DNA from: Desulfomonile tiedjei DSM 6799
GTDB taxonomy: Bacteria > Desulfobacterota > Desulfomonilia > Desulfomonilales > Desulfomonilaceae
Reading direction: 5' to 3'
Length of the DNA: 64,000 bases
Assembly (NCBI RefSeq): GCF_000266945.1
Contig: NC_018025.1
Location: 6,328,001 to 6,392,000 of the forward strand
The stretch's first letter is position 1. Every line of letters begins with the position of its first letter. Of the stretch, positions 1 through 64,000 are shown piece by piece. A program made the position numbers and the translations under genes. The notes under the pieces are model-generated. The model ran no database searches. It was given only the letters and a program-made list of their open reading frames with translations, and was not told the DNA's origin.

Positions 1-860
1 ACGATTACTGCATGCTCGACCTGTTGAATGCCGGCTCCAGTCTTAGAAAGGAGATTCGCCAGGAGCTTGTTGAGGGAATCCACAACCAGTGCTTGCATCT
101 GGCGGCTTTGGCTGGCACTTTCCCGGCAATAGGCAAGACGGCTCATCAAATCTTCGCCGTACGCGATTTGGGGGTTCATCCTTGCCTCGGAACCAATAGT
201 ATCGCCGGATTCGAGATCCACCAGGAAAGCGGCGATTTTCGTTGTTCCAAGGTCTACGGCAAGGCCTAGAGAACGAGGCGCTGGAAACACGTCAAATCTG
301 TTGATAATCTCCCGGTCTTGCAAAGTTACTGTTGTTAACTGTCTTCCGTGCTCTTTAGGAATTTCCTGCCGCAGAAGCTCCATATCGATCGTCGGATTCT
401 CGACATTGTGTTCCGACTCCAGCTCACGGACGATCTGCTGCCAGGTAGAAACCGGATGATGGATGGCGGGAGCTTCGGTTGAAATAACATACCGCCGACT
501 GGCAGGCTCCACTTCGATTTCGTAATCCAATCCTTCAAGCTGCAAATTCTGTTTTCCAACCAGGGATTCCGGCGGAATCTCGATCTTCACCGGGCCGAGA
601 ACTTCGGTCTGACAAGCCAGGCGAACTCCCTGGTTCAACTCGTCCGCAGACAATAATTTCGTTTCCGATTCGGTAGGCTCGTTTACTGTCCCTTCCAGGA
701 GGCGAATCCTACAGCGCCCGCATTGACCTCTTCCTCCACAGGGAGCTGTCATGATTTTCTGATCCTGAAAAACAATGAGCCTGGCAGCATCCAACACGGT
801 CATATGTTCCTGAACGTCGACGCGACGTCCGATGGGCTGAAACTCTACGCAAACACTCAA
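1..860 (-). CDS. Corrinoid activation protein, ferredoxin plus ASKHA ATPase (RACo/DUF4445 family), 3' part outside window
   Basis: The frame is open from a TTG at 860 to the left edge, so the C-terminal part is missing. TTG is preferred because GAAGGGAG lies a few bases upstream and the first in-frame ATG falls inside the ferredoxin fold. Residues 1-95 form a [2Fe-2S] ferredoxin with Cys41, Cys47, Cys50 and Cys83 in the plant-type spacing. Around residue 195 the ASKHA nucleotide-binding segment begins with AVDLGTTKIAAFLVD. Proteins of this family use ATP and low-potential electrons to return inactive Co(II) corrinoid proteins to Co(I). It is the last gene seen of the minus-strand methyl-transfer cluster, so the fused corrinoid protein at 4438-6039 is the likely client. 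A terminator-like hairpin separates it from the gene before it. Family assignment is firm; the client is inferred. Confidence 0.9.
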   Translation of the reverse strand, partial: MSVCVEFQPIGRRVDVQEHMTVLDAARLIVFQDQKIMTAPCGGRGQCGRCRIRLLEGTVNEPTESETKLLSADELNQGVRLACQTEVLGPVKIEIPPESLVGKQNLQLEGLDYEIEVEPASRRYVISTEAPAIHHPVSTWQQIVRELESEHNVENPTIDMELLRQEIPKEHGRQLTTVTLQDREIINRFDVFPAPRSLGLAVDLGTTKIAAFLVDLESGDTIGSEARMNPQIAYGEDLMSRLAYCRESASQSRQMQALVVDSLNKLLANLLSKTGAGIQQVEHAVI

Positions 861-891
861 ATTACGTTCTCCCTTCTATCGCTCCCAAGCA

Positions 892-928
892 AAACCGGGG
901 AAACCTCCCTATATGGAGTGTTTCCCCG
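892..928 (-). terminator. Hairpin with T-run between the MetH-activation-like gene and the activase gene
   Basis: CGGGGAAAC (896-904) pairs perfectly with GTTTCCCCG (920-928), with an inner CTCC/GGAG pair. Read on the minus strand the stem is followed by GGTTTTGC, so it looks like an intrinsic terminator or attenuator ahead of the activase gene. Confidence 0.6.
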
Positions 929-1064
929 AGCAATTAAGCTTCTATTTTGCGCTATTATACGATGGGATTGTATATTTTCCACCCTTTATTTCTCTTTGTA
1001 TCCGCGTCGAATTAAAGGTCGGAGACAAGACCGACTTTTTCAGCTCTGAAACAGACTGCAATCT

Positions 1065-1787
1065 TCATACTCTGTAGCGACACATTCTGTGAAGTGCGCA
1101 TTGCCGGCACGACTGCTCTTTTGACCATGCGGGCATCGCGGGTCCTATTCCCACAACGAAAGCAGACGTTTTTTGAGGAAGCATGAAATAGCTTGAAGTG
1201 AGTTTCACGCCGATTTCTTCAGCAGGTAAAACCTGGAAAAGCAATCCGAGGTTCTGTATCGGTAAGCCGGGCGTGCCAAAGAAGAGGGGACCTCCCGCGG
1301 TCAGGTTAGCGCCCGCTGCATGGGAACAGAGCAATTGACTGACTTCTGCGGCCAGGCTATCCACAGCCGCACTACCGATACCATCAAGAATGAGTGATTT
1401 CAGCAGATCCTTTTGCCTGTATTTAACGGCAGCCTCTTCCAACTGCTCGCCGATAGTGCAAATTGCCAGTCCGATATGCGTTGCATCTGGCGCTTTACGC
1501 TGCAACAGAGTTCCACATAAAGTTATGCCTCCGGCTAAAACTACTTGGTTGGGGGAGACCTCAAGGATTTGCAGGACCCGAGTGACAGCCCGTGCGCGAA
1601 TCAGAGTTCCCGACTGAACTTCTCCTGCTATCTTATCAAATTCCGCCAGGAGAATCGGAGCGACCGGCCTTTTTCGACCGGTCATTCCTGTGCGTCGCAA
1701 CATCTCGTCTCTGTCAAGGTGGACGGACAAATCACCAAAAATCCTGATTTCGCAGAGACGTTCAATCGCTTTATCGATATCGTCCAT
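1065..1787 (-). CDS. MetH activation-domain-like protein, probable corrinoid reactivation factor
   Basis: A 240-residue protein resembling the vitamin-B12-dependent methionine synthase activation domain, but standing alone. The central region (HIGLAICTIGEQLEE, then LDGIGSAAVDSLAAEV) and the later PGLPIQNLGLLFQVLPAEEIG region match that fold. The C-terminus carries a CRQC...C cysteine cluster at about residues 226-235, common in small stand-alone versions and possibly a metal site. The start at 1787 was chosen over an upstream in-frame ATG at 1838 because it gives a 17-base overlap with the stop of the URO-D gene, typical of translational coupling. In MetH this domain binds SAM for reductive reactivation of cobalamin; here it probably helps handle the neighbouring corrinoid protein. 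SAM binding is inferred, not shown. Confidence 0.75.
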   Translation of the reverse strand: MDDIDKAIERLCEIRIFGDLSVHLDRDEMLRRTGMTGRKRPVAPILLAEFDKIAGEVQSGTLIRARAVTRVLQILEVSPNQVVLAGGITLCGTLLQRKAPDATHIGLAICTIGEQLEEAAVKYRQKDLLKSLILDGIGSAAVDSLAAEVSQLLCSHAAGANLTAGGPLFFGTPGLPIQNLGLLFQVLPAEEIGVKLTSSYFMLPQKTSAFVVGIGPAMPAWSKEQSCRQCALHRMCRYRV

Positions 1788-3024
1788 ACTCTTTCGAGGT
1801 CTCCATCCAAGCAGCAACGTTTTCCGGCCTCGCTTCATCGATCAGGGCAGAGGCGCTCATGATATATCCTCCGCCATCTCCGCAAACATCGATAAGCTTC
1901 TTCGTGTGCTCTTTCACCTGTTCCACAGTTCCTGTTGCCAACAGTGAATTAGGGAAATTGCCCATAATGCATACCGTATCGCCCAACTTCTTCTTGGCTT
2001 CAAAAATGTCAGTTCCCTCGAAATGGTAGATACAGGTTCCCGGAGGGACATCCTTTATAATATCGAGTCGTTTGTTGTACAAACCTTCGATCAGAAGGTA
2101 CGGGTTACAACCACCTTCCACCAGATCGACGATCAACTTCTGCAAACTCGGCCAGTAGAACTCTTTGAAGTGTCTCACGGACATGAAGTTGTCCGTTCCC
2201 TTGTGCAGCGGAATGAACACTCTTGGATTCTTCTTTGCTTTGGCTCCGTTGATGCCCAGAGTACTCATGAATGGAGCTAACTGATCGACTGCCCGTTTCA
2301 ATTTGTCCGGCTGCGTGAGAAGATCGGTTGCCGCTCCTGTTGTTCCTCGGAGATTGTCGGCAACGAGATCGTAAGGCGCTAGTACAGTCTGTTCCTTGAT
2401 CGAGGGAAATCCCGAAGCAACAAGCTCCTGAGCAAAGGCTCCATAGATTTTTACCCATTGCGCCTGTTTCTTGGAAATATTCAAGAGGGTTTCCAGAGCC
2501 AGTTGGACTTCAGGGTCTGCGAAAGCCGGAAGCACTGCCGGCCAAACATAGCCCAGCGTCGCAGTGACCAAGGGTGGCAGTTTGGCAAGCCCTCGAAGAT
2601 TTCCTGCCAATCGAGGAAGAAGCTTTCGCAAATAGAACTCCGAAGGATTATGAAAGAGCTCCTCGTATTCCTCCTCCCGCATGTATTCCGATTCGACGAA
2701 TTGGAACGACTGGTTGTCCGGAACCCCGTGTCCCGGCCATTTCATAGCCAGGAAATCGAGTCCCGAAAGCACTTCATCCATGGCATATATAGTGAAATTG
2801 ACGCTGTACGTGGCGTCAGGTTCGAAATCGTAAATGGTGCGGCGCCATGCTTCCAGAGCTTTTTCCGGATTTACGTACGCTTCTCTGGGCGAGATTCCGG
2901 AATAGTAGCAGTTGAAGAAAGCGAACAAGGGTACTACGGGAACCCGATCCGGTTCCCTGAGGGCGATCGCGTCCAGAAGTCTCTTTTCTCTCTCCTGATA
3001 TTTCTGTTCATTGCTGGATTTCAT
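1771..3024 (-). CDS. URO-D family methyltransferase (MtaA/MtbA-like)
   Basis: A 417-residue member of the uroporphyrinogen decarboxylase superfamily. It opens with the family signature REKRLLDAIALREPDRVPVVPL and has the C-terminal barrel strands with CIMGNFPNSLLATGT and GGGYIMSASALIDEARPEN. In corrinoid clusters such proteins transfer methyl groups between a corrinoid protein and a thiol, or from a methylated substrate, rather than decarboxylating porphyrinogen. No heme genes lie nearby, which supports the methyltransferase reading. A clear AAGGAG lies seven bases before the ATG. It overlaps the following activation-domain gene and starts 71 bases after the MFS gene, so all are probably one transcript. 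The methyl donor cannot be read from the sequence. Confidence 0.85.
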   Translation of the reverse strand: MKSSNEQKYQEREKRLLDAIALREPDRVPVVPLFAFFNCYYSGISPREAYVNPEKALEAWRRTIYDFEPDATYSVNFTIYAMDEVLSGLDFLAMKWPGHGVPDNQSFQFVESEYMREEEYEELFHNPSEFYLRKLLPRLAGNLRGLAKLPPLVTATLGYVWPAVLPAFADPEVQLALETLLNISKKQAQWVKIYGAFAQELVASGFPSIKEQTVLAPYDLVADNLRGTTGAATDLLTQPDKLKRAVDQLAPFMSTLGINGAKAKKNPRVFIPLHKGTDNFMSVRHFKEFYWPSLQKLIVDLVEGGCNPYLLIEGLYNKRLDIIKDVPPGTCIYHFEGTDIFEAKKKLGDTVCIMGNFPNSLLATGTVEQVKEHTKKLIDVCGDGGGYIMSASALIDEARPENVAAWMETSKEYGRYR

Positions 3025-3095
3025 ACATATGCTCCTTCCCTGAATGTCTCAACGATGATGAGCGATCAAATGTCTTTCGTCGCCTGTAAGGACGC

Positions 3096-4370
3096 TCAGG
3101 GTTCTACCTTTGGTTTCGGGTCCTTGATGATGATCCCGGTGATAATGCCGATGACGGCCAGGGCTACAGACGTGAAAATGGCGTACTCGTACGACTTTGT
3201 GAGTGTTCGGATATAGCCACCCAAGTAGGGTCCGATAATCGCACCCACCATGAGGGGTGTTGTTGCAATCCCGTAATTCGTTCCGAAATGCTTGCTGCCG
3301 AAGCTTGAAGCAATCAATGAGGAAGCAATGGGAACGGAGCCGCCAAAAGCTGCACCGATGAGGACTACTGCCGTCAAAAGGGCAGCATATCCGAATGGGC
3401 CCACCAACAAGCCTAGACAGAGGAGCCCCGCCAACATGACGACTCCAGTGATAGTCATGGTGTGGTTGCGCCCCAGCTTGTCCCAGAGGAGGCCTACCGC
3501 GAGACGGCCGAGCCCGTTGCATACCGAGAAAACGCCCATTGCGAAAACGGCTGAAGCTGTAGACACTCCGCCCTCCACCGCGAATGGAACGATGTGACCG
3601 ATAATCATGAGGCCGCCTGTGAGAATAACCAAATGGAATGTCCACCAGATCCACCACGTGGAAGTGTGAAACATTTCTCGCCAGTCGTAGTCTTGCGCCT
3701 TGCGGGCAGGACCCGCAGGACCGGCCTGTTGCATTCCTGCCGGAAGCCATCCGACGGGCGGATACTTCAGGAATTGAGCCCCCAACAAACAGAACACCAG
3801 GCTCAGGATAGCGAATAACTTGAACGCCCATTCCCAGCCGACTTTGATGATGATGTACCCGGCCGTGGACCCAAGCACGAATGCTGCAAGTCCGAAGCCC
3901 ATCACGAGAATTCCTGAAACAAAGCCTCGACGATCTGGGAACCATCTCATGGCAGTCGCCATTGGAGCAATGTTTGCGTATCCGATGCCGAACCCGCAGA
4001 GTACGCCGTACGAAATGTACAGATGGATGAGGCTATCCGTCAGGGAGGCAAGAAAAAACCCCACAGCAAGCACTATTGAGCCTATGCTTACGACAACCCG
4101 AGGTCCTTTCTTATCGGTATGTTTACCGCCTGCAATCATTCCCACGACGAAGAAGATTATGGAAAGGGTAAATGCAAGTGATGTCTGGGCTCTTGTCCAT
4201 CCGAATTGTTTTTCCAGAGGAATAACAAAGATCGACCAGGCATAGAGCAGACCGAGAACAAGAGAAATAAGGAAGCCTACGATTACGTAAAGCCAACGAT
4301 TAGCCCCTTCAGCAGTTCTGTCGACAGGAGCCGAGTTGATTTGTCTTGATGCCATTGGTTGGGATGACAT
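3096..4370 (-). CDS. MFS transporter, OFA (oxalate:formate antiporter) family
   Basis: A 424-residue inner-membrane protein with about 12 hydrophobic helices and a short polar N-terminus. The first helix (GFLISLVLGLLYAWSIFVIP) with the following QFGWTRAQTSLAFTLSIIFF is characteristic of the OFA family, as is GKHTDKKGPRVV in the loop after helix 2. Family members exchange small carboxylates or take up aromatic or branched acids. Its place between the fused corrinoid methyltransferase and the URO-D gene suggests it imports the methylated substrate or exports the demethylated product. The start is supported by GAGGAG upstream. Substrate unknown. Confidence 0.88.
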   Translation of the reverse strand: MSSQPMASRQINSAPVDRTAEGANRWLYVIVGFLISLVLGLLYAWSIFVIPLEKQFGWTRAQTSLAFTLSIIFFVVGMIAGGKHTDKKGPRVVVSIGSIVLAVGFFLASLTDSLIHLYISYGVLCGFGIGYANIAPMATAMRWFPDRRGFVSGILVMGFGLAAFVLGSTAGYIIIKVGWEWAFKLFAILSLVFCLLGAQFLKYPPVGWLPAGMQQAGPAGPARKAQDYDWREMFHTSTWWIWWTFHLVILTGGLMIIGHIVPFAVEGGVSTASAVFAMGVFSVCNGLGRLAVGLLWDKLGRNHTMTITGVVMLAGLLCLGLLVGPFGYAALLTAVVLIGAAFGGSVPIASSLIASSFGSKHFGTNYGIATTPLMVGAIIGPYLGGYIRTLTKSYEYAIFTSVALAVIGIITGIIIKDPKPKVEP

Positions 4371-4437
4371 AATTTTTATCTCCTCGAAAGGTTTATTGCG
4401 TTTTTTCTCTATGGCTCACTCCGGACTTTACCGGCAG

Positions 4438-6039
4438 TCATTTTCCTGCTCCGTTTATCCATTGTTCGCACAAACGCACGGCATCCATGGCGTCATTGCC
4501 GTATGCGTCGGCTTGTGTATATTCTCGGATGTGGTCGTCAATCTGACCTCCTCCGATCATGAATTTGATTTCACGAATATTTTCCTCACGAATCGCGGCA
4601 ATCGTGTCCTTCATGGGATCGTAGGCCAAGGTAAGAAACCCGCTGAGGCCAATCACATCCGGCTTGAAATCCCGGGCCGCCTCCACGAATCTTTCATTGG
4701 GAACGTCCACGCCGAGATCCAAGACCTCGTACCCGTTGATATCCAACATTGTCACGACAATATCTTTGCCGATGTCGTGGATATCCCCTGCCACGGTTCC
4801 GATGATCACTCGACCCTTTTTGGGGCCTTCTGAGGTTCCGTCTGAAAGGTAGGGTTTCACGGCATCGGAAATTTCCTTGAGCATCCTTCCCGCAAGAATG
4901 AGTTCCGGGACAAAGTACTCTTCAGTCTCGAACAGACGGCCCACTTCAGTCATTGCTCGTCGTGAAGCATCCAAAATCAGCATGGGATCTGTTCCGGACG
5001 AAAGCGCTTGCTCAGTGAGTGTCTTGACCCTGTCTTTCTTCATCCCTACGAGGGATTCGACGATATCTTCCAGGACGTTGCCTTCTGATTCTTCGGCAAC
5101 AGTCTCTGCTTTGCTCGCCTGTTTTTCCTGATCCGATGCGGAAATAATCGTGGAATCGATAACCCCGGCCTGCTGAAGAGTAGTGATCAATCCCTGTAAT
5201 GCACGGGAAATTGTCTCTTTGTACGATCCGGAAACACCCTTGGACGAACCGATGTGTCCCTCGCGAAAAGCCTGGTTAAAGTTCATGCAATCCGGATCTT
5301 GACCGAGAACCATTTCAGCCGAGTAGATGATGTTTCGTAGTTCCCTGTCATTGGGATCTACGATTGCACTGTCCAATCCCGCTCCAATGGCTAGCGCGGC
5401 AAACGCCTGATTAATAATTCCTCTGGATGGCTGGCCGAAAGAGATATTGCTCAGACCGCACGTGAGATGTATGTTCGGAAACTCCTGCTTGATCCGGCGA
5501 ATCGTCTCGAATGCAACAATCCCGCTCTGATTGTCGGTCGCAATGGTGGTGACGAGAGGATCGACATAAAGCTGAGCTTCAGTCAGCCCGTTTTCCACGC
5601 ATAACCCGACCAGACGGCGAACTATCTCGAGCCTGTCTTCAGCAGTCTTGGGAATTCCATTGTCGTCGAGTGCCAGTACAACCAGATCGGTCCCGTATTG
5701 GGAAGCAAGTGGAAGAACTCCCTGTATGCGGGCCTTTTCTCCGCTCAACGAGTTAATCATCGGCAGTTTCTTTGCCGCGGTTATTCCTGCCAACAGGGCC
5801 TTCGGATTCGCACTGTCGATGCAGAGGTTGGTATCGGTGACCTCCTGGACTGTATTCACCAACCAGGTAATGTCATCCGGCTCCGAATCCGGATGCGTCC
5901 CGGCATTGACGTCCAGAAAGTGAGCGCCACCTCTGACTTGTGATAGGGCAAGATCCTGGATGAAGCTCGAATCCCTTTTCTTGATAGCTGCGGCAACTGC
6001 TTTACGCGTGCCGTTTATCTTTTCGCCAATGATGATCAT
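4438..6039 (-). CDS. Fused methyltetrahydrofolate methyltransferase and corrinoid-binding protein
   Basis: A 533-residue fusion. Residues 1 to about 265 form a pterin-binding TIM barrel of the AcsE/MtgA type: IIIGEKINGTRKAV, FLDVNAGT, the LCIDSANP strand, and LTCGLSNISFGQPSR. After an acidic linker (about 290-320), residues 325 to 530 form a corrinoid protein: a helical cap, then GTVAGDIHDIGKD (His near residue 417 as lower cobalt ligand), GLSGFLTLAYDPM and MIGGGQID. In most organisms these are two separate proteins. The fusion should move a methyl group between corrinoid and tetrahydrofolate within one polypeptide. GGAGG lies four bases before the ATG. It is the first gene of the minus-strand cluster and faces the sigma54 activator across a 330-base gap. 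Confidence 0.9.
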   Translation of the reverse strand: MIIIGEKINGTRKAVAAAIKKRDSSFIQDLALSQVRGGAHFLDVNAGTHPDSEPDDITWLVNTVQEVTDTNLCIDSANPKALLAGITAAKKLPMINSLSGEKARIQGVLPLASQYGTDLVVLALDDNGIPKTAEDRLEIVRRLVGLCVENGLTEAQLYVDPLVTTIATDNQSGIVAFETIRRIKQEFPNIHLTCGLSNISFGQPSRGIINQAFAALAIGAGLDSAIVDPNDRELRNIIYSAEMVLGQDPDCMNFNQAFREGHIGSSKGVSGSYKETISRALQGLITTLQQAGVIDSTIISASDQEKQASKAETVAEESEGNVLEDIVESLVGMKKDRVKTLTEQALSSGTDPMLILDASRRAMTEVGRLFETEEYFVPELILAGRMLKEISDAVKPYLSDGTSEGPKKGRVIIGTVAGDIHDIGKDIVVTMLDINGYEVLDLGVDVPNERFVEAARDFKPDVIGLSGFLTLAYDPMKDTIAAIREENIREIKFMIGGGQIDDHIREYTQADAYGNDAMDAVRLCEQWINGAGK

Positions 6040-6216
6040 GCGTCCTCCTGAGGAGATGGATTGTCAACCGCCTGACGCGGAAGTGTAGAAGGGGGAGGTC
6101 GGATCCGCTGCGGTTCGAGGCGAGAAGCAGGGGCATAAATCCGACCGGTTGTCTGATATCTCTCGCTCGTTCACGGCGGTATCGTCACCGCAGCGCTGCC
6201 CTTGCCGAATAGGAGA

Positions 6217-6232
6217 GACAAGAAACATGCCA
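6217..6232 (-). promoter_or_regulatory. Weak candidate sigma54 (-24/-12) promoter for the methyl-transfer cluster
   Basis: On the minus strand TGGCAT, five bases, then TTGT approximates the TGGCAC-N5-TTGC consensus, with GG and the spacing correct but T instead of C at the -12 pair. It lies about 180 bases before the first gene of the cluster and next to a sigma54 activator gene. One mismatch at a strongly conserved position makes it tentative. Confidence 0.3.
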
Positions 6233-6369
6233 TTCCCCGAGACCGGCTATTTATTTGATTTCATGGATCAATATTTGGGCACCGGAGGGAGAAGTCGGAA
6301 TTTGGAATTATGATATTTAGCAACGTCACGTTATTTGGTAAGATCTGCAGCTACAGCGAGGAGTCAAAC

Positions 6370-9300
6370 ATGCAACATCCCTTTGGTCACCCTGATGAAT
6401 GGACGGAAGAGCGCAGGCAGGTGATAATTCTCGCATCACTCATGCCACCCCCCATTTCATTGGACTTGCTCACAACAGTCACGGGCTTTTCACCAATCAA
6501 GGTTCTGAAGATTCTGGAAGAGCTGACAAATCAGGGGATCTTGCGATTATATGAGCCTGCAGGTCTTGGACATTATTGTTTTTCCGATCCCACCATGCCG
6601 GATACCACTCTGCGGGGCCTGGACAAGACTACCGTACGCGATCTCGCCCAGCTCCTCATACAGCACGTTTCAGGTTTGAACCTGTCTCCGGACGTGATTT
6701 CGCTATTCATCGCCAATGTATATTTTGTGTCCGAGTTGGAGAACAAAGCACTGGAACACATTCTGTGCGCAGCCAATTACTGTTTTCAGCATGGAGCCAA
6801 CGAAGCTGCTGCTGTCTATTACAGAATGGCCCTGGATACCTGCGAACAGTCCGATCAATCGACAAAGATCGAAGAGTTTCTGATAGATTCAGCAGTAGGG
6901 TTGATATCGGCTCAGGGGCATTGCATGCCTCTGAGCGAACAACGAGACACGCTGTTGAAGGCACAGGTTTGCGCCCGGAAGCTCAGCGATCGAATTCGTT
7001 TGTGCAAAATAGACCTTCTTCTCGGGGAAATAGCAAAATCAGCCGGAAACTATTCAGCAGCCGGGGACCTCTTTGAAGAGGCATGGAATTTCGCCACACT
7101 GCTCAATGATGACGAGATGAGGAAAAAAGCTGCTCTGGTTACGGCGGATTTTCTCTTTTGGCAGGGGAAAGTTGCAGAAGCAGTCGCCCGCTATGAGGAC
7201 GCGATTGGCGATCTCGAGCAGTTTCCCTCTGATGAAGCCACTCTCCGTGCATGCACCACCCTGGGATGGTGTTACGCTATCTGCGGTCAACCTGCACGAG
7301 GATTGGGGCTCATTGAAGCAGTTCGGCAAAAGGCGACGAGCCTCGGTTTTCGACAAGCCGAAATGGACGCCGGCGTCAGAAAAACGCTCACCTTGTTGGA
7401 TTCCGGATATATTGCGGAAATGGAAGTGGTGCTTCAGGACGTTTTCAAGAATTCGGAAGAAGACTTGGGAAATTATCGCCTGTGGGCATGCTATGCCGCT
7501 CATGCGTATGCGCTCTATACCAAGGGCGATCTGGAAGGTTGCTTCAAATTTCAGAAGAAAGCCTACGCCAAGTCAAAGGCCGTAGGTTGGTTTCATCATC
7601 GCGGCCCATTCAATTTCGAGTACATGGATGCGTTGGAAGAAGCCGGGATGATTCATCCCGAGATGAACTATGAATCTGAGCTGGAACGTGTAGCGAATTG
7701 GCCGGACTTCTACATGCAGGGAGTCGGAATGCGCTATCGGGCGCTCAGATTGCTGAAACAAGGCGGTCCCACAGAACAGGCGCTCTACTATCTTGAACAG
7801 AGCAGCTCGGTTTTGAGCGGAGTGGGAGCAGATTTAGAACTGGCCCGAACGAAAATTGAGCTTGCCCGGCTGTATCTTCGAGGATCTGAAAATGAGCTTT
7901 CCAGAAAACTGTTGAAGGAGGCGTACAAAGTCCTGTCAGGAGTGAACGAGGAACTGTTTCCGTACGAACTTCGGCCGTACCTGGACGGCGAGAGCGATCA
8001 TGACCGCATCATTCGGGTGTTGACGGATTTCGGAAATGCCGTGGGAACGGTTCGCGATCGCAAAAAGCTGCTGGAAAAGATTATCAGATTGCTCACGAGA
8101 TTGACGTTGGCCGGCAGAGGAGGATTCTTCATCGCAGGACAAGACGGTAAGCCTGAACTGGTTGCAAGCAGAAATCTCGATAAGACGATGGTGGAGTCTT
8201 CTCTTTTCAGATCGAGCTACGAGTTGATTCTGAATGCATTTAATGCCGATCTTCCGACAAACCGTGCAAACAAAATCGACGATCGCTCTGACGCAAGATC
8301 CGGAGACCGGATGGGATGGGCTCTTTGTCGTCCCGTTGTGCTTCAGGATCAAATATTGGGGGTCATATACCTGGACAACACGCTTGTAGATCTGTCCCCG
8401 CCGGAAACAGAGTTGGCGTTCCTCGAAGTTATTCTGAATCACGTGGCAGTGGCTTTGGACAATGCCCAAGCTTACGAAGAGATTATTCATCTCAAGGAAC
8501 GGCTTGAGGATGAGAACCGGTTCTACCGTATAGAAATGGAATCGTCGGCAAATCTTGTGTCGATCATGGGCAAGTCCCAAGGCATACAACGCGTGTTAAG
8601 TCAGATCAGACAAGTGGCACCCACGAATACTACGGTTCTGGTGTATGGGGAAACCGGAGTGGGCAAGGAACTCGTTGCTCGAGCAATTCACAATTCAAGC
8701 TCGCGTCGCGGCGGTCCGTTTATATCCGTAAATGTGGCATCCCTTGAGTTCGGCGTTATCAGCAGCGAACTGTTCGGACATGAAAAAGGATCGTTCACAG
8801 GGGCAATGCGTACGAGACGCGGTCGCTTCGAGCTGGCAGACGGCGGAACCTTGTTCCTGGACGATATAGATAATCTGCCTCTTGAAATCCAGGCTAAGAT
8901 ACTTCGCATTCTCCAGGAAAAAGAGTTTCAAAGGGTCGGAGGCGACAAGACGATTTATTCGGATTTCAGGTTGATCGCAGCAACGAATCAAAATCTGGAG
9001 GAGCTGATACGAAAGGATCAGTTCCGGTCTGATCTGTACTACAGGCTGAACGTATTTCCCATCCACGTGATCCCATTACGGGATCGCCTCGATGACATCC
9101 CGCTCCTGGCAGCGTTTTTCATGGAAAAGTACGCCGCCAAACTGGGAAAGAAGATATTGGGCATCAGCAAGAAAAATATGCAAAAGCTCTTGGCCTATCC
9201 GTGGCCCGGTAATGTAAGAGAACTCGAACATATTATCGAACGCGCGGTGATCCTGAGCGAGCACGAGCATCTTCTCGTCCCCGATCTCGTGAGCGGTGGA

Positions 9301-9495
9301 GGTCACCCAAGTACACAGGATCAACTCCTGCCATTTCGCGAAATGGAAAAAATCCATATCCTGGAATCCCTCAGACGCTGCAACTGGCGTGTAAGCGGCA
9401 AAGGTGGAGCAGCGGAACTCCTGGATCTGCGACCTACGACCTTGTATTCCAAGATGAAGAAGCTCGGAATCAGTAAAAATCTATCTTATGAATGA
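6370..9495 (+). CDS. Sigma54-dependent activator with N-terminal TPR-like region, GAF domain and AAA+ domain
   Basis: A 1041-residue regulator. The N-terminus (about 15-110) looks like a winged-helix segment, followed by TPR-like helical repeats to about 560 as in MalT-type regulators, a GAF domain at about 570-705, an AAA+ domain with Walker A GETGVGKE near residue 760, the sigma54-contact loop GSFTGA near 806, Walker B GTLFLDDIDN near 828, and a Fis-type helix-turn-helix at the C-terminus. The GSFTGA variant (S for A) is common. The start at 6370 has GAGGAG six bases upstream; the in-frame ATG at 6310 has only a GGAGGGAG 19 bases away, too far. It is divergent from the corrinoid genes and so probably controls them. 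The TPR and GAF parts are the likely sensors; the signal is unknown. Confidence 0.9.
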   Translation: MQHPFGHPDEWTEERRQVIILASLMPPPISLDLLTTVTGFSPIKVLKILEELTNQGILRLYEPAGLGHYCFSDPTMPDTTLRGLDKTTVRDLAQLLIQHVSGLNLSPDVISLFIANVYFVSELENKALEHILCAANYCFQHGANEAAAVYYRMALDTCEQSDQSTKIEEFLIDSAVGLISAQGHCMPLSEQRDTLLKAQVCARKLSDRIRLCKIDLLLGEIAKSAGNYSAAGDLFEEAWNFATLLNDDEMRKKAALVTADFLFWQGKVAEAVARYEDAIGDLEQFPSDEATLRACTTLGWCYAICGQPARGLGLIEAVRQKATSLGFRQAEMDAGVRKTLTLLDSGYIAEMEVVLQDVFKNSEEDLGNYRLWACYAAHAYALYTKGDLEGCFKFQKKAYAKSKAVGWFHHRGPFNFEYMDALEEAGMIHPEMNYESELERVANWPDFYMQGVGMRYRALRLLKQGGPTEQALYYLEQSSSVLSGVGADLELARTKIELARLYLRGSENELSRKLLKEAYKVLSGVNEELFPYELRPYLDGESDHDRIIRVLTDFGNAVGTVRDRKKLLEKIIRLLTRLTLAGRGGFFIAGQDGKPELVASRNLDKTMVESSLFRSSYELILNAFNADLPTNRANKIDDRSDARSGDRMGWALCRPVVLQDQILGVIYLDNTLVDLSPPETELAFLEVILNHVAVALDNAQAYEEIIHLKERLEDENRFYRIEMESSANLVSIMGKSQGIQRVLSQIRQVAPTNTTVLVYGETGVGKELVARAIHNSSSRRGGPFISVNVASLEFGVISSELFGHEKGSFTGAMRTRRGRFELADGGTLFLDDIDNLPLEIQAKILRILQEKEFQRVGGDKTIYSDFRLIAATNQNLEELIRKDQFRSDLYYRLNVFPIHVIPLRDRLDDIPLLAAFFMEKYAAKLGKKILGISKKNMQKLLAYPWPGNVRELEHIIERAVILSEHEHLLVPDLVSGGGHPSTQDQLLPFREMEKIHILESLRRCNWRVSGKGGAAELLDLRPTTLYSKMKKLGISKNLSYE

Positions 9496-9502
9496 ACCAG
9501 TG

Positions 9503-9617
9503 ATTCTCAAAAGTAATCGCGGATTGTGCAGAGCGATAGGCGTCAAGATAAGGGCATGACTACCAACTTCCTGGTGGGGTCCGGCGTCTCTGCCGGACCG
9601 ACCTGGTCGATTCATTA
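9503..9617. repeat. Partial family A palindromic repeat downstream of the activator gene
   Basis: This gap holds a truncated copy of the repeat seen intact at 43003-43197: GATTCTCAAAAGTAATC near 9511 resembles the end of the next unit at 9624, and a GTCCGGC...GCCGGAC hairpin lies at about 9579-9598. No coding sequence was seen. Confidence 0.6.
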
Positions 9618-9684
9618 TACCGATTCTCGAAAGTAATCACGGATTGTGAAGAGCAGTTCCCAGCAATTGGTAGCGCCGGCCTCC
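9618..9684. repeat. Left part of a family A repeat interrupted by the IS4-type element
   Basis: These bases match, in reverse orientation, the outer arm of the uninterrupted copy at 43003-43197. The last 11 bases, CGCCGGCCTCC (9674-9684), recur at 11199-11209 as the target duplication of the insertion. Confidence 0.85.
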
Positions 9685-11198
9685 CAATGCTGTTGAATTA
9701 AGGAAAGGGTTCTTGATTTTTCACGTTTAACCTCCGAGAATTCAGAAGGAATTGTGTTGACATGCGGGTAGTTACGCGCGATAAATTCTTTCAAAACAAG
9801 CTGCTGAAAGGATTTTATTATGGCACGCATTATGCTTTGAAGAACCATGCCAACTTAGCGCGTACGCTGAAAAATTTCTTCACATTATTCCCGGACAAAT
9901 CGACCCTTCCAAGAAACGCTCGCCTCAGGACTTTACTCGAAACAGAAAACTCGCCTTTGGAAAGCTTATCACCTTCATCTTGTCCATTGCCGCCAGTGGA
10001 AAGGGTAAAGGAGTGGACATGAAATCCGGTGAATTCTTTCGACATGCCAGAATTCTTGGCCTTTGGCCTGACGCCGAGGCGATCCATCGAAGCGCGCTCA
10101 CCAAGGCGCGCAAAAAGGTGGATTGGAGGATCTTTCGGCAAATACTCGATGATGCGGTTGGTCTGGCTTATGAGTGTTGGCCTAAGAGCCCGAAGGACGA
10201 GTGGCATGGTATGTCCACTCATGCGATAGATGGCTCCGACTATACGCTTCCAGCCGCCGATGAGCTCAGGGCCGAGTTTGATCCTGAGAGCGGACTTGGG
10301 CAAGCGGGCAAAGGACATTATCCTCAGTGTCTTGTATGCACGCTCTATGACGTCTTCAGACGTCTGCCCATCGCAAGAACTGTGGTCCCGGTGAATTCTT
10401 CGGAGCGGGACCAAGCCAAACATCTCCTGCCCCTCGTGCCTGAGGGAAGTGTCTTGCTCCTGGATCGAGGTTACCCAGGATATGAATTTCTCAGCTACCT
10501 TTTGGACAAGTTCAAAGGCTATTTCGTGATACGTTGCCCCGCAACGTCCACCTTCGCCACAGTAAAGGAATTCATTCGGAGCGGGAAGAGCGAAGCCGAA
10601 ATCGTGATTCCTCCGACATCGAACTATCTCAGCCAGGTGACGGCTGAACAACGAAAGGCCGCCAAGCCCATCAGAGTGAGAGTCATCAGACTGTCCAATC
10701 CTGACGGAACCCTCTCGGTTCTCCTGACGAATCTTTACGACAAGGTGGAGTTTCCGAGACAGGAGATCACTGACCTCTATTTCAGGCGATGGGAAATCGA
10801 GAGCTATTTCCGGGATGAAAAGATTGGGCTCGAAATCGAAAAATTTCATGGCAAAACCTGCAACAGCGTCCTGCAAGAACTCTTTGCAGCTGCGATCATG
10901 GCTGTGATCTCAAGAACTCTCATGGCCATTTCCACCCAGTTACTCGGTGGAGAGCTCGGAGAACCTCAGTTCAAGAATGCGGTCATGACGCTCGCGTCTG
11001 AAGCCGCCGTGCTCGCCGCAGACGATCCTGAAAGAGCCATCGAAATCTTTCAGGATATTCTCAAAGAAATCTATCGTGTCAAATACTATCGACCAAACAG
11101 TCAGCGACCACCCCAACCAAGGGTGAACAAGCAAAGCAAAAACAAATGGCTTTACCGCAGGTACAAAAATGTCCCCGCAGCTTAAGTCAACAGCATTG
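9685..11198 (+). mobile_element. IS4-type insertion sequence, 1514 bp, both ends and target duplication visible
   Basis: The left end CAATGCTGTTGAATTAAGG (9685-9703) is an inverted copy of the right end at 11180-11198 with two mismatches in 19. The element is flanked by an 11-base direct repeat, CGCCGGCCTCC (9674-9684 and 11199-11209), the duplication length expected for IS4-family elements. Removing the element and one duplicate restores a family A repeat that matches the copy at 43003-43197, so the borders are well supported. It carries one transposase gene with a broken start region. The target lies in a GCCGGC hairpin. Confidence 0.93.
9820..11185 (+). pseudogene. IS4-family DDE transposase with a frameshift near its start
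   Basis: The transposase frame is open from 9785 to 11185 but contains no ATG, GTG or TTG before 9980. An ATG at 9820 with AAAGGA eight bases upstream is one frame off and stops after six codons; skipping one base near 9831-9836 would join it to the long frame, which then continues through SPQDFTRNRKLAFGKLI, typical of this family's N-terminal region. Catalytic DDE residues are present: DGSDYTLPA, LLLDRGYPGYEF, and the YREK signature at 10778-10822 (Tyr, +3 Arg, +7 Glu, +14 Lys). So the catalytic core looks intact and only the start is damaged. A programmed frameshift or sequencing error are alternatives. If translation starts at the TTG at 9980, a shorter protein of about 401 residues would lack the N-terminal domain. 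Confidence 0.8.
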
Positions 11199-11420
11199 CG
11201 CCGGCCTCCGTGCCGGCGAACAATTCACCAAACAAATCAATAAGTTCTCGCCGGCAGGGACGCCGGCGCTACTGATTCTTCTCATTGCAGGCATTGGATT
11301 CCGTCAAGACTTTCGATAACCGCTATATGAAAAATGTGCCGGCACAGAAGCACGGCACCCACCGATTTTCGAGAAGCGCTTTTTGCAGCCGGACAAAAAA
11401 CTCTGACATTTGGTATATAA
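11199..11420. repeat. Right part of the interrupted family A repeat plus a second, joined unit
   Basis: 11199-11325 continues the repeat split by the IS4-type element and contains hairpins GCCGGC...GCCGGC (11210-11219 region) and CGCCGGC...GCCGGCG (11249-11268). The 12-mer CCGGCAGGGACG at 11251-11262 is, on the minus strand, an exact copy of the site used by the IS110 element. 11330-11420 is another unit with the GTGCCGGCAC core and an AAACTCTGACATTTGGTAT terminus. Confidence 0.75.
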
Positions 11421-11549
11421 TACCAATGCAATGCCCGTTCAAGGAAGTGACTTGCGCCAGGAAGCAGCATGCCTCCGAAGCGCAGTCAGGCTGCGCCGTT
11501 CGTAGCGGAGGAGACATGCTGCTTTCTTACCCATTGGACAGCGCATTGG

Positions 11550-11660
11550 TCTAAGATAGCGAAGGCTTGGGTGTTCTGAGCGGAGTGATTAGACGGCTTT
11601 GCGTCGTCCGGAGCGAAGGATACTCCAGCCTCTCAGATTATAAGAAGAAAAGCGAATCGG
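11550..11660 (+). repeat. Family B dispersed repeat, copy 1
   Basis: Shares GGAGTGATTAGACGGC, GCGTCGTCCGGAGCG, GGATACTCCAGCCTC and CAGATTAT with copies at 23147-23272, 44989-45125 and 60966-61098. The GACGGCTTTGCGTCGTC core is a small hairpin. It sits at the 3' side of the metallophosphoesterase gene. Confidence 0.8.
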
Positions 11661-11662
11661 CA

Positions 11663-13060
11663 TCATATAACAGGGGTCATTTCGTCAGGTCGTTCCTGCG
11701 GCTTCAAACGAAACAACGCTATTTCAGGCGAGCAGTTGATACGCCAGGGAAGAAAACTCATTCCGATCCCGCGATTCAGGTACATGCGGCTTCCCATCTC
11801 TTTGTACCAGCCATGAGTGTATTCGGATACCAGCCCTGCCATACTCAATCCCCTCTTTGCACCGGGTGCGGGAAATATAAGCTGGCCGCCGTGAGTATGC
11901 CCTGCCAGGATCAAGTCAATACCATGTTCAGCAGCATGGGGAAGGATCTGAGGCCGGTGAGACAATAGCAATCGGAATCCTGAATGCGGCGCTTTGTTCA
12001 AGAATCGGGAAATCTGTGGAAAAGTCCTTCCCAGGATCCAATTCTTGCGAGGATCGTCAATCCCACCAATATGGAATTTACAACCATCTGCCCGGCACGT
12101 CATCCACCGGTTTCGCAGGAGTGTAAATCCGCTTTCCGTAAGAGCTTCGGCCGATCGTCTTTCCCCTGCATAGAACTCATGATTGCCCATAACAGCTATA
12201 TTGCCGAATCGCCTGGGTTTGAGCCGCTTCAATATAGGGACGGCTCTATGTACGGGTGTAGTTGAAGAATGAAAAATGTCGCCAGTCAATATGAGAGCAT
12301 CTGCTTCCAATCCATTGAGATTGTCAACAAGTCGCTCCAATTCCTCGCTCCAGAGAAATAGACCGAAGTGCACGTCAGTTATATGGAGAAACGTGAGAGG
12401 GCGATTAATGCCGCGAAGCATCGGGTGACTGACATCGTACTGTTCCACAGAAGGGATTTGATAGGCTTCCGCTATGCCGTGTCCGGCATATCCCGTTGCA
12501 AAGACCACTCCCGTTGCCGCGGACCATTTGAGGAAAGCCCTTCGTGTAGCCGTTTCGGGGATCCTCGAATACACTGTAGGCGCTCGTGCAGGGACCGGAG
12601 AGTCATCTCCCATTGGCAAGCTTGTCGAAGTCTCCTGCTCGATTTCCGGACCGATATCAGACGATTTGGCGGCTTTTACAAATTGTTCGTTCTGTCGCAG
12701 CCCGGAAAAGGCATGCTTTCGCTCTCTTACTAACTGATCGACAATTCTCCAGCCCAACCACACCAGCTCAATGAGAGCGAATACTAAGGTCAAGAGAATC
12801 ACATAGCCGATATACGAATAATAAATAACGGAGACTATCTGTTTGGCCAGGGTGTCCGGAGCCAAAGGCTCAGGATGAAACACCAATCTGACCGCCACCA
12901 TATTGAGGATTGCGAGGATTCCTATTCCGAAAAGAACAGATTTTATTCCGAGGCCTTGGTCTTTGGAGAACAGGTACTTACGTACGGATACAAAAACGAA
13001 CCATTGAAACAGGAGCAACAAAATTGAAACTGTAAAAAAATACACAGAGCCTCTTGACAT
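11663..13060 (-). CDS. Membrane-anchored metallophosphoesterase (YkuE-like) with internal twin-arginine motif
   Basis: A 465-residue protein. Three hydrophobic helices occupy about residues 5-110, followed by a polar linker and then TRRAFLKWSAATG (about 173-185), which looks like a twin-arginine signal placed inside the protein. The catalytic domain follows with the calcineurin-type motifs in order: DVHFG, GDIFHSS, GNHEFY and GHTHGGQ, which bind two metals. These enzymes hydrolyse phosphoesters or pyrophosphates; in related membrane proteins the domain faces outside. The twin-arginine motif suggests the domain is moved across the membrane after folding. AGGGAAGA precedes the start. It is a single gene flanked by repeats. 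Substrate unknown. Confidence 0.85.
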   Translation of the reverse strand: MSRGSVYFFTVSILLLLFQWFVFVSVRKYLFSKDQGLGIKSVLFGIGILAILNMVAVRLVFHPEPLAPDTLAKQIVSVIYYSYIGYVILLTLVFALIELVWLGWRIVDQLVRERKHAFSGLRQNEQFVKAAKSSDIGPEIEQETSTSLPMGDDSPVPARAPTVYSRIPETATRRAFLKWSAATGVVFATGYAGHGIAEAYQIPSVEQYDVSHPMLRGINRPLTFLHITDVHFGLFLWSEELERLVDNLNGLEADALILTGDIFHSSTTPVHRAVPILKRLKPRRFGNIAVMGNHEFYAGERRSAEALTESGFTLLRNRWMTCRADGCKFHIGGIDDPRKNWILGRTFPQISRFLNKAPHSGFRLLLSHRPQILPHAAEHGIDLILAGHTHGGQLIFPAPGAKRGLSMAGLVSEYTHGWYKEMGSRMYLNRGIGMSFLPWRINCSPEIALFRLKPQERPDEMTPVI

Positions 13061-13745
13061 GCAGTATCTTCCCTCACACGAAGTATCGGGACGAATTCGT
13101 TCGTTGAAATAGCCTCAATTTCGATTATAAGAGCAAATCCCAGATAAGCAAGATCCTGTTAGTAACCCATTTGAACGAGAGCAGCCGGGAATTCCGGAAA
13201 AAAATGACCGTTAAAGGAGCTGTATAACCCGCCGGTTCCGCACAATCGCGATTGACGAAAATATAAAGAGAGCGGTATGCTCGTTTAACTGAAACAAACT
13301 CGTGCTATGACACGGCCCAGTTCAGACGATTCCGAGTTTACGGATTTTCTCGGCAACCTGTGAACGTCGGTCTGGATGGGGCGATATATCCTCACACCAT
13401 TCTTGTATTCAGAAGAGCAAATCCGGGGGACCTTTTTGTGAATAGTCTCCCAGGAACCTCTTGCAGCAACTTAATCATTGGCCGGGGACTGAAATTTCTC
13501 ACGGAAGTCCGTTTCCCGGCGAGTGTCAAAAGTTCGCTTGAAGTGGGGTTCCGGGAATCCCGTGAGAAATCGGATTGCAGGAACCTTCCTCTCGATTTCC
13601 TTCTTTTCTTGCGAAATCGTATCAGAATAGGTACAGACCAAAGGAAGAAATTTTTCTCGATGCGTCAGTACCGGATTTCAGAAAGCTGTAGACATTTTCT
13701 CCGCATGAGGATATTCGACGGGCCGGAAAAAGGGAGAACAGGATA
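13061..13745. repeat. Non-coding gap with a family C palindrome at 13440-13600
   Basis: The 685 bases between the divergent metallophosphoesterase and spermidine-synthase-like genes hold no convincing gene. A long palindrome is centred near 13532: ATTTCTCACGG (13494-13504) pairs with CCGTGAGAAAT (13560-13570), with inner CCCGG/CCGGG arms and AAAAGTTCGCTTGAAGTGGGG between. That inner part resembles family C elements at 33493-33560 and 46060-46125. The promoter of the downstream gene should lie in 13600-13740 but no clear box was seen. Confidence 0.6.
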
Positions 13746-16037
13746 ATGCAGGTAAGATTTCTCATTTATGCAATCTTTTTCGCCTCAGGGATGAGTGGGC
13801 TCATATATCAGGTGGTGTGGCTCAGGATACTCTCAAGAACCACGGGAGTGACAATCCATGCCACGGCCATAGTGGTTGCAGCATTCATGGCCGGCCTTGC
13901 ACTGGGCAGTTTCATCTTCGGGAGGATAATCGACAAACGCAATGATGCCTTGAAGGTCTATGCACTCCTCGAATTGCTCATTGCTGGTACGGTGTTGATT
14001 GTGCCGTATCTTTTTGCTGCTTCTGTGCCCCTGTCCTCTGCCGTATATGGAATGACCGGCGAAAGCGTCACCTTGACCGCTCTTTTCACCGGTTTGGTTT
14101 CGTTCCTGATCCTCCTGGTTCCTACCGTTTTGATGGGAGGCACGCTGCCGATCCTGACCTCATATCTGGTCAAGCAAGACCACTTTTTCGGCAAGCACCT
14201 GAGTCTGCTGTACGGCATAAACACCTGGGGAGCTGTTATGGGCGTAGTCCTTTGCGGGTTCTTTCTCATAGGACTCTTCGGTGAATCCGCTGCGGTAATG
14301 GTGGGAGTGGCAATAAATATCGGAGCAGCCGCATCTGCATATCTTGTGTATTTGAAATTCGGACAACCTCTTGTCCTGGAGCCGCAGGAAGCGGCAACGA
14401 CAAAACCGGTCACCATTTCCCCGTATTCACCGGAAATAAGGCGCGCGGTTCTTTTCGTATTTGCGTTCAGCGGATTCACAGCTCTCGCTTATGAGGTGAT
14501 CTGGACACGACAACTCATATTGTTCCTCGAGAATTCGATATATGCTTTTTCGGCAATGCTGGCCGTGTTTTTGGCCGGTATTTCGCTGGGCAGCATTGCT
14601 GTCCACAAATCAGCCGACCGGATGGAGACGCCTCTCTTCATATTCGGCATTTTGGAGTTCGCTATTGCAGGCATATCTCTTATCAATCTGCACCTGTTCC
14701 AGCCGCTGGACAGCCTCTTCATCACCGATCGAATGGGATGGATTCTTCCGTTTGCAGCCACGGTGATCCTGGTATTTCCCATGACGTTCGCTTTTGGCAT
14801 GATATTCCCCATTGCGGGCCGGTGTTATGCGGAAGCTGTGGAACAAACAGGCTCCTGGGTGGGAAGGCTCTATGCCTTCAACACGGTCGGCGGCATTCTC
14901 GGGTCACTGGCAGCAGGATTCTTGCTGATTCCCGTGCTGGGTGCAGGCAAAACGGTTGTCCTCTTGGCTCTGCTCAATGGAGCCCTCGGTATACTGCTGG
15001 TGCTGCTTGAGCCGCGAAAAGTTCCGGCATTGGCCTGTGCAGGTTTATCAGGGCTGGTGATTTTGGCTTTAATGCTGTTCACCGTAGCGGGTGAAGACTC
15101 GTTTACAGCGATTATCAAGAAGCGAATCAATGAGGGCAGGTTGTCCCACGGGTACAAAATGAAAATAAAGACTCCGCCAAAAATCTTCTTTCATGAAGAA
15201 GGTTTGGAAGGAACTGTGACAGCCTTTCAGGTTAACAACTGGAAACAGCTCTGGATCAACGGGATTGGTATGACCAAGCTGTGCACGGAAACCAAACTCA
15301 TGGCTCATTTGCCGCTGCTCTTCGCGGAAAAACCGAAGAGTTTTCTTGTCATCTGCTTCGGCATGGGCACTACGGTCAGATCGGCGGCTCTATACCCGCA
15401 GCTTGACATTACCGCGGTTGAGCTGGTTTCGGAAACGTTTAGAACCTTCAAATACTTCCATCCGGATTCGGAAGACCTCCTGAAAAAGAACAATATCCAC
15501 CTGGTCGCGAATGACGGGCGGAATCATATTCTGCTTTCACCCAAAACGTACGATGTCATTACCGTAGATCCTGCTCCTCCCGTCTGGAGCGCTCGAACGG
15601 TCAACCTCTACACACGTGAATTCTTTGAACTGTGTAAATCGCGACTGAACAAAAATGGCGCAATGTGCCTCTGGTTTCCGGGAAGCAAGCATGAAGCCGA
15701 TGAAATCGCGCTCCAGAGGACGTTTAGTACGGTTTTCCCCTATTGCAGTGTCTGGGGAGGGCCCGCTGGATGGGGCTTCTACCTCATTGGCACCCTGAGG
15801 CCGGTCACTCCGGAACAACTGGACGAACATATCGCCTCTCTGTACCATAACCCGTCCCTGGTCGCGGATCTTCAAGAATATGACCAGTCCTGTGCCACTC
15901 CGGAGCAGTTGAAAGGGTTGCTCAAAGTAACAGATCACGAAATGGACGTAATGCGAGACGATACGTATATTCCAGTGATCACGGATAATTTTCCTTTTAC
16001 TGAGTTCTTCCTCTGGAGACAGAATTCTGCAGAGTAG
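13746..16037 (+). CDS. Membrane protein fused to spermidine-synthase-like domain
   Basis: A 763-residue fusion. Residues 1 to about 460 contain a dozen or more hydrophobic helices arranged as two similar halves; each half opens with a conserved helix, FASGMSGLIYQVVWLR and FAFSGFTALAYEVIWTR. Residues 510-760 form a class I methyltransferase-like domain of the spermidine synthase family: VICFGMGTTVRSAALY as the nucleotide-binding loop, the acidic end of the next strand in TAVELVSETFRTFKYF, then DGRNHILLSPKTYDVITVDPAPP. Bacterial proteins of this architecture are widespread, but the substrate is seldom known; polyamine synthesis is only one possibility. A GGGAGAACAG segment precedes the ATG. It is transcribed alone. 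Confidence 0.85.
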   Translation: MQVRFLIYAIFFASGMSGLIYQVVWLRILSRTTGVTIHATAIVVAAFMAGLALGSFIFGRIIDKRNDALKVYALLELLIAGTVLIVPYLFAASVPLSSAVYGMTGESVTLTALFTGLVSFLILLVPTVLMGGTLPILTSYLVKQDHFFGKHLSLLYGINTWGAVMGVVLCGFFLIGLFGESAAVMVGVAINIGAAASAYLVYLKFGQPLVLEPQEAATTKPVTISPYSPEIRRAVLFVFAFSGFTALAYEVIWTRQLILFLENSIYAFSAMLAVFLAGISLGSIAVHKSADRMETPLFIFGILEFAIAGISLINLHLFQPLDSLFITDRMGWILPFAATVILVFPMTFAFGMIFPIAGRCYAEAVEQTGSWVGRLYAFNTVGGILGSLAAGFLLIPVLGAGKTVVLLALLNGALGILLVLLEPRKVPALACAGLSGLVILALMLFTVAGEDSFTAIIKKRINEGRLSHGYKMKIKTPPKIFFHEEGLEGTVTAFQVNNWKQLWINGIGMTKLCTETKLMAHLPLLFAEKPKSFLVICFGMGTTVRSAALYPQLDITAVELVSETFRTFKYFHPDSEDLLKKNNIHLVANDGRNHILLSPKTYDVITVDPAPPVWSARTVNLYTREFFELCKSRLNKNGAMCLWFPGSKHEADEIALQRTFSTVFPYCSVWGGPAGWGFYLIGTLRPVTPEQLDEHIASLYHNPSLVADLQEYDQSCATPEQLKGLLKVTDHEMDVMRDDTYIPVITDNFPFTEFFLWRQNSAE

Positions 16038-16109
16038 ACCATCTGGTAATGTGAACTGAAACCAGAACTGACGAAGCGCTCTCGGTAGAGATCTATTTTG
16101 TCGTTTCCA

Positions 16110-16200
16110 GGATACCAGTGTTGGTAGGTGCCGGCCTCCGTGCCGGCACATCTTCAATATAATCAGTGATATCGATAGAATGGACCGCCAGGGAGAAATC
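16110..16200. repeat. Family A repeat downstream of the spermidine-synthase-like gene
   Basis: Carries GGTGCCGGCCTCCGTGCCGG at 16128-16147 and the tail CATCTTCAATATAATCAG, matching in reverse the tails at 32570-32600 and 41390-41420. Confidence 0.8.
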
Positions 16201-16372
16201 GTCTCAAAACTCAAAGTTGATCCTTGATCGTGGCACGAATCTTTCATCATCTTCCCGGTGTGAGTATTTGGGCGGACCTGCGTGTCCGCCCAAATAAGGG
16301 CAGACGCATTGGTCTGCCCCTACTCCGATGGAGAATCGTGGCACGATGTTCTGTGGATTGAATTTTGAGACA
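16201..16372. repeat. Family D, MITE-like element with GTCTCAAAA ends
   Basis: Starts GTCTCAAAACTCAA at 16201 and ends with TTGAATTTTGAGAC at 16372, nearly perfect inverted ends. Inside are two hairpins, GGGCGGAC...GTCCGCCC and GGGCAGAC...GTCTGCCC, and a repeated ATCGTGGCACGA. A degraded relative lies at 21048-21195. No coding sequence. The size and ends suggest a non-autonomous transposable element. Confidence 0.75.
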
Positions 16373-16374
16373 AC

Positions 16375-16460
16375 CTCGGAACGCCGGTCCTCACTAGTAT
16401 CTTCTATTGGAACGTGGGATAAACGTCAGAATTTGGCAATCGCTCTCAACGGGTCCACAT
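16375..16460. repeat. Fragment of a family A repeat
   Basis: The sequence CGCCGGTCCTCACTAGTATC followed by ACGTCAGAATTTGGCAATCG matches, in reverse, the outer half-unit seen at 31195-31275 and 33168-33230. The rest of the unit is missing. Confidence 0.55.
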
Positions 16461-16628
16461 CCTGCAGCAGCAACAAACCGAAGATTATTTTTCTCAAATC
16501 CCGCAAGTTTTTTTAATTTGGCAGGTATTCTAGTGTGAATTCGTAGAATACGCGTGTAACCGATTTTGGCAAGAAGCCACAGTAATGTTAGAGTATTCCG
16601 TCCAACTTGTCTCTGGAGACATAAAAGA

Positions 16629-17708
16629 ATGCCACGTAAAAATTCCAAATTCAGGCTCGTGGGAATTCTCCTGGTTATCTCGGTCGTTCTCCTCGCTGGA
16701 GGTGTGTACTGGGTGAAAGGTGGATTCGCGAGCAAACCCAAAAAAACTTATAAAACGGCAAAGGTCCTCAAGCGCGATCTTGGCGCAACAGTCCAGGCCA
16801 CGGGAATCGTAAAAGCCGTGGTGGGAGCGGAAGTCAAAGTTGGCGCGAGAACCCCGGGAAAAGTCGTGGAGTTGCCCATCAACGTGGGAGACAAAGTCGT
16901 CCAGGGACAGGTGATCGCAACCATTGAACAGGAAGATCTTATCGCGAAAGTGAAACTGCAGGAAGCTCTTCTCGCGGAGGCTGAAGCCGAAGAGTCACGC
17001 CTGTCGAAGGACTATGAACGTGACAAGCAATTGCATGCAGTTCAGTCCATCTCGGTTCAGAAGTTCGATCAAACCGAAGCCCTGTATGCCATAGCAAGAG
17101 CAAGGCTACTCAAAGCCAAAGCAGAACTCGATCTTGCCAAGACTCAGCTATCCTATGCCATTATAACCGCGCCGATTAAAGGGACCGTGGCTTCGGTAAA
17201 CACTATACAAGGCGAGACTGTCACTACGGGGCTCAATGCGCCGACTTTTATCAAGATCATAGATCTGGATCGGCTCGAAGTGCTGGCCTATGTCGATGAA
17301 AACGATATCGGCAAAGTTCGGGTAGGGCAGGATTCCATTTTCACGGTAGCAGCGCATCCTGCTACAGAATTTAAGGGTAAAGTTACATCCATTTATCCGT
17401 CAGCTACCATCCAGGATAATGTGGTCTATTACATCACCTCCGTTAGCGTGGATAACAGAGAAGGGAAGTTGATGCCGGACATGACCACAAATGTGCTCAT
17501 TTTCCTCGAGCAACGCAAAGGAGTTCTCACTGTCCCGAACAAAGCCATCCAGCGGGAAGGACACAGAAAATTTGTGCTCGCCCTGGAGAAAGGAATGCCC
17601 GATAAGCGCTATGTGGAAGTGGGTTGGAAAGATGCGTCCCATACTGAAGTGCTGGAAGGGCTGCGTGAGGGTGATCTTGTGGTCCTCGGGGATGCAAACA
17701 AGAAATAA
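16629..17708 (+). CDS. Periplasmic adaptor (membrane fusion protein, MacA/HlyD-like)
   Basis: A 359-residue adaptor of an ABC export system. A positively charged N-terminus and one hydrophobic helix (about 10-30) anchor it in the inner membrane. Then come the lipoyl half (EVKVGARTPGKVVELPINVGDKVVQGQVIATI), an alpha-helical hairpin rich in Ala and Glu (about 105-170), the second lipoyl half (ITAPIKGTVASVNTIQGETV) and a beta-barrel with VDENDIGKVRVGQ. Start at 16629 has GGAG ten bases before; the upstream in-frame TTG has no ribosome site. It is followed 26 bases later by the ATPase gene and two permease genes. No outer-membrane TolC-like gene lies in the window. Confidence 0.88.
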   Translation: MPRKNSKFRLVGILLVISVVLLAGGVYWVKGGFASKPKKTYKTAKVLKRDLGATVQATGIVKAVVGAEVKVGARTPGKVVELPINVGDKVVQGQVIATIEQEDLIAKVKLQEALLAEAEAEESRLSKDYERDKQLHAVQSISVQKFDQTEALYAIARARLLKAKAELDLAKTQLSYAIITAPIKGTVASVNTIQGETVTTGLNAPTFIKIIDLDRLEVLAYVDENDIGKVRVGQDSIFTVAAHPATEFKGKVTSIYPSATIQDNVVYYITSVSVDNREGKLMPDMTTNVLIFLEQRKGVLTVPNKAIQREGHRKFVLALEKGMPDKRYVEVGWKDASHTEVLEGLREGDLVVLGDANKK

Positions 17709-17734
17709 AAATCTACAACAGAAAAGGATGTTCG

Positions 17735-18433
17735 ATGATACGAGTCGAAAATCTCTCAAAAGTGTTTCAAAAGGACCGATTAGAAGTCCGGGTGCTCCAG
17801 GACATCTCCCTTTCCATCAGCGAAGGGGAGTTCGTTTCGATAATGGCACCGTCCGGAATGGGCAAGAGCACTCTGTTGAACATTCTGGGGTGTCTGGATA
17901 AACCGACTGGAGGGGTGTACATCCTTGACGGAGTCCCGGTTCAGGATATGGACGACGATCAGCTCTCCAACATAAGAAACCAGAAGATCGGGTTCGTGTT
18001 CCAATCCTTCCATCTGCTTCCAAGGATGACCGCATGGGAAAACGTTATTCTTCCCCTCATCTACAGTGACATAGAAACGGACATGAAGGAACGAGCGGTC
18101 CAAGTGTTGTCTTCAGTCGGACTTGCCGACAGAGTCGATCATCTGCCAAGGGAATTGTCCGGCGGCCAGCAGCAGCGGGTGGCTATTGCCAGAGCACTTA
18201 TCAACTCGCCGCGAATAATACTTGCCGACGAACCCACAGGAAACCTTGACTCGGCATCCGGTCAAGAAGTCATGCGAATATTCCGCGATTTGCACGCGGC
18301 TGGAACCACTTTGATCATCGTGACCCATGACGTGGAAGTTGCCAATCAGGCAGATCGTATTATTTCCATGAAGGACGGCAGCATTTCCAGCGATCGACTT
18401 ACCGAAAGCAAAACTGCGGAGGTGCCGAGATGA
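17735..18433 (+). CDS. ABC transporter ATP-binding protein (MacB/LolD-type)
   Basis: A 232-residue ATPase subunit. Walker [13 protein letters not shown] has Met where Gly or Ser is more usual; Q-loop [18 protein letters not shown], signature [15 protein letters not shown], Walker [15 protein letters not shown] and switch His in IVTHD are all present. This subgroup drives FtsX-like permeases that move lipids, macrolides or peptides out of the inner membrane. AAGGA precedes the start. Its stop overlaps the start of the next permease gene as ATGA, so the two are translationally coupled. Confidence 0.92.
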
Positions 18434-19638
18434 GAATGCTCCGTGTGGTAAAACAAGCTCTGAATGCCATGATGGAGAATAAGATCCGGACATTTCTCAT
18501 GATGCTTGGCGTTATCATTGGTGTGGCAACACTGACGCTCATCGCCTCGTCCGTTGTCGGAGCCAGAGCAGATGTTATGGGCAAAGTCGAAAGATGGGGA
18601 CTCGATCAAATTATGATCATGGCCGGGGCAGGAAGAAAGCCAGGAGTCCCTCAGCCTATTCCCACAACACTCAGGGTTGAAGATGCTCAGGCAATGATGT
18701 CTGAGATAGAAAACGTTAAAGATGTGAGCCCACAGATCAACCGCAGAGATTTCCCTGCAAAATACGGGAACAAGAGCACTTACGGCGTGCTTGTTGCGGC
18801 CAATCCCAATTGGTCGTCCGTCTGGAGCACGACTGCGGAAAACGGTAGATTCCTTTCACAGGATGATAGCAGTAAGCTCGCTCGGGTGGTCGTGATAGGA
18901 AAAACGATTCAGAAGGATCTCTTTGAAGACGAGGACCCGGTAGGGAAACAGATTATCCTGGGAACCAATCCTTTTGAAGTCATCGGTGTTCTCGAACCTC
19001 GTGGAACCGCCGCAGTTGGGGTCGACATGGATAGTCGCATGGTCATACCTCTTTCAACCGGCCAAAAGAGAGTATTCAATCAAGACTACCTGCTTATGAT
19101 AAAGGTGGTTTTCCACGATGCTTCACAAATGACGGATAGCGTCGAAGACGTTCGTGCTCTCCTCCGGGAACGACACAATCTCCAGGCCGGAGTGGAGGAC
19201 GATTTCACCATTGTCACGCCAACCCATGTGATGAATATTGCGTCCAAACTGTCTTCCACCTTCAGCATCTTTCTCGTGCTTGTGTCCGGCATATCTCTTA
19301 TCGTAGGAGCCATTGTTATAGCGAATATCATGTTTATAGCCGTGAACGAGAGAAGATCCGAAATCGGCATTCGCAGGGCAATAGGGGCCCGTAAAAGAGA
19401 CATCCTCCTCCAGTTTCTCTTTGAAAGCGTGAGTGTCGCTGCTATTGGAGGCATTATCGGTATCATCCTCGGGCTGACAGGATTAAAGCTGCTTTCAGGT
19501 GTCATGAAGATGCCGTCGGCCATTCTCTGGCAACCTATCGTTCTGGCGCTCGTCAGCGCAATCATCGTCGGGCTTTTGGCTGGGATTCAACCTGCCAAGA
19601 AGGCTGCCAATCTGAACCCGATCGACGCGTTGAGGTAA
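18430..19638 (+). CDS. ABC transporter permease, FtsX/MacB family (first copy)
   Basis: A 402-residue permease: one N-terminal membrane helix (about 15-40), a large periplasmic MacB-type domain with the QDDSSKLARVVVIGKTIQKDLF strand region, then three C-terminal helices after RRSEIGIRRAIGARKRDI, the conserved FtsX coupling segment. It overlaps the ATPase gene by four bases and is followed after four bases by a second homologous permease. The pair probably forms a heterodimer with the ATPase and the adaptor at 16629-17708. Confidence 0.9.
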   Translation: MRMLRVVKQALNAMMENKIRTFLMMLGVIIGVATLTLIASSVVGARADVMGKVERWGLDQIMIMAGAGRKPGVPQPIPTTLRVEDAQAMMSEIENVKDVSPQINRRDFPAKYGNKSTYGVLVAANPNWSSVWSTTAENGRFLSQDDSSKLARVVVIGKTIQKDLFEDEDPVGKQIILGTNPFEVIGVLEPRGTAAVGVDMDSRMVIPLSTGQKRVFNQDYLLMIKVVFHDASQMTDSVEDVRALLRERHNLQAGVEDDFTIVTPTHVMNIASKLSSTFSIFLVLVSGISLIVGAIVIANIMFIAVNERRSEIGIRRAIGARKRDILLQFLFESVSVAAIGGIIGIILGLTGLKLLSGVMKMPSAILWQPIVLALVSAIIVGLLAGIQPAKKAANLNPIDALR

Positions 19639-19642
19639 AAGC

Positions 19643-20869
19643 GTGCGAACGACGCATGTGCGAGGCTTCCACATTGCCTTGAAATCCCTGATGGGTCACC
19701 CCATGAGAGTCGCTCTCGCTGTGCTCGCCATTATGATCGGAGTAGGTTCCGTAATCATTATGGTCGGAATCGGGAGAGGCGCTGAAGACGATGTTCGTCA
19801 AAGAATAGAGAGCATGGGTACGAACCTGATAGTGGTGAGCGCAGGACCGTCCAGGTCTGTCAAGGGACAATTGGGAAGCCTCAGAATCATGACGACCCTT
19901 ACGTTGAAGGATGCTGCTGCTATCGGAGAAGAGTGCCCGTCCGTTCGTGAGGTTGCCCCGGCATATTCCAAGAAGCTTGCCATCAAATTCGAAAATGTGA
20001 GCTACAGCACTCGCGTCGTGGGGGCCACTCCGTCAATTCAGTCCATACGAAATATCTCGATTGAACACGGCGCATTTTTTGATGATGAAGAAAACAGGCT
20101 CATGGCTCCGATTGCGGTGGTCGGGCCCACGGTCGTACAGAATCTTTTTCTGGGCCGCGATCCCATAGGAGAATCCATACGAATCGGCAAAGTGCTGTTC
20201 AAAGTGATAGGTGTGACAGTCCCCAAAGGAAATGTGTCAGGTGAAGATGAGGACGATCAGATTATTGTTCCATTACGAACAGCTATGAATAGGCTTATGA
20301 ACGTCACGTACCTGAGCAATATATTCGTCGAAGCTACAGATTTTGAGAACATTCATATCGCAGAGACCGAAATTAGAGTGCTCTTGAGGGAGCGACATCG
20401 ACTGCGAGAAGGAAGAGACAACGATTTTACCATTCAGAACCAGGCCGATGTGATTGAAACTCAGGGCTCGGTAGCCAAAACCTTCAGCCTGTTGGTGGCA
20501 AGTATCGCTGCAGTCTCCCTCCTCATAGGCGGAGTCGGAATACTTGGGGTCATGCTCCTTTCCATCCGGGAAAGAGTCAGCGAAATCGGCATTCGTCGCG
20601 CTGTAGGTGCAAGACGGAGAGATATACTTACCCAGTTTCTCGCTGAATCTGCCTTCCTCGGCATAGTAGGCGGCGTTGCCGGTCTGATGTCAGGTGTTGC
20701 CGTTTCATGGGGAATAGGATATTTCTCGGGAATGCCGGTGGTCCTGGTTCCTGAATATGTAGTGCTCTCGCTGGTCTTCTCTCTTGCGACCGGGTTGATT
20801 TTCGGGATTTATCCCGCATGGAAAGCTGCCGGGCTCGATCCGATTGACGCCCTCAACACCAGGACCTAA
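19643..20869 (+). CDS. ABC transporter permease, FtsX/MacB family (second copy)
   Basis: A 408-residue protein with the same plan as its upstream neighbour: an N-terminal helix (LAVLAIMIGVGSVIIMVGI), a periplasmic domain and three C-terminal helices following RVSEIGIRRAVGARRRDI. It starts with GTG at 19643, with GAGGT six bases before, four bases after the previous stop. The two permeases are similar along their length, pointing to gene duplication. Last gene of the exporter operon; no obvious intrinsic terminator follows. Confidence 0.9.
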   Translation: MRTTHVRGFHIALKSLMGHPMRVALAVLAIMIGVGSVIIMVGIGRGAEDDVRQRIESMGTNLIVVSAGPSRSVKGQLGSLRIMTTLTLKDAAAIGEECPSVREVAPAYSKKLAIKFENVSYSTRVVGATPSIQSIRNISIEHGAFFDDEENRLMAPIAVVGPTVVQNLFLGRDPIGESIRIGKVLFKVIGVTVPKGNVSGEDEDDQIIVPLRTAMNRLMNVTYLSNIFVEATDFENIHIAETEIRVLLRERHRLREGRDNDFTIQNQADVIETQGSVAKTFSLLVASIAAVSLLIGGVGILGVMLLSIRERVSEIGIRRAVGARRRDILTQFLAESAFLGIVGGVAGLMSGVAVSWGIGYFSGMPVVLVPEYVVLSLVFSLATGLIFGIYPAWKAAGLDPIDALNTRT

Positions 20870-20957
20870 TTCTCGTACCGAAACGATGATGTAGAGGATC
20901 TCTCTCTCGGTGGCATTCTCTCTTCGCTCTGTCCAATGCGATTACCTGACGGTAAGG

Positions 20958-21195
20958 TTGCTTTTATAGCAAATGTCAGAATTTTTATCCGATTGCGAAA
21001 AGCGCTTCTCGATAATTGGTGGGAGCCAGCCTCCGTGCTCCCGAGACTGTCTCAAAATTCTCGAATGCACAAGAAATCGTGCCACGATTCTCCATCCGAA
21101 TAGAGGCAGACCTATGTGTCTGCCCATATTTGGGCGGACTCGCAGGTCCGCTCCTGCAATCAGGCCGGGAATATGGTGAGAAATACGTGCCACGT
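20958..21195. repeat. Family A fragment joined to a degraded family D element
   Basis: 20958-21045 has the family A terminus AGCAAATGTCAGAATTT and a variant core GGTGGGAGCCAGCCTCCGTG. From 21048, TGTCTCAAAATTC starts a family D relative with ATCGTGCCACGATTCTCC, AGGCAGAC...GTCTGCC and GGGCGGAC...GGTCCGC hairpins. The gap between the exporter operon and the flavoprotein gene (20870-21241) holds nothing else recognisable. Confidence 0.65.
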
Positions 21196-21241
21196 GAAGA
21201 GTGCTCGTTGCTTAACCAATCTAACTTACGGAAACGAAACC

Positions 21242-22876
21242 CTAGACTCCATACCTCCCCGCTGCAATGATGTGGTTGGGGTCTATGGCCAGTTTTATCT
21301 TCTTCATGAAATCTTGATAGGATGGATTGTCCTGGAGAATGTTATCCATTTGAGGGGTAGTGCACCGGTACTGCTGGTAGTGGTGTATTTTAAGAAATTC
21401 GCAAAGTTGATCGTAGGTTCTCTGGCAGCGCTCTGCTTCTTCTGCATTTGTTCGATCGAAAAACAACGGAACGAGCACAATGAAGGTTCTCGGATTTGAC
21501 TGAATAAGTAGGACGGCAGTTTCAAAATGATTGCTACTACAAATCCGCTCGATATTTTGTAGGAAGACTTGAATCTCATTTCCTATGGCTGGCAAAATGG
21601 GAGCAAAGAAAATAAGTCCACATGCATCTCGAGCTGGATCTAAATTCTCCTTGGGTTGTCGCTCCTTATTTTTGAAATAGGCAGCGGCCAAGATATCCTC
21701 GTTTGGTTCACCTCTAAGGATTGGATACAAAGCTAATAGAGACTCGATCGTCTTTGTGGATATTCTGTCAACAAACAAATGCAGAAAGGATTTCAGCCCC
21801 CGATAAAAAGCCCCATGAAAGCCTGGTCTGCGAACTCCCTCAACTATCCGATTCAATGATTTTTGTGAAAGCTCACCGATAAAGACGAGATGCCCCAACC
21901 TCGAAAGATACTTTGCGATTTCGCGTTTGTTGGTCCTAACCTGTCGAGAAGTCCCATATATTCCTCCGACAAAGGTCCAAGGCGGCAGTCCTTGTTCGGC
22001 AGCTAACTGCTCAATCACTTCTTTATCTAAAAGTTGCTTTCCATCAAGAAGGTGGCTCGGATACCCAATCGAACGAGCCAGTGCCAGAAAAGCATTGAAT
22101 CCGTGGCAATGGCTGATGATTCCTCTCAGGGCTAATTTTCGTTGTGCATCGATTACCGGCGCAAGAGGTTTTGGATCAGAGATGCCTATTACGAACATTT
22201 CGAATGCTTCCGGTTTGGGCATAAGCCACAGGCCCGCTTTCGTGACAATTCCCAAACTGGATTGAGCAAAGAGTCCGTCAATACAGGGCCCCACACCCCA
22301 CTGGTAGATATGTCGAGTTGGGCATTGTTTCGATACTCCCCCAGTGGTGACAACTTGTCCGTTGGCAAGAACAACTTCCATACCGCAAAGATTACCGAAA
22401 TGATCGCCGTAGGGAGTATAGCCGACTCCTTTATCGAGAGCATTGCCAATAAGACTACCGTCGGGAGACGAATCCGTGCAATCAATCCACAGGTTGAAGC
22501 CTTTGCTTTTAAGATATCCGTTGAGCTGGCCCTGGCTTACACCTGGCTCGACCACCGCATAACAGAGTTCTTCATTGACCTCGTGAATCCTGTTCATTCT
22601 TCTGAGGATAAGGATCAAAGCGCCTTGTTGCAGAGCAAGTACAGTTCCGTAACCCCAATTATGTCCCCGACTGAAAGTCCAGACAGGAGTTCCGTACTCA
22701 TTACACAGTTGAACGATCCGTGAAACCTGATCGACGTTATCGGGAAGAGCCACAGCTCCACAGGTCCGAGACCAGGGAATAGTACATCTGGAATATAGCT
22801 CGATAGCTTCAGGCGAGCGCAAGACATGTTCGGAACCGCAAATCTCAATCAGGCGTTTTACAAAATCGGTCTTCAT
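21242..22876 (-). CDS. FAD-linked oxidase, VAO/4-cresol dehydrogenase family
   Basis: A 544-residue flavoprotein. The N-terminal PCMH-type FAD domain shows WTFSRGHNWGYGTV, the VEPGVSQGQLNGYLKSKG strand and DGSLIGNALDKGVGYTPYGD, all close to the vanillyl-alcohol oxidase and 4-cresol methylhydroxylase pattern; the C-terminal half ends with PNHIIAAGRYG, where the family has a conserved PxxxLNPG-type segment. Relatives oxidise para-alkyl or methoxyphenols. The partner cytochrome subunit found beside 4-cresol dehydrogenases is not adjacent, so electrons must go elsewhere. GAAGGAG lies before the ATG. The gene stands alone between repeats. The covalent FAD residue cannot be assigned confidently. 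A role in aromatic metabolism is inferred from family only. Confidence 0.85.
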   Translation of the reverse strand: MKTDFVKRLIEICGSEHVLRSPEAIELYSRCTIPWSRTCGAVALPDNVDQVSRIVQLCNEYGTPVWTFSRGHNWGYGTVLALQQGALILILRRMNRIHEVNEELCYAVVEPGVSQGQLNGYLKSKGFNLWIDCTDSSPDGSLIGNALDKGVGYTPYGDHFGNLCGMEVVLANGQVVTTGGVSKQCPTRHIYQWGVGPCIDGLFAQSSLGIVTKAGLWLMPKPEAFEMFVIGISDPKPLAPVIDAQRKLALRGIISHCHGFNAFLALARSIGYPSHLLDGKQLLDKEVIEQLAAEQGLPPWTFVGGIYGTSRQVRTNKREIAKYLSRLGHLVFIGELSQKSLNRIVEGVRRPGFHGAFYRGLKSFLHLFVDRISTKTIESLLALYPILRGEPNEDILAAAYFKNKERQPKENLDPARDACGLIFFAPILPAIGNEIQVFLQNIERICSSNHFETAVLLIQSNPRTFIVLVPLFFDRTNAEEAERCQRTYDQLCEFLKIHHYQQYRCTTPQMDNILQDNPSYQDFMKKIKLAIDPNHIIAAGRYGV

Positions 22877-23146
22877 GTGAGGTACTCCTTCTTCCGAACT
22901 GAAGCTCGTCTTTCTTGGGCAGAGGCAGGGTCTTAGTTCACGGAATCATATCATATTAACCAGGGCTTGATCAGTTTCCACTTTTCTCATAAACCCTCAA
23001 TGCGTTTTGTTTTCGCTTCAGGTGTACGAGAATGGAATCGATCGGTTTCATACGCAATTGGGCTTGCCTGCCGAGCAACTTTTATCACCGTAATCCAAAT
23101 CCGGACCTTGCAGTAATTCGGATTTTCAGCAAGTATGAAAGAGAGT
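22877..23146. other. Non-coding gap upstream of the flavoprotein gene
   Basis: The spacer between the divergent flavoprotein and PrmA-like genes. No gene, hairpin with T-run or recognisable operator was seen here; the remaining part to 23272 is a family B repeat. Confidence 0.5.
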
Positions 23147-23272
23147 AATACCATTTCGACAGTTGTGGGCGAAGGCTGGGGTGCCCTGAGCGGAGTGATT
23201 AGACGGCTCTGCGTCGTCCGGAGCGAGGGATACTCCAGCCTCCCAGATTATGAGAAGAAAAAGCGAATCGGT
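23147..23272 (+). repeat. Family B dispersed repeat, copy 2
   Basis: Contains GGAGTGATTAGACGGC, GCGTCGTCCGGAGCG, ATACTCCAGCCTCCCAG and the tail AGCGAATCGGTT shared with copy 1, preceded by an ATACCATTTCG segment shared with copies 3 and 4. Confidence 0.8.
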
Positions 23273-23388
23273 TAAGACCCTTCGCAGGAAGGCCGAATGC
23301 GAGCATGATGGATGCCAATCTTGCCGTCCTGTGACCGGCATCTCGCATTTCGCGAAGACATTCGAAAGTTCAAGGTCAAAAACTGCTC

Positions 23389-24195
23389 ATGATGGCACCG
23401 GAAACAACTCTCATCGTCTATGAAATCGAAGGTGACATCCGCGACAATTTGGACGATCCTCCTTTCTCATTTGTAGGTCTCTGGAATGAAGATGATGCCT
23501 CTTATCTCTTCTTCACCGAGATACAGGACGCATATATGGATGCCTGTCTGTCTCGAAGTGGCTGCAAATTACGATGCCGCCATTCTACGAAATACTCTGA
23601 ATGGCAAGATGCAATCCCGGAGGAAGGCCGAACAGTCGGCAACTTGATATTTGTGAGGGACAATCACGGCTCTCCACCGCGTGGAGCTTTACTTCTGGAT
23701 CCCTCGGTAATCTTTGGGGACGGTTCTCACCCCACTACCGTGACCTGCATTGAATTCATGCACGAGATAATTACGGAGAATTCGATCGAGTCTTTCCTGG
23801 ACTTAGGCACAGGAACCGGAATTCTGGCCGTCGCGGCTGCAGCAATGGGCGTTGAACGAATCACCGCAGTGGACATGAACAGCCTTGCGGTGAAGACGGC
23901 CGCGAAAAATGTTGACGTGAACGGCTTCAGCAATCGGATCGAGGTGATTGAGGCCGATGCGGCACAGTTTTTCAGGGCGAGTTACGATCTGGTTGTGGGA
24001 AACCTTCCTTTCGAAGTACTTCAAAATATTGCAACTAACGGAACAATCGGGCATTCTAAATGCTGGGTGATTTCCGGTGTAAGTAGAGATCAGGGCGGGA
24101 TTCTTGAAAGCCTGTTCGTCCGGAACGGTTTTCGGCGTAGTGGATTTCGGTCAATTCCGCCGTGGGTAACAATGGTTTTTCACAGGACAATTTAA
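23389..24195 (+). CDS. PrmA-like class I SAM methyltransferase
   Basis: A 268-residue protein with an N-terminal half of little recognisable similarity and a methyltransferase core resembling ribosomal protein L11 methyltransferase: VIFGDGSHPTTVTCIEFMHE before the core, motif I LDLGTGTGILAVAAAAMG, the acidic strand end ITAVDMNSLAV, and VVGNLPFEVL in place of the usual NI(L/P)-type motif IV. PrmA methylates L11, but the divergent N-terminus allows another substrate, so no symbol is given. The start is uncertain: two adjacent ATG codons at 23389 and 23392, with no strong ribosome site. The small Fe-S protein gene follows 83 bases later on the same strand. Confidence 0.75.
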   Translation: MMAPETTLIVYEIEGDIRDNLDDPPFSFVGLWNEDDASYLFFTEIQDAYMDACLSRSGCKLRCRHSTKYSEWQDAIPEEGRTVGNLIFVRDNHGSPPRGALLLDPSVIFGDGSHPTTVTCIEFMHEIITENSIESFLDLGTGTGILAVAAAAMGVERITAVDMNSLAVKTAAKNVDVNGFSNRIEVIEADAAQFFRASYDLVVGNLPFEVLQNIATNGTIGHSKCWVISGVSRDQGGILESLFVRNGFRRSGFRSIPPWVTMVFHRTI

Positions 24196-24206
24196 CCGAT
24201 TCTCCT

Positions 24207-24245
24207 TGTGATACCATTTCGCAGTCATGCATATAAGATAACGAT
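24207..24245 (+). repeat. Fragment of the family B flank
   Basis: ATACCATTTCGCAGTCATGC followed by ATATAAGATAACGA matches the outer flank of family B copies 3 and 4 in reverse; the GACGGC core is absent. Confidence 0.55.
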
Positions 24246-24278
24246 GCAATTTGCTGATTTCAGAAAAGGAGGAATACT

Positions 24279-24806
24279 TTGCTAATCAAGAGCTTTTCGA
24301 CTGAATTCTTTCGGCCGAAGTGCAACCCGGGATTTGTCTCTGTGCACTGTGTAGCCCATTTGGATGGCGATATTTCAGAAGCGCTTCCTTACGTGAATTC
24401 CGCATTGGGCGGAGGCGGAGATTACGTAAGATCGCCTCCAACGCTCACGCTACGGGTTCATGGAAAGCTCATAGCGCTCCACAGTCGGGACATATTTGTG
24501 AACGCAATCAAAGATGAAGACGAAGCGGACAAGATCCTGGCATGGCTGAAAAAAGAGATAAACGAAGCCTGGGCAAATCGCGATAGCATTACACCCTGTT
24601 ATGAAAAAGCCCCTGAACCTCGTATGATCGACATCCTGAAACTGCTTCCCAAGACAAATTGTGGGAAGTGCGGTGAACCTACATGTATGGTTTTTGCCCT
24701 CAAGGCGGTGGAAGGAGTAAAAGGGGCAGTTGATTGTCCTGATATGTCCAATGACAAAAGGAGTGCTTTGGAAGTTTACTTGTCTCAATTCACTCTTAGC
24801 ATTTGA
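24279..24806 (+). CDS. Small protein with C-terminal [4Fe-4S] domain (PF04060 type)
   Basis: A 175-residue protein starting at TTG (24279), supported by a near-perfect AAAGGAGG six bases upstream. Residues 1-100 have no recognisable domain. Residues 125-155 carry C-x2-C-x4-C-x16-C (TNCGKCGEPTC, then DC), the four-cysteine cluster domain found at the N-terminus of the corrinoid iron-sulfur protein large subunit of the acetyl-CoA pathway, where it transfers electrons to cobalt. Here it stands alone with no corrinoid gene adjacent. A link to the methyl-transfer cluster 18 kb away is possible but unproven. Function unknown. Confidence 0.75.
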   Translation: MLIKSFSTEFFRPKCNPGFVSVHCVAHLDGDISEALPYVNSALGGGGDYVRSPPTLTLRVHGKLIALHSRDIFVNAIKDEDEADKILAWLKKEINEAWANRDSITPCYEKAPEPRMIDILKLLPKTNCGKCGEPTCMVFALKAVEGVKGAVDCPDMSNDKRSALEVYLSQFTLSI

Positions 24807-25126
24807 CGTCTCGATCCGGAACGAGGCAGTGGTGAGATTTCAAAGTAAAATATGCACGTTATTTATATGGGATGACAATAAAAGCTGTAAAAAAACTGAC
24901 AAATAACGTGTTAAGGCATAATCAGAGGGTTTTTTATCCTCTTTATTGAGCTTTTGAGTAAAAAAACTCTCATGTTGGCAAAATATGTGTAGATTATACA
25001 CAATTAATTGATACATTTTTCCGCTTCCAACCCATCAATTATGAAGTCTACACTGAGTTACATGGGTTGGTGCACTTATTGCAAGCCGATATTACATTCA
25101 TTCACGCTATTATGGGGGGAGCAAAC
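24807..25126. other. AT-rich gap before the giant repeat-protein gene
   Basis: A 320-base spacer. A weak hairpin AGAGG...CCTCT followed by TTT lies at about 24925-24945 and may end transcription from the Fe-S gene. The last 180 bases are AT-rich and should contain the promoter of the giant gene. A GGGGGGAG Shine-Dalgarno at 25114-25121 sets its start. Confidence 0.45.
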
Positions 25127-28100
25127 ATGGTATTCGCCAACATGAGAAAACTGTGTCGAGAATTAGTGCTGGAGCCATTAGAAGACAGAGTTGTCCTCGA
25201 CGCTTACGTGGATCCCGTCTATCAGTCAGACATTACTGTCGTTGATGCGTTGGCGGCGGTCAATCACGAACCGATTGCATATGCTCAGAGTATCACACTG
25301 GTGGAAAACCAGGTGAGTCAAATCACCTTGACGGGAGATGACGGTGATCCTGATGTGGTTCAGAGCTTGACATTCTTCCTCGATTCCGTCCCAGCCAATG
25401 GAGCGCTTTACCTGAGTCAGGCCGATGCCCAGAATGGGACGAATCCGCTCGGAGTAGGCGCTTCTCTTACCACGGGTGTTCTTTGGTACAAATCTGCTCT
25501 GAATAACGATATGGATACGTCGTTCATGTTTCATGTCAAAGATGATGGCGGAACAGCTAATGGCGGCGATGACACAAGCGCTTCTGCCCTTGTTACAGTA
25601 ACCGTGGCACCGGACAATCAGTCACCTGACGCCGGGAATTTCAGTGTGGTTGTGAATGAAGATACTGCGATCAAGGTGACAGGGTGGAATTTCACTGATG
25701 CAGAGGGCAATCAGGGCCAATCCATCAGAATAACAGACCTGCCCGACCACGGCATTCTGTTTATTGATGCAAATGATAACAATGTCGTAGATCCTGGTGA
25801 GGCGATCGGTTCCGATCAGCTCAATGGAAGAGTGACGTTCACTTTTGACGATGGGTATCTGAATAATTATATCAACGCCTTTCCTATCATGGAAGAATAT
25901 GGTGTTGAAGGGGTCTCGCTAGTCGTGACAGGTGACATCGGACAGAACGCCGAAGCCATGACCTGGAGTCAACTGCAGGAGATGCAGGCTGCCGGATGGG
26001 AAATTGGCAGCCACAGCATGACCCATCCGATGCTAACGGAACTCACGGACTCGCAGTTGGTTTACGAGTTGTCCGAATCGAAGAATTTACTGGTTCAGCA
26101 CGGATTGACCGGAACAAGTTTTGCCTACCCCTATGGTGATTTCGACCCAAGAGTTGTCGAATACGTAATGGACTACTATGAAGGGTGTAGAGAGGCCTGG
26201 GGAAATAACGGGATCAATGAAACACCCGGGAACCCCTATGCAATTTACAACAGATCCGTTGACAATACGACGACTCCCCAGGAAGTGATTCAATGGATAA
26301 ATGATGCTGTAGCGAACAATTATTGGCTGGTAATTTCGTTTCACCACATAGTTACTGGCACACCAGGCCCTTATCAATATAATGTCAACAACTTCGAGAC
26401 CATTGTAAGTTACGTTGCCAGTCACAACATAGCTACTCCAACGATAAGTGAAGTCTTGAATAACGACTTGGCACCAATCAGTTGGGCTGATGCAACGACC
26501 AAATTGAAATATATCGGGAGTCAGGATTATTACGGACAGGATTCCTTTCAATATGTGGTGATCGATTCCGCCGGGTCGGAAGGCACAATGCCTGTCGATG
26601 CCGGAACAACTACGGTCACGGTTAATCCGGTGAACGACGATCCAATAAACGACGAGCCGATCGCCAATCCTCAAAGTATTACATTGACCGAAAACCAGGT
26701 GACTCAGATCACTCTTACCGGAGACGACGGTGATCCCGACGTAACCCAGACTTTGACGTTCTTCCTTGATTCCCTGCCGGCCAATGGAGCGCTTTATCTG
26801 AGTCAAGCCGATGCTCAGAGTGGGACCAATCCGCTTGGAGTAGGGGCCTCTCTTTCCACAGGCGTTCTTTGGTACAAATCAGGGTTGAATGCGGACGCGG
26901 ATACGTCGTTCATGTTTCATGTCAAAGATAATGGCGGAACCGCTAATGGTGGCGATGATACGAGCGCTTCCGCACTTGTGACAGTTACCGTAACACCGGA
27001 CAATCAGTCGCCTGATGCGGGGAATTTCAGCACAGTTGTGAACGAAGACACAGCAGTGAACGTTACGGGTTGGAACTTCACCGATGCTGAAGGCAATCAG
27101 GCCCAGTCCATCAGAATAACGGACCTTCCGGACCACGGTACTTTATTCATTGATGCAAATGATAATAATGTGGTCGATCCCGGAGAAGCAATCAGTCTTC
27201 AGCCCAATGAAGGAAGAGTAACCTTTACCTTTGACGACGGATACCTGGACACGTATACAAACGCCTTCCGCATTATGGATACATACGACGTTGAAGGCGT
27301 ATCGTTAGTCGTAACAGGTGATATCGGAGACGCGTGGGCAATGACCTGGAGCCAGCTCCAGCAAATGCAAGCTGCCGGTTGGGAGATCGGCAGCCACAGC
27401 ATGACTCATCCGATGCTTACCGGACTGACGGATTCCCAGTTGGTATACGAGCTTTCTGAATCAAAGAACTTGTTGGATCAGTATGGTCTGACCGGAACGA
27501 GTTTCGCGTACCCCTATGGTGATTTCGATCCGAGAGTCGCCGAATTCGTAAGTCGCTATTACGAGGATTGTCGAGAGGCCTGGGGGAATAACGGCATTAA
27601 TGAAATTCCCGGTAATCCGTATGCGATTTACAATAGATCCGTAGACAACACGACAACTCCCCAGGAAGTGATTCAGTGGATAAATGACGCTGTGGCAAAC
27701 AATTACTGGTTGGTAATCTCATTCCACAGGATTGTGGACGGAACAGCGAACCCTTATGAATATAATGTCAACAATTTTGAGACCATTGTGAGTTACGTTG
27801 CCAGTCACAATATTGCTACTCCAACGATAAGTGAAGTAGTGAATAACGACTTGGCTCCAATCAGTTGGGCCGATGCAACGACTAAGCTCAAATATATCGG
27901 TGATCAGGAATATAGCGGCTCTGATTCTTTCCAATATGTAGTGATCGATTCGGCAGGCTCCGAGGGAAAAATGCCTGCTGATGCGGGAACAGCCATAGTC
28001 ACTGTAATTGCCGTGAACGATGCACCCGTAAACTCTATACCAGGCCCTCAGACCGTGAATGGAGGTACCGATCTGTTATTCAGTACTGCAAACGGGAATG

Positions 28101-31096
28101 CAATTTCCATTTCTGATGCCGATGCGGGTACCGAAGCAGTCAGAGTGCAGTTGACCGCTACACACGGCACCTTGACGCTTAGCGGAACCAGCGGTTTGAG
28201 CTTCACCGCAGGTGACGGAACCACTGACGCAACCATGACCTTTACCGGAAGCATGACCAGTATCAATGCTGCTCTCAACGGCATGCACTTCACGCCTACT
28301 TCCAACTACAGCGGTGATGCAACGGTGCAAATCGTCACGAACGATCTGGGAAATAATCCATCAGGTGAAATGTCCGACAGTGACACAGTAAACATTACCG
28401 TCGTGAGTACCAGCGGTCCTCCGGTGGCCGGTGATTTTGCGGTGTCCGTAAATGAGGATGCAGTCACTACCGTATCGCAATGGACTTTCACCGATCCGAA
28501 TGGCGACTCTGCACAATCAATAAGAATAACGGATCTTCCGGATCACGGCACGCTGTTCCTGGACGCCAACACCAACAATATCCTTGATGCAAACGAAGCA
28601 GTGTCTCTCAATCAGGTGATAAGCTGGGCGGATGCCAAGACCTCCCCCAAAGTGAAGTATGTGGGGAGCCAGAACTACAACGGTCAAGATTCTTTGGCGT
28701 ACGTTGTGATTGATTCCAGCGGAGAGGAAGGGGTTGCTCCGGATGGTGACGGAACGGGCAGCATTACGGTGACCGCGGTGAACGATGCCCCTGTGAATGC
28801 TGTGCCTGTAGCGCAGACGATGAATGCGAATACGTCTCTGATCTTCAGTACGGCAAACGGGAATGTAATCTCCATTTCCGACGTGGATGCTGGAACCGAT
28901 TCGGTCAGGGTTCAACTGACGGCCACAAACGGGAATTTGACGCTTAGCGGAATCGGTGGTCTGAGCTTCAGCGCAGGTGACGGAACCGCTGACGCAACCA
29001 TGACCTTTACCGGAAGCGTGGCCAGCATTAATGCAGCTCTCAATGGTATGAGCTTTACGCCCACTTCCAATTACAGCGGCGCAGCAACCGTGCAGATCGT
29101 AACAAACGACCTGGGACACAATCCATCAGGTGAAATGTCCGACAGTGACACAGTAAACATTACCGTCGTGAGTACCAGCGGTCCTCCGGTGGCCGGTGAT
29201 TTTGCGGTGTCCGTAAATGAGGATATAGTCGCTACCGTATCGCAATGGACTTTCACCGACCCGAATGGCGACTCTGCACAGTCCATACGAATAACGGATC
29301 TTCCGGATCATGGCACGCTGTTCCTGGACGCCAATACTAACAATATCCTCGATGCCAACGAAGCAGTGTCTCTCAATCAGGTGATAAGTTGGGCGGATGC
29401 CAAAACTTCCCCCAAAGTGAAGTATGTGGGGAGCCAGAACTACAACGGTCAAGATTCTCTAACGTACGTTGTGATTGATTCCAGCGGAGAGGAAGGGGTT
29501 GCTCCTGCAGGTGACGGAACGGGCAGCATTACGGTGGCCGCTGTGAACGATGCACCGGTGAACGCAATACCCGCCGCACAGACGATGAATGCGAATACGT
29601 CTCTGATCTTCAGTACGGCAAACGGGAATGTAATCTCCATTTCCGACGTGGATGCTGGAACCGATTCGATCAGCGTTCAACTGACTGCTACAAACGGGAA
29701 TTTGACCCTTGCCGGAACCAGCGGTCTGAGCTTCACCGCAGGTGACGGAACTGCTGACGCAACCATGACTTTTACCGGCAGCGTAGCCAGCATTAATGCA
29801 GCTCTCAATGGCATGCACTTCACGCCGACTTCCAATTACAGCGGCGCAGCATCCGTGCAGATCGTGACGAACGACCTGGGACACAATCCATCGGGTGAAA
29901 TGTCCGACAGTGACACGGTAAACATCACGGTAGTTTCTGCCGGTGGACCACCGGTTGCGGATGATTTCACGCTCAGCGTGAAGGAGGATACGGTTGTCAC
30001 AGTATCGAAATGGACTTTTACCGATCCTGATGGCAACTCGGCTCAATCCATACGAATAACGGATCTTCCGGATCATGGTACGCTGTTCCTGGATGCCAAC
30101 GCAAACAATATCCTGGATACTAGCGAAGCGATATCTCTCAATCAGGTGATAAGCTGGACGGATGCCAAGACTACTCCTAAAGTGAAATATGTGGGAAGCC
30201 AGAATTACAACGGTCAAGATTCTCTGGCGTATGTTGTGATTGATTCCAGTGGACAGGAAGGGATTCCTTCGGCTGGTGATGGAACGGGGACAATCACGGT
30301 GACTGCCGTGAATGATGCTCCGGTAAACGCAGTTCCTGGCTCTCAGAGCATCAATGAAGACACTGTTCTTACATTCAGCGCAGCAAACGGCAACGCTATC
30401 TCAATATCCGACGTGGATGCAGGAACCGAACCCGTCAGAGTGACGTTGACCGCGACACGAGGGAAACTGACGCTTAGCGGAACCACTGGCCTGACGTTCA
30501 GTACAGGTGACGGTACCGCAGATACGACTATGACCTTTACCGGAAGCATAGATGACATCAATGCAGCTCTCAACGGCATGAACTTCACGCCAAACGCAAA
30601 TTACGCCGGTGCTGCAACCGTGAAGATCGTCACGAACGATCTGGGGAATAATCCATCGGGCGCGAAGTCTGACACGGATACGATCGCTGTCACCGTAAAC
30701 GCTATCGATGACGCTCCGGTCAACTCAGTACCAGGCACACAGACGGTTTCGGCCGGACAAACTCTTGTGTTCAACAACGTCAATGGAAACAGGATAAGGG
30801 TTTCCGATGTAGACGCGGGAGCTAATCAGATCGAGGTAACGCTCACGGCGGCCAACGGAACCTTGACCCTTTACAGCTTGACGGGTTTGACCTTCAGTGC
30901 GGGAGACGGGACAAACGATGAGAGCATGACATTCCGTGGGACAGTCAGCAGCATTAACGCTGCGATCAACAGACTCCGGTTCATTCCGACTATTGCCGGC
31001 TCTGCGAGCCTCAGCATTACTACAAACGATCTCGGAGCATCGGGCTCGGGAGGTCCGTTGACGGACACCGACAGTATCCAGATTAACGTTACCTGA
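25127..31096 (+). CDS. Giant repeat protein with two NodB polysaccharide-deacetylase domains nested in cadherin-like repeats
   Basis: A 1989-residue protein. Start 25127 has GGGGGGAG five bases before; the frame is open further up to a TTG at 25067 without a ribosome site. The N-terminus (MVFANMRKLCREL, then LEPLEDRVVLDA) matches the LEPR-type leader seen on very large surface or secreted proteins. Two 462-residue repeats follow, each with a deacetylase domain: TFDDGY near residues 239 and 701, SHSMTHP, FAYPYGDFDP and VISFH. The catalytic Asp and metal His residues are present in both. Three further 255-residue repeats of paired cadherin-like modules (VNEDxxxTVSxWTFTD and NDAPVNxxPxxQ) and two last NDAPVN-type modules complete the protein. 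No C-terminal sorting or RTX secretion signal was recognised. It probably acts on extracellular polysaccharide. The gene is followed by repeats and an IS110 element. Confidence 0.85.
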   Translation: MVFANMRKLCRELVLEPLEDRVVLDAYVDPVYQSDITVVDALAAVNHEPIAYAQSITLVENQVSQITLTGDDGDPDVVQSLTFFLDSVPANGALYLSQADAQNGTNPLGVGASLTTGVLWYKSALNNDMDTSFMFHVKDDGGTANGGDDTSASALVTVTVAPDNQSPDAGNFSVVVNEDTAIKVTGWNFTDAEGNQGQSIRITDLPDHGILFIDANDNNVVDPGEAIGSDQLNGRVTFTFDDGYLNNYINAFPIMEEYGVEGVSLVVTGDIGQNAEAMTWSQLQEMQAAGWEIGSHSMTHPMLTELTDSQLVYELSESKNLLVQHGLTGTSFAYPYGDFDPRVVEYVMDYYEGCREAWGNNGINETPGNPYAIYNRSVDNTTTPQEVIQWINDAVANNYWLVISFHHIVTGTPGPYQYNVNNFETIVSYVASHNIATPTISEVLNNDLAPISWADATTKLKYIGSQDYYGQDSFQYVVIDSAGSEGTMPVDAGTTTVTVNPVNDDPINDEPIANPQSITLTENQVTQITLTGDDGDPDVTQTLTFFLDSLPANGALYLSQADAQSGTNPLGVGASLSTGVLWYKSGLNADADTSFMFHVKDNGGTANGGDDTSASALVTVTVTPDNQSPDAGNFSTVVNEDTAVNVTGWNFTDAEGNQAQSIRITDLPDHGTLFIDANDNNVVDPGEAISLQPNEGRVTFTFDDGYLDTYTNAFRIMDTYDVEGVSLVVTGDIGDAWAMTWSQLQQMQAAGWEIGSHSMTHPMLTGLTDSQLVYELSESKNLLDQYGLTGTSFAYPYGDFDPRVAEFVSRYYEDCREAWGNNGINEIPGNPYAIYNRSVDNTTTPQEVIQWINDAVANNYWLVISFHRIVDGTANPYEYNVNNFETIVSYVASHNIATPTISEVVNNDLAPISWADATTKLKYIGDQEYSGSDSFQYVVIDSAGSEGKMPADAGTAIVTVIAVNDAPVNSIPGPQTVNGGTDLLFSTANGNAISISDADAGTEAVRVQLTATHGTLTLSGTSGLSFTAGDGTTDATMTFTGSMTSINAALNGMHFTPTSNYSGDATVQIVTNDLGNNPSGEMSDSDTVNITVVSTSGPPVAGDFAVSVNEDAVTTVSQWTFTDPNGDSAQSIRITDLPDHGTLFLDANTNNILDANEAVSLNQVISWADAKTSPKVKYVGSQNYNGQDSLAYVVIDSSGEEGVAPDGDGTGSITVTAVNDAPVNAVPVAQTMNANTSLIFSTANGNVISISDVDAGTDSVRVQLTATNGNLTLSGIGGLSFSAGDGTADATMTFTGSVASINAALNGMSFTPTSNYSGAATVQIVTNDLGHNPSGEMSDSDTVNITVVSTSGPPVAGDFAVSVNEDIVATVSQWTFTDPNGDSAQSIRITDLPDHGTLFLDANTNNILDANEAVSLNQVISWADAKTSPKVKYVGSQNYNGQDSLTYVVIDSSGEEGVAPAGDGTGSITVAAVNDAPVNAIPAAQTMNANTSLIFSTANGNVISISDVDAGTDSISVQLTATNGNLTLAGTSGLSFTAGDGTADATMTFTGSVASINAALNGMHFTPTSNYSGAASVQIVTNDLGHNPSGEMSDSDTVNITVVSAGGPPVADDFTLSVKEDTVVTVSKWTFTDPDGNSAQSIRITDLPDHGTLFLDANANNILDTSEAISLNQVISWTDAKTTPKVKYVGSQNYNGQDSLAYVVIDSSGQEGIPSAGDGTGTITVTAVNDAPVNAVPGSQSINEDTVLTFSAANGNAISISDVDAGTEPVRVTLTATRGKLTLSGTTGLTFSTGDGTADTTMTFTGSIDDINAALNGMNFTPNANYAGAATVKIVTNDLGNNPSGAKSDTDTIAVTVNAIDDAPVNSVPGTQTVSAGQTLVFNNVNGNRIRVSDVDAGANQIEVTLTAANGTLTLYSLTGLTFSAGDGTNDESMTFRGTVSSINAAINRLRFIPTIAGSASLSITTNDLGASGSGGPLTDTDSIQINVT
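25268..28010 (+). repeat. Two tandem 1386-bp repeats, each encoding one deacetylase-containing segment
   Basis: Equivalent codons lie 1386 bases apart (GAACCGATTGC at 25268, GAGCCGATCGC at 26654), giving a 462-residue period. The copies are clearly homologous but have drifted at many third positions, so the duplication is not recent. Confidence 0.85.
28017..30700 (+). repeat. Tandem 765-bp repeats encoding cadherin-like module pairs
   Basis: The same sequence positions recur at 28401, 29166 and 29931, a 765-base (255-residue) period. The first two copies are nearly identical over long stretches, for example at 28400-28460 and 29165-29225, so recent duplication or gene conversion is likely. 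A partial fourth unit follows to about 30700. Confidence 0.88.
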
Positions 31097-31189
31097 TATC
31101 CGTGGGCATATTGGAATCGGGCGAGGGATGCGGAAGCACTTCTTACGAGAAGCGCTTCCACGTCATTCTAGCTCGATTACGAATCCGCA

Positions 31190-31275
31190 TAGATAAAAGA
31201 CAGTTATACGATTGCCAAAATTTCTGACGTTTTCCCACGTTCCAACACAAGATATTAGTAGAGACCGGCGTCCCT
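31190..31275. repeat. Left half of a family A repeat interrupted by the IS110 element
   Basis: TTGCCAAAATTTCTGACG at about 31215 starts the unit, which runs to GAGACCGGCGTCCCT at 31261-31275. The matching right half begins at 32551. Joining them restores AGACCGGC-GTCCCT-GCCGGTCT, a hairpin with perfect 8-base arms. Confidence 0.8.
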
Positions 31276-31375
31276 TGTATGTTTCTGTCCATGAAGTACT
31301 GAATCTCTGGAACCGGTACCGAGCTGAGGGGAGGGGCTGATACTGGATCAATGATACGAGGTACTTCAAAAAATA

Positions 31376-31583
31376 GGACTCTTGGTTGCCAAGATATAAG
31401 AGTCCTGATAGAGGGGGGATGCACGTCTGTCAGACTCTCTGCAGGAGTCGGGCAGAGGCACCGGTAGATCGTTCGTCCCTTGGTCCTCTGAGACTGCCCG
31501 GCAGCTGGATCACCGGAGGCCTTCGTGTAAAAAGCCCGAACAGTCGCCTGGACTCGTTGAGAAGTCCGTATCCACAAGGGTGG
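31376..31583 (+). ncRNA. Predicted bridge RNA of the IS110 element
   Basis: A 5' stem-loop pairs GGACTCTT (31376-31383) with AAGAGTCC (31398-31405). The target loop is closed by CCGGTAGATC (31461-31470) against GATCACCGG (31508-31516), nine pairs with one bulged A. Inside it, CGTCCCT (31474-31480) equals the top strand of the left target half with the CT core, and CCGGCAG (31498-31504) is complementary to the right half CTGCCGG; the GTC/GAC tip hairpin separates them. The donor loop is closed by CCC (31535-31537) and GGG (31578-31580): CAGTCGC (31541-31547) equals the right end of the element at the junction, and ACAAG (31574-31578) is complementary to the left end CTTGT. Tip stem GGACT/AGTCC. 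This is the layout known for IS621 bridge RNA. RNA ends are estimates. Confidence 0.8.
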
Positions 31584-31593
31584 GATGTTACAC

Positions 31594-32535
31594 ATGCATG
31601 AAGAAGTTTTTGTTGGCATAGATATCTCTAAAGATCAGTTGGATGCGCATGTGCTGCCAAAAGGCATGCACACCACCGTCAAGAATGACACTCAAGGCAT
31701 CGACTCGCTGATTGAGATCCTCCACGCAGAGACCCCCATGGTAATCGTGATGGAAGCCACCGGAGGCTACGAGATAACCGTTGCGGCCCAGTTAGGTCTC
31801 GCCGGCCTGCCGATCGCTGTCGTCAACCCTGGTCAGGTGCGGGACTTTGCTAAAGGCATCGGAAAACTCGCCAAGACAGACGCCATCGATGCTTATGTGC
31901 TGGCACGCTTTGCCCAAACGGTTAGGCCCATACCGAAGCCGCTGCCAACGGAGGACGAAAAGCAAATCAAGGAACTCGTAACACGTCGAAAGCAGCTTGT
32001 TGATTTGCGTGCATCAGAAAAGAATCGCCTCCATCGAGCCCGTTCCAATCGCGTGCAGCGCAGCATTCAAACGGTCATAGCAGCCCTAGATAAGGAAATC
32101 GAAGACATCGATAAAGATGTCGATGACCTTATCAGGAAATCGCCTCTGTGGCGTGAAACAGAGGAACTCCTCCGAACCTTCAAAGGCGTGGGCCCCATAA
32201 CTGCCAGAGTGCTCATGGCAAAACTGCCCGAACTGGGACATGTCAGCCGTCATGAAATCAGTCGCCTCGTCGGCCTGGCGCCTCTCAACAAAGACAGCGG
32301 AAAGAAGAAAGGCAAGCGCGAGATTTCGGGTGGACGGGCGGATGTACGCTCAACCCTGTATATGGCTGCAGTCGCGGCCATAACGTCCAATGTAGTCATC
32401 AAGCCTTTCTATCAACGCCTCATTGAGGCTGGAAAACCTTTCAAGGTTGCCATCACGGCTTGTATGCGTAAGATGATCGTCATCCTAAACGCAATGCTCA
32501 AGAAAAAACAGCCTTTCCAGGTAGTTTTTCCTTGA
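31594..32535 (+). CDS. IS110-family recombinase
   Basis: A 313-residue recombinase with the RuvC-like DEDD domain at the N-terminus (GIDISKDQLD with the first Asp at residue 10, then VMEATGGYE, then KLAKTDAIDAYVLARF), a coiled-coil linker (about 115-180, LRASEKNRLHRARSN), and the C-terminal Tnp domain with FKGVGPITARVLMAKLPELG and GGRADVRSTLYMAAVAA. This family joins DNA as directed by its bridge RNA encoded just upstream. Start at 31594 is preferred: GGTGGGA lies nine bases before, while the in-frame ATG at 31585 is too close to it. The gene looks complete and without frameshift, so the element may be active. Confidence 0.93.
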   Translation: MHEEVFVGIDISKDQLDAHVLPKGMHTTVKNDTQGIDSLIEILHAETPMVIVMEATGGYEITVAAQLGLAGLPIAVVNPGQVRDFAKGIGKLAKTDAIDAYVLARFAQTVRPIPKPLPTEDEKQIKELVTRRKQLVDLRASEKNRLHRARSNRVQRSIQTVIAALDKEIEDIDKDVDDLIRKSPLWRETEELLRTFKGVGPITARVLMAKLPELGHVSRHEISRLVGLAPLNKDSGKKKGKREISGGRADVRSTLYMAAVAAITSNVVIKPFYQRLIEAGKPFKVAITACMRKMIVILNAMLKKKQPFQVVFP

Positions 32536-32550
32536 CAAGAAACACAGTCG

Positions 32551-32666
32551 CTGCCGGTCTATTTTAGCGATATCATTCATCATTTTTAAGATGTGCCGGC
32601 ACGGAGGCACGGCACCCACCAATACCCCTAATCTTCGATCGGACACTAATTTTTTGCATTTGGTCT
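32551..32666. repeat. Right half of the family A repeat interrupted by the IS110 element
   Basis: Begins CTGCCGGTCTATTTTAGCG and runs through the core GTGCCGGCACGGAGGCACGG (32593-32612) to CCACCAATAC and the terminus TTTTTTGCATTTGGTC. The same tail occurs at 41380-41485. Confidence 0.85.
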
Positions 32667-33075
32667 AAATCGATCCCGGTGGATCGGGAATGAGCTCCAA
32701 TTCTTTCTCAGCAGGTTTGGACGGGTGTTGATGTCTTCCAAACAGGTAACCGAGAAATGCCCAGCTCATCCAACTGCCGCCGAACCCGCCGCCTCCAGAA
32801 AAAGCTGAAGTTGGGGCCTGGGGAGCCATTCCCGCTCCTGGAACTGCTCCGGCAGCCGATTCGGGCGGTTTGCTTTTGACCATGTCGGACGGCGCCTTCG
32901 TGGAAGGATTTATTCCGAGATCTTTAATCGTTCCTGTCTTGCCCTGGTCTCCAGGTATTGCCGACGATCTTGGCGGTTTGAAACCGGATCGTCCCTTCGG
33001 ACCGGCGCTTGCGAGCATAGGCATGCTCACAAAAGCCACTGCTGCAATCACTGCAATAATGCATCTGAATCGCAT
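32665..33075 (-). CDS. Small Gly/Pro-rich exported protein, function unknown
   Basis: A 136-residue protein not recognised as a known family. A signal peptide is clear: MRFRCIIAVIAAVAFVSMPM, then LASAG as the cleavage region. The mature part is rich in Pro, Ala and Ser, then has SGGGGFGGSWMSWAFLGYLF, a Gly-rich and weakly hydrophobic stretch, before a His/Pro tail. Start 33075 has AAAGGGA seven bases upstream; an in-frame ATG 18 bases earlier is less likely. The Gly-rich segment recalls the region preceding Tim44-like domains, but that domain is absent. It sits between two family A repeats. Confidence 0.6.
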   Translation of the reverse strand: MRFRCIIAVIAAVAFVSMPMLASAGPKGRSGFKPPRSSAIPGDQGKTGTIKDLGINPSTKAPSDMVKSKPPESAAGAVPGAGMAPQAPTSAFSGGGGFGGSWMSWAFLGYLFGRHQHPSKPAEKELELIPDPPGSI

Positions 33076-33167
33076 AGATTTTCCCTTTCTCAAGCGACGC
33101 TCCGAGCGTGATTCATCCGCTCATAGAATACGCAAAATCTTGCAATATACAATAACTGTGGCAGTTG

Positions 33168-33348
33168 ACATAATTTCTGACCTTTTGACCACATTGTTCC
33201 TTGAAAGGATAGTAGAGGCCGGCGTCCCTGCCAGCCCGAAGTGGTTGATTTGTATTTGAAAAACGTGCCGGCACGGAGGCACGGCACCCACCAATTGTCG
33301 AGCAGTGGTTTTCGCAATCGGACACTATTTTATACACTTGGCATAAGT
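33168..33348. repeat. Uninterrupted family A repeat (two-hairpin form)
   Basis: Shows the whole unit: TTTCTGACC near the left end, GGCCGGCGTCCCTGCCAGCC (33220-33239 region), the core GTGCCGGCACGGAGGCACGG, CCACCAATTGTCGAGCAGTG, and the right end ACACTTGGCATAA. CGTCCCTGCCAG at 33223-33234 differs from the IS110 target by one base. Confidence 0.8.
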
Positions 33349-33446
33349 CTCTGCCGGAGACTATGAGTTTTGTCCTCAAGACTGTCATGTTGGGAAGACA
33401 TTTCTGGGTGCATGTCACACGTAATTCCCTGAATGAGCTCTAATGA

Positions 33447-33560
33447 TACGCCGGAACCCCAATTTCTGGAAAGGAAATTGGGGTTCCGGCGTGTGTTAAA
33501 AGTTCTTGAGGTGGGGTTTGGGGAGTCCCGCTAAAGCGGGATTACAAGAAGTTCCTCCCC
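33447..33560. repeat. Family C palindromes downstream of rlmI
   Basis: A perfect 19-base stem pairs 33448-33466 with 33474-33492 (ACGCCGGAACCCC arm). Right beside it, TTTGGGGA pairs with TCCCCAAA around an inner CCCGCT/AGCGGG hairpin (about 33521-33560). The second structure follows the rlmI stop by a few bases and may end its transcript. Confidence 0.75.
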
Positions 33561-33576
33561 AAATTCCTTACTTCAA

Positions 33577-34740
33577 TTAGACAGCCCGGGCGACGATGAC
33601 CTTCAAATAGCGCGTTTCGGGCATTGTCAGAAGAAACGGGTGATCCGGCCCTTGTCCTGCAACGTTGAGAATGCGCAATTCCTTGCCGCTCTGCCGGGAA
33701 GCAGCGAGAAGTGCATCCTCAAAAGATTGTTGATCCAGGTGATGCGAGCACGAGCATGTCACCAGGATTCCGCCTGCATTGAGCTTGTTCAGGCTGCGCC
33801 GGTTCACGTCGATATATCCCTTAAGACCCTCTTTTAAATGGGATTTTCCTTTGATAAAAGCGGGCGGGTCCAGGACGATCATGTCCCAGGTTTCGGAGGT
33901 TTTCTTTAAAAAATCGATGACGGGCTCCCGTACCGCTTGAAATTTCGCTGACATACCGTTCAATTCAGCAGTCTTTAAGGCTATATCGAGCGCAGGTCTG
34001 GAATTGTCCACCGCCGTTACAGTCTCAGCTCCGTTTGCTGCAGCGTGAAGTCCCCAGGCTCCGGTATAGGAGAACAGGTCGAGCACCTTGGCTCCAGGAA
34101 ACGTATTTTGGCTGACGAGCGTTCTGTTCGCCTCCTGATCGAGGAAATACCCGGTCTTTTGTCCGTTTTGGATATCCACGACGAATCGTAGCGTACCCGA
34201 ATGTATAATCGTGGTCTCAGGCACGTCCCCGTACGCGAGTCTCTTCTCCTGGGATAATCCTTCCAGAAGGCGCATGGGGGAATCATTTCGAAGGAAGATG
34301 CCTTCCGGAGCAAGCACATGGATCAGTGCTTCCACAATTTGGTCGAGAAGCGCATCGATTCCAGCGGTAAGGCTCTGCACGGACAGAAACGGTCCGTACC
34401 GATCCACAATGAGGCCTGGCAGGAAATCGCTTTCCGCAAAGACGACCCTGTACGCATCCCGCAACGATGCAATCGGTTTCCTGAATTCCAAAGCAGCCGA
34501 GATTCGTTTTCGAAAAAAATCCGTATCAATGGTCTCTTTTTTCCGGGAAACAATCCGAGCAGCAATGAGGCTGTTGGGGTTTGCATATACCATTCCGAGG
34601 AATTCCCCGGAAACGTCCGTGAGCTCATGAAGAGAGCCGGCTTCAAGTTGAGAAATCGGGGGATTGGCAATCTCATTTGAGAAGACCCAGAGATGGCCCC
34701 GCCGTATTCGTCTATCGTGGTTTTTTTTGAGAGTAATCAT
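33577..34740 (-). CDS. rlmI: 23S rRNA m5C1962 methyltransferase-like protein (RlmI family)
   Basis: A 387-residue protein with the RlmI plan: N-terminal PUA domain (RRGHLWVFSNEIA at its start), the middle EEHRO-like domain (FLPGLIVDRYGPFLSVQ), then a Rossmann methyltransferase with VLDLFSYTGAWGLHAAANGA, VDNSRPALD, DPPAFIKGKSHL and CSCSHH; the last two resemble the DPP and TCSC motifs of RNA m5C enzymes. Start choice is uncertain: ATG 34740 fits family alignment best, but a TTG at 34776 overlaps the previous stop and would add 12 residues. It follows the ABC permease gene and may be cotranscribed although unrelated in function. Modification of the exact 23S position is inferred from the family. 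Confidence 0.88.
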   Translation of the reverse strand: MITLKKNHDRRIRRGHLWVFSNEIANPPISQLEAGSLHELTDVSGEFLGMVYANPNSLIAARIVSRKKETIDTDFFRKRISAALEFRKPIASLRDAYRVVFAESDFLPGLIVDRYGPFLSVQSLTAGIDALLDQIVEALIHVLAPEGIFLRNDSPMRLLEGLSQEKRLAYGDVPETTIIHSGTLRFVVDIQNGQKTGYFLDQEANRTLVSQNTFPGAKVLDLFSYTGAWGLHAAANGAETVTAVDNSRPALDIALKTAELNGMSAKFQAVREPVIDFLKKTSETWDMIVLDPPAFIKGKSHLKEGLKGYIDVNRRSLNKLNAGGILVTCSCSHHLDQQSFEDALLAASRQSGKELRILNVAGQGPDHPFLLTMPETRYLKVIVARAV

Positions 34741-34772
34741 AAGAGTTTTGGGAAGTACACCCCTTGTAGTAA

Positions 34773-35621
34773 TCAATCATTCAGACGGAGTCTTGGGTCC
34801 AGGGTGTCCCGGATAGCCTCGCCGAGCATGTTGTACCCCATAACCGTCACGAGTATGGCCAGGCCCGGAAATAACGAGAGCCACCATGCGATTTCTATGT
34901 TGTCTTTCCCCTCAGTCAGCATATTTCCCCAGGAAGGGTCAGGGGGCTGCACTCCTATGCCCAGGAACGACAATCCCGATTCCACGAGAACCGCTGCAGC
35001 AACGCCCAGGGTAGCTGAGACCAGCACGGGGGCCATTGCATTGGGGAGAATGTGCAGGAAAATGATCCGAAAATCGCTCGCTCCCTGACTTATAGCAGCC
35101 TGCACGAAATCGCGTTCCCGGATACTGAGGAATTCCGCACGAACGAGCCGAGTGACCCCCATCCAGGACGTCACTCCAATCACCACCATTATGTTCCAGA
35201 TACTGGGCCCGATGTATGCGATGACGGCAAGAATCAGGAAGAAGGAAGGAAAACACAACATCACGTCAACGAAGCGCATAATAACCCGGTCTACCACCCC
35301 TCCGTAATATCCTGAGACAGAACCGAGAATCATCCCGACCAAAGTGGAGATTCCTACTGCCACAAATCCGACGCTCAGAGAAACCCAGGAACCGTACAAG
35401 ATGCGGGAAAACACATCTCTTCCGAGCACATCAGTCCCGAGGAGATGATCTTTGCTGGGCGGAGCCAAAATGTGGGCAGTGTCTATGCGGTCCGGTGCAT
35501 ATGGCGCTATAAGAGGCGCAAACAATGCCACGATGAAGAGCAGTGCCACTACGCACAAACCGATCATGCCCAGTTTATTCTTGGACAGACGTGAAAGAAA
35601 ATCTCCGGAAAATACTGCCAT
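34773..35621 (-). CDS. Peptide/nickel-type ABC transporter permease (DppC-like)
   Basis: A 282-residue inner-membrane permease. The N-terminal helix (KLGMIGLCVVALLFIVALFAP) is followed by the DppC signature HLLGTDVLGRDVFSRILYGSW, then five helices and the EAA loop ERDFVQAAISQGASDFRIIFLHILPN that contacts the ATPase. The end GEAIRDTLDPRLR is typical of the family. ATG 35621 is preferred over a TTG at 35645. It pairs with the DppB-like gene just upstream. No ATPase genes follow; rlmI does. Confidence 0.9.
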   Translation of the reverse strand: MAVFSGDFLSRLSKNKLGMIGLCVVALLFIVALFAPLIAPYAPDRIDTAHILAPPSKDHLLGTDVLGRDVFSRILYGSWVSLSVGFVAVGISTLVGMILGSVSGYYGGVVDRVIMRFVDVMLCFPSFFLILAVIAYIGPSIWNIMVVIGVTSWMGVTRLVRAEFLSIRERDFVQAAISQGASDFRIIFLHILPNAMAPVLVSATLGVAAAVLVESGLSFLGIGVQPPDPSWGNMLTEGKDNIEIAWWLSLFPGLAILVTVMGYNMLGEAIRDTLDPRLRLND

Positions 35622-35660
35622 AATCTTGTTCAAACCCTTGTGCAAAAAACTTCGGTCGGT

Positions 35661-36638
35661 TTATTCGCTCACCCGTATTCTGGGGTCTGCCATTGAGTAC
35701 ATAAGATCCGCGAGCAAGTTCCCCAGGAGCGTAAGAACGGCTCCGATCACGAGAATCCCCATTACACTTGGATAATCTCTCATCATAACGGATTGATAGA
35801 ACAACTGACCCATTCCGGGTATGGCAAAGATCGTCTCGGCTATGACACTTCCTCCAATGAGACCCGGGATTGATAATCCGAGAATAGTAATCACCGGCAG
35901 AAGCGCATTCCTTAGGGCATGCTTGAAAATGACTGTCCGTTCATCAAGTCCCTTGGCCCGCGCAGTGGTAATGTAATCCTGCCGAATGACTTCCAGCATA
36001 TTGGATCGCATGTACCGGCTCATCCCCGCAAGTCCGCTGAATGCAGACACAAATACTGGAAGGATGAGGTGTTTTGAAAAATCGAGTACCTGTCCTACGG
36101 ATGACAGCTCTGTATAATTCAGCGATCTCAAACCGGAAATGGGCAGTATATTTAGCTGGACTCCAAACAGGATCATAAGCAGCAAGGCAAGCCAAAAGCT
36201 TGGCGTGGCAAATCCCAAAAACACGAAGAGCGTGGTAAATCTGTCAAAAAGAGAGTTCCGCTTTACCGCAGACATTACCCCTATTGGAACGGCAACAATG
36301 AGAATGACGCTCAGAGAAAGAACGTTTATCAGGATCGTTATGGGGATACGCTCGGCAATCTTATCGATCACCGGTCTGCTATCCGGAGCGAAGGAACGTC
36401 CGAAATCCAGCACTACGATATTCTTCAGCCATTTGCCGTATTGCACGTACCAGGGCTGGTCAAGTCCATAATGGGCTCGTATCCGCTTGATGGCTTCTTC
36501 ATTCATATTGGGATTGAGATCCGTCACGAGGCTGGTCGGATCTCCGGGTGCCATCTTCATTACGCCGAATGAAATAATCGTGATTCCCAAAAGAACAGGA
36601 ATCATCAAGACAAGGCGCTTGGCTATATAAGAAATCAT
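35661..36638 (-). CDS. Peptide/nickel-type ABC transporter permease (DppB-like)
   Basis: A 325-residue permease with six membrane helices. It has the DppB N-terminal pattern ([27 protein letters not shown]), the periplasmic [21 protein letters not shown] segment and the EAA loop [35 protein letters not shown] lies before the ATG, six bases after the binding protein stop. Forms a heterodimer with the DppC-like protein. Confidence 0.92.
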
Positions 36639-36644
36639 GTCACC

Positions 36645-38288
36645 TCAAGGCTCGATCGTATATTTCTGCAACTGTTTCGGCACATACCATTTTATGAAAT
36701 TGTATCCGATTCCTATCGGAGCTGGATCTATACCCCGAAAACGGGAGCTTATGATGGGAAGCGCCTGCTGAACATACAAGAACGTGTAGGGCTGGTCTTC
36801 CGCAACTATCTCCTGAAATTTGTCGTAGTATTTTTTCCGCTCTTCCGGATCGTACACCGATGCTCCCTGCTCCAGAAGTGTATCTACTTCGGGATTATTG
36901 TAACTGACAAAATTCAGCTCGTTCTCGCCGGTTTTTTTGGAACTCCAGATGTCGATCTGGTTCGGATCGATGCCGATACCCCAGCCGAGCAGGCACGCTT
37001 CGAAGTTGCGTTTATTGATAAAATTCTTGAGAAATGCAGCCCACTCGATAACGCGGATCTTCACGTCTATGCCGATTTTTTTCAAATCACTCTGGATGAT
37101 TGTCGCTGTATTCTTTCGAAGCTCGTTTCCCTGATTGGTAATAATCGTGAACTCGAAAGGTTTTCCATCTTTCTGCATAACACCGTTTTCCAGTTTCCAG
37201 CCTGCCTCTGCAAGCAACCGTTTGGCGCCTTCAGGATCGTACGGATACTTTTTGACATTGTGGTTGTACCACATAGTGTCGGGTTTATACGGCGCATTCG
37301 TCACTTGACCCAATCCCAGGAGAACGCCCTGGACGATGCTCTCCCTGTTCATGGCCATGGTCAGCGCCTGTCTGACTCTTTTGTCCTCAAATTTCCAGTC
37401 CCGAAGGTTGTACCCGAGATAGGTGTAACTGAATGTCAAGTATTCGTATTTCTTGAAATTGTCTTTGAACCATTGGGTATCGGTCTGTCTCTTGTACTGA
37501 AGTGGAGTCAATCCCATTTGATCCAATCTTCCGGCTTTCAACTCAAGAAACATGGTTGCAAGGTCAGGGATAGTTCGGGTGAGCACTCGATCGATATAAG
37601 GCCGGCCTTCAAAATATTTGTGATAACTATCCACTATAATTTTTTCGCCGGTCACCCATTCCTTGAACCGATACGGACCGGTCCCCACAGGATCCCTTTT
37701 CAAAGGACTCTGAGTTACGTCCTTGCCTTCCAGGAGATGTCTCGGATGGATTGCCTGGCCCCAGGAGCCCAGAGCGGGCGCGTACGGCTTATCGTAGGTC
37801 ACTTCGATTGTATGATCGTCGATGACATGAAATTCCTTTACTTTTAAGAAATCCGTTGCATAGGCCGTGGGCGTTTTAGGATCGATATAGAGCTTGTACG
37901 TGAACTCCACATCTTTGGCGGTGAACGGAGTTCCATCCTGCCAGAGCACGTCTTTTTTCAGAAAAAACTTGATCTTGAGCTTGTCTTCGGAAATCTCCCA
38001 TTTTTCGGCAAGATCGCCGGTAAGTAAGATATCTTTATCGTACTTTACGAGACCATTGTAAATAAGTCCGGTTATATCGAAGCTGGCTGAATCCGATGCA
38101 AGAACCGGGAGGAGCACCGAAGCGTCTCCGATGCTGCCCCTGACTATCATGTCACCGTATGCGGGCTTTCCTTCGTCCGCGACCGTATTCTTGACCGAAC
38201 CGGTCGATGGACTGGAATTGTTCGATCCACATGCGGACATGGCAAACATAAGTGCCAGGAGTACAAGAAACCGTGATAAGTTGTTCAT
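36645..38288 (-). CDS. Periplasmic solute-binding lipoprotein, peptide type (SBP_bac_5)
   Basis: A 547-residue binding protein. The lipoprotein signal is MNNLSRFLVLLALMF then AMSAC, with Cys20 as the lipidated residue; Met at -3 of the lipobox is a little unusual. The mature part has the family signature WEISEDKLKIKFFLKKDVLWQ, the hinge strands with LTMAMNRESIVQGVLLG and a long C-terminal lobe. Start 38288 has GAAGGAAA before it; an in-frame ATG 78 bases earlier would put 26 extra residues ahead of the signal. Ligands of the family include peptides, nickel, sugars and opines; this one cannot be assigned. First gene of an operon with two permeases. Confidence 0.9.
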   Translation of the reverse strand: MNNLSRFLVLLALMFAMSACGSNNSSPSTGSVKNTVADEGKPAYGDMIVRGSIGDASVLLPVLASDSASFDITGLIYNGLVKYDKDILLTGDLAEKWEISEDKLKIKFFLKKDVLWQDGTPFTAKDVEFTYKLYIDPKTPTAYATDFLKVKEFHVIDDHTIEVTYDKPYAPALGSWGQAIHPRHLLEGKDVTQSPLKRDPVGTGPYRFKEWVTGEKIIVDSYHKYFEGRPYIDRVLTRTIPDLATMFLELKAGRLDQMGLTPLQYKRQTDTQWFKDNFKKYEYLTFSYTYLGYNLRDWKFEDKRVRQALTMAMNRESIVQGVLLGLGQVTNAPYKPDTMWYNHNVKKYPYDPEGAKRLLAEAGWKLENGVMQKDGKPFEFTIITNQGNELRKNTATIIQSDLKKIGIDVKIRVIEWAAFLKNFINKRNFEACLLGWGIGIDPNQIDIWSSKKTGENELNFVSYNNPEVDTLLEQGASVYDPEERKKYYDKFQEIVAEDQPYTFLYVQQALPIISSRFRGIDPAPIGIGYNFIKWYVPKQLQKYTIEP

Positions 38289-38438
38289 AAATTTCCTTCG
38301 GTCGCATATGAGGAGATTTTTCAGCCCCCGTTTCGAGAATATAGTAAAAATACGAAAATCCGGCAAGAGGTCCTCGTTTGTGTCATCTTTGGCACGTTCA
38401 TCTCAACGGTCTTGCAGGAGTTCTGTTGAATTGCTAAG

Positions 38439-38828
38439 TTGAGTTCATCTTACGGTGATGGGGTGATCTTGCCTCCGAGCGCACTGCAAGAGAATGAGCA
38501 AAGGGGAAAAGGGTTGGAGGAAAAAGATCTTTCTGAAAAGCAGCGTGAATGGCTTGAAGCATCAAGGAAGATAGGCCGCGTGTCCATGACAAAGACAGAG
38601 CGTCTCTTGCTTGAACGTCTGTACAAAGAAATGCTTCCTCATGAGCAGCAGGATCTGCAACAATTCATCCAGGACAAGTACGGTAAAAAGCCCGAAGAAT
38701 CCGGGGAAGAAAAACAGACGGAAGACGATCCTATTGAACGCATGATGCAGAAAACGTGGTCGATCCCGTCGGAAAAATTCAGATCTGCACTGGCGAAAAC
38801 CCAACCCTCGAGGCCTCCGAGAAAATGA
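38439..38828 (+). CDS. Small hydrophilic protein, function unknown
   Basis: About 129 residues if read from the TTG at 38439; a GTG at 38463 is the next candidate and neither has a strong ribosome site. The protein is highly charged, rich in Glu, Lys and Gln, with a predicted helical stretch LSEKQREWLEASRKIGRVSM and ERLLLERLYKEMLPHEQQ, and no membrane segment or cysteine. No family recognised. It is divergent from the peptide ABC operon and precedes serS by about 275 bases with a terminator between. Confidence 0.5.
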   Translation: MSSSYGDGVILPPSALQENEQRGKGLEEKDLSEKQREWLEASRKIGRVSMTKTERLLLERLYKEMLPHEQQDLQQFIQDKYGKKPEESGEEKQTEDDPIERMMQKTWSIPSEKFRSALAKTQPSRPPRK

Positions 38829-38916
38829 ATCCTTGCTTTTTGAAAAGATGGACGCGGCAGATTCTGTCATCGGTTTACCCTGAACAGGATTGCATGCCTG
38901 ATACGAATTTGCATTC

Positions 38917-38964
38917 AAAATCCCTCCATTCCCCCCTTTATAAAGGGGAGTTAGAGGGGATTTT
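38917..38964 (+). terminator. Hairpin with T-run downstream of the small hydrophilic gene
   Basis: AAAATCCC (38917) pairs with GGGGATTTT (38956-38964) and CCCCTTTA pairs with TAAAGGGG in between, giving a long stem with a loop and TTTT at the end. May also be a dispersed repeat. Confidence 0.6.
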
Positions 38965-39104
38965 CGTCCAATTTTGAAAGCAAATTGGCATGAATCATTG
39001 TTTTGAAAGATTTCTTTGCTTTATTTTCGTGGCAAGAACGAACAACTTCCTGCCACGTCTGAATGTGCAGAAGCTGCACAGGTGAGTTGAAAAGGAGCTC
39101 TCTT

Positions 39105-40382
39105 ATGCTTGATATCGCTTTCATTCGAAGCAATCCGGAGATCATTAAAGAAGGCATTCGCAAGAAAAGAATGCCTATGGATGTTGATGAACTCCTTTCT
39201 GTTGACGAGGAATTAAGGAAAACCCGCGCCGAAGTCGAGTCATTACGAGCCGATCGAAATCGGGTATCCAAAGATATTCCCAAGCTCATGGGTGAGGAGC
39301 GGGATCAAGCTGTGGAACTGGTAAAAAACGTCAAGGATCGTATGGCTCAAGCCGAGCCTCGGCTGAAGGAGCTTGAAGAGCGATTCGACCGCCTGATGCT
39401 CATGGTGCCGAATCCACCTCTCGACATGGTTCCTGAAGGCGATTCGGACGATGACAATGTTGAGGTCCGGCGGTTCGGTGAACCGACACAATTCGCTTTT
39501 CCTCCCAAAGATCATCTGGAACTGGCTGAGGGACTCGGAATTCTCGACATGCCCCGTGCCGTGAAAATCTCCGGTGCGCGCATGTACTTCCTGAAGAATG
39601 AAGGGGCGCTCCTGGAATTTGCGCTTTTCAGGTTTGCTCTGGATTTGCTCGTGTCCAAAGGTTTTCAGCCGATGATCGTTCCCCAGATCGTGCGACGCGA
39701 TGCGATGATCGGAACGGGGTTTTTTCCGTTGGGCGAGGAAGACACTTTCTTCATAGAAAAGGATCAGCTTTATCTTGTGGGGACTTCGGAAGTGCCATTG
39801 GTCTCCTATCACATGGACGAAATCCTCAATGAAAAAGAGTTGCCGAAGCACTATTGCGGATATTCTTCCTGCTTCAGGCGAGAGGCCGGTTCATACGGGA
39901 GAGACACACGCGGCTTTTACCGACTCCATCAATTCAACAAAGTGGAACAAATAGCCATCTGTGTAAACGATCCGGAAGTCTCCATGAAAGAGCATTATTT
40001 GCTCCTTGGAAACTCCGAGGAGTTGATGCGGTCGCTCGGTCTGCCGCACAGAGTGGCTCTTGCGTGCGGAGCCGAAATCGGCCAGGGACAAGTCTTGAAA
40101 CACGAGATCGAGACATGGATGCCGAGCAGGAATACGTATTCCGAGACGCACTCATGCTCGAGCCTGCATGAATTTCAGGCCCGGAGGCTCCGTCTACGCT
40201 GGCGTGGCAAGAACGGCAAAACTCATTATTGTCACACGCTCAACAATACGGCAATTGCATCTCCGAGAATATTCATTCCGATCCTTGAGAATTTTCAAAA
40301 CGAGGACGGCAGTGTTACCATTCCTGAAGTGCTTCGCCCTTATATGAACGGCATGGAACGAATCGAGCCCAAATCCAAATAA
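39105..40382 (+). CDS. serS: Seryl-tRNA synthetase (divergent motif 3)
   Basis: A 425-residue class II synthetase, full family length. Residues 1-100 form the tRNA-binding coiled coil (ELRKTRAEVESLRADRNRVSK). The core has the TxE serine-binding motif as GTSEVPLV, motif 2 CFRREAGSYGRDTRGFYRLH, and HTLNNTAIASPRIFIPILEN in place of the usual motif 3 (GLAxGRTxxAILEN): the glycine before the Arg is replaced by Ser-Pro while the Arg remains. The segment before WMPSRNTYSETHSCSS also departs from the common TGDxGFAAxKTYDLE pattern. It likely charges tRNA-Ser; whether it is the housekeeping copy cannot be told here. AAGGAG lies seven bases before the ATG. Monocistronic, ending at a strong terminator. 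Confidence 0.9.
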   Translation: MLDIAFIRSNPEIIKEGIRKKRMPMDVDELLSVDEELRKTRAEVESLRADRNRVSKDIPKLMGEERDQAVELVKNVKDRMAQAEPRLKELEERFDRLMLMVPNPPLDMVPEGDSDDDNVEVRRFGEPTQFAFPPKDHLELAEGLGILDMPRAVKISGARMYFLKNEGALLEFALFRFALDLLVSKGFQPMIVPQIVRRDAMIGTGFFPLGEEDTFFIEKDQLYLVGTSEVPLVSYHMDEILNEKELPKHYCGYSSCFRREAGSYGRDTRGFYRLHQFNKVEQIAICVNDPEVSMKEHYLLLGNSEELMRSLGLPHRVALACGAEIGQGQVLKHEIETWMPSRNTYSETHSCSSLHEFQARRLRLRWRGKNGKTHYCHTLNNTAIASPRIFIPILENFQNEDGSVTIPEVLRPYMNGMERIEPKSK

Positions 40383-40402
40383 TCTGCAGCCAAAAAGGTA
40401 AA

Positions 40403-40443
40403 ATCGGGGAGAAATTTCTTGTAAGAAGTTCCTCCCCGATTTT
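40403..40443 (+). terminator. Terminator of serS
   Basis: ATCGGGGA (40403-40410) pairs with TCCCCGAT (40433-40440), with an inner TTTCTT/AAGAA stem, followed by TTTT. Resembles the family C palindromes. Confidence 0.75.
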
Positions 40444-40492
40444 CCTTCTTGATTGCGTAATCACATCACAGTTTACCTATGGGGTTTGTCAC

Positions 40493-41359
40493 ATGGCATT
40501 AAAGATGGGGTGGCTTTCAACCGGCCGTGATCCTGCTGCACGGAATCTTCTCCAAACGGTTTACGAAGATATAGCGAAGAACAATATTCCGGCATCTATT
40601 GAATGGGTTTTTTGCCACCGCGAGACCGGTGATGCGCCTCTCAGTGAAGAGTATCGCCAGCGAGAGCTCTTCTTCGATCTCGCTGCAGGTTTCAATATAC
40701 CTGTCGCGACTCTATCGCATCTTCGAGTTGCTCCGGACCTTCGGAAACGAGGTATTGCAGAGAGTCCTTCCGCAGCAGAAGCTTCCCCTGCTCTAGAAGA
40801 ATGGCGCAACCTGTTCGGTCAGGAAGTCATGAAGGTCATCCGGATGCTCCCCCCGGTAGATATCGTGATAATGGCCGGGTACATGCTCATTATTGGCGAC
40901 CCCGAGTTGGAAGGCATGGTGCTCGTGAATGTCCACCCGGCGCTTCCCTGGGGACCTCGCGGAACATGGCAGGAGGTCATCCATCAGCTCATTGCAGAAA
41001 ATGCGGAAGAGCAGGGCATCATGGTTCATGTGGTCACCAAAACCCTGGACCGCGGACCGGTCATCTCGTACTGCAGATTTCCGATAAAGGGAGCCCAATG
41101 GGATCCTCTTTGGGATGCGTGGCACAATGAGATTAAACCTGAATCTACTCGTGAAGAGCGTGAAGCTCATCCATTGTTCCTGAAAATACGGGCCGAAGGA
41201 GAGATTCGGGAACTCCCGCTGCTGCGATCCGCTATCCGGGAAATCGCGTATGGAAATATTACTATCCGCGATAAGCGAATCCGGGTGGGGGGAATGGCTC
41301 AGGAAAACGGTGTGGATCTGACGGAAACCATAAGCAAGATCGTTTTTCAGGAAAAGTGA
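40493..41359 (+). CDS. Formyltransferase-like protein (PurN/Fmt fold)
   Basis: A 288-residue protein with the formyl transferase N-terminal fold: VDIVIMAGYMLIIGDPELEG, then VLVNVHPALPWGPRGTWQEV with the catalytic His-Pro region, and the late Asp in VTKTLDRGPVISYC. These residues match glycinamide ribonucleotide formyltransferase (PurN), which takes formyl from 10-formyltetrahydrofolate. The C-terminal 80 residues (EREAHPLFLKIRAEGEIREL) are longer than in PurN, so it may serve another pathway. The start lacks a strong ribosome site. It lies about 110 bases after serS, beyond the serS terminator. Confidence 0.75.
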   Translation: MALKMGWLSTGRDPAARNLLQTVYEDIAKNNIPASIEWVFCHRETGDAPLSEEYRQRELFFDLAAGFNIPVATLSHLRVAPDLRKRGIAESPSAAEASPALEEWRNLFGQEVMKVIRMLPPVDIVIMAGYMLIIGDPELEGMVLVNVHPALPWGPRGTWQEVIHQLIAENAEEQGIMVHVVTKTLDRGPVISYCRFPIKGAQWDPLWDAWHNEIKPESTREEREAHPLFLKIRAEGEIRELPLLRSAIREIAYGNITIRDKRIRVGGMAQENGVDLTETISKIVFQEK

Positions 41360-41370
41360 GTTCGCGAACC

Positions 41371-41490
41371 TCTCGCTGCCGGTCCATTCTGTCGATATTA
41401 TTGATTATATTGAAGATGTGCCGGCACGGAGGCACGGCACCCACCAATACACCTATCCCTCAATCGAACATTAGTTTTGCCAATTCCTAT
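41371..41490. repeat. Family A repeat downstream of the formyltransferase-like gene
   Basis: Runs TCGCTGCCGGTCCATTCTGT, then ATTATATTGAAGATGTGCC, the GCACGGAGGCACGGCACC core (41425-41442) and a degraded right end. It lacks the left half, like a cleaved copy. Confidence 0.8.
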
Positions 41491-41519
41491 AAGTTAGATC
41501 CAACACTACCGATTTTACC

Positions 41520-41954
41520 CTATGTAGTGTCACCGTATTTTGCCTGCTTTTCCGAAGCCCTGCTGTTGAATCGTATCGCATCGATCACGAATCTTTCGTG
41601 GGTACCTTCGGAAATAGAATCCACTCCATCTTCGGCTGAAAAAGAAAAGACCAGTTTCCGGCCCTCTACTTGCTCCAATTTCCCATGAATTGTTACGAGG
41701 AGCCCCGGAGGTGTAGCCGCAGAATGAGTCAATGTGATGCCAGTGCCGACCGTCTGCTCTTCCGGCCAATCAATGTGAGGATTGATTGCTCGTATGCAGG
41801 CCCATTCAACTAAGCCCACCATAAAGCCGGTTGCCAATACCTTCGGCATGACCTGGAATTCAGATGATTCAGGAAACAAATGGGGAACCGTCTTGTTATC
41901 CGGAACCATGAATCTGAACCGAAACGTCAACCCTGGCTGCAAGGATGATTTCAT
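41520..41954 (-). CDS. FlK-like hot-dog thioesterase
   Basis: A 144-residue hot-dog protein of the fluoroacetyl-CoA thioesterase type. With the start at 41954 (GAGGAACGG just before), Thr42, Glu50 and His77 fall where the FlK catalytic Thr42, Glu50 and His76 lie (MPKVLATGFMVGLVEW, then GTGITLTHSAATPPG). Later EGRKLVFSFSAEDGVDSISE and GTHERFVID are also family-typical. Most relatives outside Streptomyces are general acyl-CoA thioesterases, so fluoroacetate resistance is only one possibility. It is divergent from the LysR regulator, which probably controls it, and near a short-chain fatty acid transporter. Confidence 0.82.
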   Translation of the reverse strand: MKSSLQPGLTFRFRFMVPDNKTVPHLFPESSEFQVMPKVLATGFMVGLVEWACIRAINPHIDWPEEQTVGTGITLTHSAATPPGLLVTIHGKLEQVEGRKLVFSFSAEDGVDSISEGTHERFVIDAIRFNSRASEKQAKYGDTT

Positions 41955-42048
41955 TCCGTTCCTCACACTCGAGAAAATTTTTCCATATTCCGATCCATAT
42001 TACTAAATGGTATATTCATTCATCAAATTCATAAACGGCATATTATTT

Positions 42049-42063
42049 ATAAGGAAATCTTAT
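42049..42063. promoter_or_regulatory. Candidate LysR-type operator
   Basis: ATAAG-GAAAT-CTTAT is a perfect palindrome with the T-N11-A geometry favoured by LysR regulators, in the intergenic region between the thioesterase and lysR-like genes and only a few bases before the regulator start. Position suits autorepression. AT-rich context makes chance possible. Confidence 0.45.
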
Positions 42064-42067
42064 CAAA

Positions 42068-42970
42068 ATGGAGTGGCAGCAAATCATAGGATTCTATCAT
42101 GTTGCCCGACTTGGCAGCTTCACCAGAGCCGCTGAAGCCACATTTCGCACTCAACCCGCATTGAGCCAGCAAGTAAGTGCCCTTGAAAAGGAGCTTGGCT
42201 GCATACTTATCGAGAGGATTGGAAGACAGAAGCTCCGGCTCACCGAAGCAGGAATGGAATTCTTCAAATACGCGGAAGAAGTCCTGAACAAGTATGATTC
42301 GTTCCTCGAAGACTTACAGGATCTTCAAGGAGTCCGGAAAGGAACGCTTACGGTCGCAGCGCCTTTCACTACGCTGTATCATCTGTTTCCACGGATCTTC
42401 CTGGAATATGCCGGCAAATTCCCGGAAGTACAGATAACTATACTCGATCGCCCTCAGAAAACGGTGATTGACCTCATTAAGGCCGGAGAGATTGATTTCG
42501 GATTCGTACTGGAATCAATGTTGCCTGCCGGTTTTGCATCCTGGCGATGGAAGAAAGTGAGCAGTGTGTTAATGGTCCCATCGGGTCACCCGCTCCTGGC
42601 CGAAAAACCGGTAACTCTGGACTCGGTAGTTCAACACCCTCTCATATTGCCTCCGAGAGGCTCACTGCATTCTCGCTTTTCGGAGGTGGAGGAACTTCTT
42701 CAGAAACAGGGCCTTTCGTACCGCGTGATTATGGAATCCTCCAATGTCGAGCTCAGTTCACTATACGTGGAAATGGGGCTTGGAGTATCTTTCGCCACTG
42801 TGGTAAATCGTGCTTCCATCTTGAAGGGTCGTAAAATCGAGTTCATACCTTTGGACCACTATTTCAAAGATGATTATGTGGTTGTCAGCGGAAGAAAAAA
42901 CAGAAGGCTTTCATCTCCCAAGAGCGAATTCTTGAATATGATCCTGAAGAAGCGCATTATGGAAACGTGA
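42068..42970 (+). CDS. LysR family transcriptional regulator
   Basis: A 300-residue regulator. The N-terminal winged helix-turn-helix is complete (FYHVARLGSFTRAAEATFRT, then QPALSQQVSALEKELG) with the linker helix after it, and the C-terminal effector domain follows from about residue 90 (GTLTVAAPFTTLYHLFPRIF). Family members respond to a small metabolite and often repress themselves while activating the divergent gene. Divergent from the thioesterase gene and convergent with the transporter gene at 43325-44719. Confidence 0.93.
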   Translation: MEWQQIIGFYHVARLGSFTRAAEATFRTQPALSQQVSALEKELGCILIERIGRQKLRLTEAGMEFFKYAEEVLNKYDSFLEDLQDLQGVRKGTLTVAAPFTTLYHLFPRIFLEYAGKFPEVQITILDRPQKTVIDLIKAGEIDFGFVLESMLPAGFASWRWKKVSSVLMVPSGHPLLAEKPVTLDSVVQHPLILPPRGSLHSRFSEVEELLQKQGLSYRVIMESSNVELSSLYVEMGLGVSFATVVNRASILKGRKIEFIPLDHYFKDDYVVVSGRKNRRLSSPKSEFLNMILKKRIMET

Positions 42971-43002
42971 TTTCCGAATAGAACTTCACGAAGCAATGCT
43001 CA

Positions 43003-43197
43003 GCAGCGTTATAGCGGTTATCGAAGGTCTTGACGGAATCCAATGCCTGCAATGGGAAGAATCAGTAGCGCCGGCGTCTCTGCCGGCGAGAACTGGCTGA
43101 TTTGTTTGGTGAATTGTTCGCCGGCACGGAGGCCGGTGCTACCGACTGCTGGGAGCTGCTCTTCACAATCCGTGATTACTTTCGACAATCGGTATAA
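43003..43197. repeat. Intact family A repeat (reference copy for the IS4 insertion)
   Basis: An uninterrupted unit: ATAGCGGTTATCGAAGG, GACGGAATCCAATGCCTGC, CGCCGGC-GTCTCT-GCCGGCG (43070-43089), CGCCGGCACGGAGGCCGGTG and ending in CACAATCCGTGATTAC, GACAATCGGTAT. Its complement matches 9618-9684 plus 11199-11325. CGTCTCTGCCGG at 43075-43086 is one base away from the IS110 target. Confidence 0.85.
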
Positions 43198-43324
43198 GCG
43201 ACCACAATAGTGTCGGAGTTGTTCGGAAAGAGTCCGACGAACACAGCGAAAAAAGCGGTTCGCGGAACCCTTTCCAAAATCGCTCGTATCAGATTCGGTG
43301 AAAGACGGTGAAGTCCCGATCTAC

Positions 43325-44719
43325 TCAGATCATTGGATATATGAGAAACGCCACTGACGTGATTGCAAGGAAATAGAGAAAAACCACCATTAACCATCCC
43401 ATAATTTCCCGGAATTCCAGTTTTGCTATGGCAAGCATGGCAATGGCCCAGAACGGCTGAATCATGTCCGTCATCATGTCTCCCCATGCATACGCCATGA
43501 CCGTCTTAGGAATACTGACTCCGAGCTCTTTCGCTGCGGGTATTATGAATGGTGCTGTTATGGCCCATTTGGAACCGCCCGAAGGAACGAGATAATTCTC
43601 AATCCCGGAGTACCAGTACACGATTAAGAGAAACGTTTTGGGATTGGATATGGATACCATCGCAGCGGTCAGGGCATTTCCTAATTCAGTGAATTTGAAT
43701 AATCCGAAGATTCCAGCGTAGAACGGGAACTGAATGACAACACCCCATACTGCTTTTCCTGCTTCTTCGCACGCTTTCAGGAACGTCCACGGTCGCCAGT
43801 GAAATAGTACTCCCAACATCAGAAAGAACAAATTGATATTATTCAGGTTAATGGATTTGGCAAAGCCGTTTTGATTGATTGTCCATGCAAGCCATATGAG
43901 TCCTGCTATAGAGACGATAAGGTTAAACCCCGGCCACCAGTTCAGCCAGTCGGAAGGCATCAGCTTGCCCGTGGGACGCTGGGGCGGCTCATACAGCTTT
44001 AACTCGTTGAGCAGTTCCGGTCTGATCTTATACGTGTTTTCAGGCCTTGGATGCATTAAACACATAAGAACCACAATGCTGATCACCATCAGAAGGACAA
44101 GGATAATGTTGAATCCGCTGAAAATAGTCTCGGAAGTAGGAATAGTGGCTTCAAGGATCTTTCCTTTGATGAGAAAATTATCTGGAGTATTAACCAGCAG
44201 TGTGGCCGACCCTGACAATCCCGAATGCCAGGTACACCCCAGCCCAAGATAAGCGGCCGCCACCATAAGCCTGTAATCCGTTTTGGGATTCCTTCTTATG
44301 AGGAACAAAGCAAAGACGGCGCTCCCTATAAGACTGAGACCCCAATGGAACCAAGCGCTTACCATCGAAAACAGACTCATCGCCAGAATTGCCTGCCACG
44401 GCTTGTCAGGATTGGGAAGATTTGAAAGACCGTCCAGCAGTTTCTTCACTGGAGGAGAGCATCCCAGTATGTACCCGGTCATAAGTATCAGGCACATCTG
44501 CATCCCGAATTCCAGAAGAGCCCAAAATCCTTTACCCCAGGCAAGCAGGGCACCCAAAGGGGTCGCTTTCCCAAAGATCAGCGCCAACGCGAATGCAATG
44601 AAATTCAGAATCCAAACAATTACCAAGGCGTCCGGAATCCACTTCTCGGACCATCGGGTCAGCCCATCCCCCCAGTTCTTGAGAAACTCGAAAGTAGAGG
44701 CATCGCTTTGAACAGCCAT
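43325..44719 (-). CDS. Short-chain fatty acid transporter (AtoE family)
   Basis: A 464-residue membrane protein with about 11 hydrophobic helices. The N-terminal segment LTRWSEKWIPDALVIVWILN, the loop SMVSAWFHWGLSLIGSAVFAL and the end region VPSGGSKWAITAPFIIPAA are typical of AtoE/TIGR00366 proteins, which carry short-chain fatty acids such as acetoacetate or butyrate. AAAGGAGG nine bases before the ATG. Close to the thioesterase and LysR genes, which suggests a shared role in short-chain acid metabolism. Transcribed alone. Confidence 0.9.
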   Translation of the reverse strand: MAVQSDASTFEFLKNWGDGLTRWSEKWIPDALVIVWILNFIAFALALIFGKATPLGALLAWGKGFWALLEFGMQMCLILMTGYILGCSPPVKKLLDGLSNLPNPDKPWQAILAMSLFSMVSAWFHWGLSLIGSAVFALFLIRRNPKTDYRLMVAAAYLGLGCTWHSGLSGSATLLVNTPDNFLIKGKILEATIPTSETIFSGFNIILVLLMVISIVVLMCLMHPRPENTYKIRPELLNELKLYEPPQRPTGKLMPSDWLNWWPGFNLIVSIAGLIWLAWTINQNGFAKSINLNNINLFFLMLGVLFHWRPWTFLKACEEAGKAVWGVVIQFPFYAGIFGLFKFTELGNALTAAMVSISNPKTFLLIVYWYSGIENYLVPSGGSKWAITAPFIIPAAKELGVSIPKTVMAYAWGDMMTDMIQPFWAIAMLAIAKLEFREIMGWLMVVFLYFLAITSVAFLIYPMI

Positions 44720-45133
44720 AACTCAGTTCCTCCTTTGGTTTTTCTGACATGCATTGCTGTAATAACAAGGTTGAAAAAGCTGAAATTTAGTGGACAAATT
44801 GAGGGAAGATTCTACATGAAGCCTACATTGAAGCTTCGGGCAGGGCGGTGTCAAGCAATTTAATGAGAAAGGTCATCATTCATATATATTCTAATTGCAC
44901 ATGCCGAAAACGGTTGCCATACTTGCTGAAATGAGAATCAAGCTATGGTGGACGAAAGAAGTGCTTGCTGTTTCATGTAAGTCAGTCATGCCGATTCGCT
45001 TTCTGTTCATAATCCGGGAGACTGGTGGCATCCTTCGCTCCGGACGACGCAAAGCCGTCCAATCACTCCGCTCAGAATACCTCAGCCTTCGCCATCTTAT
45101 ATGCATAATTGCGAAATAGTATCAGAGGTTCAT
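44720..45133. repeat. Gap containing family B repeat copy 3 (44989-45125)
   Basis: 44989-45125 is a family B unit in reverse orientation: GCCGATTCGCTTTC, ATCCTTCGCTCCGGACGACG, CCGTCCAATCACTCCGC and the flank AATTGCGAAATAGTATC. The rest of the gap should hold the promoter of the AtoE-like gene; nothing else was seen. Confidence 0.7.
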
Positions 45134-45910
45134 TCAACTGAATCTGTGGCGGGAATCACAGGCCCTTTCTTTCAGACTTCCGTAAGCTATCCAATCGAAT
45201 TTATGAGCACAAAGGTTGGCGATGTCATCGACCACGCTTTTGATAGATAATTCGGCACCGAGGACATCCGACTTGTTGAGGAACAGCACCGCTGGTTTTT
45301 CGGAAGGAACCCCCTTCAGGCCGCCATCGGGATGGACAGCCAACCGCGCAATTGTCTTCACGTCGATCGTTCCGCCCGGATCGAGACCCGTCAGAGACAG
45401 AAATTTCTCCAATCTGAATACGGTTTCGGACAGAGCCGGTTTACCGAGACAATCCAGACCTATCACATGAACCACCATGTCCGAAAAATCCGGGACAACC
45501 GGTTCCCATGCCTCCGGGGCCTTGATGGGTCTTCCTGATGCACCATCAGCCTCGATGAGAACACGGTCCGCTACACTACGGCAATATTCCACTACATCGG
45601 ACGCAATTCCCTGTAGTTTGCCGCTGGCCTCGAGAATTGAGCGACCTACCGTAATGTGGCCGCACCGTTCCAGCTCCTGTTCGAGCGCCCTGGGATTGTC
45701 GCAACCGTCCAGCAGAAAAGTGCAGGGCGATTGGTCCGGACCTGGTGGAAAAATCTTGGTCGTTGTTGTGGTCACGACTTTTTCCGATCGGTCCAGCATC
45801 TCGCGAGCAAGCTGAAACATCAATGAAGTCTTGCCGCCTCCGCCGGTGATCGCTATCACCCTGATGCGGGAATCAATCCCGAGACATTCCATGAAGGTTT
45901 TTCTGAACAT
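45134..45910 (-). CDS. yqeC: YqeC-like protein (selenium-dependent hydroxylase accessory family)
   Basis: A 258-residue P-loop protein: VIAITGGGGKTSLMFQLA near residue 20, then VVTTTTTKIFPP, RVLIEADGASGRPIKAP and VLFLNKSDVLG as the nucleotide-specificity-like segment. YqeC is found with selenium-dependent molybdenum hydroxylases and molybdopterin genes; none of these lie beside it here. ATG 45910 is used; a GTG six bases upstream is possible. Downstream of it lies family B repeat copy 3, and upstream a cluster of palindromes. Biochemical role is unproven for the family. Confidence 0.85.
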   Translation of the reverse strand: MFRKTFMECLGIDSRIRVIAITGGGGKTSLMFQLAREMLDRSEKVVTTTTTKIFPPGPDQSPCTFLLDGCDNPRALEQELERCGHITVGRSILEASGKLQGIASDVVEYCRSVADRVLIEADGASGRPIKAPEAWEPVVPDFSDMVVHVIGLDCLGKPALSETVFRLEKFLSLTGLDPGGTIDVKTIARLAVHPDGGLKGVPSEKPAVLFLNKSDVLGAELSIKSVVDDIANLCAHKFDWIAYGSLKERACDSRHRFS

Positions 45911-45916
45911 GGCCAC

Positions 45917-46387
45917 CGAGTCTCATATCTATCCACTTTCAAAGAAGTAATACTCGAGGAACCTTTTTTGTAAAAAAGGTTCCTCGAACTCCTCCAAAAA
46001 ACTTTTGACACTTGTTTAAATCATGGTTTTTCCATTGAAAAACCATGATTTAAACAAATGCTAAAAGTTCTTGGGAAGGGGTTTGGGGAAACACTTCTTA
46101 CAAGAAGGGTTTCTCCAGTATTTACTGCTTAAAGGTGGAAAGATAACATTTTCGTTCCGGGAGTAGAACCTCCGATTCCGAGTGCATTTCATGATAGAAT
46201 CTTTTTGGGGAGAAATGAAGGAGAGAACCACCAGAAACGCGTGTGGGAATGAGTGGAGGATCGATTTCGCGATCTGGAGAACAATTTGACGAGGAACTTC
46301 TCGTACGAAATTCCTCGTCAAAATCCACCTCAAGAAATCTTTGTGATCGGCGGAGCGGAATCCTGCACGCCTCACGGACACATTCTC
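45917..46387. repeat. Gap with a cluster of three or more long perfect palindromes
   Basis: 45955-45986 is a 15-base perfect stem (CGAGGAACCTTTTTT arm) with a two-base loop. 46012-46057 is a 21-base perfect stem with a four-base loop (TTGTTTAAATCATGG arm). 46083-46115 has a GGGGAAACACTTCTT hairpin with an imperfect partner arm. 46288-46319 pairs GACGAGGAA with TTCCTCGTC. AAAAGTTCTTGGGAAGGGG at about 46063 resembles family C at 33500. No gene. Confidence 0.8.
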
Positions 46388-46735
46388 TTAGATCCAGGGC
46401 GGTGTCATACTATATCGGATTTGAAAAGAGGCACATGTGCCTGATATTATCATGGGGCCCTTGCAATGATTATTCTTGTACATCTTGATAAGGTATGTTC
46501 CGTTGTTGCCTATTTCATAGCACTTGGTCTCTTTGTCCCAGCTCACCCAGATTTTGAAGCGATCCAGCAGTTCGTATGGGAACGTGCACCGGATATCGAA
46601 AACCTGAACATAAACAGGTCCAACGTGGTTCTCCGGCCAATCGATCACGTATCGAGTGCCTCGCGCCAGGCCGAACGAAGGAACAATCAACAACAATACC
46701 AGGATCATAACTGAACTATAAAGCCACTTTTTCAT
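46388..46735 (-). CDS. Small exported protein, function unknown
   Basis: A 115-residue protein with a clean signal peptide (MKKWLYSSVMILVLLLIVPS, then FGLARG). The mature part has four cysteines (in IRCTF, TKCYE, HCKGP and GTCAS), which may form two disulfides in the periplasm, and many aromatic residues. Not recognised as a known family. AGGAAGGAC immediately precedes the ATG. Separated from neighbours by palindromes and a short gap. Confidence 0.65.
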   Translation of the reverse strand: MKKWLYSSVMILVLLLIVPSFGLARGTRYVIDWPENHVGPVYVQVFDIRCTFPYELLDRFKIWVSWDKETKCYEIGNNGTYLIKMYKNNHCKGPMIISGTCASFQIRYSMTPPWI

Positions 46736-46858
46736 GTCCTTCCTCTCGAATGGTCATAGACCAAGGGGAGATAATGCGAAGTAAATATATCATATTTGTT
46801 CAATAGTTAAAAGAGAAAAGTAATCTATTACATCACGTGATTCACGGGAGCCCTCTTA

Positions 46859-48205
46859 ATGCAAGTCGACATGAAAAACATGAAAAACATGAGAAATGAT
46901 GCACTGGCCATCTTTAATGCAAGCCTTGAAGCCGTCGATCCTGAGAAGGCGGTTCACAAATACCTGAAGCGAGAAGGCGATCTGCTTCGAGTGCCTGGGG
47001 AATCGGCAGTCGATCTGCGCGATTATGAAGAAGTGCTGGTGGTGGGAGCAGGAAAAGCAAGCGCGGCAATGGCGAAAGCTGTTGGCGAAATCCTGTATGA
47101 CAGACGCGTCCGTGGAGTCATTTGTGTAAAATATGGCCACGAACTGGAACTCGATAGAATTGATGTGATTCAGGCGGGCCATCCCGTTCCGGACGAGGAA
47201 GGAACGCTTGCAGCACGAGAAATCATGCGCCTTGCTTCTGAAGCAACGGCACGACATCTTATCATTTCCTGTATTTCTGGCGGCGGTTCGGCTCTGCTTC
47301 CGGCGCCTCCACCGGGAATCAGTCTTGATGAAAAGCAGTATTTGACGAAGCGACTGCTTGAAGTTGGGGCGGACATTCATGAGATGAACTCGGTCCGTAA
47401 ACATCTTTCGCTTGTGAAAGGCGGCCGGCTCATGAAGGCGGCTTTTCCTGCACGAGTCATCAATCTTATGTTATCTGATGTTGTGGGTGACGATCCGGGA
47501 GTGATTGCTTCAGGCCCCTTTGCGCCAGATAACTCTACTTTTCAGGATGCCCTGAGGATTCTGCAAAAATACGATATGATGAAAGATGCTCCTGAATCTG
47601 TTCTTTCATGGCTGAAACGAGGTGTTTCCAGGGAACTGCCTGATACGCCGAAATCGGGCGATCCCATTTTCTCCCAAGTGACGAACATCATCGTGGGGAG
47701 TAACATTCAAGCGCTCATTGCCGGAAAGCACGCTGCTGAAGCCTTGGGTTACAATACTCTGATCCTCTCCTCTTCTGTACAGGGGAATACGGCTGAAGCA
47801 GCCCTTTTGCATGGGGCAATCGCAAGGGAGATCAGTGCTTCGGAAAATCCTGTTTCGCCTCCTGCCTGCATTCTCAGCGGCGGAGAAACCACGGTTCAGG
47901 TGAGAGGACCCGGCAAAGGAGGCCGTAATCAGGAATTTGCCCTTTTGCTGATTGAGGCTGCCGCGCAGATTCCGAACAGTCTATTCTTTTCCGCCGGAAC
48001 CGATGGGACTGACGGCCCAACCGATGCAGCGGGAGCTCTAGTGGAATCTTCTTCCTTGGAGAGGGCGCGGCTCCTGCATCTTTATCCGGAACATTTTCTG
48101 GCACGGAACGACTCATATCATTTTTTCAGTTCTCTGGGAGACCTGATCAAGACAGGTCCCACCAGGACCAATGTAATGGATGTTCGAATCGTGCTGGTCA
48201 GATGA
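46859..48205 (+). CDS. Glycerate 2-kinase (DUF4147 plus MOFRL domains)
   Basis: A 448-residue kinase. The DUF4147 domain (about 15-250) shows VVGAGKASAAMAKAVGEI, GHPVPDEEGTLAAREI, SCISGGGSALLPAPPPG and LVKGGRLMKAAFPA; the MOFRL domain (about 320-440) shows LSGGETTVQVRGPGKGGRNQ and AGTDGTDGPTDAAGALVES. This family phosphorylates glycerate to 2-phosphoglycerate in the glyoxylate/serine or hydroxypyruvate routes. GGGAG lies eight bases before the ATG. The adenylate cyclase gene follows after 31 bases on the same strand, so the two may share a transcript. Confidence 0.9.
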   Translation: MQVDMKNMKNMRNDALAIFNASLEAVDPEKAVHKYLKREGDLLRVPGESAVDLRDYEEVLVVGAGKASAAMAKAVGEILYDRRVRGVICVKYGHELELDRIDVIQAGHPVPDEEGTLAAREIMRLASEATARHLIISCISGGGSALLPAPPPGISLDEKQYLTKRLLEVGADIHEMNSVRKHLSLVKGGRLMKAAFPARVINLMLSDVVGDDPGVIASGPFAPDNSTFQDALRILQKYDMMKDAPESVLSWLKRGVSRELPDTPKSGDPIFSQVTNIIVGSNIQALIAGKHAAEALGYNTLILSSSVQGNTAEAALLHGAIAREISASENPVSPPACILSGGETTVQVRGPGKGGRNQEFALLLIEAAAQIPNSLFFSAGTDGTDGPTDAAGALVESSSLERARLLHLYPEHFLARNDSYHFFSSLGDLIKTGPTRTNVMDVRIVLVR

Positions 48206-48236
48206 ACCTGCGTATCTGAAGCGCAGAGGGACATAT

Positions 48237-49847
48237 ATGATACGTGAACAGTATGAAACTAACCCTGCACCGTGGAAGAAACACGCACTCCACTGCATCG
48301 TTTTTGCTTTGGGAGTAGCCCTGATCTTCAACATTCTTGGTGCTCTCATAACGTTCTTCTATTTTGCATTTGTTCAAGCAGGTCTGCAATCTGCCCGTAA
48401 TATCCCGGAAACAGAAGCAAAGTTCATCTATTTTGTTTTGAGGGCCAGTGCAATTTTTGTGGTAGTCAATGCCCTGGGAATCTACACGTTCAGGCCCATG
48501 ATCAAGCGGCTCAGGCGAAAATCATATACTCTTTCCGTTGAGACTGTCGGCAATCTACTCAGTTTACCGGCTTATATGGCGGGATTCAGTCTGGTAGGGT
48601 GGGCTGCGGCAGCAATAGTATTCGGGGTTGTTCCCATATTTTTGAACGAATTCAGTGGAGGTCCTTGGCATCGGGCCACGCACTCGTTATTGGGAATCAC
48701 TCTTGTGGGCGGCCCGTTTACAGTCATTTCGGTATATCTTGTGCTGGAACGCATTATGCCGGCCCTGGTACAGCGCTTCTTTCCCCTTGACATGTTCGTC
48801 GGAGTGCCGCGTTCGTTCAGGATCAGCGTTTTGCTTAAGATGATCGCAGTGCTGCTCTTGATAGGTCTGGTTCCTGTATCGGTTGTCAGCTTTTTGACGC
48901 TGCAACAGATCCATTTGGTCCAGAACGGAAGCATAGACTTCGAAGATTTTCTGGCGCGCATGCCGTTCACCATCGGATTCTTGCTTTTTTTTGCAGTAGC
49001 GTCGGGCACGGCATTGTCTATTCTCATTGCACATACCGTGTCACTGCCTTTGCGGCAAGCGGGAACGACGATGGAGCGCATACGAGAAGGTGATCTGAAT
49101 GTGACGATTCCCGTTCTCTCGAACGACGAAATCGGTCTGATGTTGGCTGGTTTGAATCGTATGGTCGAAGGCCTGCGGGAACGGGATACGATCCGTGAGA
49201 CCTTCGGTATGTACTTGAGTCCGGATGTGGTTACCCGCCTCCTGCGGTCGCCCGAAAGTGTCAATCTTGGAGGTCAGTTAAAAGAAATCACCATTCTCGT
49301 TGCAGATCTTCGCGGCTTTACTGCATGCACCGCGAACTTGAAACCTGAGCTGGTGTTGAAGCTCGTCAACATGTACTTGGAGAAAATGGTGGAAATTATT
49401 CTAAAGCATGGCGGAATAATTGATGAATTTACAGGTGATGGCATCTTGGCGTTTTTTGGTGCACCAAAGTACCTGCCCGACTCCCAAATGGCCGCTCTCC
49501 GTTGCGCAGTGGAAATGCAGGAGCAAATGCCTGAATTTAACAGAGAAATATCTGAAGCCCTTCCCGAGATTGGTTCCAGAGAGTTAACCATGGGAATAGC
49601 CGTGAACTCCGGCGAACTGGTGGTCGGCAATATCGGTTCTGAGAAGAGAAAAAAATACGGCGCGGTCGGTGTACCGATCAACATCGCCTTTCGCGTGGAA
49701 AAGCTCACTCCGGGAAACCAGATACTAATCACAGAGCCGGTGTACGAGAAAGTGCGAGAAATTGTTCAGACTGAGACTATTGAGAATGTTTGTCTCAAGG
49801 GTATCGACACTGCCGTTACTCTCTACAGGATCCTGAAATTAGACTGA
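48237..49847 (+). CDS. Membrane adenylate/guanylate cyclase (class III) with HAMP domain
   Basis: A 536-residue protein. Six hydrophobic helices lie in residues 1-285, followed by HAMP (about 285-340, MERIREGDLNVTIPVLSNDE) and a class III cyclase domain (about 360-530). The catalytic domain has ITILVADLRGFT and IIDEFTGDGILAFFGAP, giving both metal-binding Asp residues, and later NIGSEKRKKYGAVGVPIN. Substrate residues were not resolved, so ATP versus GTP is open, though cAMP is more usual. Start 48237 has GAGGGA five bases before. Signals sensed by the membrane part are unknown. It follows the glycerate kinase gene. Confidence 0.88.
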   Translation: MIREQYETNPAPWKKHALHCIVFALGVALIFNILGALITFFYFAFVQAGLQSARNIPETEAKFIYFVLRASAIFVVVNALGIYTFRPMIKRLRRKSYTLSVETVGNLLSLPAYMAGFSLVGWAAAAIVFGVVPIFLNEFSGGPWHRATHSLLGITLVGGPFTVISVYLVLERIMPALVQRFFPLDMFVGVPRSFRISVLLKMIAVLLLIGLVPVSVVSFLTLQQIHLVQNGSIDFEDFLARMPFTIGFLLFFAVASGTALSILIAHTVSLPLRQAGTTMERIREGDLNVTIPVLSNDEIGLMLAGLNRMVEGLRERDTIRETFGMYLSPDVVTRLLRSPESVNLGGQLKEITILVADLRGFTACTANLKPELVLKLVNMYLEKMVEIILKHGGIIDEFTGDGILAFFGAPKYLPDSQMAALRCAVEMQEQMPEFNREISEALPEIGSRELTMGIAVNSGELVVGNIGSEKRKKYGAVGVPINIAFRVEKLTPGNQILITEPVYEKVREIVQTETIENVCLKGIDTAVTLYRILKLD

Positions 49848-49852
49848 TTATC

Positions 49853-49970
49853 AAAAATTCTGACCTTTTATCATACGCTACAATTCAAGATATCAGTGGG
49901 GGCCGGCGTCCCTGTCGGTCCATTTTATTGATATCATGTGTTATTTTGAAGATGCGCCGGCATTAATCCG
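49853..49970. repeat. Family A repeat downstream of the cyclase gene
   Basis: AAAAATTCTGACCTTTTATC at the left, GGCCGGCGTCCCTGTCGGTC (49901-49920) and ATTTTGAAGATGCGCCGGC (right, cut short). CGTCCCTGTCGG at 49907-49918 differs by one base from the IS110 target. Confidence 0.8.
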
Positions 49971-50208
49971 ATCCGAGATAGCGTGGCTTCGTTACAGGTT
50001 CATCTTCATCGACTTCACCGCCGGAACGATGAAAAAGGTGAGCATTGAGGCTATTGAACAGTGCTATTTGCTCTTCAAAGGACAATTGTGGCCGGGAGTT
50101 ACGGGATTTGCACGCAATGCAGCGGCTTTCCGCACAATTCTGGCACATTTTGCAGTCCCTACACCTGTGCTTTCGGACTTCCCGTTGTCCGTTCCCGTGC
50201 GATTGCAT
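49963..50208 (-). CDS. Small Cys-rich protein, probable metal-binding
   Basis: An 81-residue protein with HRCRDCKMCQNC followed by AESRCIACKS: six cysteines spaced C-x2-C-x2-C-x2-C-x4-C-x2-C at about residues 16-34, suited to a zinc or iron-sulfur site. The rest is acidic (SGGEVDEDEP). AAGGGG lies five bases before the ATG, supporting translation. A plus-strand frame (49936-50229) overlaps it but has no ribosome site or motif. Family not recognised. Confidence 0.5.
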   Translation of the reverse strand: MQSHGNGQREVRKHRCRDCKMCQNCAESRCIACKSRNSRPQLSFEEQIALFNSLNAHLFHRSGGEVDEDEPVTKPRYLGSD

Positions 50209-50301
50209 CGTATCCCCTTGTCATGGTAGTTTAGTTCTTCCGGTGAGAGAGTCAATGACGAACACTATCTCCTCCGAGTATTCATCCAAAATGGTGTGCC
50301 T

Positions 50302-51204
50302 ATGATTCCACGCGCAGTTAAAGAAACCGAATTGCCGACATTGTCTCTTAAAGGTCGGGGCAAAGTCCGAGACGTCTACGATTTCGGCGACAAGCTGCTG
50401 ATAATCTCGACTGACAGAATTTCCGCTTTCGACGTGATTTTACCGGATCCTATTCCGGATAAAGGCAAGGTCCTCAATTCTCTGAGCGTTTTTTGGATGG
50501 AGAAGACCAGATCTATCTGCTCGAATCATCTGATCTCGGCGAATCCTTCATCTTACCCTGTCGAGTGCAAACCTCATGCAGAAATGCTTGCGGGTCGCAG
50601 TATGCTGGTAACCAAAGCAAAAACCTTTCCCGTGGAGTGCGTGGTGAGGGGGTACATCATCGGGAGCGGCTGGAAGGATTACCAGGCTACGGGCGGAATT
50701 TGCGGGATTTCTCTGCCGGCAGGTCTGAAGCAAGCGGAAAAGCTCCCTGAACCGATCTTTACTCCTTCCACCAAAGCGGAGTTGGGTGAACATGACGAGA
50801 ACATCTCTTTCGCCAAGGTCATCGATTTGGTGGGACAGGAAGATGCCCAGTGGCTCAGGGACAAAACCATAGAATTATACCTCTTCGGCTCCCGATGGGC
50901 CGAAGAACGGGGCATCATTATTGCCGACACGAAATTCGAATTCGGCGCGACCGATGATGAACGGATTCTGGTGGACGAATGTATGACTCCGGATTCGTCA
51001 CGATTTTGGCCTGTGGAACAGTATTCAACAGGAATTTCCCCACCTTCTCTGGACAAGCAGTTCGTTCGGGATTATCTGGAAACCCTCGACTGGAACAAAC
51101 AGCCGCCCGCGCCATCGTTGCCTGATGAAATCACGAGTAAGACCAGGCAGAAATATCTGGATATCTATCGTATTCTCACAGGGAGCGAACTGCCGACGTC
51201 ATGA
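50302..51204 (+). CDS. purC: SAICAR synthetase
   Basis: A 300-residue enzyme of purine synthesis, joining aspartate to CAIR with ATP. Family motifs are all present: GKVRDVYDFGDKLLIISTDR, SAFDVILPDPIPDKG, PVECVVRGYIIGSGWKDY, and the late LVDECMTPDSSRFWP. The length suits the larger, single-domain form. The ATG at 50302 follows an in-frame GTG by six bases; either may start. It is transcribed toward pyrG, with a 350-base gap in between. Confidence 0.95.
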   Translation: MIPRAVKETELPTLSLKGRGKVRDVYDFGDKLLIISTDRISAFDVILPDPIPDKGKVLNSLSVFWMEKTRSICSNHLISANPSSYPVECKPHAEMLAGRSMLVTKAKTFPVECVVRGYIIGSGWKDYQATGGICGISLPAGLKQAEKLPEPIFTPSTKAELGEHDENISFAKVIDLVGQEDAQWLRDKTIELYLFGSRWAEERGIIIADTKFEFGATDDERILVDECMTPDSSRFWPVEQYSTGISPPSLDKQFVRDYLETLDWNKQPPAPSLPDEITSKTRQKYLDIYRILTGSELPTS

Positions 51205-53263
<2,059 letters not shown>

Positions 53264-53291
53264 CATTCTGATTCTCTCGGACGTGTGGCAG

Positions 53292-53340
53292 TCATAAGAG
53301 GACACTCTTCGGCAGAGGGTACTCTTATGGCTTTTTTATT
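53292..53340 (+). terminator. Intrinsic terminator of pyrG
   Basis: TCATAAGAG (53292-53300) pairs with CTCTTATGG (53322-53330) around an inner CACTCT/AGAGGGT stem, followed by TTTTTTATTTT. It separates pyrG from the kdsA/kdsC fusion. Confidence 0.9.
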
Positions 53341-53403
53341 TTCGCCTCGGCTGAGCATGACATGCTTGTCCCGTATGCGAGTCATGAAGAAGGGAGGAGT
53401 TTC

Positions 53404-54801
53404 ATGGTAGATGTGAGTGTTCAAGGGCTGGAAATCGGAAATCGTACATTCGGACCCGACCTGTTCTTAATTCTTGGGCCGTGCGTCATAGAATCGGAGG
53501 AACTTACTCTTCGCATTGCTCGAAAGGTAGCCGCAGTGTCCGAAGAGACCGGAATTCCCGTCATCTTCAAGGCGTCCTTCGACAAGGCAAATCGCACTTC
53601 CGTGCATTCGTACAGAGGACCAGGGATGGACGCGGGTCTCGAGATTCTTGCGAAAGTCAAAAAGGAAACCGGTTTACCCGTGATTTCAGACATCCATATC
53701 CCTGCCCAGGCCGATGCTGCGGCTGAAGTGTTGGACGTCATCCAGATACCCGCTTTTCTCAGCCGTCAAACGGACCTGCTGCTCGCTGCCAGCCGAACGG
53801 GTCGTGTCATAAACATCAAGAAAGGTCAGTTTCAGGCCCCGGACGACATGGAGCATGCAATCAAGAAAGTGATATCCGCAGGAAACTCACGGATCATGCT
53901 TACGGAGCGCGGTGTAAGTTTCGGGTACCAGGATCTCGTCGCGGACATGCGGTCCATTATCAAGATGAAACGATTCGGTTTTCCTGTTGTTTTCGATGCA
54001 ACTCATTCCTCCCAGTTCCCGGGTAAAGGCGCCGGACGCTCGGGAGGAGATCGGTCGTTCGTTGCTCCACTAGCCAAGGCGGCTGTTGCAGCCGGAGCGG
54101 ATGGAATATTCATGGAGGTTCACCCCGATCCCGATCATGCCCTGTGCGACGGGCCGAACTGCTACCATCTGGACCATCTACAGCACCTGGTATTGGTCCT
54201 GTCGGCAATTCGTAAAGTCGTTTCTTCAGGAACCGAACAATTCAGCGAACCGGTGTTGAAGAAGATGGATGAGACTCCGGACATTCTCAAAGAAAAACTA
54301 CAGAAGATTAAGTTGATCGTTTTCGATGTCGACGGGGTGCTCACAGATGGCCGCATCACTTTCGGTAGCCGCGAGATCGAGATAAAATCCTTTCATGTAA
54401 GAGACGGACATGGTATAAAGATTGCTAAGAGAAGTGGTCTCAACATCGCTTTTGTCACAGGAAGAAGTTCTGAGGTAGTGGGCAAAAGGGCCGAGGACCT
54501 CGGAATCGAGCGCGTTTACCAAGGTATGTGGGATAAAAGACCAGCCTTGGCTGAACTCATGAAAGATCTGCAACTCCTTCCTGAAGAAATCGCGGTGGTG
54601 GGCGACGATATCGTCGATATCCCACTTATGAGACGAGTAGGAGTAAGCTTCACCGTACCCGAGGCATCGGAAGAGGTTCAGCGCGAAGCGACGGTTGTAA
54701 CACAACATGGCGGCGGCCGAGGCGCTGCACGGGAAATAGTGGAAACCATTCTTAAAGCCCAGAACAAATGGGAACAGGCAATGGCCAGATATTACGAGTA
54801 A
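53404..54801 (+). CDS. Fused KDO-8-phosphate synthase (KdsA) and KDO-8-phosphate phosphatase (KdsC)
   Basis: A 465-residue fusion of two consecutive Kdo enzymes. Residues 1 to about 275 are KdsA: FLILGPCVIESEELTLRIA, KASFDKANRTSVHSYRGPG, DATHSSQFPG and FMEVHPDPDHALCDGPN. Residues about 300-465 are a HAD phosphatase of KdsC type: IVFDVDGVLTDGRITFG (nucleophile Asp and acid Asp), FHVRDGHGIKIAKRSGLNIA, FVTGRSSEVVGKRAEDLG and VVGDDIVDIPLMRRVGVSF. The fusion would make Kdo from phosphoenolpyruvate and arabinose 5-phosphate in two consecutive steps. AGGGAGGAG lies four bases before the ATG. It is followed directly by lptC, lptA and lptB. No arabinose-5-phosphate isomerase gene is present. Confidence 0.93.
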   Translation: MVDVSVQGLEIGNRTFGPDLFLILGPCVIESEELTLRIARKVAAVSEETGIPVIFKASFDKANRTSVHSYRGPGMDAGLEILAKVKKETGLPVISDIHIPAQADAAAEVLDVIQIPAFLSRQTDLLLAASRTGRVINIKKGQFQAPDDMEHAIKKVISAGNSRIMLTERGVSFGYQDLVADMRSIIKMKRFGFPVVFDATHSSQFPGKGAGRSGGDRSFVAPLAKAAVAAGADGIFMEVHPDPDHALCDGPNCYHLDHLQHLVLVLSAIRKVVSSGTEQFSEPVLKKMDETPDILKEKLQKIKLIVFDVDGVLTDGRITFGSREIEIKSFHVRDGHGIKIAKRSGLNIAFVTGRSSEVVGKRAEDLGIERVYQGMWDKRPALAELMKDLQLLPEEIAVVGDDIVDIPLMRRVGVSFTVPEASEEVQREATVVTQHGGGRGAAREIVETILKAQNKWEQAMARYYE

Positions 54802-54848
54802 ATTCTCAACCTGTACATAGTGAGAATCTCATCAAGAGCGCGGTGGGC

Positions 54849-55457
54849 ATGAATCACAAAGAGATCGAGCGCTGGCACAGGCGCAGAAACATAAAGAGAG
54901 CTGCTCAATTTCTCGTTCTTGCGGCGGTTTTGCTGCTGGTAACCGGGTATTCCGCGTCGCGATACTTTCACTCAGACACCGATGATTTCTCTGTCAATTC
55001 CGATCCAAATGCCGGAATCACCATAAAGAAATTCACGTACTCTTCTCCCGGCGCACATCCATGGGAATTGGAAGCCGCGAGCGCAATGGTTGCCGAATCA
55101 CTCGACAAGATAAATCTGCACAAGCCCAGAGTCGTGTATCACGGCGGCAAAGGTGGCAAAATCTTCCTGATTGCAGACACCGGAGATCTGGACAAACAGC
55201 GACAAACGGTTCTTGCCCGCGGCAATGTCACGGTTAAATATGAAGACCTGGAGTTTGCTGCCGACAACATCAACTATTCCCAGGAGAAGCAGACAGCGCA
55301 GACACAATCGGAAGTGTCTCTGAAAGGTGCGGATTTCCAGGCTACTGGTAAAGGCCTGAAGATGCATATTCAGGAAGAGGAAATCACTATCGAGAACGAT
55401 GTAAGAGCCCGTTTATTCAACGTGAAGTGGACTGACACCAATAAGGTGACGATGTGA
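54849..55457 (+). CDS. lptC: LPS export protein LptC
   Basis: A 202-residue protein with one N-terminal membrane helix (RAAQFLVLAAVLLLVTGYSA) and a periplasmic beta-jellyroll. Sequence similarity is weak, as usual for LptC; the assignment rests on the helix plus jellyroll repeats (VVYHGGKGGKIFLIADTGD, GNVTVKYEDLEFAADNI) and on the position between kdsA/kdsC and lptA. It bridges LptB2FG and LptA. The start is preceded by a weak ribosome site; it overlaps lptA by four bases (GTG inside ATGTGA). Confidence 0.85.
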   Translation: MNHKEIERWHRRRNIKRAAQFLVLAAVLLLVTGYSASRYFHSDTDDFSVNSDPNAGITIKKFTYSSPGAHPWELEAASAMVAESLDKINLHKPRVVYHGGKGGKIFLIADTGDLDKQRQTVLARGNVTVKYEDLEFAADNINYSQEKQTAQTQSEVSLKGADFQATGKGLKMHIQEEEITIENDVRARLFNVKWTDTNKVTM

Positions 55458-56047
55458 GCACAGGCGGATATTGGAGACAGTTCCTGTTGTGCTTCTTTGT
55501 CATTTTGGCCGTACTCGGTTTTTCCACGAGTGCCGGATCGGAAACTCATCCATCGGAAGCGTCGGATCAGCCCATGGAAATCAAATCCATGAAGCTGACC
55601 GCAAAGAAGACTTCCACCGGACAGGAACTGGTGTTCGAGGGACGAGTCACCGTCACTCAAGGAAATCTCGTCTTAACCTGTGATCGTTTGGTTGTGATTT
55701 ACGATCAGAAGACTAAAACAGTATCGGCAGAGATCGATCGTAAAGCCAAGAATCCTGTAATGGATCAGAAAGATCCGGGAACCCTGAAGAGCGCCATCGC
55801 TTACGGCAATGTGAAAGTAGTCCAAAACGAGTTGATGGCCGTAGCAGGAAAAGGAATCTTTGACAACCTCAAGAAGACTATTACTCTCACCGATAACCCG
55901 AGACTCTCGAGAGGCAAGGATTGGGTTACCGCGAATACGATCGTTATTCATGTGAGTGATAATAGTATGGAAATGATAGGCGAGGAGAAAAACGGGGTCA
56001 AAGCGACGATCAACACGAATCCGTCGAAACTGGAAAAGGAAAAGTAG
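55454..56047 (+). CDS. lptA: LPS periplasmic bridge protein LptA
   Basis: A 197-residue protein with a signal peptide (RQFLLCFFVILAVLGFSTSA, then GSETH) and an OstA-type jellyroll: FEGRVTVTQGNLVLTCDRLV, GNVKVVQNELMAVAGKG. It starts at GTG (55454), overlapping the lptC stop. It carries LPS between LptC and the outer membrane. It is followed after eight bases by lptB. Relatively divergent toward the end. Confidence 0.88.
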   Translation: MSTGGYWRQFLLCFFVILAVLGFSTSAGSETHPSEASDQPMEIKSMKLTAKKTSTGQELVFEGRVTVTQGNLVLTCDRLVVIYDQKTKTVSAEIDRKAKNPVMDQKDPGTLKSAIAYGNVKVVQNELMAVAGKGIFDNLKKTITLTDNPRLSRGKDWVTANTIVIHVSDNSMEMIGEEKNGVKATINTNPSKLEKEK

Positions 56048-56055
56048 AAGAGAAA

Positions 56056-56778
56056 GTGCGAGAACTCAGAGCACGAGGTCTTGTCAAAGAGTATAGCGGA
56101 CGTCGTGTGGTGGACGGCGTAAGTCTGAAGATCAACTCGGGTCAGGTTGTGGGACTTCTAGGGCCGAATGGCGCCGGAAAAACTACGACTTTCTACATGA
56201 TCACGGGATTGGTAAGACCGGACAGCGGTGAGGTCTATCTCGACGATCAGGACATGTCCCAGTTGCCGGTATATCTCAGAGCAAGATTGGGAATCAACTA
56301 CCTTCCCCAGGAAACTTCCGTTTTTCGCAAACTTTCCGTAGCAGATAACATCTTGGCCATTCTGGAAATGGTGGAATCGGACAAGACTCGACGAGAAGAG
56401 CGCCTCAACGATTTGCTGGAGGAACTCGACATTGCTCATCTGAGAAACCAGAGAGCAGAAAGCTTATCCGGAGGCCAGAAGAGGCGTCTCGAGATCACCA
56501 GGGCTCTGGTCACACAACCCGATTTTATTCTTCTGGACGAGCCTTTTGCAGGTCTCGACCCCATTGTGGTCTTGGAAATTCAGAAAATCATCCGTAAACT
56601 AAGGGAACAGGGTATAGGAATCGTCATCACGGATCATAATACTAGAGAGACATTAGGAGTATGTGATAAAATATATCTCCTGGATAGAGGCCGTATTTTG
56701 GAAGAGGGAGATCCGAAAACCATAGCTTCAAGCGAGCGGGCCCGGGAAGTATATCTCGGTAAGCAATTCAGTATGTAA
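56056..56778 (+). CDS. lptB: LPS export ABC ATPase LptB
   Basis: A 240-residue ATPase: Walker A GLLGPNGAGKTTTFYMITG, Q-loop FKQ-type segment LPQETSVFRKLSV, the signature LSGGQKRRLEITRAL, Walker B FILLDEPFAGLDPI and switch IVITDHNTRETL. The GLDPI segment and DHNVRETL-like end are LptB-specific. Starts at GTG 56056. It powers LPS extraction with LptF and LptG, which are not in the window. It is followed by rpoN after 13 bases. Confidence 0.95.
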   Translation: MRELRARGLVKEYSGRRVVDGVSLKINSGQVVGLLGPNGAGKTTTFYMITGLVRPDSGEVYLDDQDMSQLPVYLRARLGINYLPQETSVFRKLSVADNILAILEMVESDKTRREERLNDLLEELDIAHLRNQRAESLSGGQKRRLEITRALVTQPDFILLDEPFAGLDPIVVLEIQKIIRKLREQGIGIVITDHNTRETLGVCDKIYLLDRGRILEEGDPKTIASSERAREVYLGKQFSM

Positions 56779-56791
56779 GATCTTAGGACGC

Positions 56792-58222
56792 ATGGCACTC
56801 GAAATCAAACAACAGTTGCGTCAGACTCAGCAATTGGTCATGACGCCTCAGCTTCAGCAGGCAATCAAGCTGCTCCAGTACAATCATCTGGAGATAGTCG
56901 AAGCTCTGGAACAGGAACTGAAGGAAAACCCCCTCCTGGAGATTTCTTCTGCGGATGATCCGGTTACACCGCAAGAAGCCGATCAAGACAGCAAACACGA
57001 TCTAAACCAACTGGAGGAAATGAACAAAGAAGAGCGCCCTGATGCCGATATGTTCGACATTGACTGGGAGAATTATCTGGAAAGCTACGGAGCTGACTAT
57101 GCTCCGTCGCAGAAAGATTTTTCCGAACGGCCGCCTCTGGAGAACATGGTTACGTACAGGGAAAATCTTTTCCAAAACCTGATTCGGCAGCTTCAACTGA
57201 GCGGTATCGAAGGAACGGATCGGCGCATTGCTTTCGAGATAATCGGGAATATCAATGAAGACGGATATCTTGAAAGCCCTTTGGAAGATCTGGCAGAAGA
57301 GCTGAATGTGCCTTTTGAGGACGTCTTGCGGGTTCTCATGCTCGTGCAGGCGTTCGATCCGCCGGGAATTGCTGCTCGGGATCTGCAGGAATGTCTGCTC
57401 AACCAGGCCTATGTATTGGACCCTCCGGACCGCTTGGCCGTTCGAATCCTCGAAGATGCTTTCGAACAGTTCCAACAAGGAAAACTCGATCTCGTAGCCA
57501 GAAAACTGAAAGTTACTGTAGAAGAGGTCAAGAATTCAGCTCAAACCATCGTGAGCCTGGAGCCCAAGCCAGGCAGGCCATATTCAAATTCGGAACCCAT
57601 TTACGTCGTGCCCGACATCTTTATCATGAAGACGGGAAACGACTATACAATTGTCCTCAATGACGATGGTTTGCCGAAGCTGAAAGTAAGCTCCTTTTAT
57701 CAAAAGGAACTTCATTCCAACGGCGGAGGACGTGCCAAAGACTACATACAGGAGAAGATGCGAGGTGCTTTGTGGCTCATAAAGAGCATTCATCAGCGCC
57801 AGCGAACGATCTACAGAGTGACGCAATCCATAGTGAAATTCCAGCGGGATTTCTTCGATAAAGGTATAGACTACCTGAGACCTCTCATTCTTAAAGACAT
57901 AGCTGACGATGTGGAAATGCACGAGTCCACCATCAGCCGTGTCACCACAAACAAGTACGTTCATACCCCACGAGGAATTTATGAGCTGAAATATTTCTTC
58001 AATTCAGGAATACGTCATGGCAGCGAAGTGATTGCCTCGGAAGCAGTCAAGAATCAGATTTTACGGATCGTAAAAAGCGAAAACCCGAAGAGACCGGCCA
58101 GTGATAAACAGATTGTAGAGGAATTGGCGCGATTTCAAATCCAGACAGCACGGCGAACAGTTGCCAAGTACAGGGAAATCCTAGGAATTCCTCCGTCTAG
58201 CAAGAGAAAGAAAAAATACTGA
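56792..58222 (+). CDS. rpoN: RNA polymerase sigma54 factor
   Basis: A 476-residue sigma54. The Gln-rich region I starts the protein (QQLRQTQQLVMTPQLQQAIK), followed by an acidic region II, the core-binding domain (LRLVQAFDPPG-type segment), the HTH (ADDVEMHESTISRVTTNKYV) and the RpoN box near the end (TARRTVAKYREILGIPPSS), which contacts the -24 element. AGGA precedes the ATG. It sits in the conserved order lptB-rpoN-hpf-ptsN. This is the partner for the activator at 6370-9495. Confidence 0.97.
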   Translation: MALEIKQQLRQTQQLVMTPQLQQAIKLLQYNHLEIVEALEQELKENPLLEISSADDPVTPQEADQDSKHDLNQLEEMNKEERPDADMFDIDWENYLESYGADYAPSQKDFSERPPLENMVTYRENLFQNLIRQLQLSGIEGTDRRIAFEIIGNINEDGYLESPLEDLAEELNVPFEDVLRVLMLVQAFDPPGIAARDLQECLLNQAYVLDPPDRLAVRILEDAFEQFQQGKLDLVARKLKVTVEEVKNSAQTIVSLEPKPGRPYSNSEPIYVVPDIFIMKTGNDYTIVLNDDGLPKLKVSSFYQKELHSNGGGRAKDYIQEKMRGALWLIKSIHQRQRTIYRVTQSIVKFQRDFFDKGIDYLRPLILKDIADDVEMHESTISRVTTNKYVHTPRGIYELKYFFNSGIRHGSEVIASEAVKNQILRIVKSENPKRPASDKQIVEELARFQIQTARRTVAKYREILGIPPSSKRKKKY

Positions 58223-58262
58223 GCTCTGGTAGCTTCGGTTAAGTCGGTGAGGAGGTAGTTTT

Positions 58263-58805
58263 ATGCAACTTGCAGTCACATTCAGGCACATGGAGCCCTC
58301 TGAGGCGCTCAAAGGTTATGTTCAGGAGAGGACCGGAAGGCTTGTCAAGTACATCGATAAGCCACTGGAAGCCCAGGTTACCCTTACGGTCAACAAATTC
58401 CGGCAAATCGTTGATGTGGTAATCAATGCGAATGGTATACGGATAGCGGGACAGGAATCACACGACGACATGTATGCAGCCGTCGATCTCGTCATGGAAA
58501 AGATCGAGCGGCAGGTTAAGAAATATCGTGAAAAGATACGGCGCCACAAACCAACTCCCGGTAAAGAGCTCATGTGGCGAAGAGACACGTACGAACTTGA
58601 GAGTTTTGAAGACGATCGCGAACCGGTTGTTGTCCATACGGACAGCTATTTCGTAAAACCTATGTCCATAGATGAAGCAGCCATGCAAATGGAACTGTCA
58701 CACCAGGATTTTCTGGTATTCAATAATGCTTCGACTCAGATGGTCAATGTGTTATATAGAAGGAAAGATGGAAATTACGGTTTAATTGTCCCTCAGAGTT
58801 CATAA
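58263..58805 (+). CDS. hpf: Ribosome hibernation promoting factor, long form
   Basis: A 180-residue HPF. The N-terminal domain (1-100) is the ribosome-binding fold (MQLAVTFRHMEPSEALKGYV) and the C-terminal domain (about 120-180) carries the dimerisation segment (SYFVKPMSIDEAAMQMELSH, then FLVFNNA). Long HPF joins two 70S ribosomes into 100S particles. The best ribosome site in the cluster, GAGGAGGT, precedes the ATG by six bases. Hairpins follow the gene at 58848-58913. Confidence 0.95.
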   Translation: MQLAVTFRHMEPSEALKGYVQERTGRLVKYIDKPLEAQVTLTVNKFRQIVDVVINANGIRIAGQESHDDMYAAVDLVMEKIERQVKKYREKIRRHKPTPGKELMWRRDTYELESFEDDREPVVVHTDSYFVKPMSIDEAAMQMELSHQDFLVFNNASTQMVNVLYRRKDGNYGLIVPQSS

Positions 58806-58847
58806 GCTACCGCGACCTGAACGCTATAGATCGGACATTCTTTTCAT

Positions 58848-58913
58848 GCCCGGTTGTGGATTCAAATCCCGCCGGGCTTAATCACTTGAGCCCGGAGAAG
58901 AACGTTTCGGGCT
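58848..58913 (+). promoter_or_regulatory. Two GC-rich hairpins between hpf and ptsN
   Basis: GCCCGG (58848-58853) pairs with CCGGGC (58872-58877), and AGCCCG (58889-58894) pairs with CGGGCT (58908-58913). There is no T-run, so these may modulate rather than end transcription of the operon. Confidence 0.4.
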
Positions 58914-58940
58914 AGCACGATTTGCCGAGTGTTTCTTGCC

Positions 58941-59405
58941 ATGAGGATTCTCGATTTTCTCACCCCAAGCGGAATCATTTCTTCTTTGACAGCTACGTCC
59001 AAAGAAGGAGTACTGGCCGAACTGGTCGAACCCATCGCAAATGCCTATCCAGGCATAAATAAAGTGCATTTGATCGACACTCTCATAGGACGCGAAAACC
59101 TCGGGAGTACTGGAATCGGCGGAGGTGTGGCCATTCCCCACGGCAAACTGGATGGTTTGGAACATCTTGTAGCCAGCTTCGGAAAAAGCAGCAAAGGGGT
59201 CGACTTCAATTCAATGGATAATCGTCCTGCGTTCCTGTTTTTTCTGCTGATCGCTCCCAGGAATTCTGCTGGCGAACATTTGAAAGCATTGGCCCGGATT
59301 TCCAGGTTGTTTAAGGACCCTTTACTCAAGACTGCATTACAGCATGCACATACTGCGGACGAAATCTATCGAATACTCGAGGAGTTCGACTTGAGGGTCC
59401 CTTAA
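58941..59405 (+). CDS. ptsN: PTS EIIA-like nitrogen regulatory protein (PtsN)
   Basis: A 154-residue EIIA fold protein with the phosphoacceptor His in GGVAIPHGKLDGLEHLVA, near residue 70. It starts at ATG 58941, although a GTG at 58929 is possible; no strong ribosome site is visible. PtsN links phosphoenolpyruvate and nitrogen status to regulation. It ends the lptB-rpoN-hpf-ptsN group; hprK and rapZ, which often follow, are not present. The next gene is convergent. Confidence 0.85.
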   Translation: MRILDFLTPSGIISSLTATSKEGVLAELVEPIANAYPGINKVHLIDTLIGRENLGSTGIGGGVAIPHGKLDGLEHLVASFGKSSKGVDFNSMDNRPAFLFFLLIAPRNSAGEHLKALARISRLFKDPLLKTALQHAHTADEIYRILEEFDLRVP

Positions 59406-59420
59406 TCTGTCTCCGCTTTA

Positions 59421-59996
59421 TTATTTCCGATACTTATTTCTGCCTACAAGGTACAGGTCGTTACCTGTGCTGTCCACGGCCACAATAGCGGGGAATTCCT
59501 TTATGGTGAGTCTGCGCACCGCTTCCGTGCCAAGATCTTCCCATGCCAGGATTTCCGCTGTTTGAATACAGCGCGAGATTAATGCCCCTGTGCCTCCTAC
59601 TGCCGCAAAGTACACCGCCCCCCATTTGATCATGGCTTTCTTCACTTCGTCCGATCTTTGGCCTTTGCCTATCATCCCTCGCAGTCCGTGTTCGATCAAA
59701 AGCGGTGCATACGCGTCCATGCGGTAACTGGTGGTAGGACCCGCTGCTCCGATCGGGCTGCCTGGAGGAGCAGGAGAGGGGCCGACGTAATAAATGACCT
59801 GGTCCTTAATATCGAAAGGCAACGGCTTTCCGTCGTTAAGCAGATCCACCATGCGCTTGTGGGCCGCATCCCGTCCGGTGATTATGGTCCCGGACAGAAG
59901 CACCGTATCTCCGGCTCTGAGTTCTCTTACTGTTTTCTCGTCCAGGGGAGCAGTAATACGAATCGGCTCGGATATATCTGAAGCAGAATGAGACAT
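59421..59996 (-). CDS. Fumarate hydratase beta subunit (class I, two-subunit)
   Basis: A 191-residue subunit, family-typical in length, matching the C-terminal domain of class I fumarase: RAGDTVLLSGTIITGRDAAH, YVGPSPAPPGSPIGAAGPTT and RMDAYAPLLIEHGLRGMIGK. GGGAG precedes the ATG at 59996; an in-frame ATG at 60029 would overlap the alpha subunit gene. With the alpha subunit it interconverts fumarate and malate. The spelling of the motifs fits fumarase better than L-tartrate dehydratase, but the two are hard to separate. Confidence 0.88.
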   Translation of the reverse strand: MSHSASDISEPIRITAPLDEKTVRELRAGDTVLLSGTIITGRDAAHKRMVDLLNDGKPLPFDIKDQVIYYVGPSPAPPGSPIGAAGPTTSYRMDAYAPLLIEHGLRGMIGKGQRSDEVKKAMIKWGAVYFAAVGGTGALISRCIQTAEILAWEDLGTEAVRRLTIKEFPAIVAVDSTGNDLYLVGRNKYRK

Positions 59997-60018
59997 GTTT
60001 TTCTCCCTGTTCACCAAA

Positions 60019-60858
60019 TCACAGCTCAATTTCGCTATGCCGGCAGGAGTGGCATTGTATATTTACAGCACAAGGAATACTGGCTATATGCGTCGGATAC
60101 GTATTCACGTGGACTGCAAGCGCTGTAGTGCTGCCTCCGAGCCCCAGGGGACCGATGCCGAGATTGTTTATTCGGCTCAGGAGTTCAGCTTCCAGCTCGG
60201 CAAGCATCGGATCTGGATTGACCGTTCCCAGTGGTCTTAGAAGGGACTTCTTGGCCAAAAGAGCGGATTTTTCGAACGTGCCTCCGAGCCCTACACCTAC
60301 TACAATGGGTGGACACGGATTTCCTCCGGATTCTTCGACACGCTGGACAATGAATTGCTTAACACCTTCAATTCCGGCAGATGGAGGAAACATCGTGACA
60401 CGGCTCATGTTCTCCGATCCGAATCCCTTGGGCGCGAGAGTTAACTTCAGAGCGTCTCCGGGCACGATCTCGTAATGGATCACTGCGGGAGTATTATCGC
60501 CCGTATTGACTCTCGTAATGGGATGGAGCACAGATTTCCTGAGATGACCGTCCCGATAACCTTGACGGACTCCTTCGTGAATCGCTTCTTCAAGATTTCC
60601 CCCCGAGATTGCCACATTCTGCCCGATCTCGACGAAAACCACCGCCATGCCGGTATCCTGACACAGGGGGATTCTCTCGGTTTTCGCTATGGAAGCATTT
60701 TCCAGAATCCGGCCGAGAATTTCCCGTCCAATAGGGGACTCTTCACGCTTGAGCGATCGTTCGATTGCTTGAATCACGTCATCGCCGAGAATCGTGCAGG
60801 CATCCATGCACAACTGGCGAACCGCCGGAATGATACTGCTTGCCAGAATTGTTTTCAT
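60019..60858 (-). CDS. Fumarate hydratase alpha subunit, [4Fe-4S]
   Basis: A 279-residue subunit matching the N-terminal domain of class I fumarase. Cysteines that would ligate the cluster lie in IPLCQDTG, GNPCPPIVVGVGLGG and near the end in NIQCHSCRHSEIEL. The region LGIGPLGLGGSTTALAVHV is family-typical. The cluster acts as Lewis acid on the substrate. It is followed by the beta subunit gene after 22 bases. Oxygen-sensitive enzyme, which suits an anaerobe. Confidence 0.9.
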   Translation of the reverse strand: MKTILASSIIPAVRQLCMDACTILGDDVIQAIERSLKREESPIGREILGRILENASIAKTERIPLCQDTGMAVVFVEIGQNVAISGGNLEEAIHEGVRQGYRDGHLRKSVLHPITRVNTGDNTPAVIHYEIVPGDALKLTLAPKGFGSENMSRVTMFPPSAGIEGVKQFIVQRVEESGGNPCPPIVVGVGLGGTFEKSALLAKKSLLRPLGTVNPDPMLAELEAELLSRINNLGIGPLGLGGSTTALAVHVNTYPTHIASIPCAVNIQCHSCRHSEIEL

Positions 60859-61255
60859 GTTCTTGTCCGGTTTTTAGATAAGTGATGAGAGCATAAAGGC
60901 AGGATGCCCGAAATTCAACTGCTATTTGCATCAAATTCATCAGTTGGATAGACGACCAGTCATACTCATCCGTTTTTCTTCTCATAATCTGGAAGCTGGA
61001 GGTATCCTTCGCTCCGGACGACGCAAAGCCGTCTAATCACTCCGCTCAGGACACGCTCCAGTTTCGTTATCTTATGTGCATCAGCGAAATGATATCAGGT
61101 AACTCTCGCGCGGGCTTCCGTGCGGAGGGCCTGGTTGGCATCGGGAATTACGCGGAGAATTTGCCCTGTACGCTTGTAATCGCATTTTTGCGTTCTGCGT
61201 TGATTTTGCTTATATTGAACAGTAGTCTTCAGTTTCTGTTTCATGAAGGTGGACG
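60859..61255. repeat. Gap with family B repeat copy 4 (60966-61098)
   Basis: 60966-61098 is a reverse-oriented family B copy: TCCTTCGCTCCGGACGACGC, CCGTCTAATCACTCCGCTCA, then TTCGTTATCTTATGTGCATC and GAAATGATATCAGG. The remainder upstream of the 61256 gene has no other feature. Confidence 0.75.
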
Positions 61256-61537
61256 ATGCTGGATCATTCCGAAAAAAAGACGATGATATACAATTCTCTG
61301 CTGGATTTCTTGGATAGGAAGGGACTTCTGAAGGAGAGACTGCCGTACACGCCTGCCCTCCTTGAGGAAGTGGTCTTCTTTGCGTACAAGATGCGATTAA
61401 TCACCCAGGGTGAAGTTAAGAAATTTCTCGACCTGGACCGCCAGGGCTTGAAGCAAAAAATCAACGAATGGAACAGCGGCGATGAAGGGAACTGCACGTG
61501 CCGCATGGCACGCAACCCCTTTGTGGAACAGCCCTAA
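61256..61537 (+). CDS. Small protein, function unknown
   Basis: A 93-residue protein. The ATG at 61256 has AAGGTGGA four bases upstream. The N-terminal half looks helical (NSLLDFLDRKGLLKERLPYT), followed by PALLEEVVFFAYKMRLIT, QGEVKKFLDLDRQGLKQKI and a short CTCRM segment near the end. No family recognised; the helix content and charge suggest a small soluble adaptor, but nothing specific. It precedes a pair of signalling genes on the opposite strand. Confidence 0.6.
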   Translation: MLDHSEKKTMIYNSLLDFLDRKGLLKERLPYTPALLEEVVFFAYKMRLITQGEVKKFLDLDRQGLKQKINEWNSGDEGNCTCRMARNPFVEQP

Positions 61538-61601
61538 TCCGAATATGCGCACCTGATCCGAGCAAAGGACATTGCGGCTGAGAATATACTTCCCAGCAAT
61601 T

Positions 61602-61784
61602 GTGAAGAAAAATAGATGGGTCGCTTCCATATGCATAAAATGCGAATCAAAAAGATCTTCAGGGGCAATTTCGGCAAAATATTCTTCTATCTTTCCGCAC
61701 ACATGCGATCCGGCACGATGCCAATCTCCCGAGAAATGCCGTGATTTCAAGCATTGTCCCTGGGGCCTGAAAATGACAATTTGA
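61602..61784 (+). CDS. Possible short Cys-rich protein
   Basis: A frame beginning at GTG 61602 reads 60 residues with [11 protein letters not shown], then [19 protein letters not shown], six cysteines in a C-x2-C plus C-x4-C-x4-C-x4-C pattern. It overlaps the 3' end of the convergent kinase gene by 38 bases. There is no good ribosome site, so this is a doubtful call made only on the cysteine spacing. Confidence 0.28.
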
Positions 61785-62766
61785 ACTCCGTACCATTTAC
61801 TGATGTAGCCGTAACCGATGCTTCTATTTGGCGAGAAAAGGTCCGTACAAGACTTAAACCGAACGATCGAGGATTATTCACATCAACAGTATCCGGAAGG
61901 CCTACTCCGTTGTCACTGACACTCAATTCCGCAACTCTGCCAATAGTTTGTAAGCTTACCTTTACCACGCCTTTTCTATTATCGGGGAAAGCATGCTTGA
62001 AACAGTTGGAAACAAGCTCGGTGAGGATTATTCCTACCGGTATTATGATTTCAAGACCGAATACTTGTTCTTTTAGATCCGTCTCCAGAGTGACCGGTCT
62101 TCCTACCATGCGGAATGTGTTTACAAGATGATCCAGTAAACCTTTTATATATTCGTTCAACTTCAGTTTCTCTATATTTTGATTGTGATGCAATTGCTCA
62201 TGCGCCAGAGCCATGGAACGTATGCGATTCTGCACTTCCTGAAACATGGCTAAATGCACTTCGTCTTTCACATACTTGGACTGCAGATTGATAAGGCTGA
62301 TAATAATGGCAAGATTGTTTTTTACTCGATGATGGATTTCTCTCAAAAGGAATTCTTTTTCTCTCAAAGAAGCTTTTAGGCGATCCTGGGCGTTCTTAAC
62401 TCTCAAAAGAGAGTTGACGCGAACTCGTAACTCAAGTAAATCCAGTGGCTTGCTTATGAAGTCATTTGCTCCTGCTTCGACCGCATGCAGTCTATCCTGT
62501 TTGCTGTCCAGGACTGTCACCATGATCACCGGAACGTCGCCGAAATGAGTGTGTTTCCGAATGGCTGCGGCTGTCTGGAATCCGTCCATTTCCGGCATCA
62601 TGGCATCGAGCAGTACCAAATCGATAGACTCGTCCAGTTTGCGGAGCGCCTCACTGCCGTTGGAGGCCTCCTCTGTCTCTAATCCGAGAGCTTCGAGCAT
62701 GCTTTTCAGGAGCTCCACATTTTGGCGCTCGTCATCCACAACGAGAATACGATTCGGCCGCGGCAT
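61747..62766 (-). CDS. Response-regulator-type histidine kinase (REC plus HisKA_2/HATPase)
   Basis: A 339-residue protein with an N-terminal receiver domain ([19 protein letters not shown], phosphoacceptor in [13 protein letters not shown], Lys in ISKP) followed directly by a sensor-kinase-like core: [20 protein letters not shown] as the HisKA_2 H-box and HATPase motifs [23 protein letters not shown] and SFGLSLVRT. So the kinase receives a phosphate signal through its own receiver, probably from the hybrid kinase gene just upstream. GAGGGAG lies before the ATG. Output partner unknown. Confidence 0.9.
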
Positions 62767-62843
62767 GGCTATTTTTCTCCCTCAATCTTGCGTGTGATAC
62801 CAAAGTGCTTTCATAGAAGGAATATTGAGAAACCTGTTATTTG

Positions 62844-62923
62844 CCGGTCCCGGCAAATCTCCTTCGCTACGAAGGCCACGCCTTGGCGTGGCTGACTTCG
62901 CTTCGGAGACGTGCCGGGACCGG
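62844..62923. repeat. Nested palindrome between the two signalling genes
   Basis: CCGGTCCCGGCA (62844-62855) pairs with TGCCGGGACCGG (62912-62923). Inside are TTCGCTACGAA, GGCCACGCC/GGCGTGGC and CTTCGCTTCGG hairpins. No T-run, so it is more likely a repeat than a terminator. It may fold into a branched structure on RNA or extrude as a cruciform. Confidence 0.7.
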
Positions 62924-62968
62924 ATTTGCTAGACGTTACTTCTTTGAACGCACATTTGTATGAGTACG

Positions 62969-64000
62969 TCACAGTTTTCGATCTCTGTCGATGAGCCGTC
63001 TTATGGTGTCATAGAACTCTTCAACTTTAATGGGTTTTCGCAGATACTCGTTACAACCCGCCTCCAACGCCTTTTCCCTGTCACTGTCCATGGCATGAGC
63101 TGTCAAAGCGACAATAGGAACGAGTTGTGAGTGTTCTCTGATTATCTTGGTTGCCGTCAATCCATCCATTCCGGGCAAGCCCACGTCCATCAGGATCAAA
63201 TCCGCCCCCTCGGTTAAGAAGGCGGCCACCCCTTCTTCCGCTGTACTCTTGTGTATGACGCGATATGATTGTTTTTCGAGCAACTCCCGGATAAGACGCA
63301 CATTGGCCTCATTATCCTCCACAACAAGGACCGTCGCCTCGGATGGGTTATCCTGAATCCTGTCGTACGTTCGAACAAGCGAAGACGATGCCAAGTCACT
63401 GGAAGAACTGGGATCTGTAAAGACCTGGTCTACAGGAATACTAAAAACAAAGGTACTTCCCTGGTTAAAACCTGCGCTCTGCACGTGAATAGTGCCCCCA
63501 TGAAGTTCCACCAGTTCTCTGGTGAGAGCGAGCCCGAGTCCTGTACCTTTCTGCCGGGATTCAACAGGTGCATTCAACTGAACAAAGGGTTCGAATATTC
63601 GTTCTTGATCTTCCTGAAGGATGCCTATTCCGGTATCGGAAACGCTTATGCTTAAGGCATTAGGTTCCATTGATGCTTCAAGCTCGATTCTTCCTTCATC
63701 CGGCGTGAATTTGGCCGCGTTCGACAAGAGATTTACGACTATTTGTTTGAATTTCACTTCATCAGCTACGATCTTCACCCCGCGGAGGCTCTCGGGTATG
63801 TGAACAATTATATCCAAGTGTTTCCGAAGAGCCTTCTCCTTTATCATTATCGTGCAGTGCTTGAGGAGCTGTCCGATGTTCACCGGCTTGAGATCGAGTT
63901 CCATCTTTCCGGATTCGACTTTTGCCAGATCCAGGATGTTGTTTATCAGTTCGAGGAGATGATGGCCTCCAATTGAGATTTCGCGAACATATTGCAACTG
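62969..64000 (-). CDS. Hybrid histidine kinase, C-terminal part (5' part outside window)
   Basis: The frame is open past the right edge. The visible 343 residues start in the second helix of the HisKA dimerisation domain (LLELINNILDLAKVESGKME), so the H-box and the sensor part lie outside. HATPase follows: N-box KQIVVNLLSNAAKFTP, SVSDTGIGI, GTGLGLALTRELVELHGG. A receiver domain ends the protein (TVLVVEDNEANVRLIRELL, phosphoacceptor in ADLILMDVGLPGMDG, Lys in YLRKP). It is upstream of the receiver-kinase gene and likely signals to it. Confidence 0.92.
   Translation of the reverse strand, partial: QLQYVREISIGGHHLLELINNILDLAKVESGKMELDLKPVNIGQLLKHCTIMIKEKALRKHLDIIVHIPESLRGVKIVADEVKFKQIVVNLLSNAAKFTPDEGRIELEASMEPNALSISVSDTGIGILQEDQERIFEPFVQLNAPVESRQKGTGLGLALTRELVELHGGTIHVQSAGFNQGSTFVFSIPVDQVFTDPSSSSDLASSSLVRTYDRIQDNPSEATVLVVEDNEANVRLIRELLEKQSYRVIHKSTAEEGVAAFLTEGADLILMDVGLPGMDGLTATKIIREHSQLVPIVALTAHAMDSDREKALEAGCNEYLRKPIKVEEFYDTIRRLIDRDRKL

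Follow-up and report, generated by a model that had tools for sequence, protein, structure and literature searches.

The serS locus

The window (the whole 64-kb stretch of Desulfomonile tiedjei DNA that was analysed) contains a gene for seryl-tRNA synthetase (SerRS). The features of this locus are as follows.

38439-38828, + strand: 129-aa ORF just upstream of serS, unmatched in Pfam and NCBIfam at E 0.001
39092-39097, + strand: ribosome-binding site AAGGAG, read from the sequence, 7 nt 5' of the ATG at 39105
39105-40382, + strand: serS, seryl-tRNA synthetase of the Thermus type, 425 aa, by profile and alignment, the sole SerRS found in the genome
40400-40443, + strand: hairpin with perfect 12-bp arms, just 3' of serS (RNA fold z = -6.4)
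40493-41359, + strand: formyltransferase-like gene 3' of serS, with a PurN match below cut-off
41520-41966, - strand: fluoroacetyl-CoA thioesterase family FlK protein (Pfam PF22636, 95 bits)

The frame at 39105-40382 on the + strand translates as 425 codons with no internal stop. An alternative longer ORF starts at 39063, upstream of this ATG; the start at 39105 is preferred because of the AAGGAG that precedes it. The hairpin after the gene is a possible transcription terminator. It was not listed by a consensus terminator scan spanning 40400-40443, which gave one terminator-like site elsewhere (1.7 expected). An Rfam search of 38300-40600 up to E = 1 gave one match, to a microRNA family, which overlaps the hairpin on the minus strand. 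It scores 25 bits where the gathering threshold is 72 and is taken as chance. No tRNA genes were found in the 64-kb window.

The neighbours of serS in the interval 35661-44719 are a peptide-type ABC permease and a binding protein (both named by reading), the 129-aa ORF, the formyltransferase-like protein, the FlK-type thioesterase, a regulator of the LysR type and a transporter for short-chain fatty acids. The FlK-type gene lies near these last two. No inhibitor biosynthesis genes were seen in this interval. In each of the 15 Desulfomonile-clade loci (L006-L020) a homologue of the 129-aa ORF (44-55% identity) lies upstream of serS. None was found at 15 loci outside this set, some of which include little upstream DNA; the ORF possibly encodes a small family-specific protein. 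Downstream, three relatives examined have a PUA/methyltransferase gene after serS (L006 4352-5515, L016 4501-5679 and L019 4298-5470), a position occupied in the window by the formyltransferase-like gene. The L006 gene scores best in NCBIfam against 23S rRNA cytosine methyltransferases, though under the cut-off.

Domain content and predicted structure

The serS product matches the TIGR00414 serS profile with 450 bits (cut-off 301.65), residues 1-414 aligning to positions 1-418 of the 418 in the model, and the Pfam domains Seryl_tRNA_N and tRNA-synt_2b are both above their cut-offs. The N-terminal tRNA arm is matched by PF02403 (94.6 bits, residues 1-105) and contains long helices at residues 27-60 and 64-100 in an AlphaFold model. 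Judged by these matches, the protein is a full-length bacterial SerRS of the common type.

The AlphaFold model has a mean pLDDT of 91.5, and its sole segment below 50, residues 262-268, lies in the motif 2 loop. Foldseek with this model returned the Aquifex SerRS (2dq3, TM 0.93) first by E-value and the Thermus thermophilus SerRS (1sry, TM 0.94) second. The closest solved structure, by sequence as well as by Foldseek E-value, is the Aquifex protein, an enzyme with Gly before the motif 3 Arg (Gly-Arg), slightly ahead of T. thermophilus.

Active-site motifs

The motifs of the active site were located by alignment.

39777-39803, + strand: TxE loop VGTSEVPLV (Thr227, Glu229)
39867-39950, + strand: motif 2 region SCFRREAGSYGRDTRGFYRLHQFNKVEQ (Arg258, Glu260, Phe277, Glu281), conserved
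40062-40127, + strand: segment ACGAEIGQGQVLKHEIETWMPS, differing from its counterpart in Aquifex SerRS
40233-40298, + strand: motif 3 region HTLNNTAIASPRIFIPILENFQ, with Arg388 kept and Pro387 at a position that is Gly in the majority of rows examined

The first-pass annotation had reported that motif 3 is altered and lacks the Gly before its Arg, that the segment known as TGD is also changed, and that motif 2 and TxE are intact, and all of this is borne out by alignment with Aquifex 2dq3. Motif 3 reads TLNNTAIASPRIFIPILEN where TLNGSGLAVGRTxxAILEN is expected; NGSGLAVGRT of the Aquifex protein becomes NNTAIASPRI, with Pro in place of the Gly before Arg and Ser in place of the Val before that. 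The TGD segment reads CGAEIGQGQVLKHEIE. Motif 2 (CFRREAGSYGRDTRG...HQFNKVEQ) is unaltered, as is TxE, which is TSE. Across a 26-row alignment Thr227, Glu229, Arg258, Glu260, Phe277, Glu281 and Arg388 are all invariant, and the class II signature residues are present.

The SerRS of T. thermophilus (1sry, 1ser, 9qrp) has ETHSCSALLDWQARR at the stretch that corresponds in the alignment, together with ETHSCSAL. It resembles the window enzyme in being a full-length bacterial SerRS with the motif 3 TLNNTAxA[S/T]PRI and the ETHSCS strand, and differs from it in overall identity (about 41%), in a long branch between the two and in having Thr-Gly-Asp where the window has Gly-Ala-Glu. At 18 of 23 compared T. 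thermophilus positions the window SerRS is identical, including Pro385 (Pro387 here); the differences are at 272, 285, 353, 384 and 390. Fourteen positions, which we take to be the catalytic ones, are Thr225, Glu227, Arg256, Glu258, Arg271, Phe275, Lys277, Glu279, Glu345, Ser348, Cys349, Asn378, Thr380 and Arg386 in T. thermophilus numbering, and all 14 are among the 18 shared. The Gly-Arg enzymes, which include Aquifex 2dq3, E. coli 6r1m and most Desulfobacterota rows fetched, share family, fold, domain order and catalytic residues with the window SerRS but have NGSGxAxGR as motif 3, and the Aquifex protein also has EISSCS.

Over 112 rows, a tally of overlapping sets that includes two PDB rows, the residue before the motif 3 Arg is Gly in 67, Pro in 39, Ala in 3 and Ser in 3. 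The segment that is Gly-Ala-Glu in the window varies among 36 rows with Pro before Arg (Pro-Arg rows): TGE in 14, GAE in 8, SGE in 5, TGD in 3, SAE and GKE in 2 each, and GGE and TAE in 1 each. The ETHSCS strand also occurs outside the Pro-Arg rows, in two of 67 Gly-Arg rows. On these comparisons the Pro-Arg motif 3 is a second established natural form, already known from T. thermophilus, and not damage. A sequencing fault is ruled out, the same Ser-Pro-Arg (SPR) form being present in 17 of 17 serS genes of the family. The word altered is misleading as a label for an established natural form.

Class II SerRS-like paralogues exist, such as amino acid:carrier protein ligases. That the window protein is one of these, or another SerRS homologue no longer charging tRNA, is exceedingly improbable given the N-terminal tRNA-binding arm (PF02403), the retention of the catalytic positions and the failure of the searches to find another SerRS in this genome, whose completeness is rated at 99.99%.

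Copy number and distribution

This genome has two contigs and 6,527,027 bases in all, 6,500,104 of them in the larger contig. A protein search and a search with Seryl_tRNA_N (PF02403) each gave a single match, to one serS. TIGR00414 matched serS and, at 28 bits and far under the cut-off, a gene read as ThrRS. The remaining three PF00587 loci (L001, L002 and L004) are read from their translations as ThrRS, ProRS and HisRS. No second serS was found with any of these four queries. The first-pass annotation had offered a second SerRS with a special use as one of its two readings, which the count of one does not support; its other reading, that of a housekeeping type that has diverged in this lineage, is supported by that count and by the fixation of SPR in the sampled family.

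NCBI places D. tiedjei in Thermodesulfobacteriota, Desulfomonilia, Desulfomonilaceae, and family f1 of our genome set is taken as Desulfomonilaceae, the name being an assignment of ours. A serS above cut-off is present in 17 of this family's 18 genomes, the source of the 17 genes noted above; the remaining genome (G396, 82% complete) has none. Among the best 80 of 314 relatives, the nearest with a name is a draft assembly that carries the label Desulfomonile tiedjei, at 84% identity. In the sister family of the class, represented by 24 genomes, all 20 full-length serS genes fetched have Gly-Arg; of the other four genomes, one yields a serS fragment above cut-off and three yield no serS at that level.

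It had also been proposed at first pass that the motif would be ordinary if no other serS were present in the genome and the same motif ran through the whole phylum. No other serS was found. The motif is not phylum-wide: of the phylum's 395 genomes, 6 contain the DNA pattern for TLNNTxxA[ST]PR, namely G026 and five Desulfomonilaceae; 374 of the 395 had any match to the SerRS protein, and a reversed control pattern had none in the rows listed. It is instead family-wide and present in other phyla. Among the best 80 of 314 relatives the Pro-Arg type is found at loci of Bradymonadota/Myxococcota, Spirochaetota, Aminicenantes, Oscillospiraceae and Alicyclobacillaceae, and further groups are possible. 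Each of 13 Pro-Arg genomes searched from other groups has exactly one serS over cut-off, in every case SPR, and three further genomes of the Desulfomonile clade in that search agree. In the phylum of Lujinxingia the DNA pattern, matched genome-wide at any locus, is present in 13 of 57 genomes.

Two serS genes are over cut-off in one Desulfomonilaceae draft, G399 (85% complete, 5% contaminated). The extra gene (L129) has MLNGTAIATSR at its end, and in the tree it falls with two Saccharibacteria rows. Given the completeness and contamination of the draft, it is most likely on a stray contig and was not counted as evidence of duplication.

Off-type SerRS sequences were also seen elsewhere in the same phylum, in two genomes of family f73 (G167 and G393, loci L091 and L092). 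These have ETHSCSN and NGTAYAIGR and group with a Patescibacteria row (support 93). They are perhaps a separate replacement.

Phylogeny and probable gene replacement

A tree was made by quick search from 81 of the 136 rows extracted, with the motif 3 columns removed. The rows left out were duplicates, near-copies, surplus Clostridia (including L038) and 13 of 24 rows added later. One branch has the window, T. thermophilus and 32 other Pro-Arg rows on one side, with support of 90.8, which is below the starred level. In the same tree a 35-row set that includes one Paceibacterota row has support of 98 (starred). The branch of T. thermophilus is very long (1.89) and its composition is unlike that of the others, which makes its placement unsure.

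The ancestral Desulfobacterota SerRS could have been inherited vertically and its motif 3 mutated within Desulfomonilaceae. Pro before Arg has indeed arisen independently elsewhere: a gut Clostridia serS (L037, 3001-4278) whose motif 3 is of the Pro-Arg kind (LACPRAL) sits within the Gly-Arg clade. Without the motif columns, however, the family still groups with other phyla. When the Desulfomonile clade (19 rows) and the sister family (7 rows) were forced together, 266 log-likelihood units were lost (p-AU 4e-51), and common descent of the Desulfomonilaceae serS with that of the sister family is rejected under the model used. Identity points the same way. The window SerRS is only 38-41% identical to 20 sister-family rows, against 55-60% for eleven and 51-52% for three of 14 Pro-Arg rows (L021-L034) from Aminicenantes, Bradymonadota/Myxococcota, Oscillospiraceae, Alicyclobacillaceae, Spirochaetota and one deltaproteobacterial row. 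We consider vertical inheritance very unlikely.

The simplest account of these sequences is that serS was probably replaced horizontally in the ancestor of Desulfomonilaceae. At the 15 Desulfomonile-clade loci (L006-L020) the small upstream ORF is always kept, and the binding-protein gene is kept at 12; this retention of the upstream neighbours suggests that serS has probably stayed in place since its acquisition.

The change to Pro before Arg occurred more than once, and the tree needs two label changes. L038, a near relative of L037 that is absent from the tree, has the same LACPRAL motif.

Comparison with other divergent SerRS proteins

An alternative SerRS form that has spread horizontally is known in methanogens, where the so-called rare SerRS is regarded as equivalent in function (PMC3191353, PMC4427996). 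It differs from the window enzyme in its novel N-terminal region and zinc-dependent site (PMC4427996). The window SerRS is without this N-terminal region; it has the common-type domain (PF02403) and scores as a common-type SerRS (TIGR00414).

SerRS2/AbmK of an albomycin producer is likewise a bacterial SerRS that diverges from the housekeeping form of its host, and its gene, serS2/abmK, protects E. coli (PMC9032320). This is a precedent for the reading that the window SerRS was selected to resist a natural mimic of seryl-adenylate (albomycin or a nucleoside like it) and that its changed motif 3 keeps the inhibitor out. Moreover, published work names the residue before the motif 3 Arg as one that determines inhibitor selectivity (review PMC7916415). 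By its description, SerRS2/AbmK is a second copy within an antibiotic cluster, whereas the window serS is the sole copy found, with no inhibitor cluster among its neighbours at 35661-44719. Genomes of several groups also have the Pro-Arg enzyme as their one SerRS above cut-off. T. thermophilus SerRS, with a like motif, has been solved with tRNA(Ser) and a seryl-adenylate analogue (9qrp, by its title), and on this showing the Pro-Arg motif does not exclude such analogues. In addition, PMC7916415 describes the albomycin warhead as held by the Arg and Glu of motif 2, both intact here. The tolerance to a seryl-adenylate inhibitor suggested at first pass is hence unsupported, and we regard selection for such resistance as highly improbable in this gene.

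Role of the window SerRS

The gene most probably encodes an ordinary, sole housekeeping SerRS of the Thermus type that has replaced the ancestral serS; we put the probability of this reading at about 95%. A literature search for Desulfomonile tiedjei together with aminoacyl-tRNA synthetase found no papers.

As the sole and presumably essential SerRS, the enzyme would form Ser-AMP from Ser and ATP and then Ser-tRNA(Ser), and its N-terminal helical arm would read the long variable arm of tRNA(Ser). The enzyme would belong to a Thermus-type branch within the ordinary bacterial SerRS, in which NNTxxA[S/T]PR appears to replace NGSGxAxGR in motif 3 and ETHSCS to replace EISSCS in the strand of Glu347. 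The ancestor of Desulfomonilaceae would have received this branch horizontally and lost its ancestral Gly-Arg serS to it, a direction and time suggested by the tree and the identities.

Adenine contact in class II synthetases is made by the motif 3 Arg (PMC5919687). In the window enzyme too this Arg would stack on the adenine ring. The preceding residue, which is Gly in most bacteria, Thr in the human cytosolic enzyme and Pro in the window SerRS, would line only the rim of the adenine pocket. According to the review PMC7916415, the bacterial Gly opens a small pocket at adenine C2 that the human Thr closes, and C2-substituted seryl-sulfamoyl-adenosines exploit this bacterial pocket. By analogy with the human Thr, Pro at this position should close the C2 pocket. 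Natural 2-chloro-adenosine sulfamates occur (PMC12262901); the evidence gathered contains no link between these compounds and D. tiedjei.

A wider proposal is that Gly-Arg and Pro-Arg are functionally equivalent active-site forms of bacterial SerRS, swapped between phyla as whole genes, that Pro closes the C2 pocket and that Pro-Arg lineages are insensitive to C2-substituted adenylate mimics. We hold this only tentatively and think it rather unlikely as a whole.

The findings correct the impression given by comparison with E. coli-like SerRS: a motif that seems damaged on that comparison is the standard alternative in the T. thermophilus structures. They also present a clear case of an essential synthetase probably replaced across a whole family. 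The rule of Gly in bacteria and Thr in human is not universal, as the Gly that published SerRS inhibitors selective for bacteria depend on is Pro in several bacterial groups. If the wider proposal were true, plain adenylate mimics would still be bound by Pro-Arg SerRS, and all Desulfomonilaceae would be insensitive to synthetic C2-substituted mimics and perhaps to natural dealanylascamycin too.
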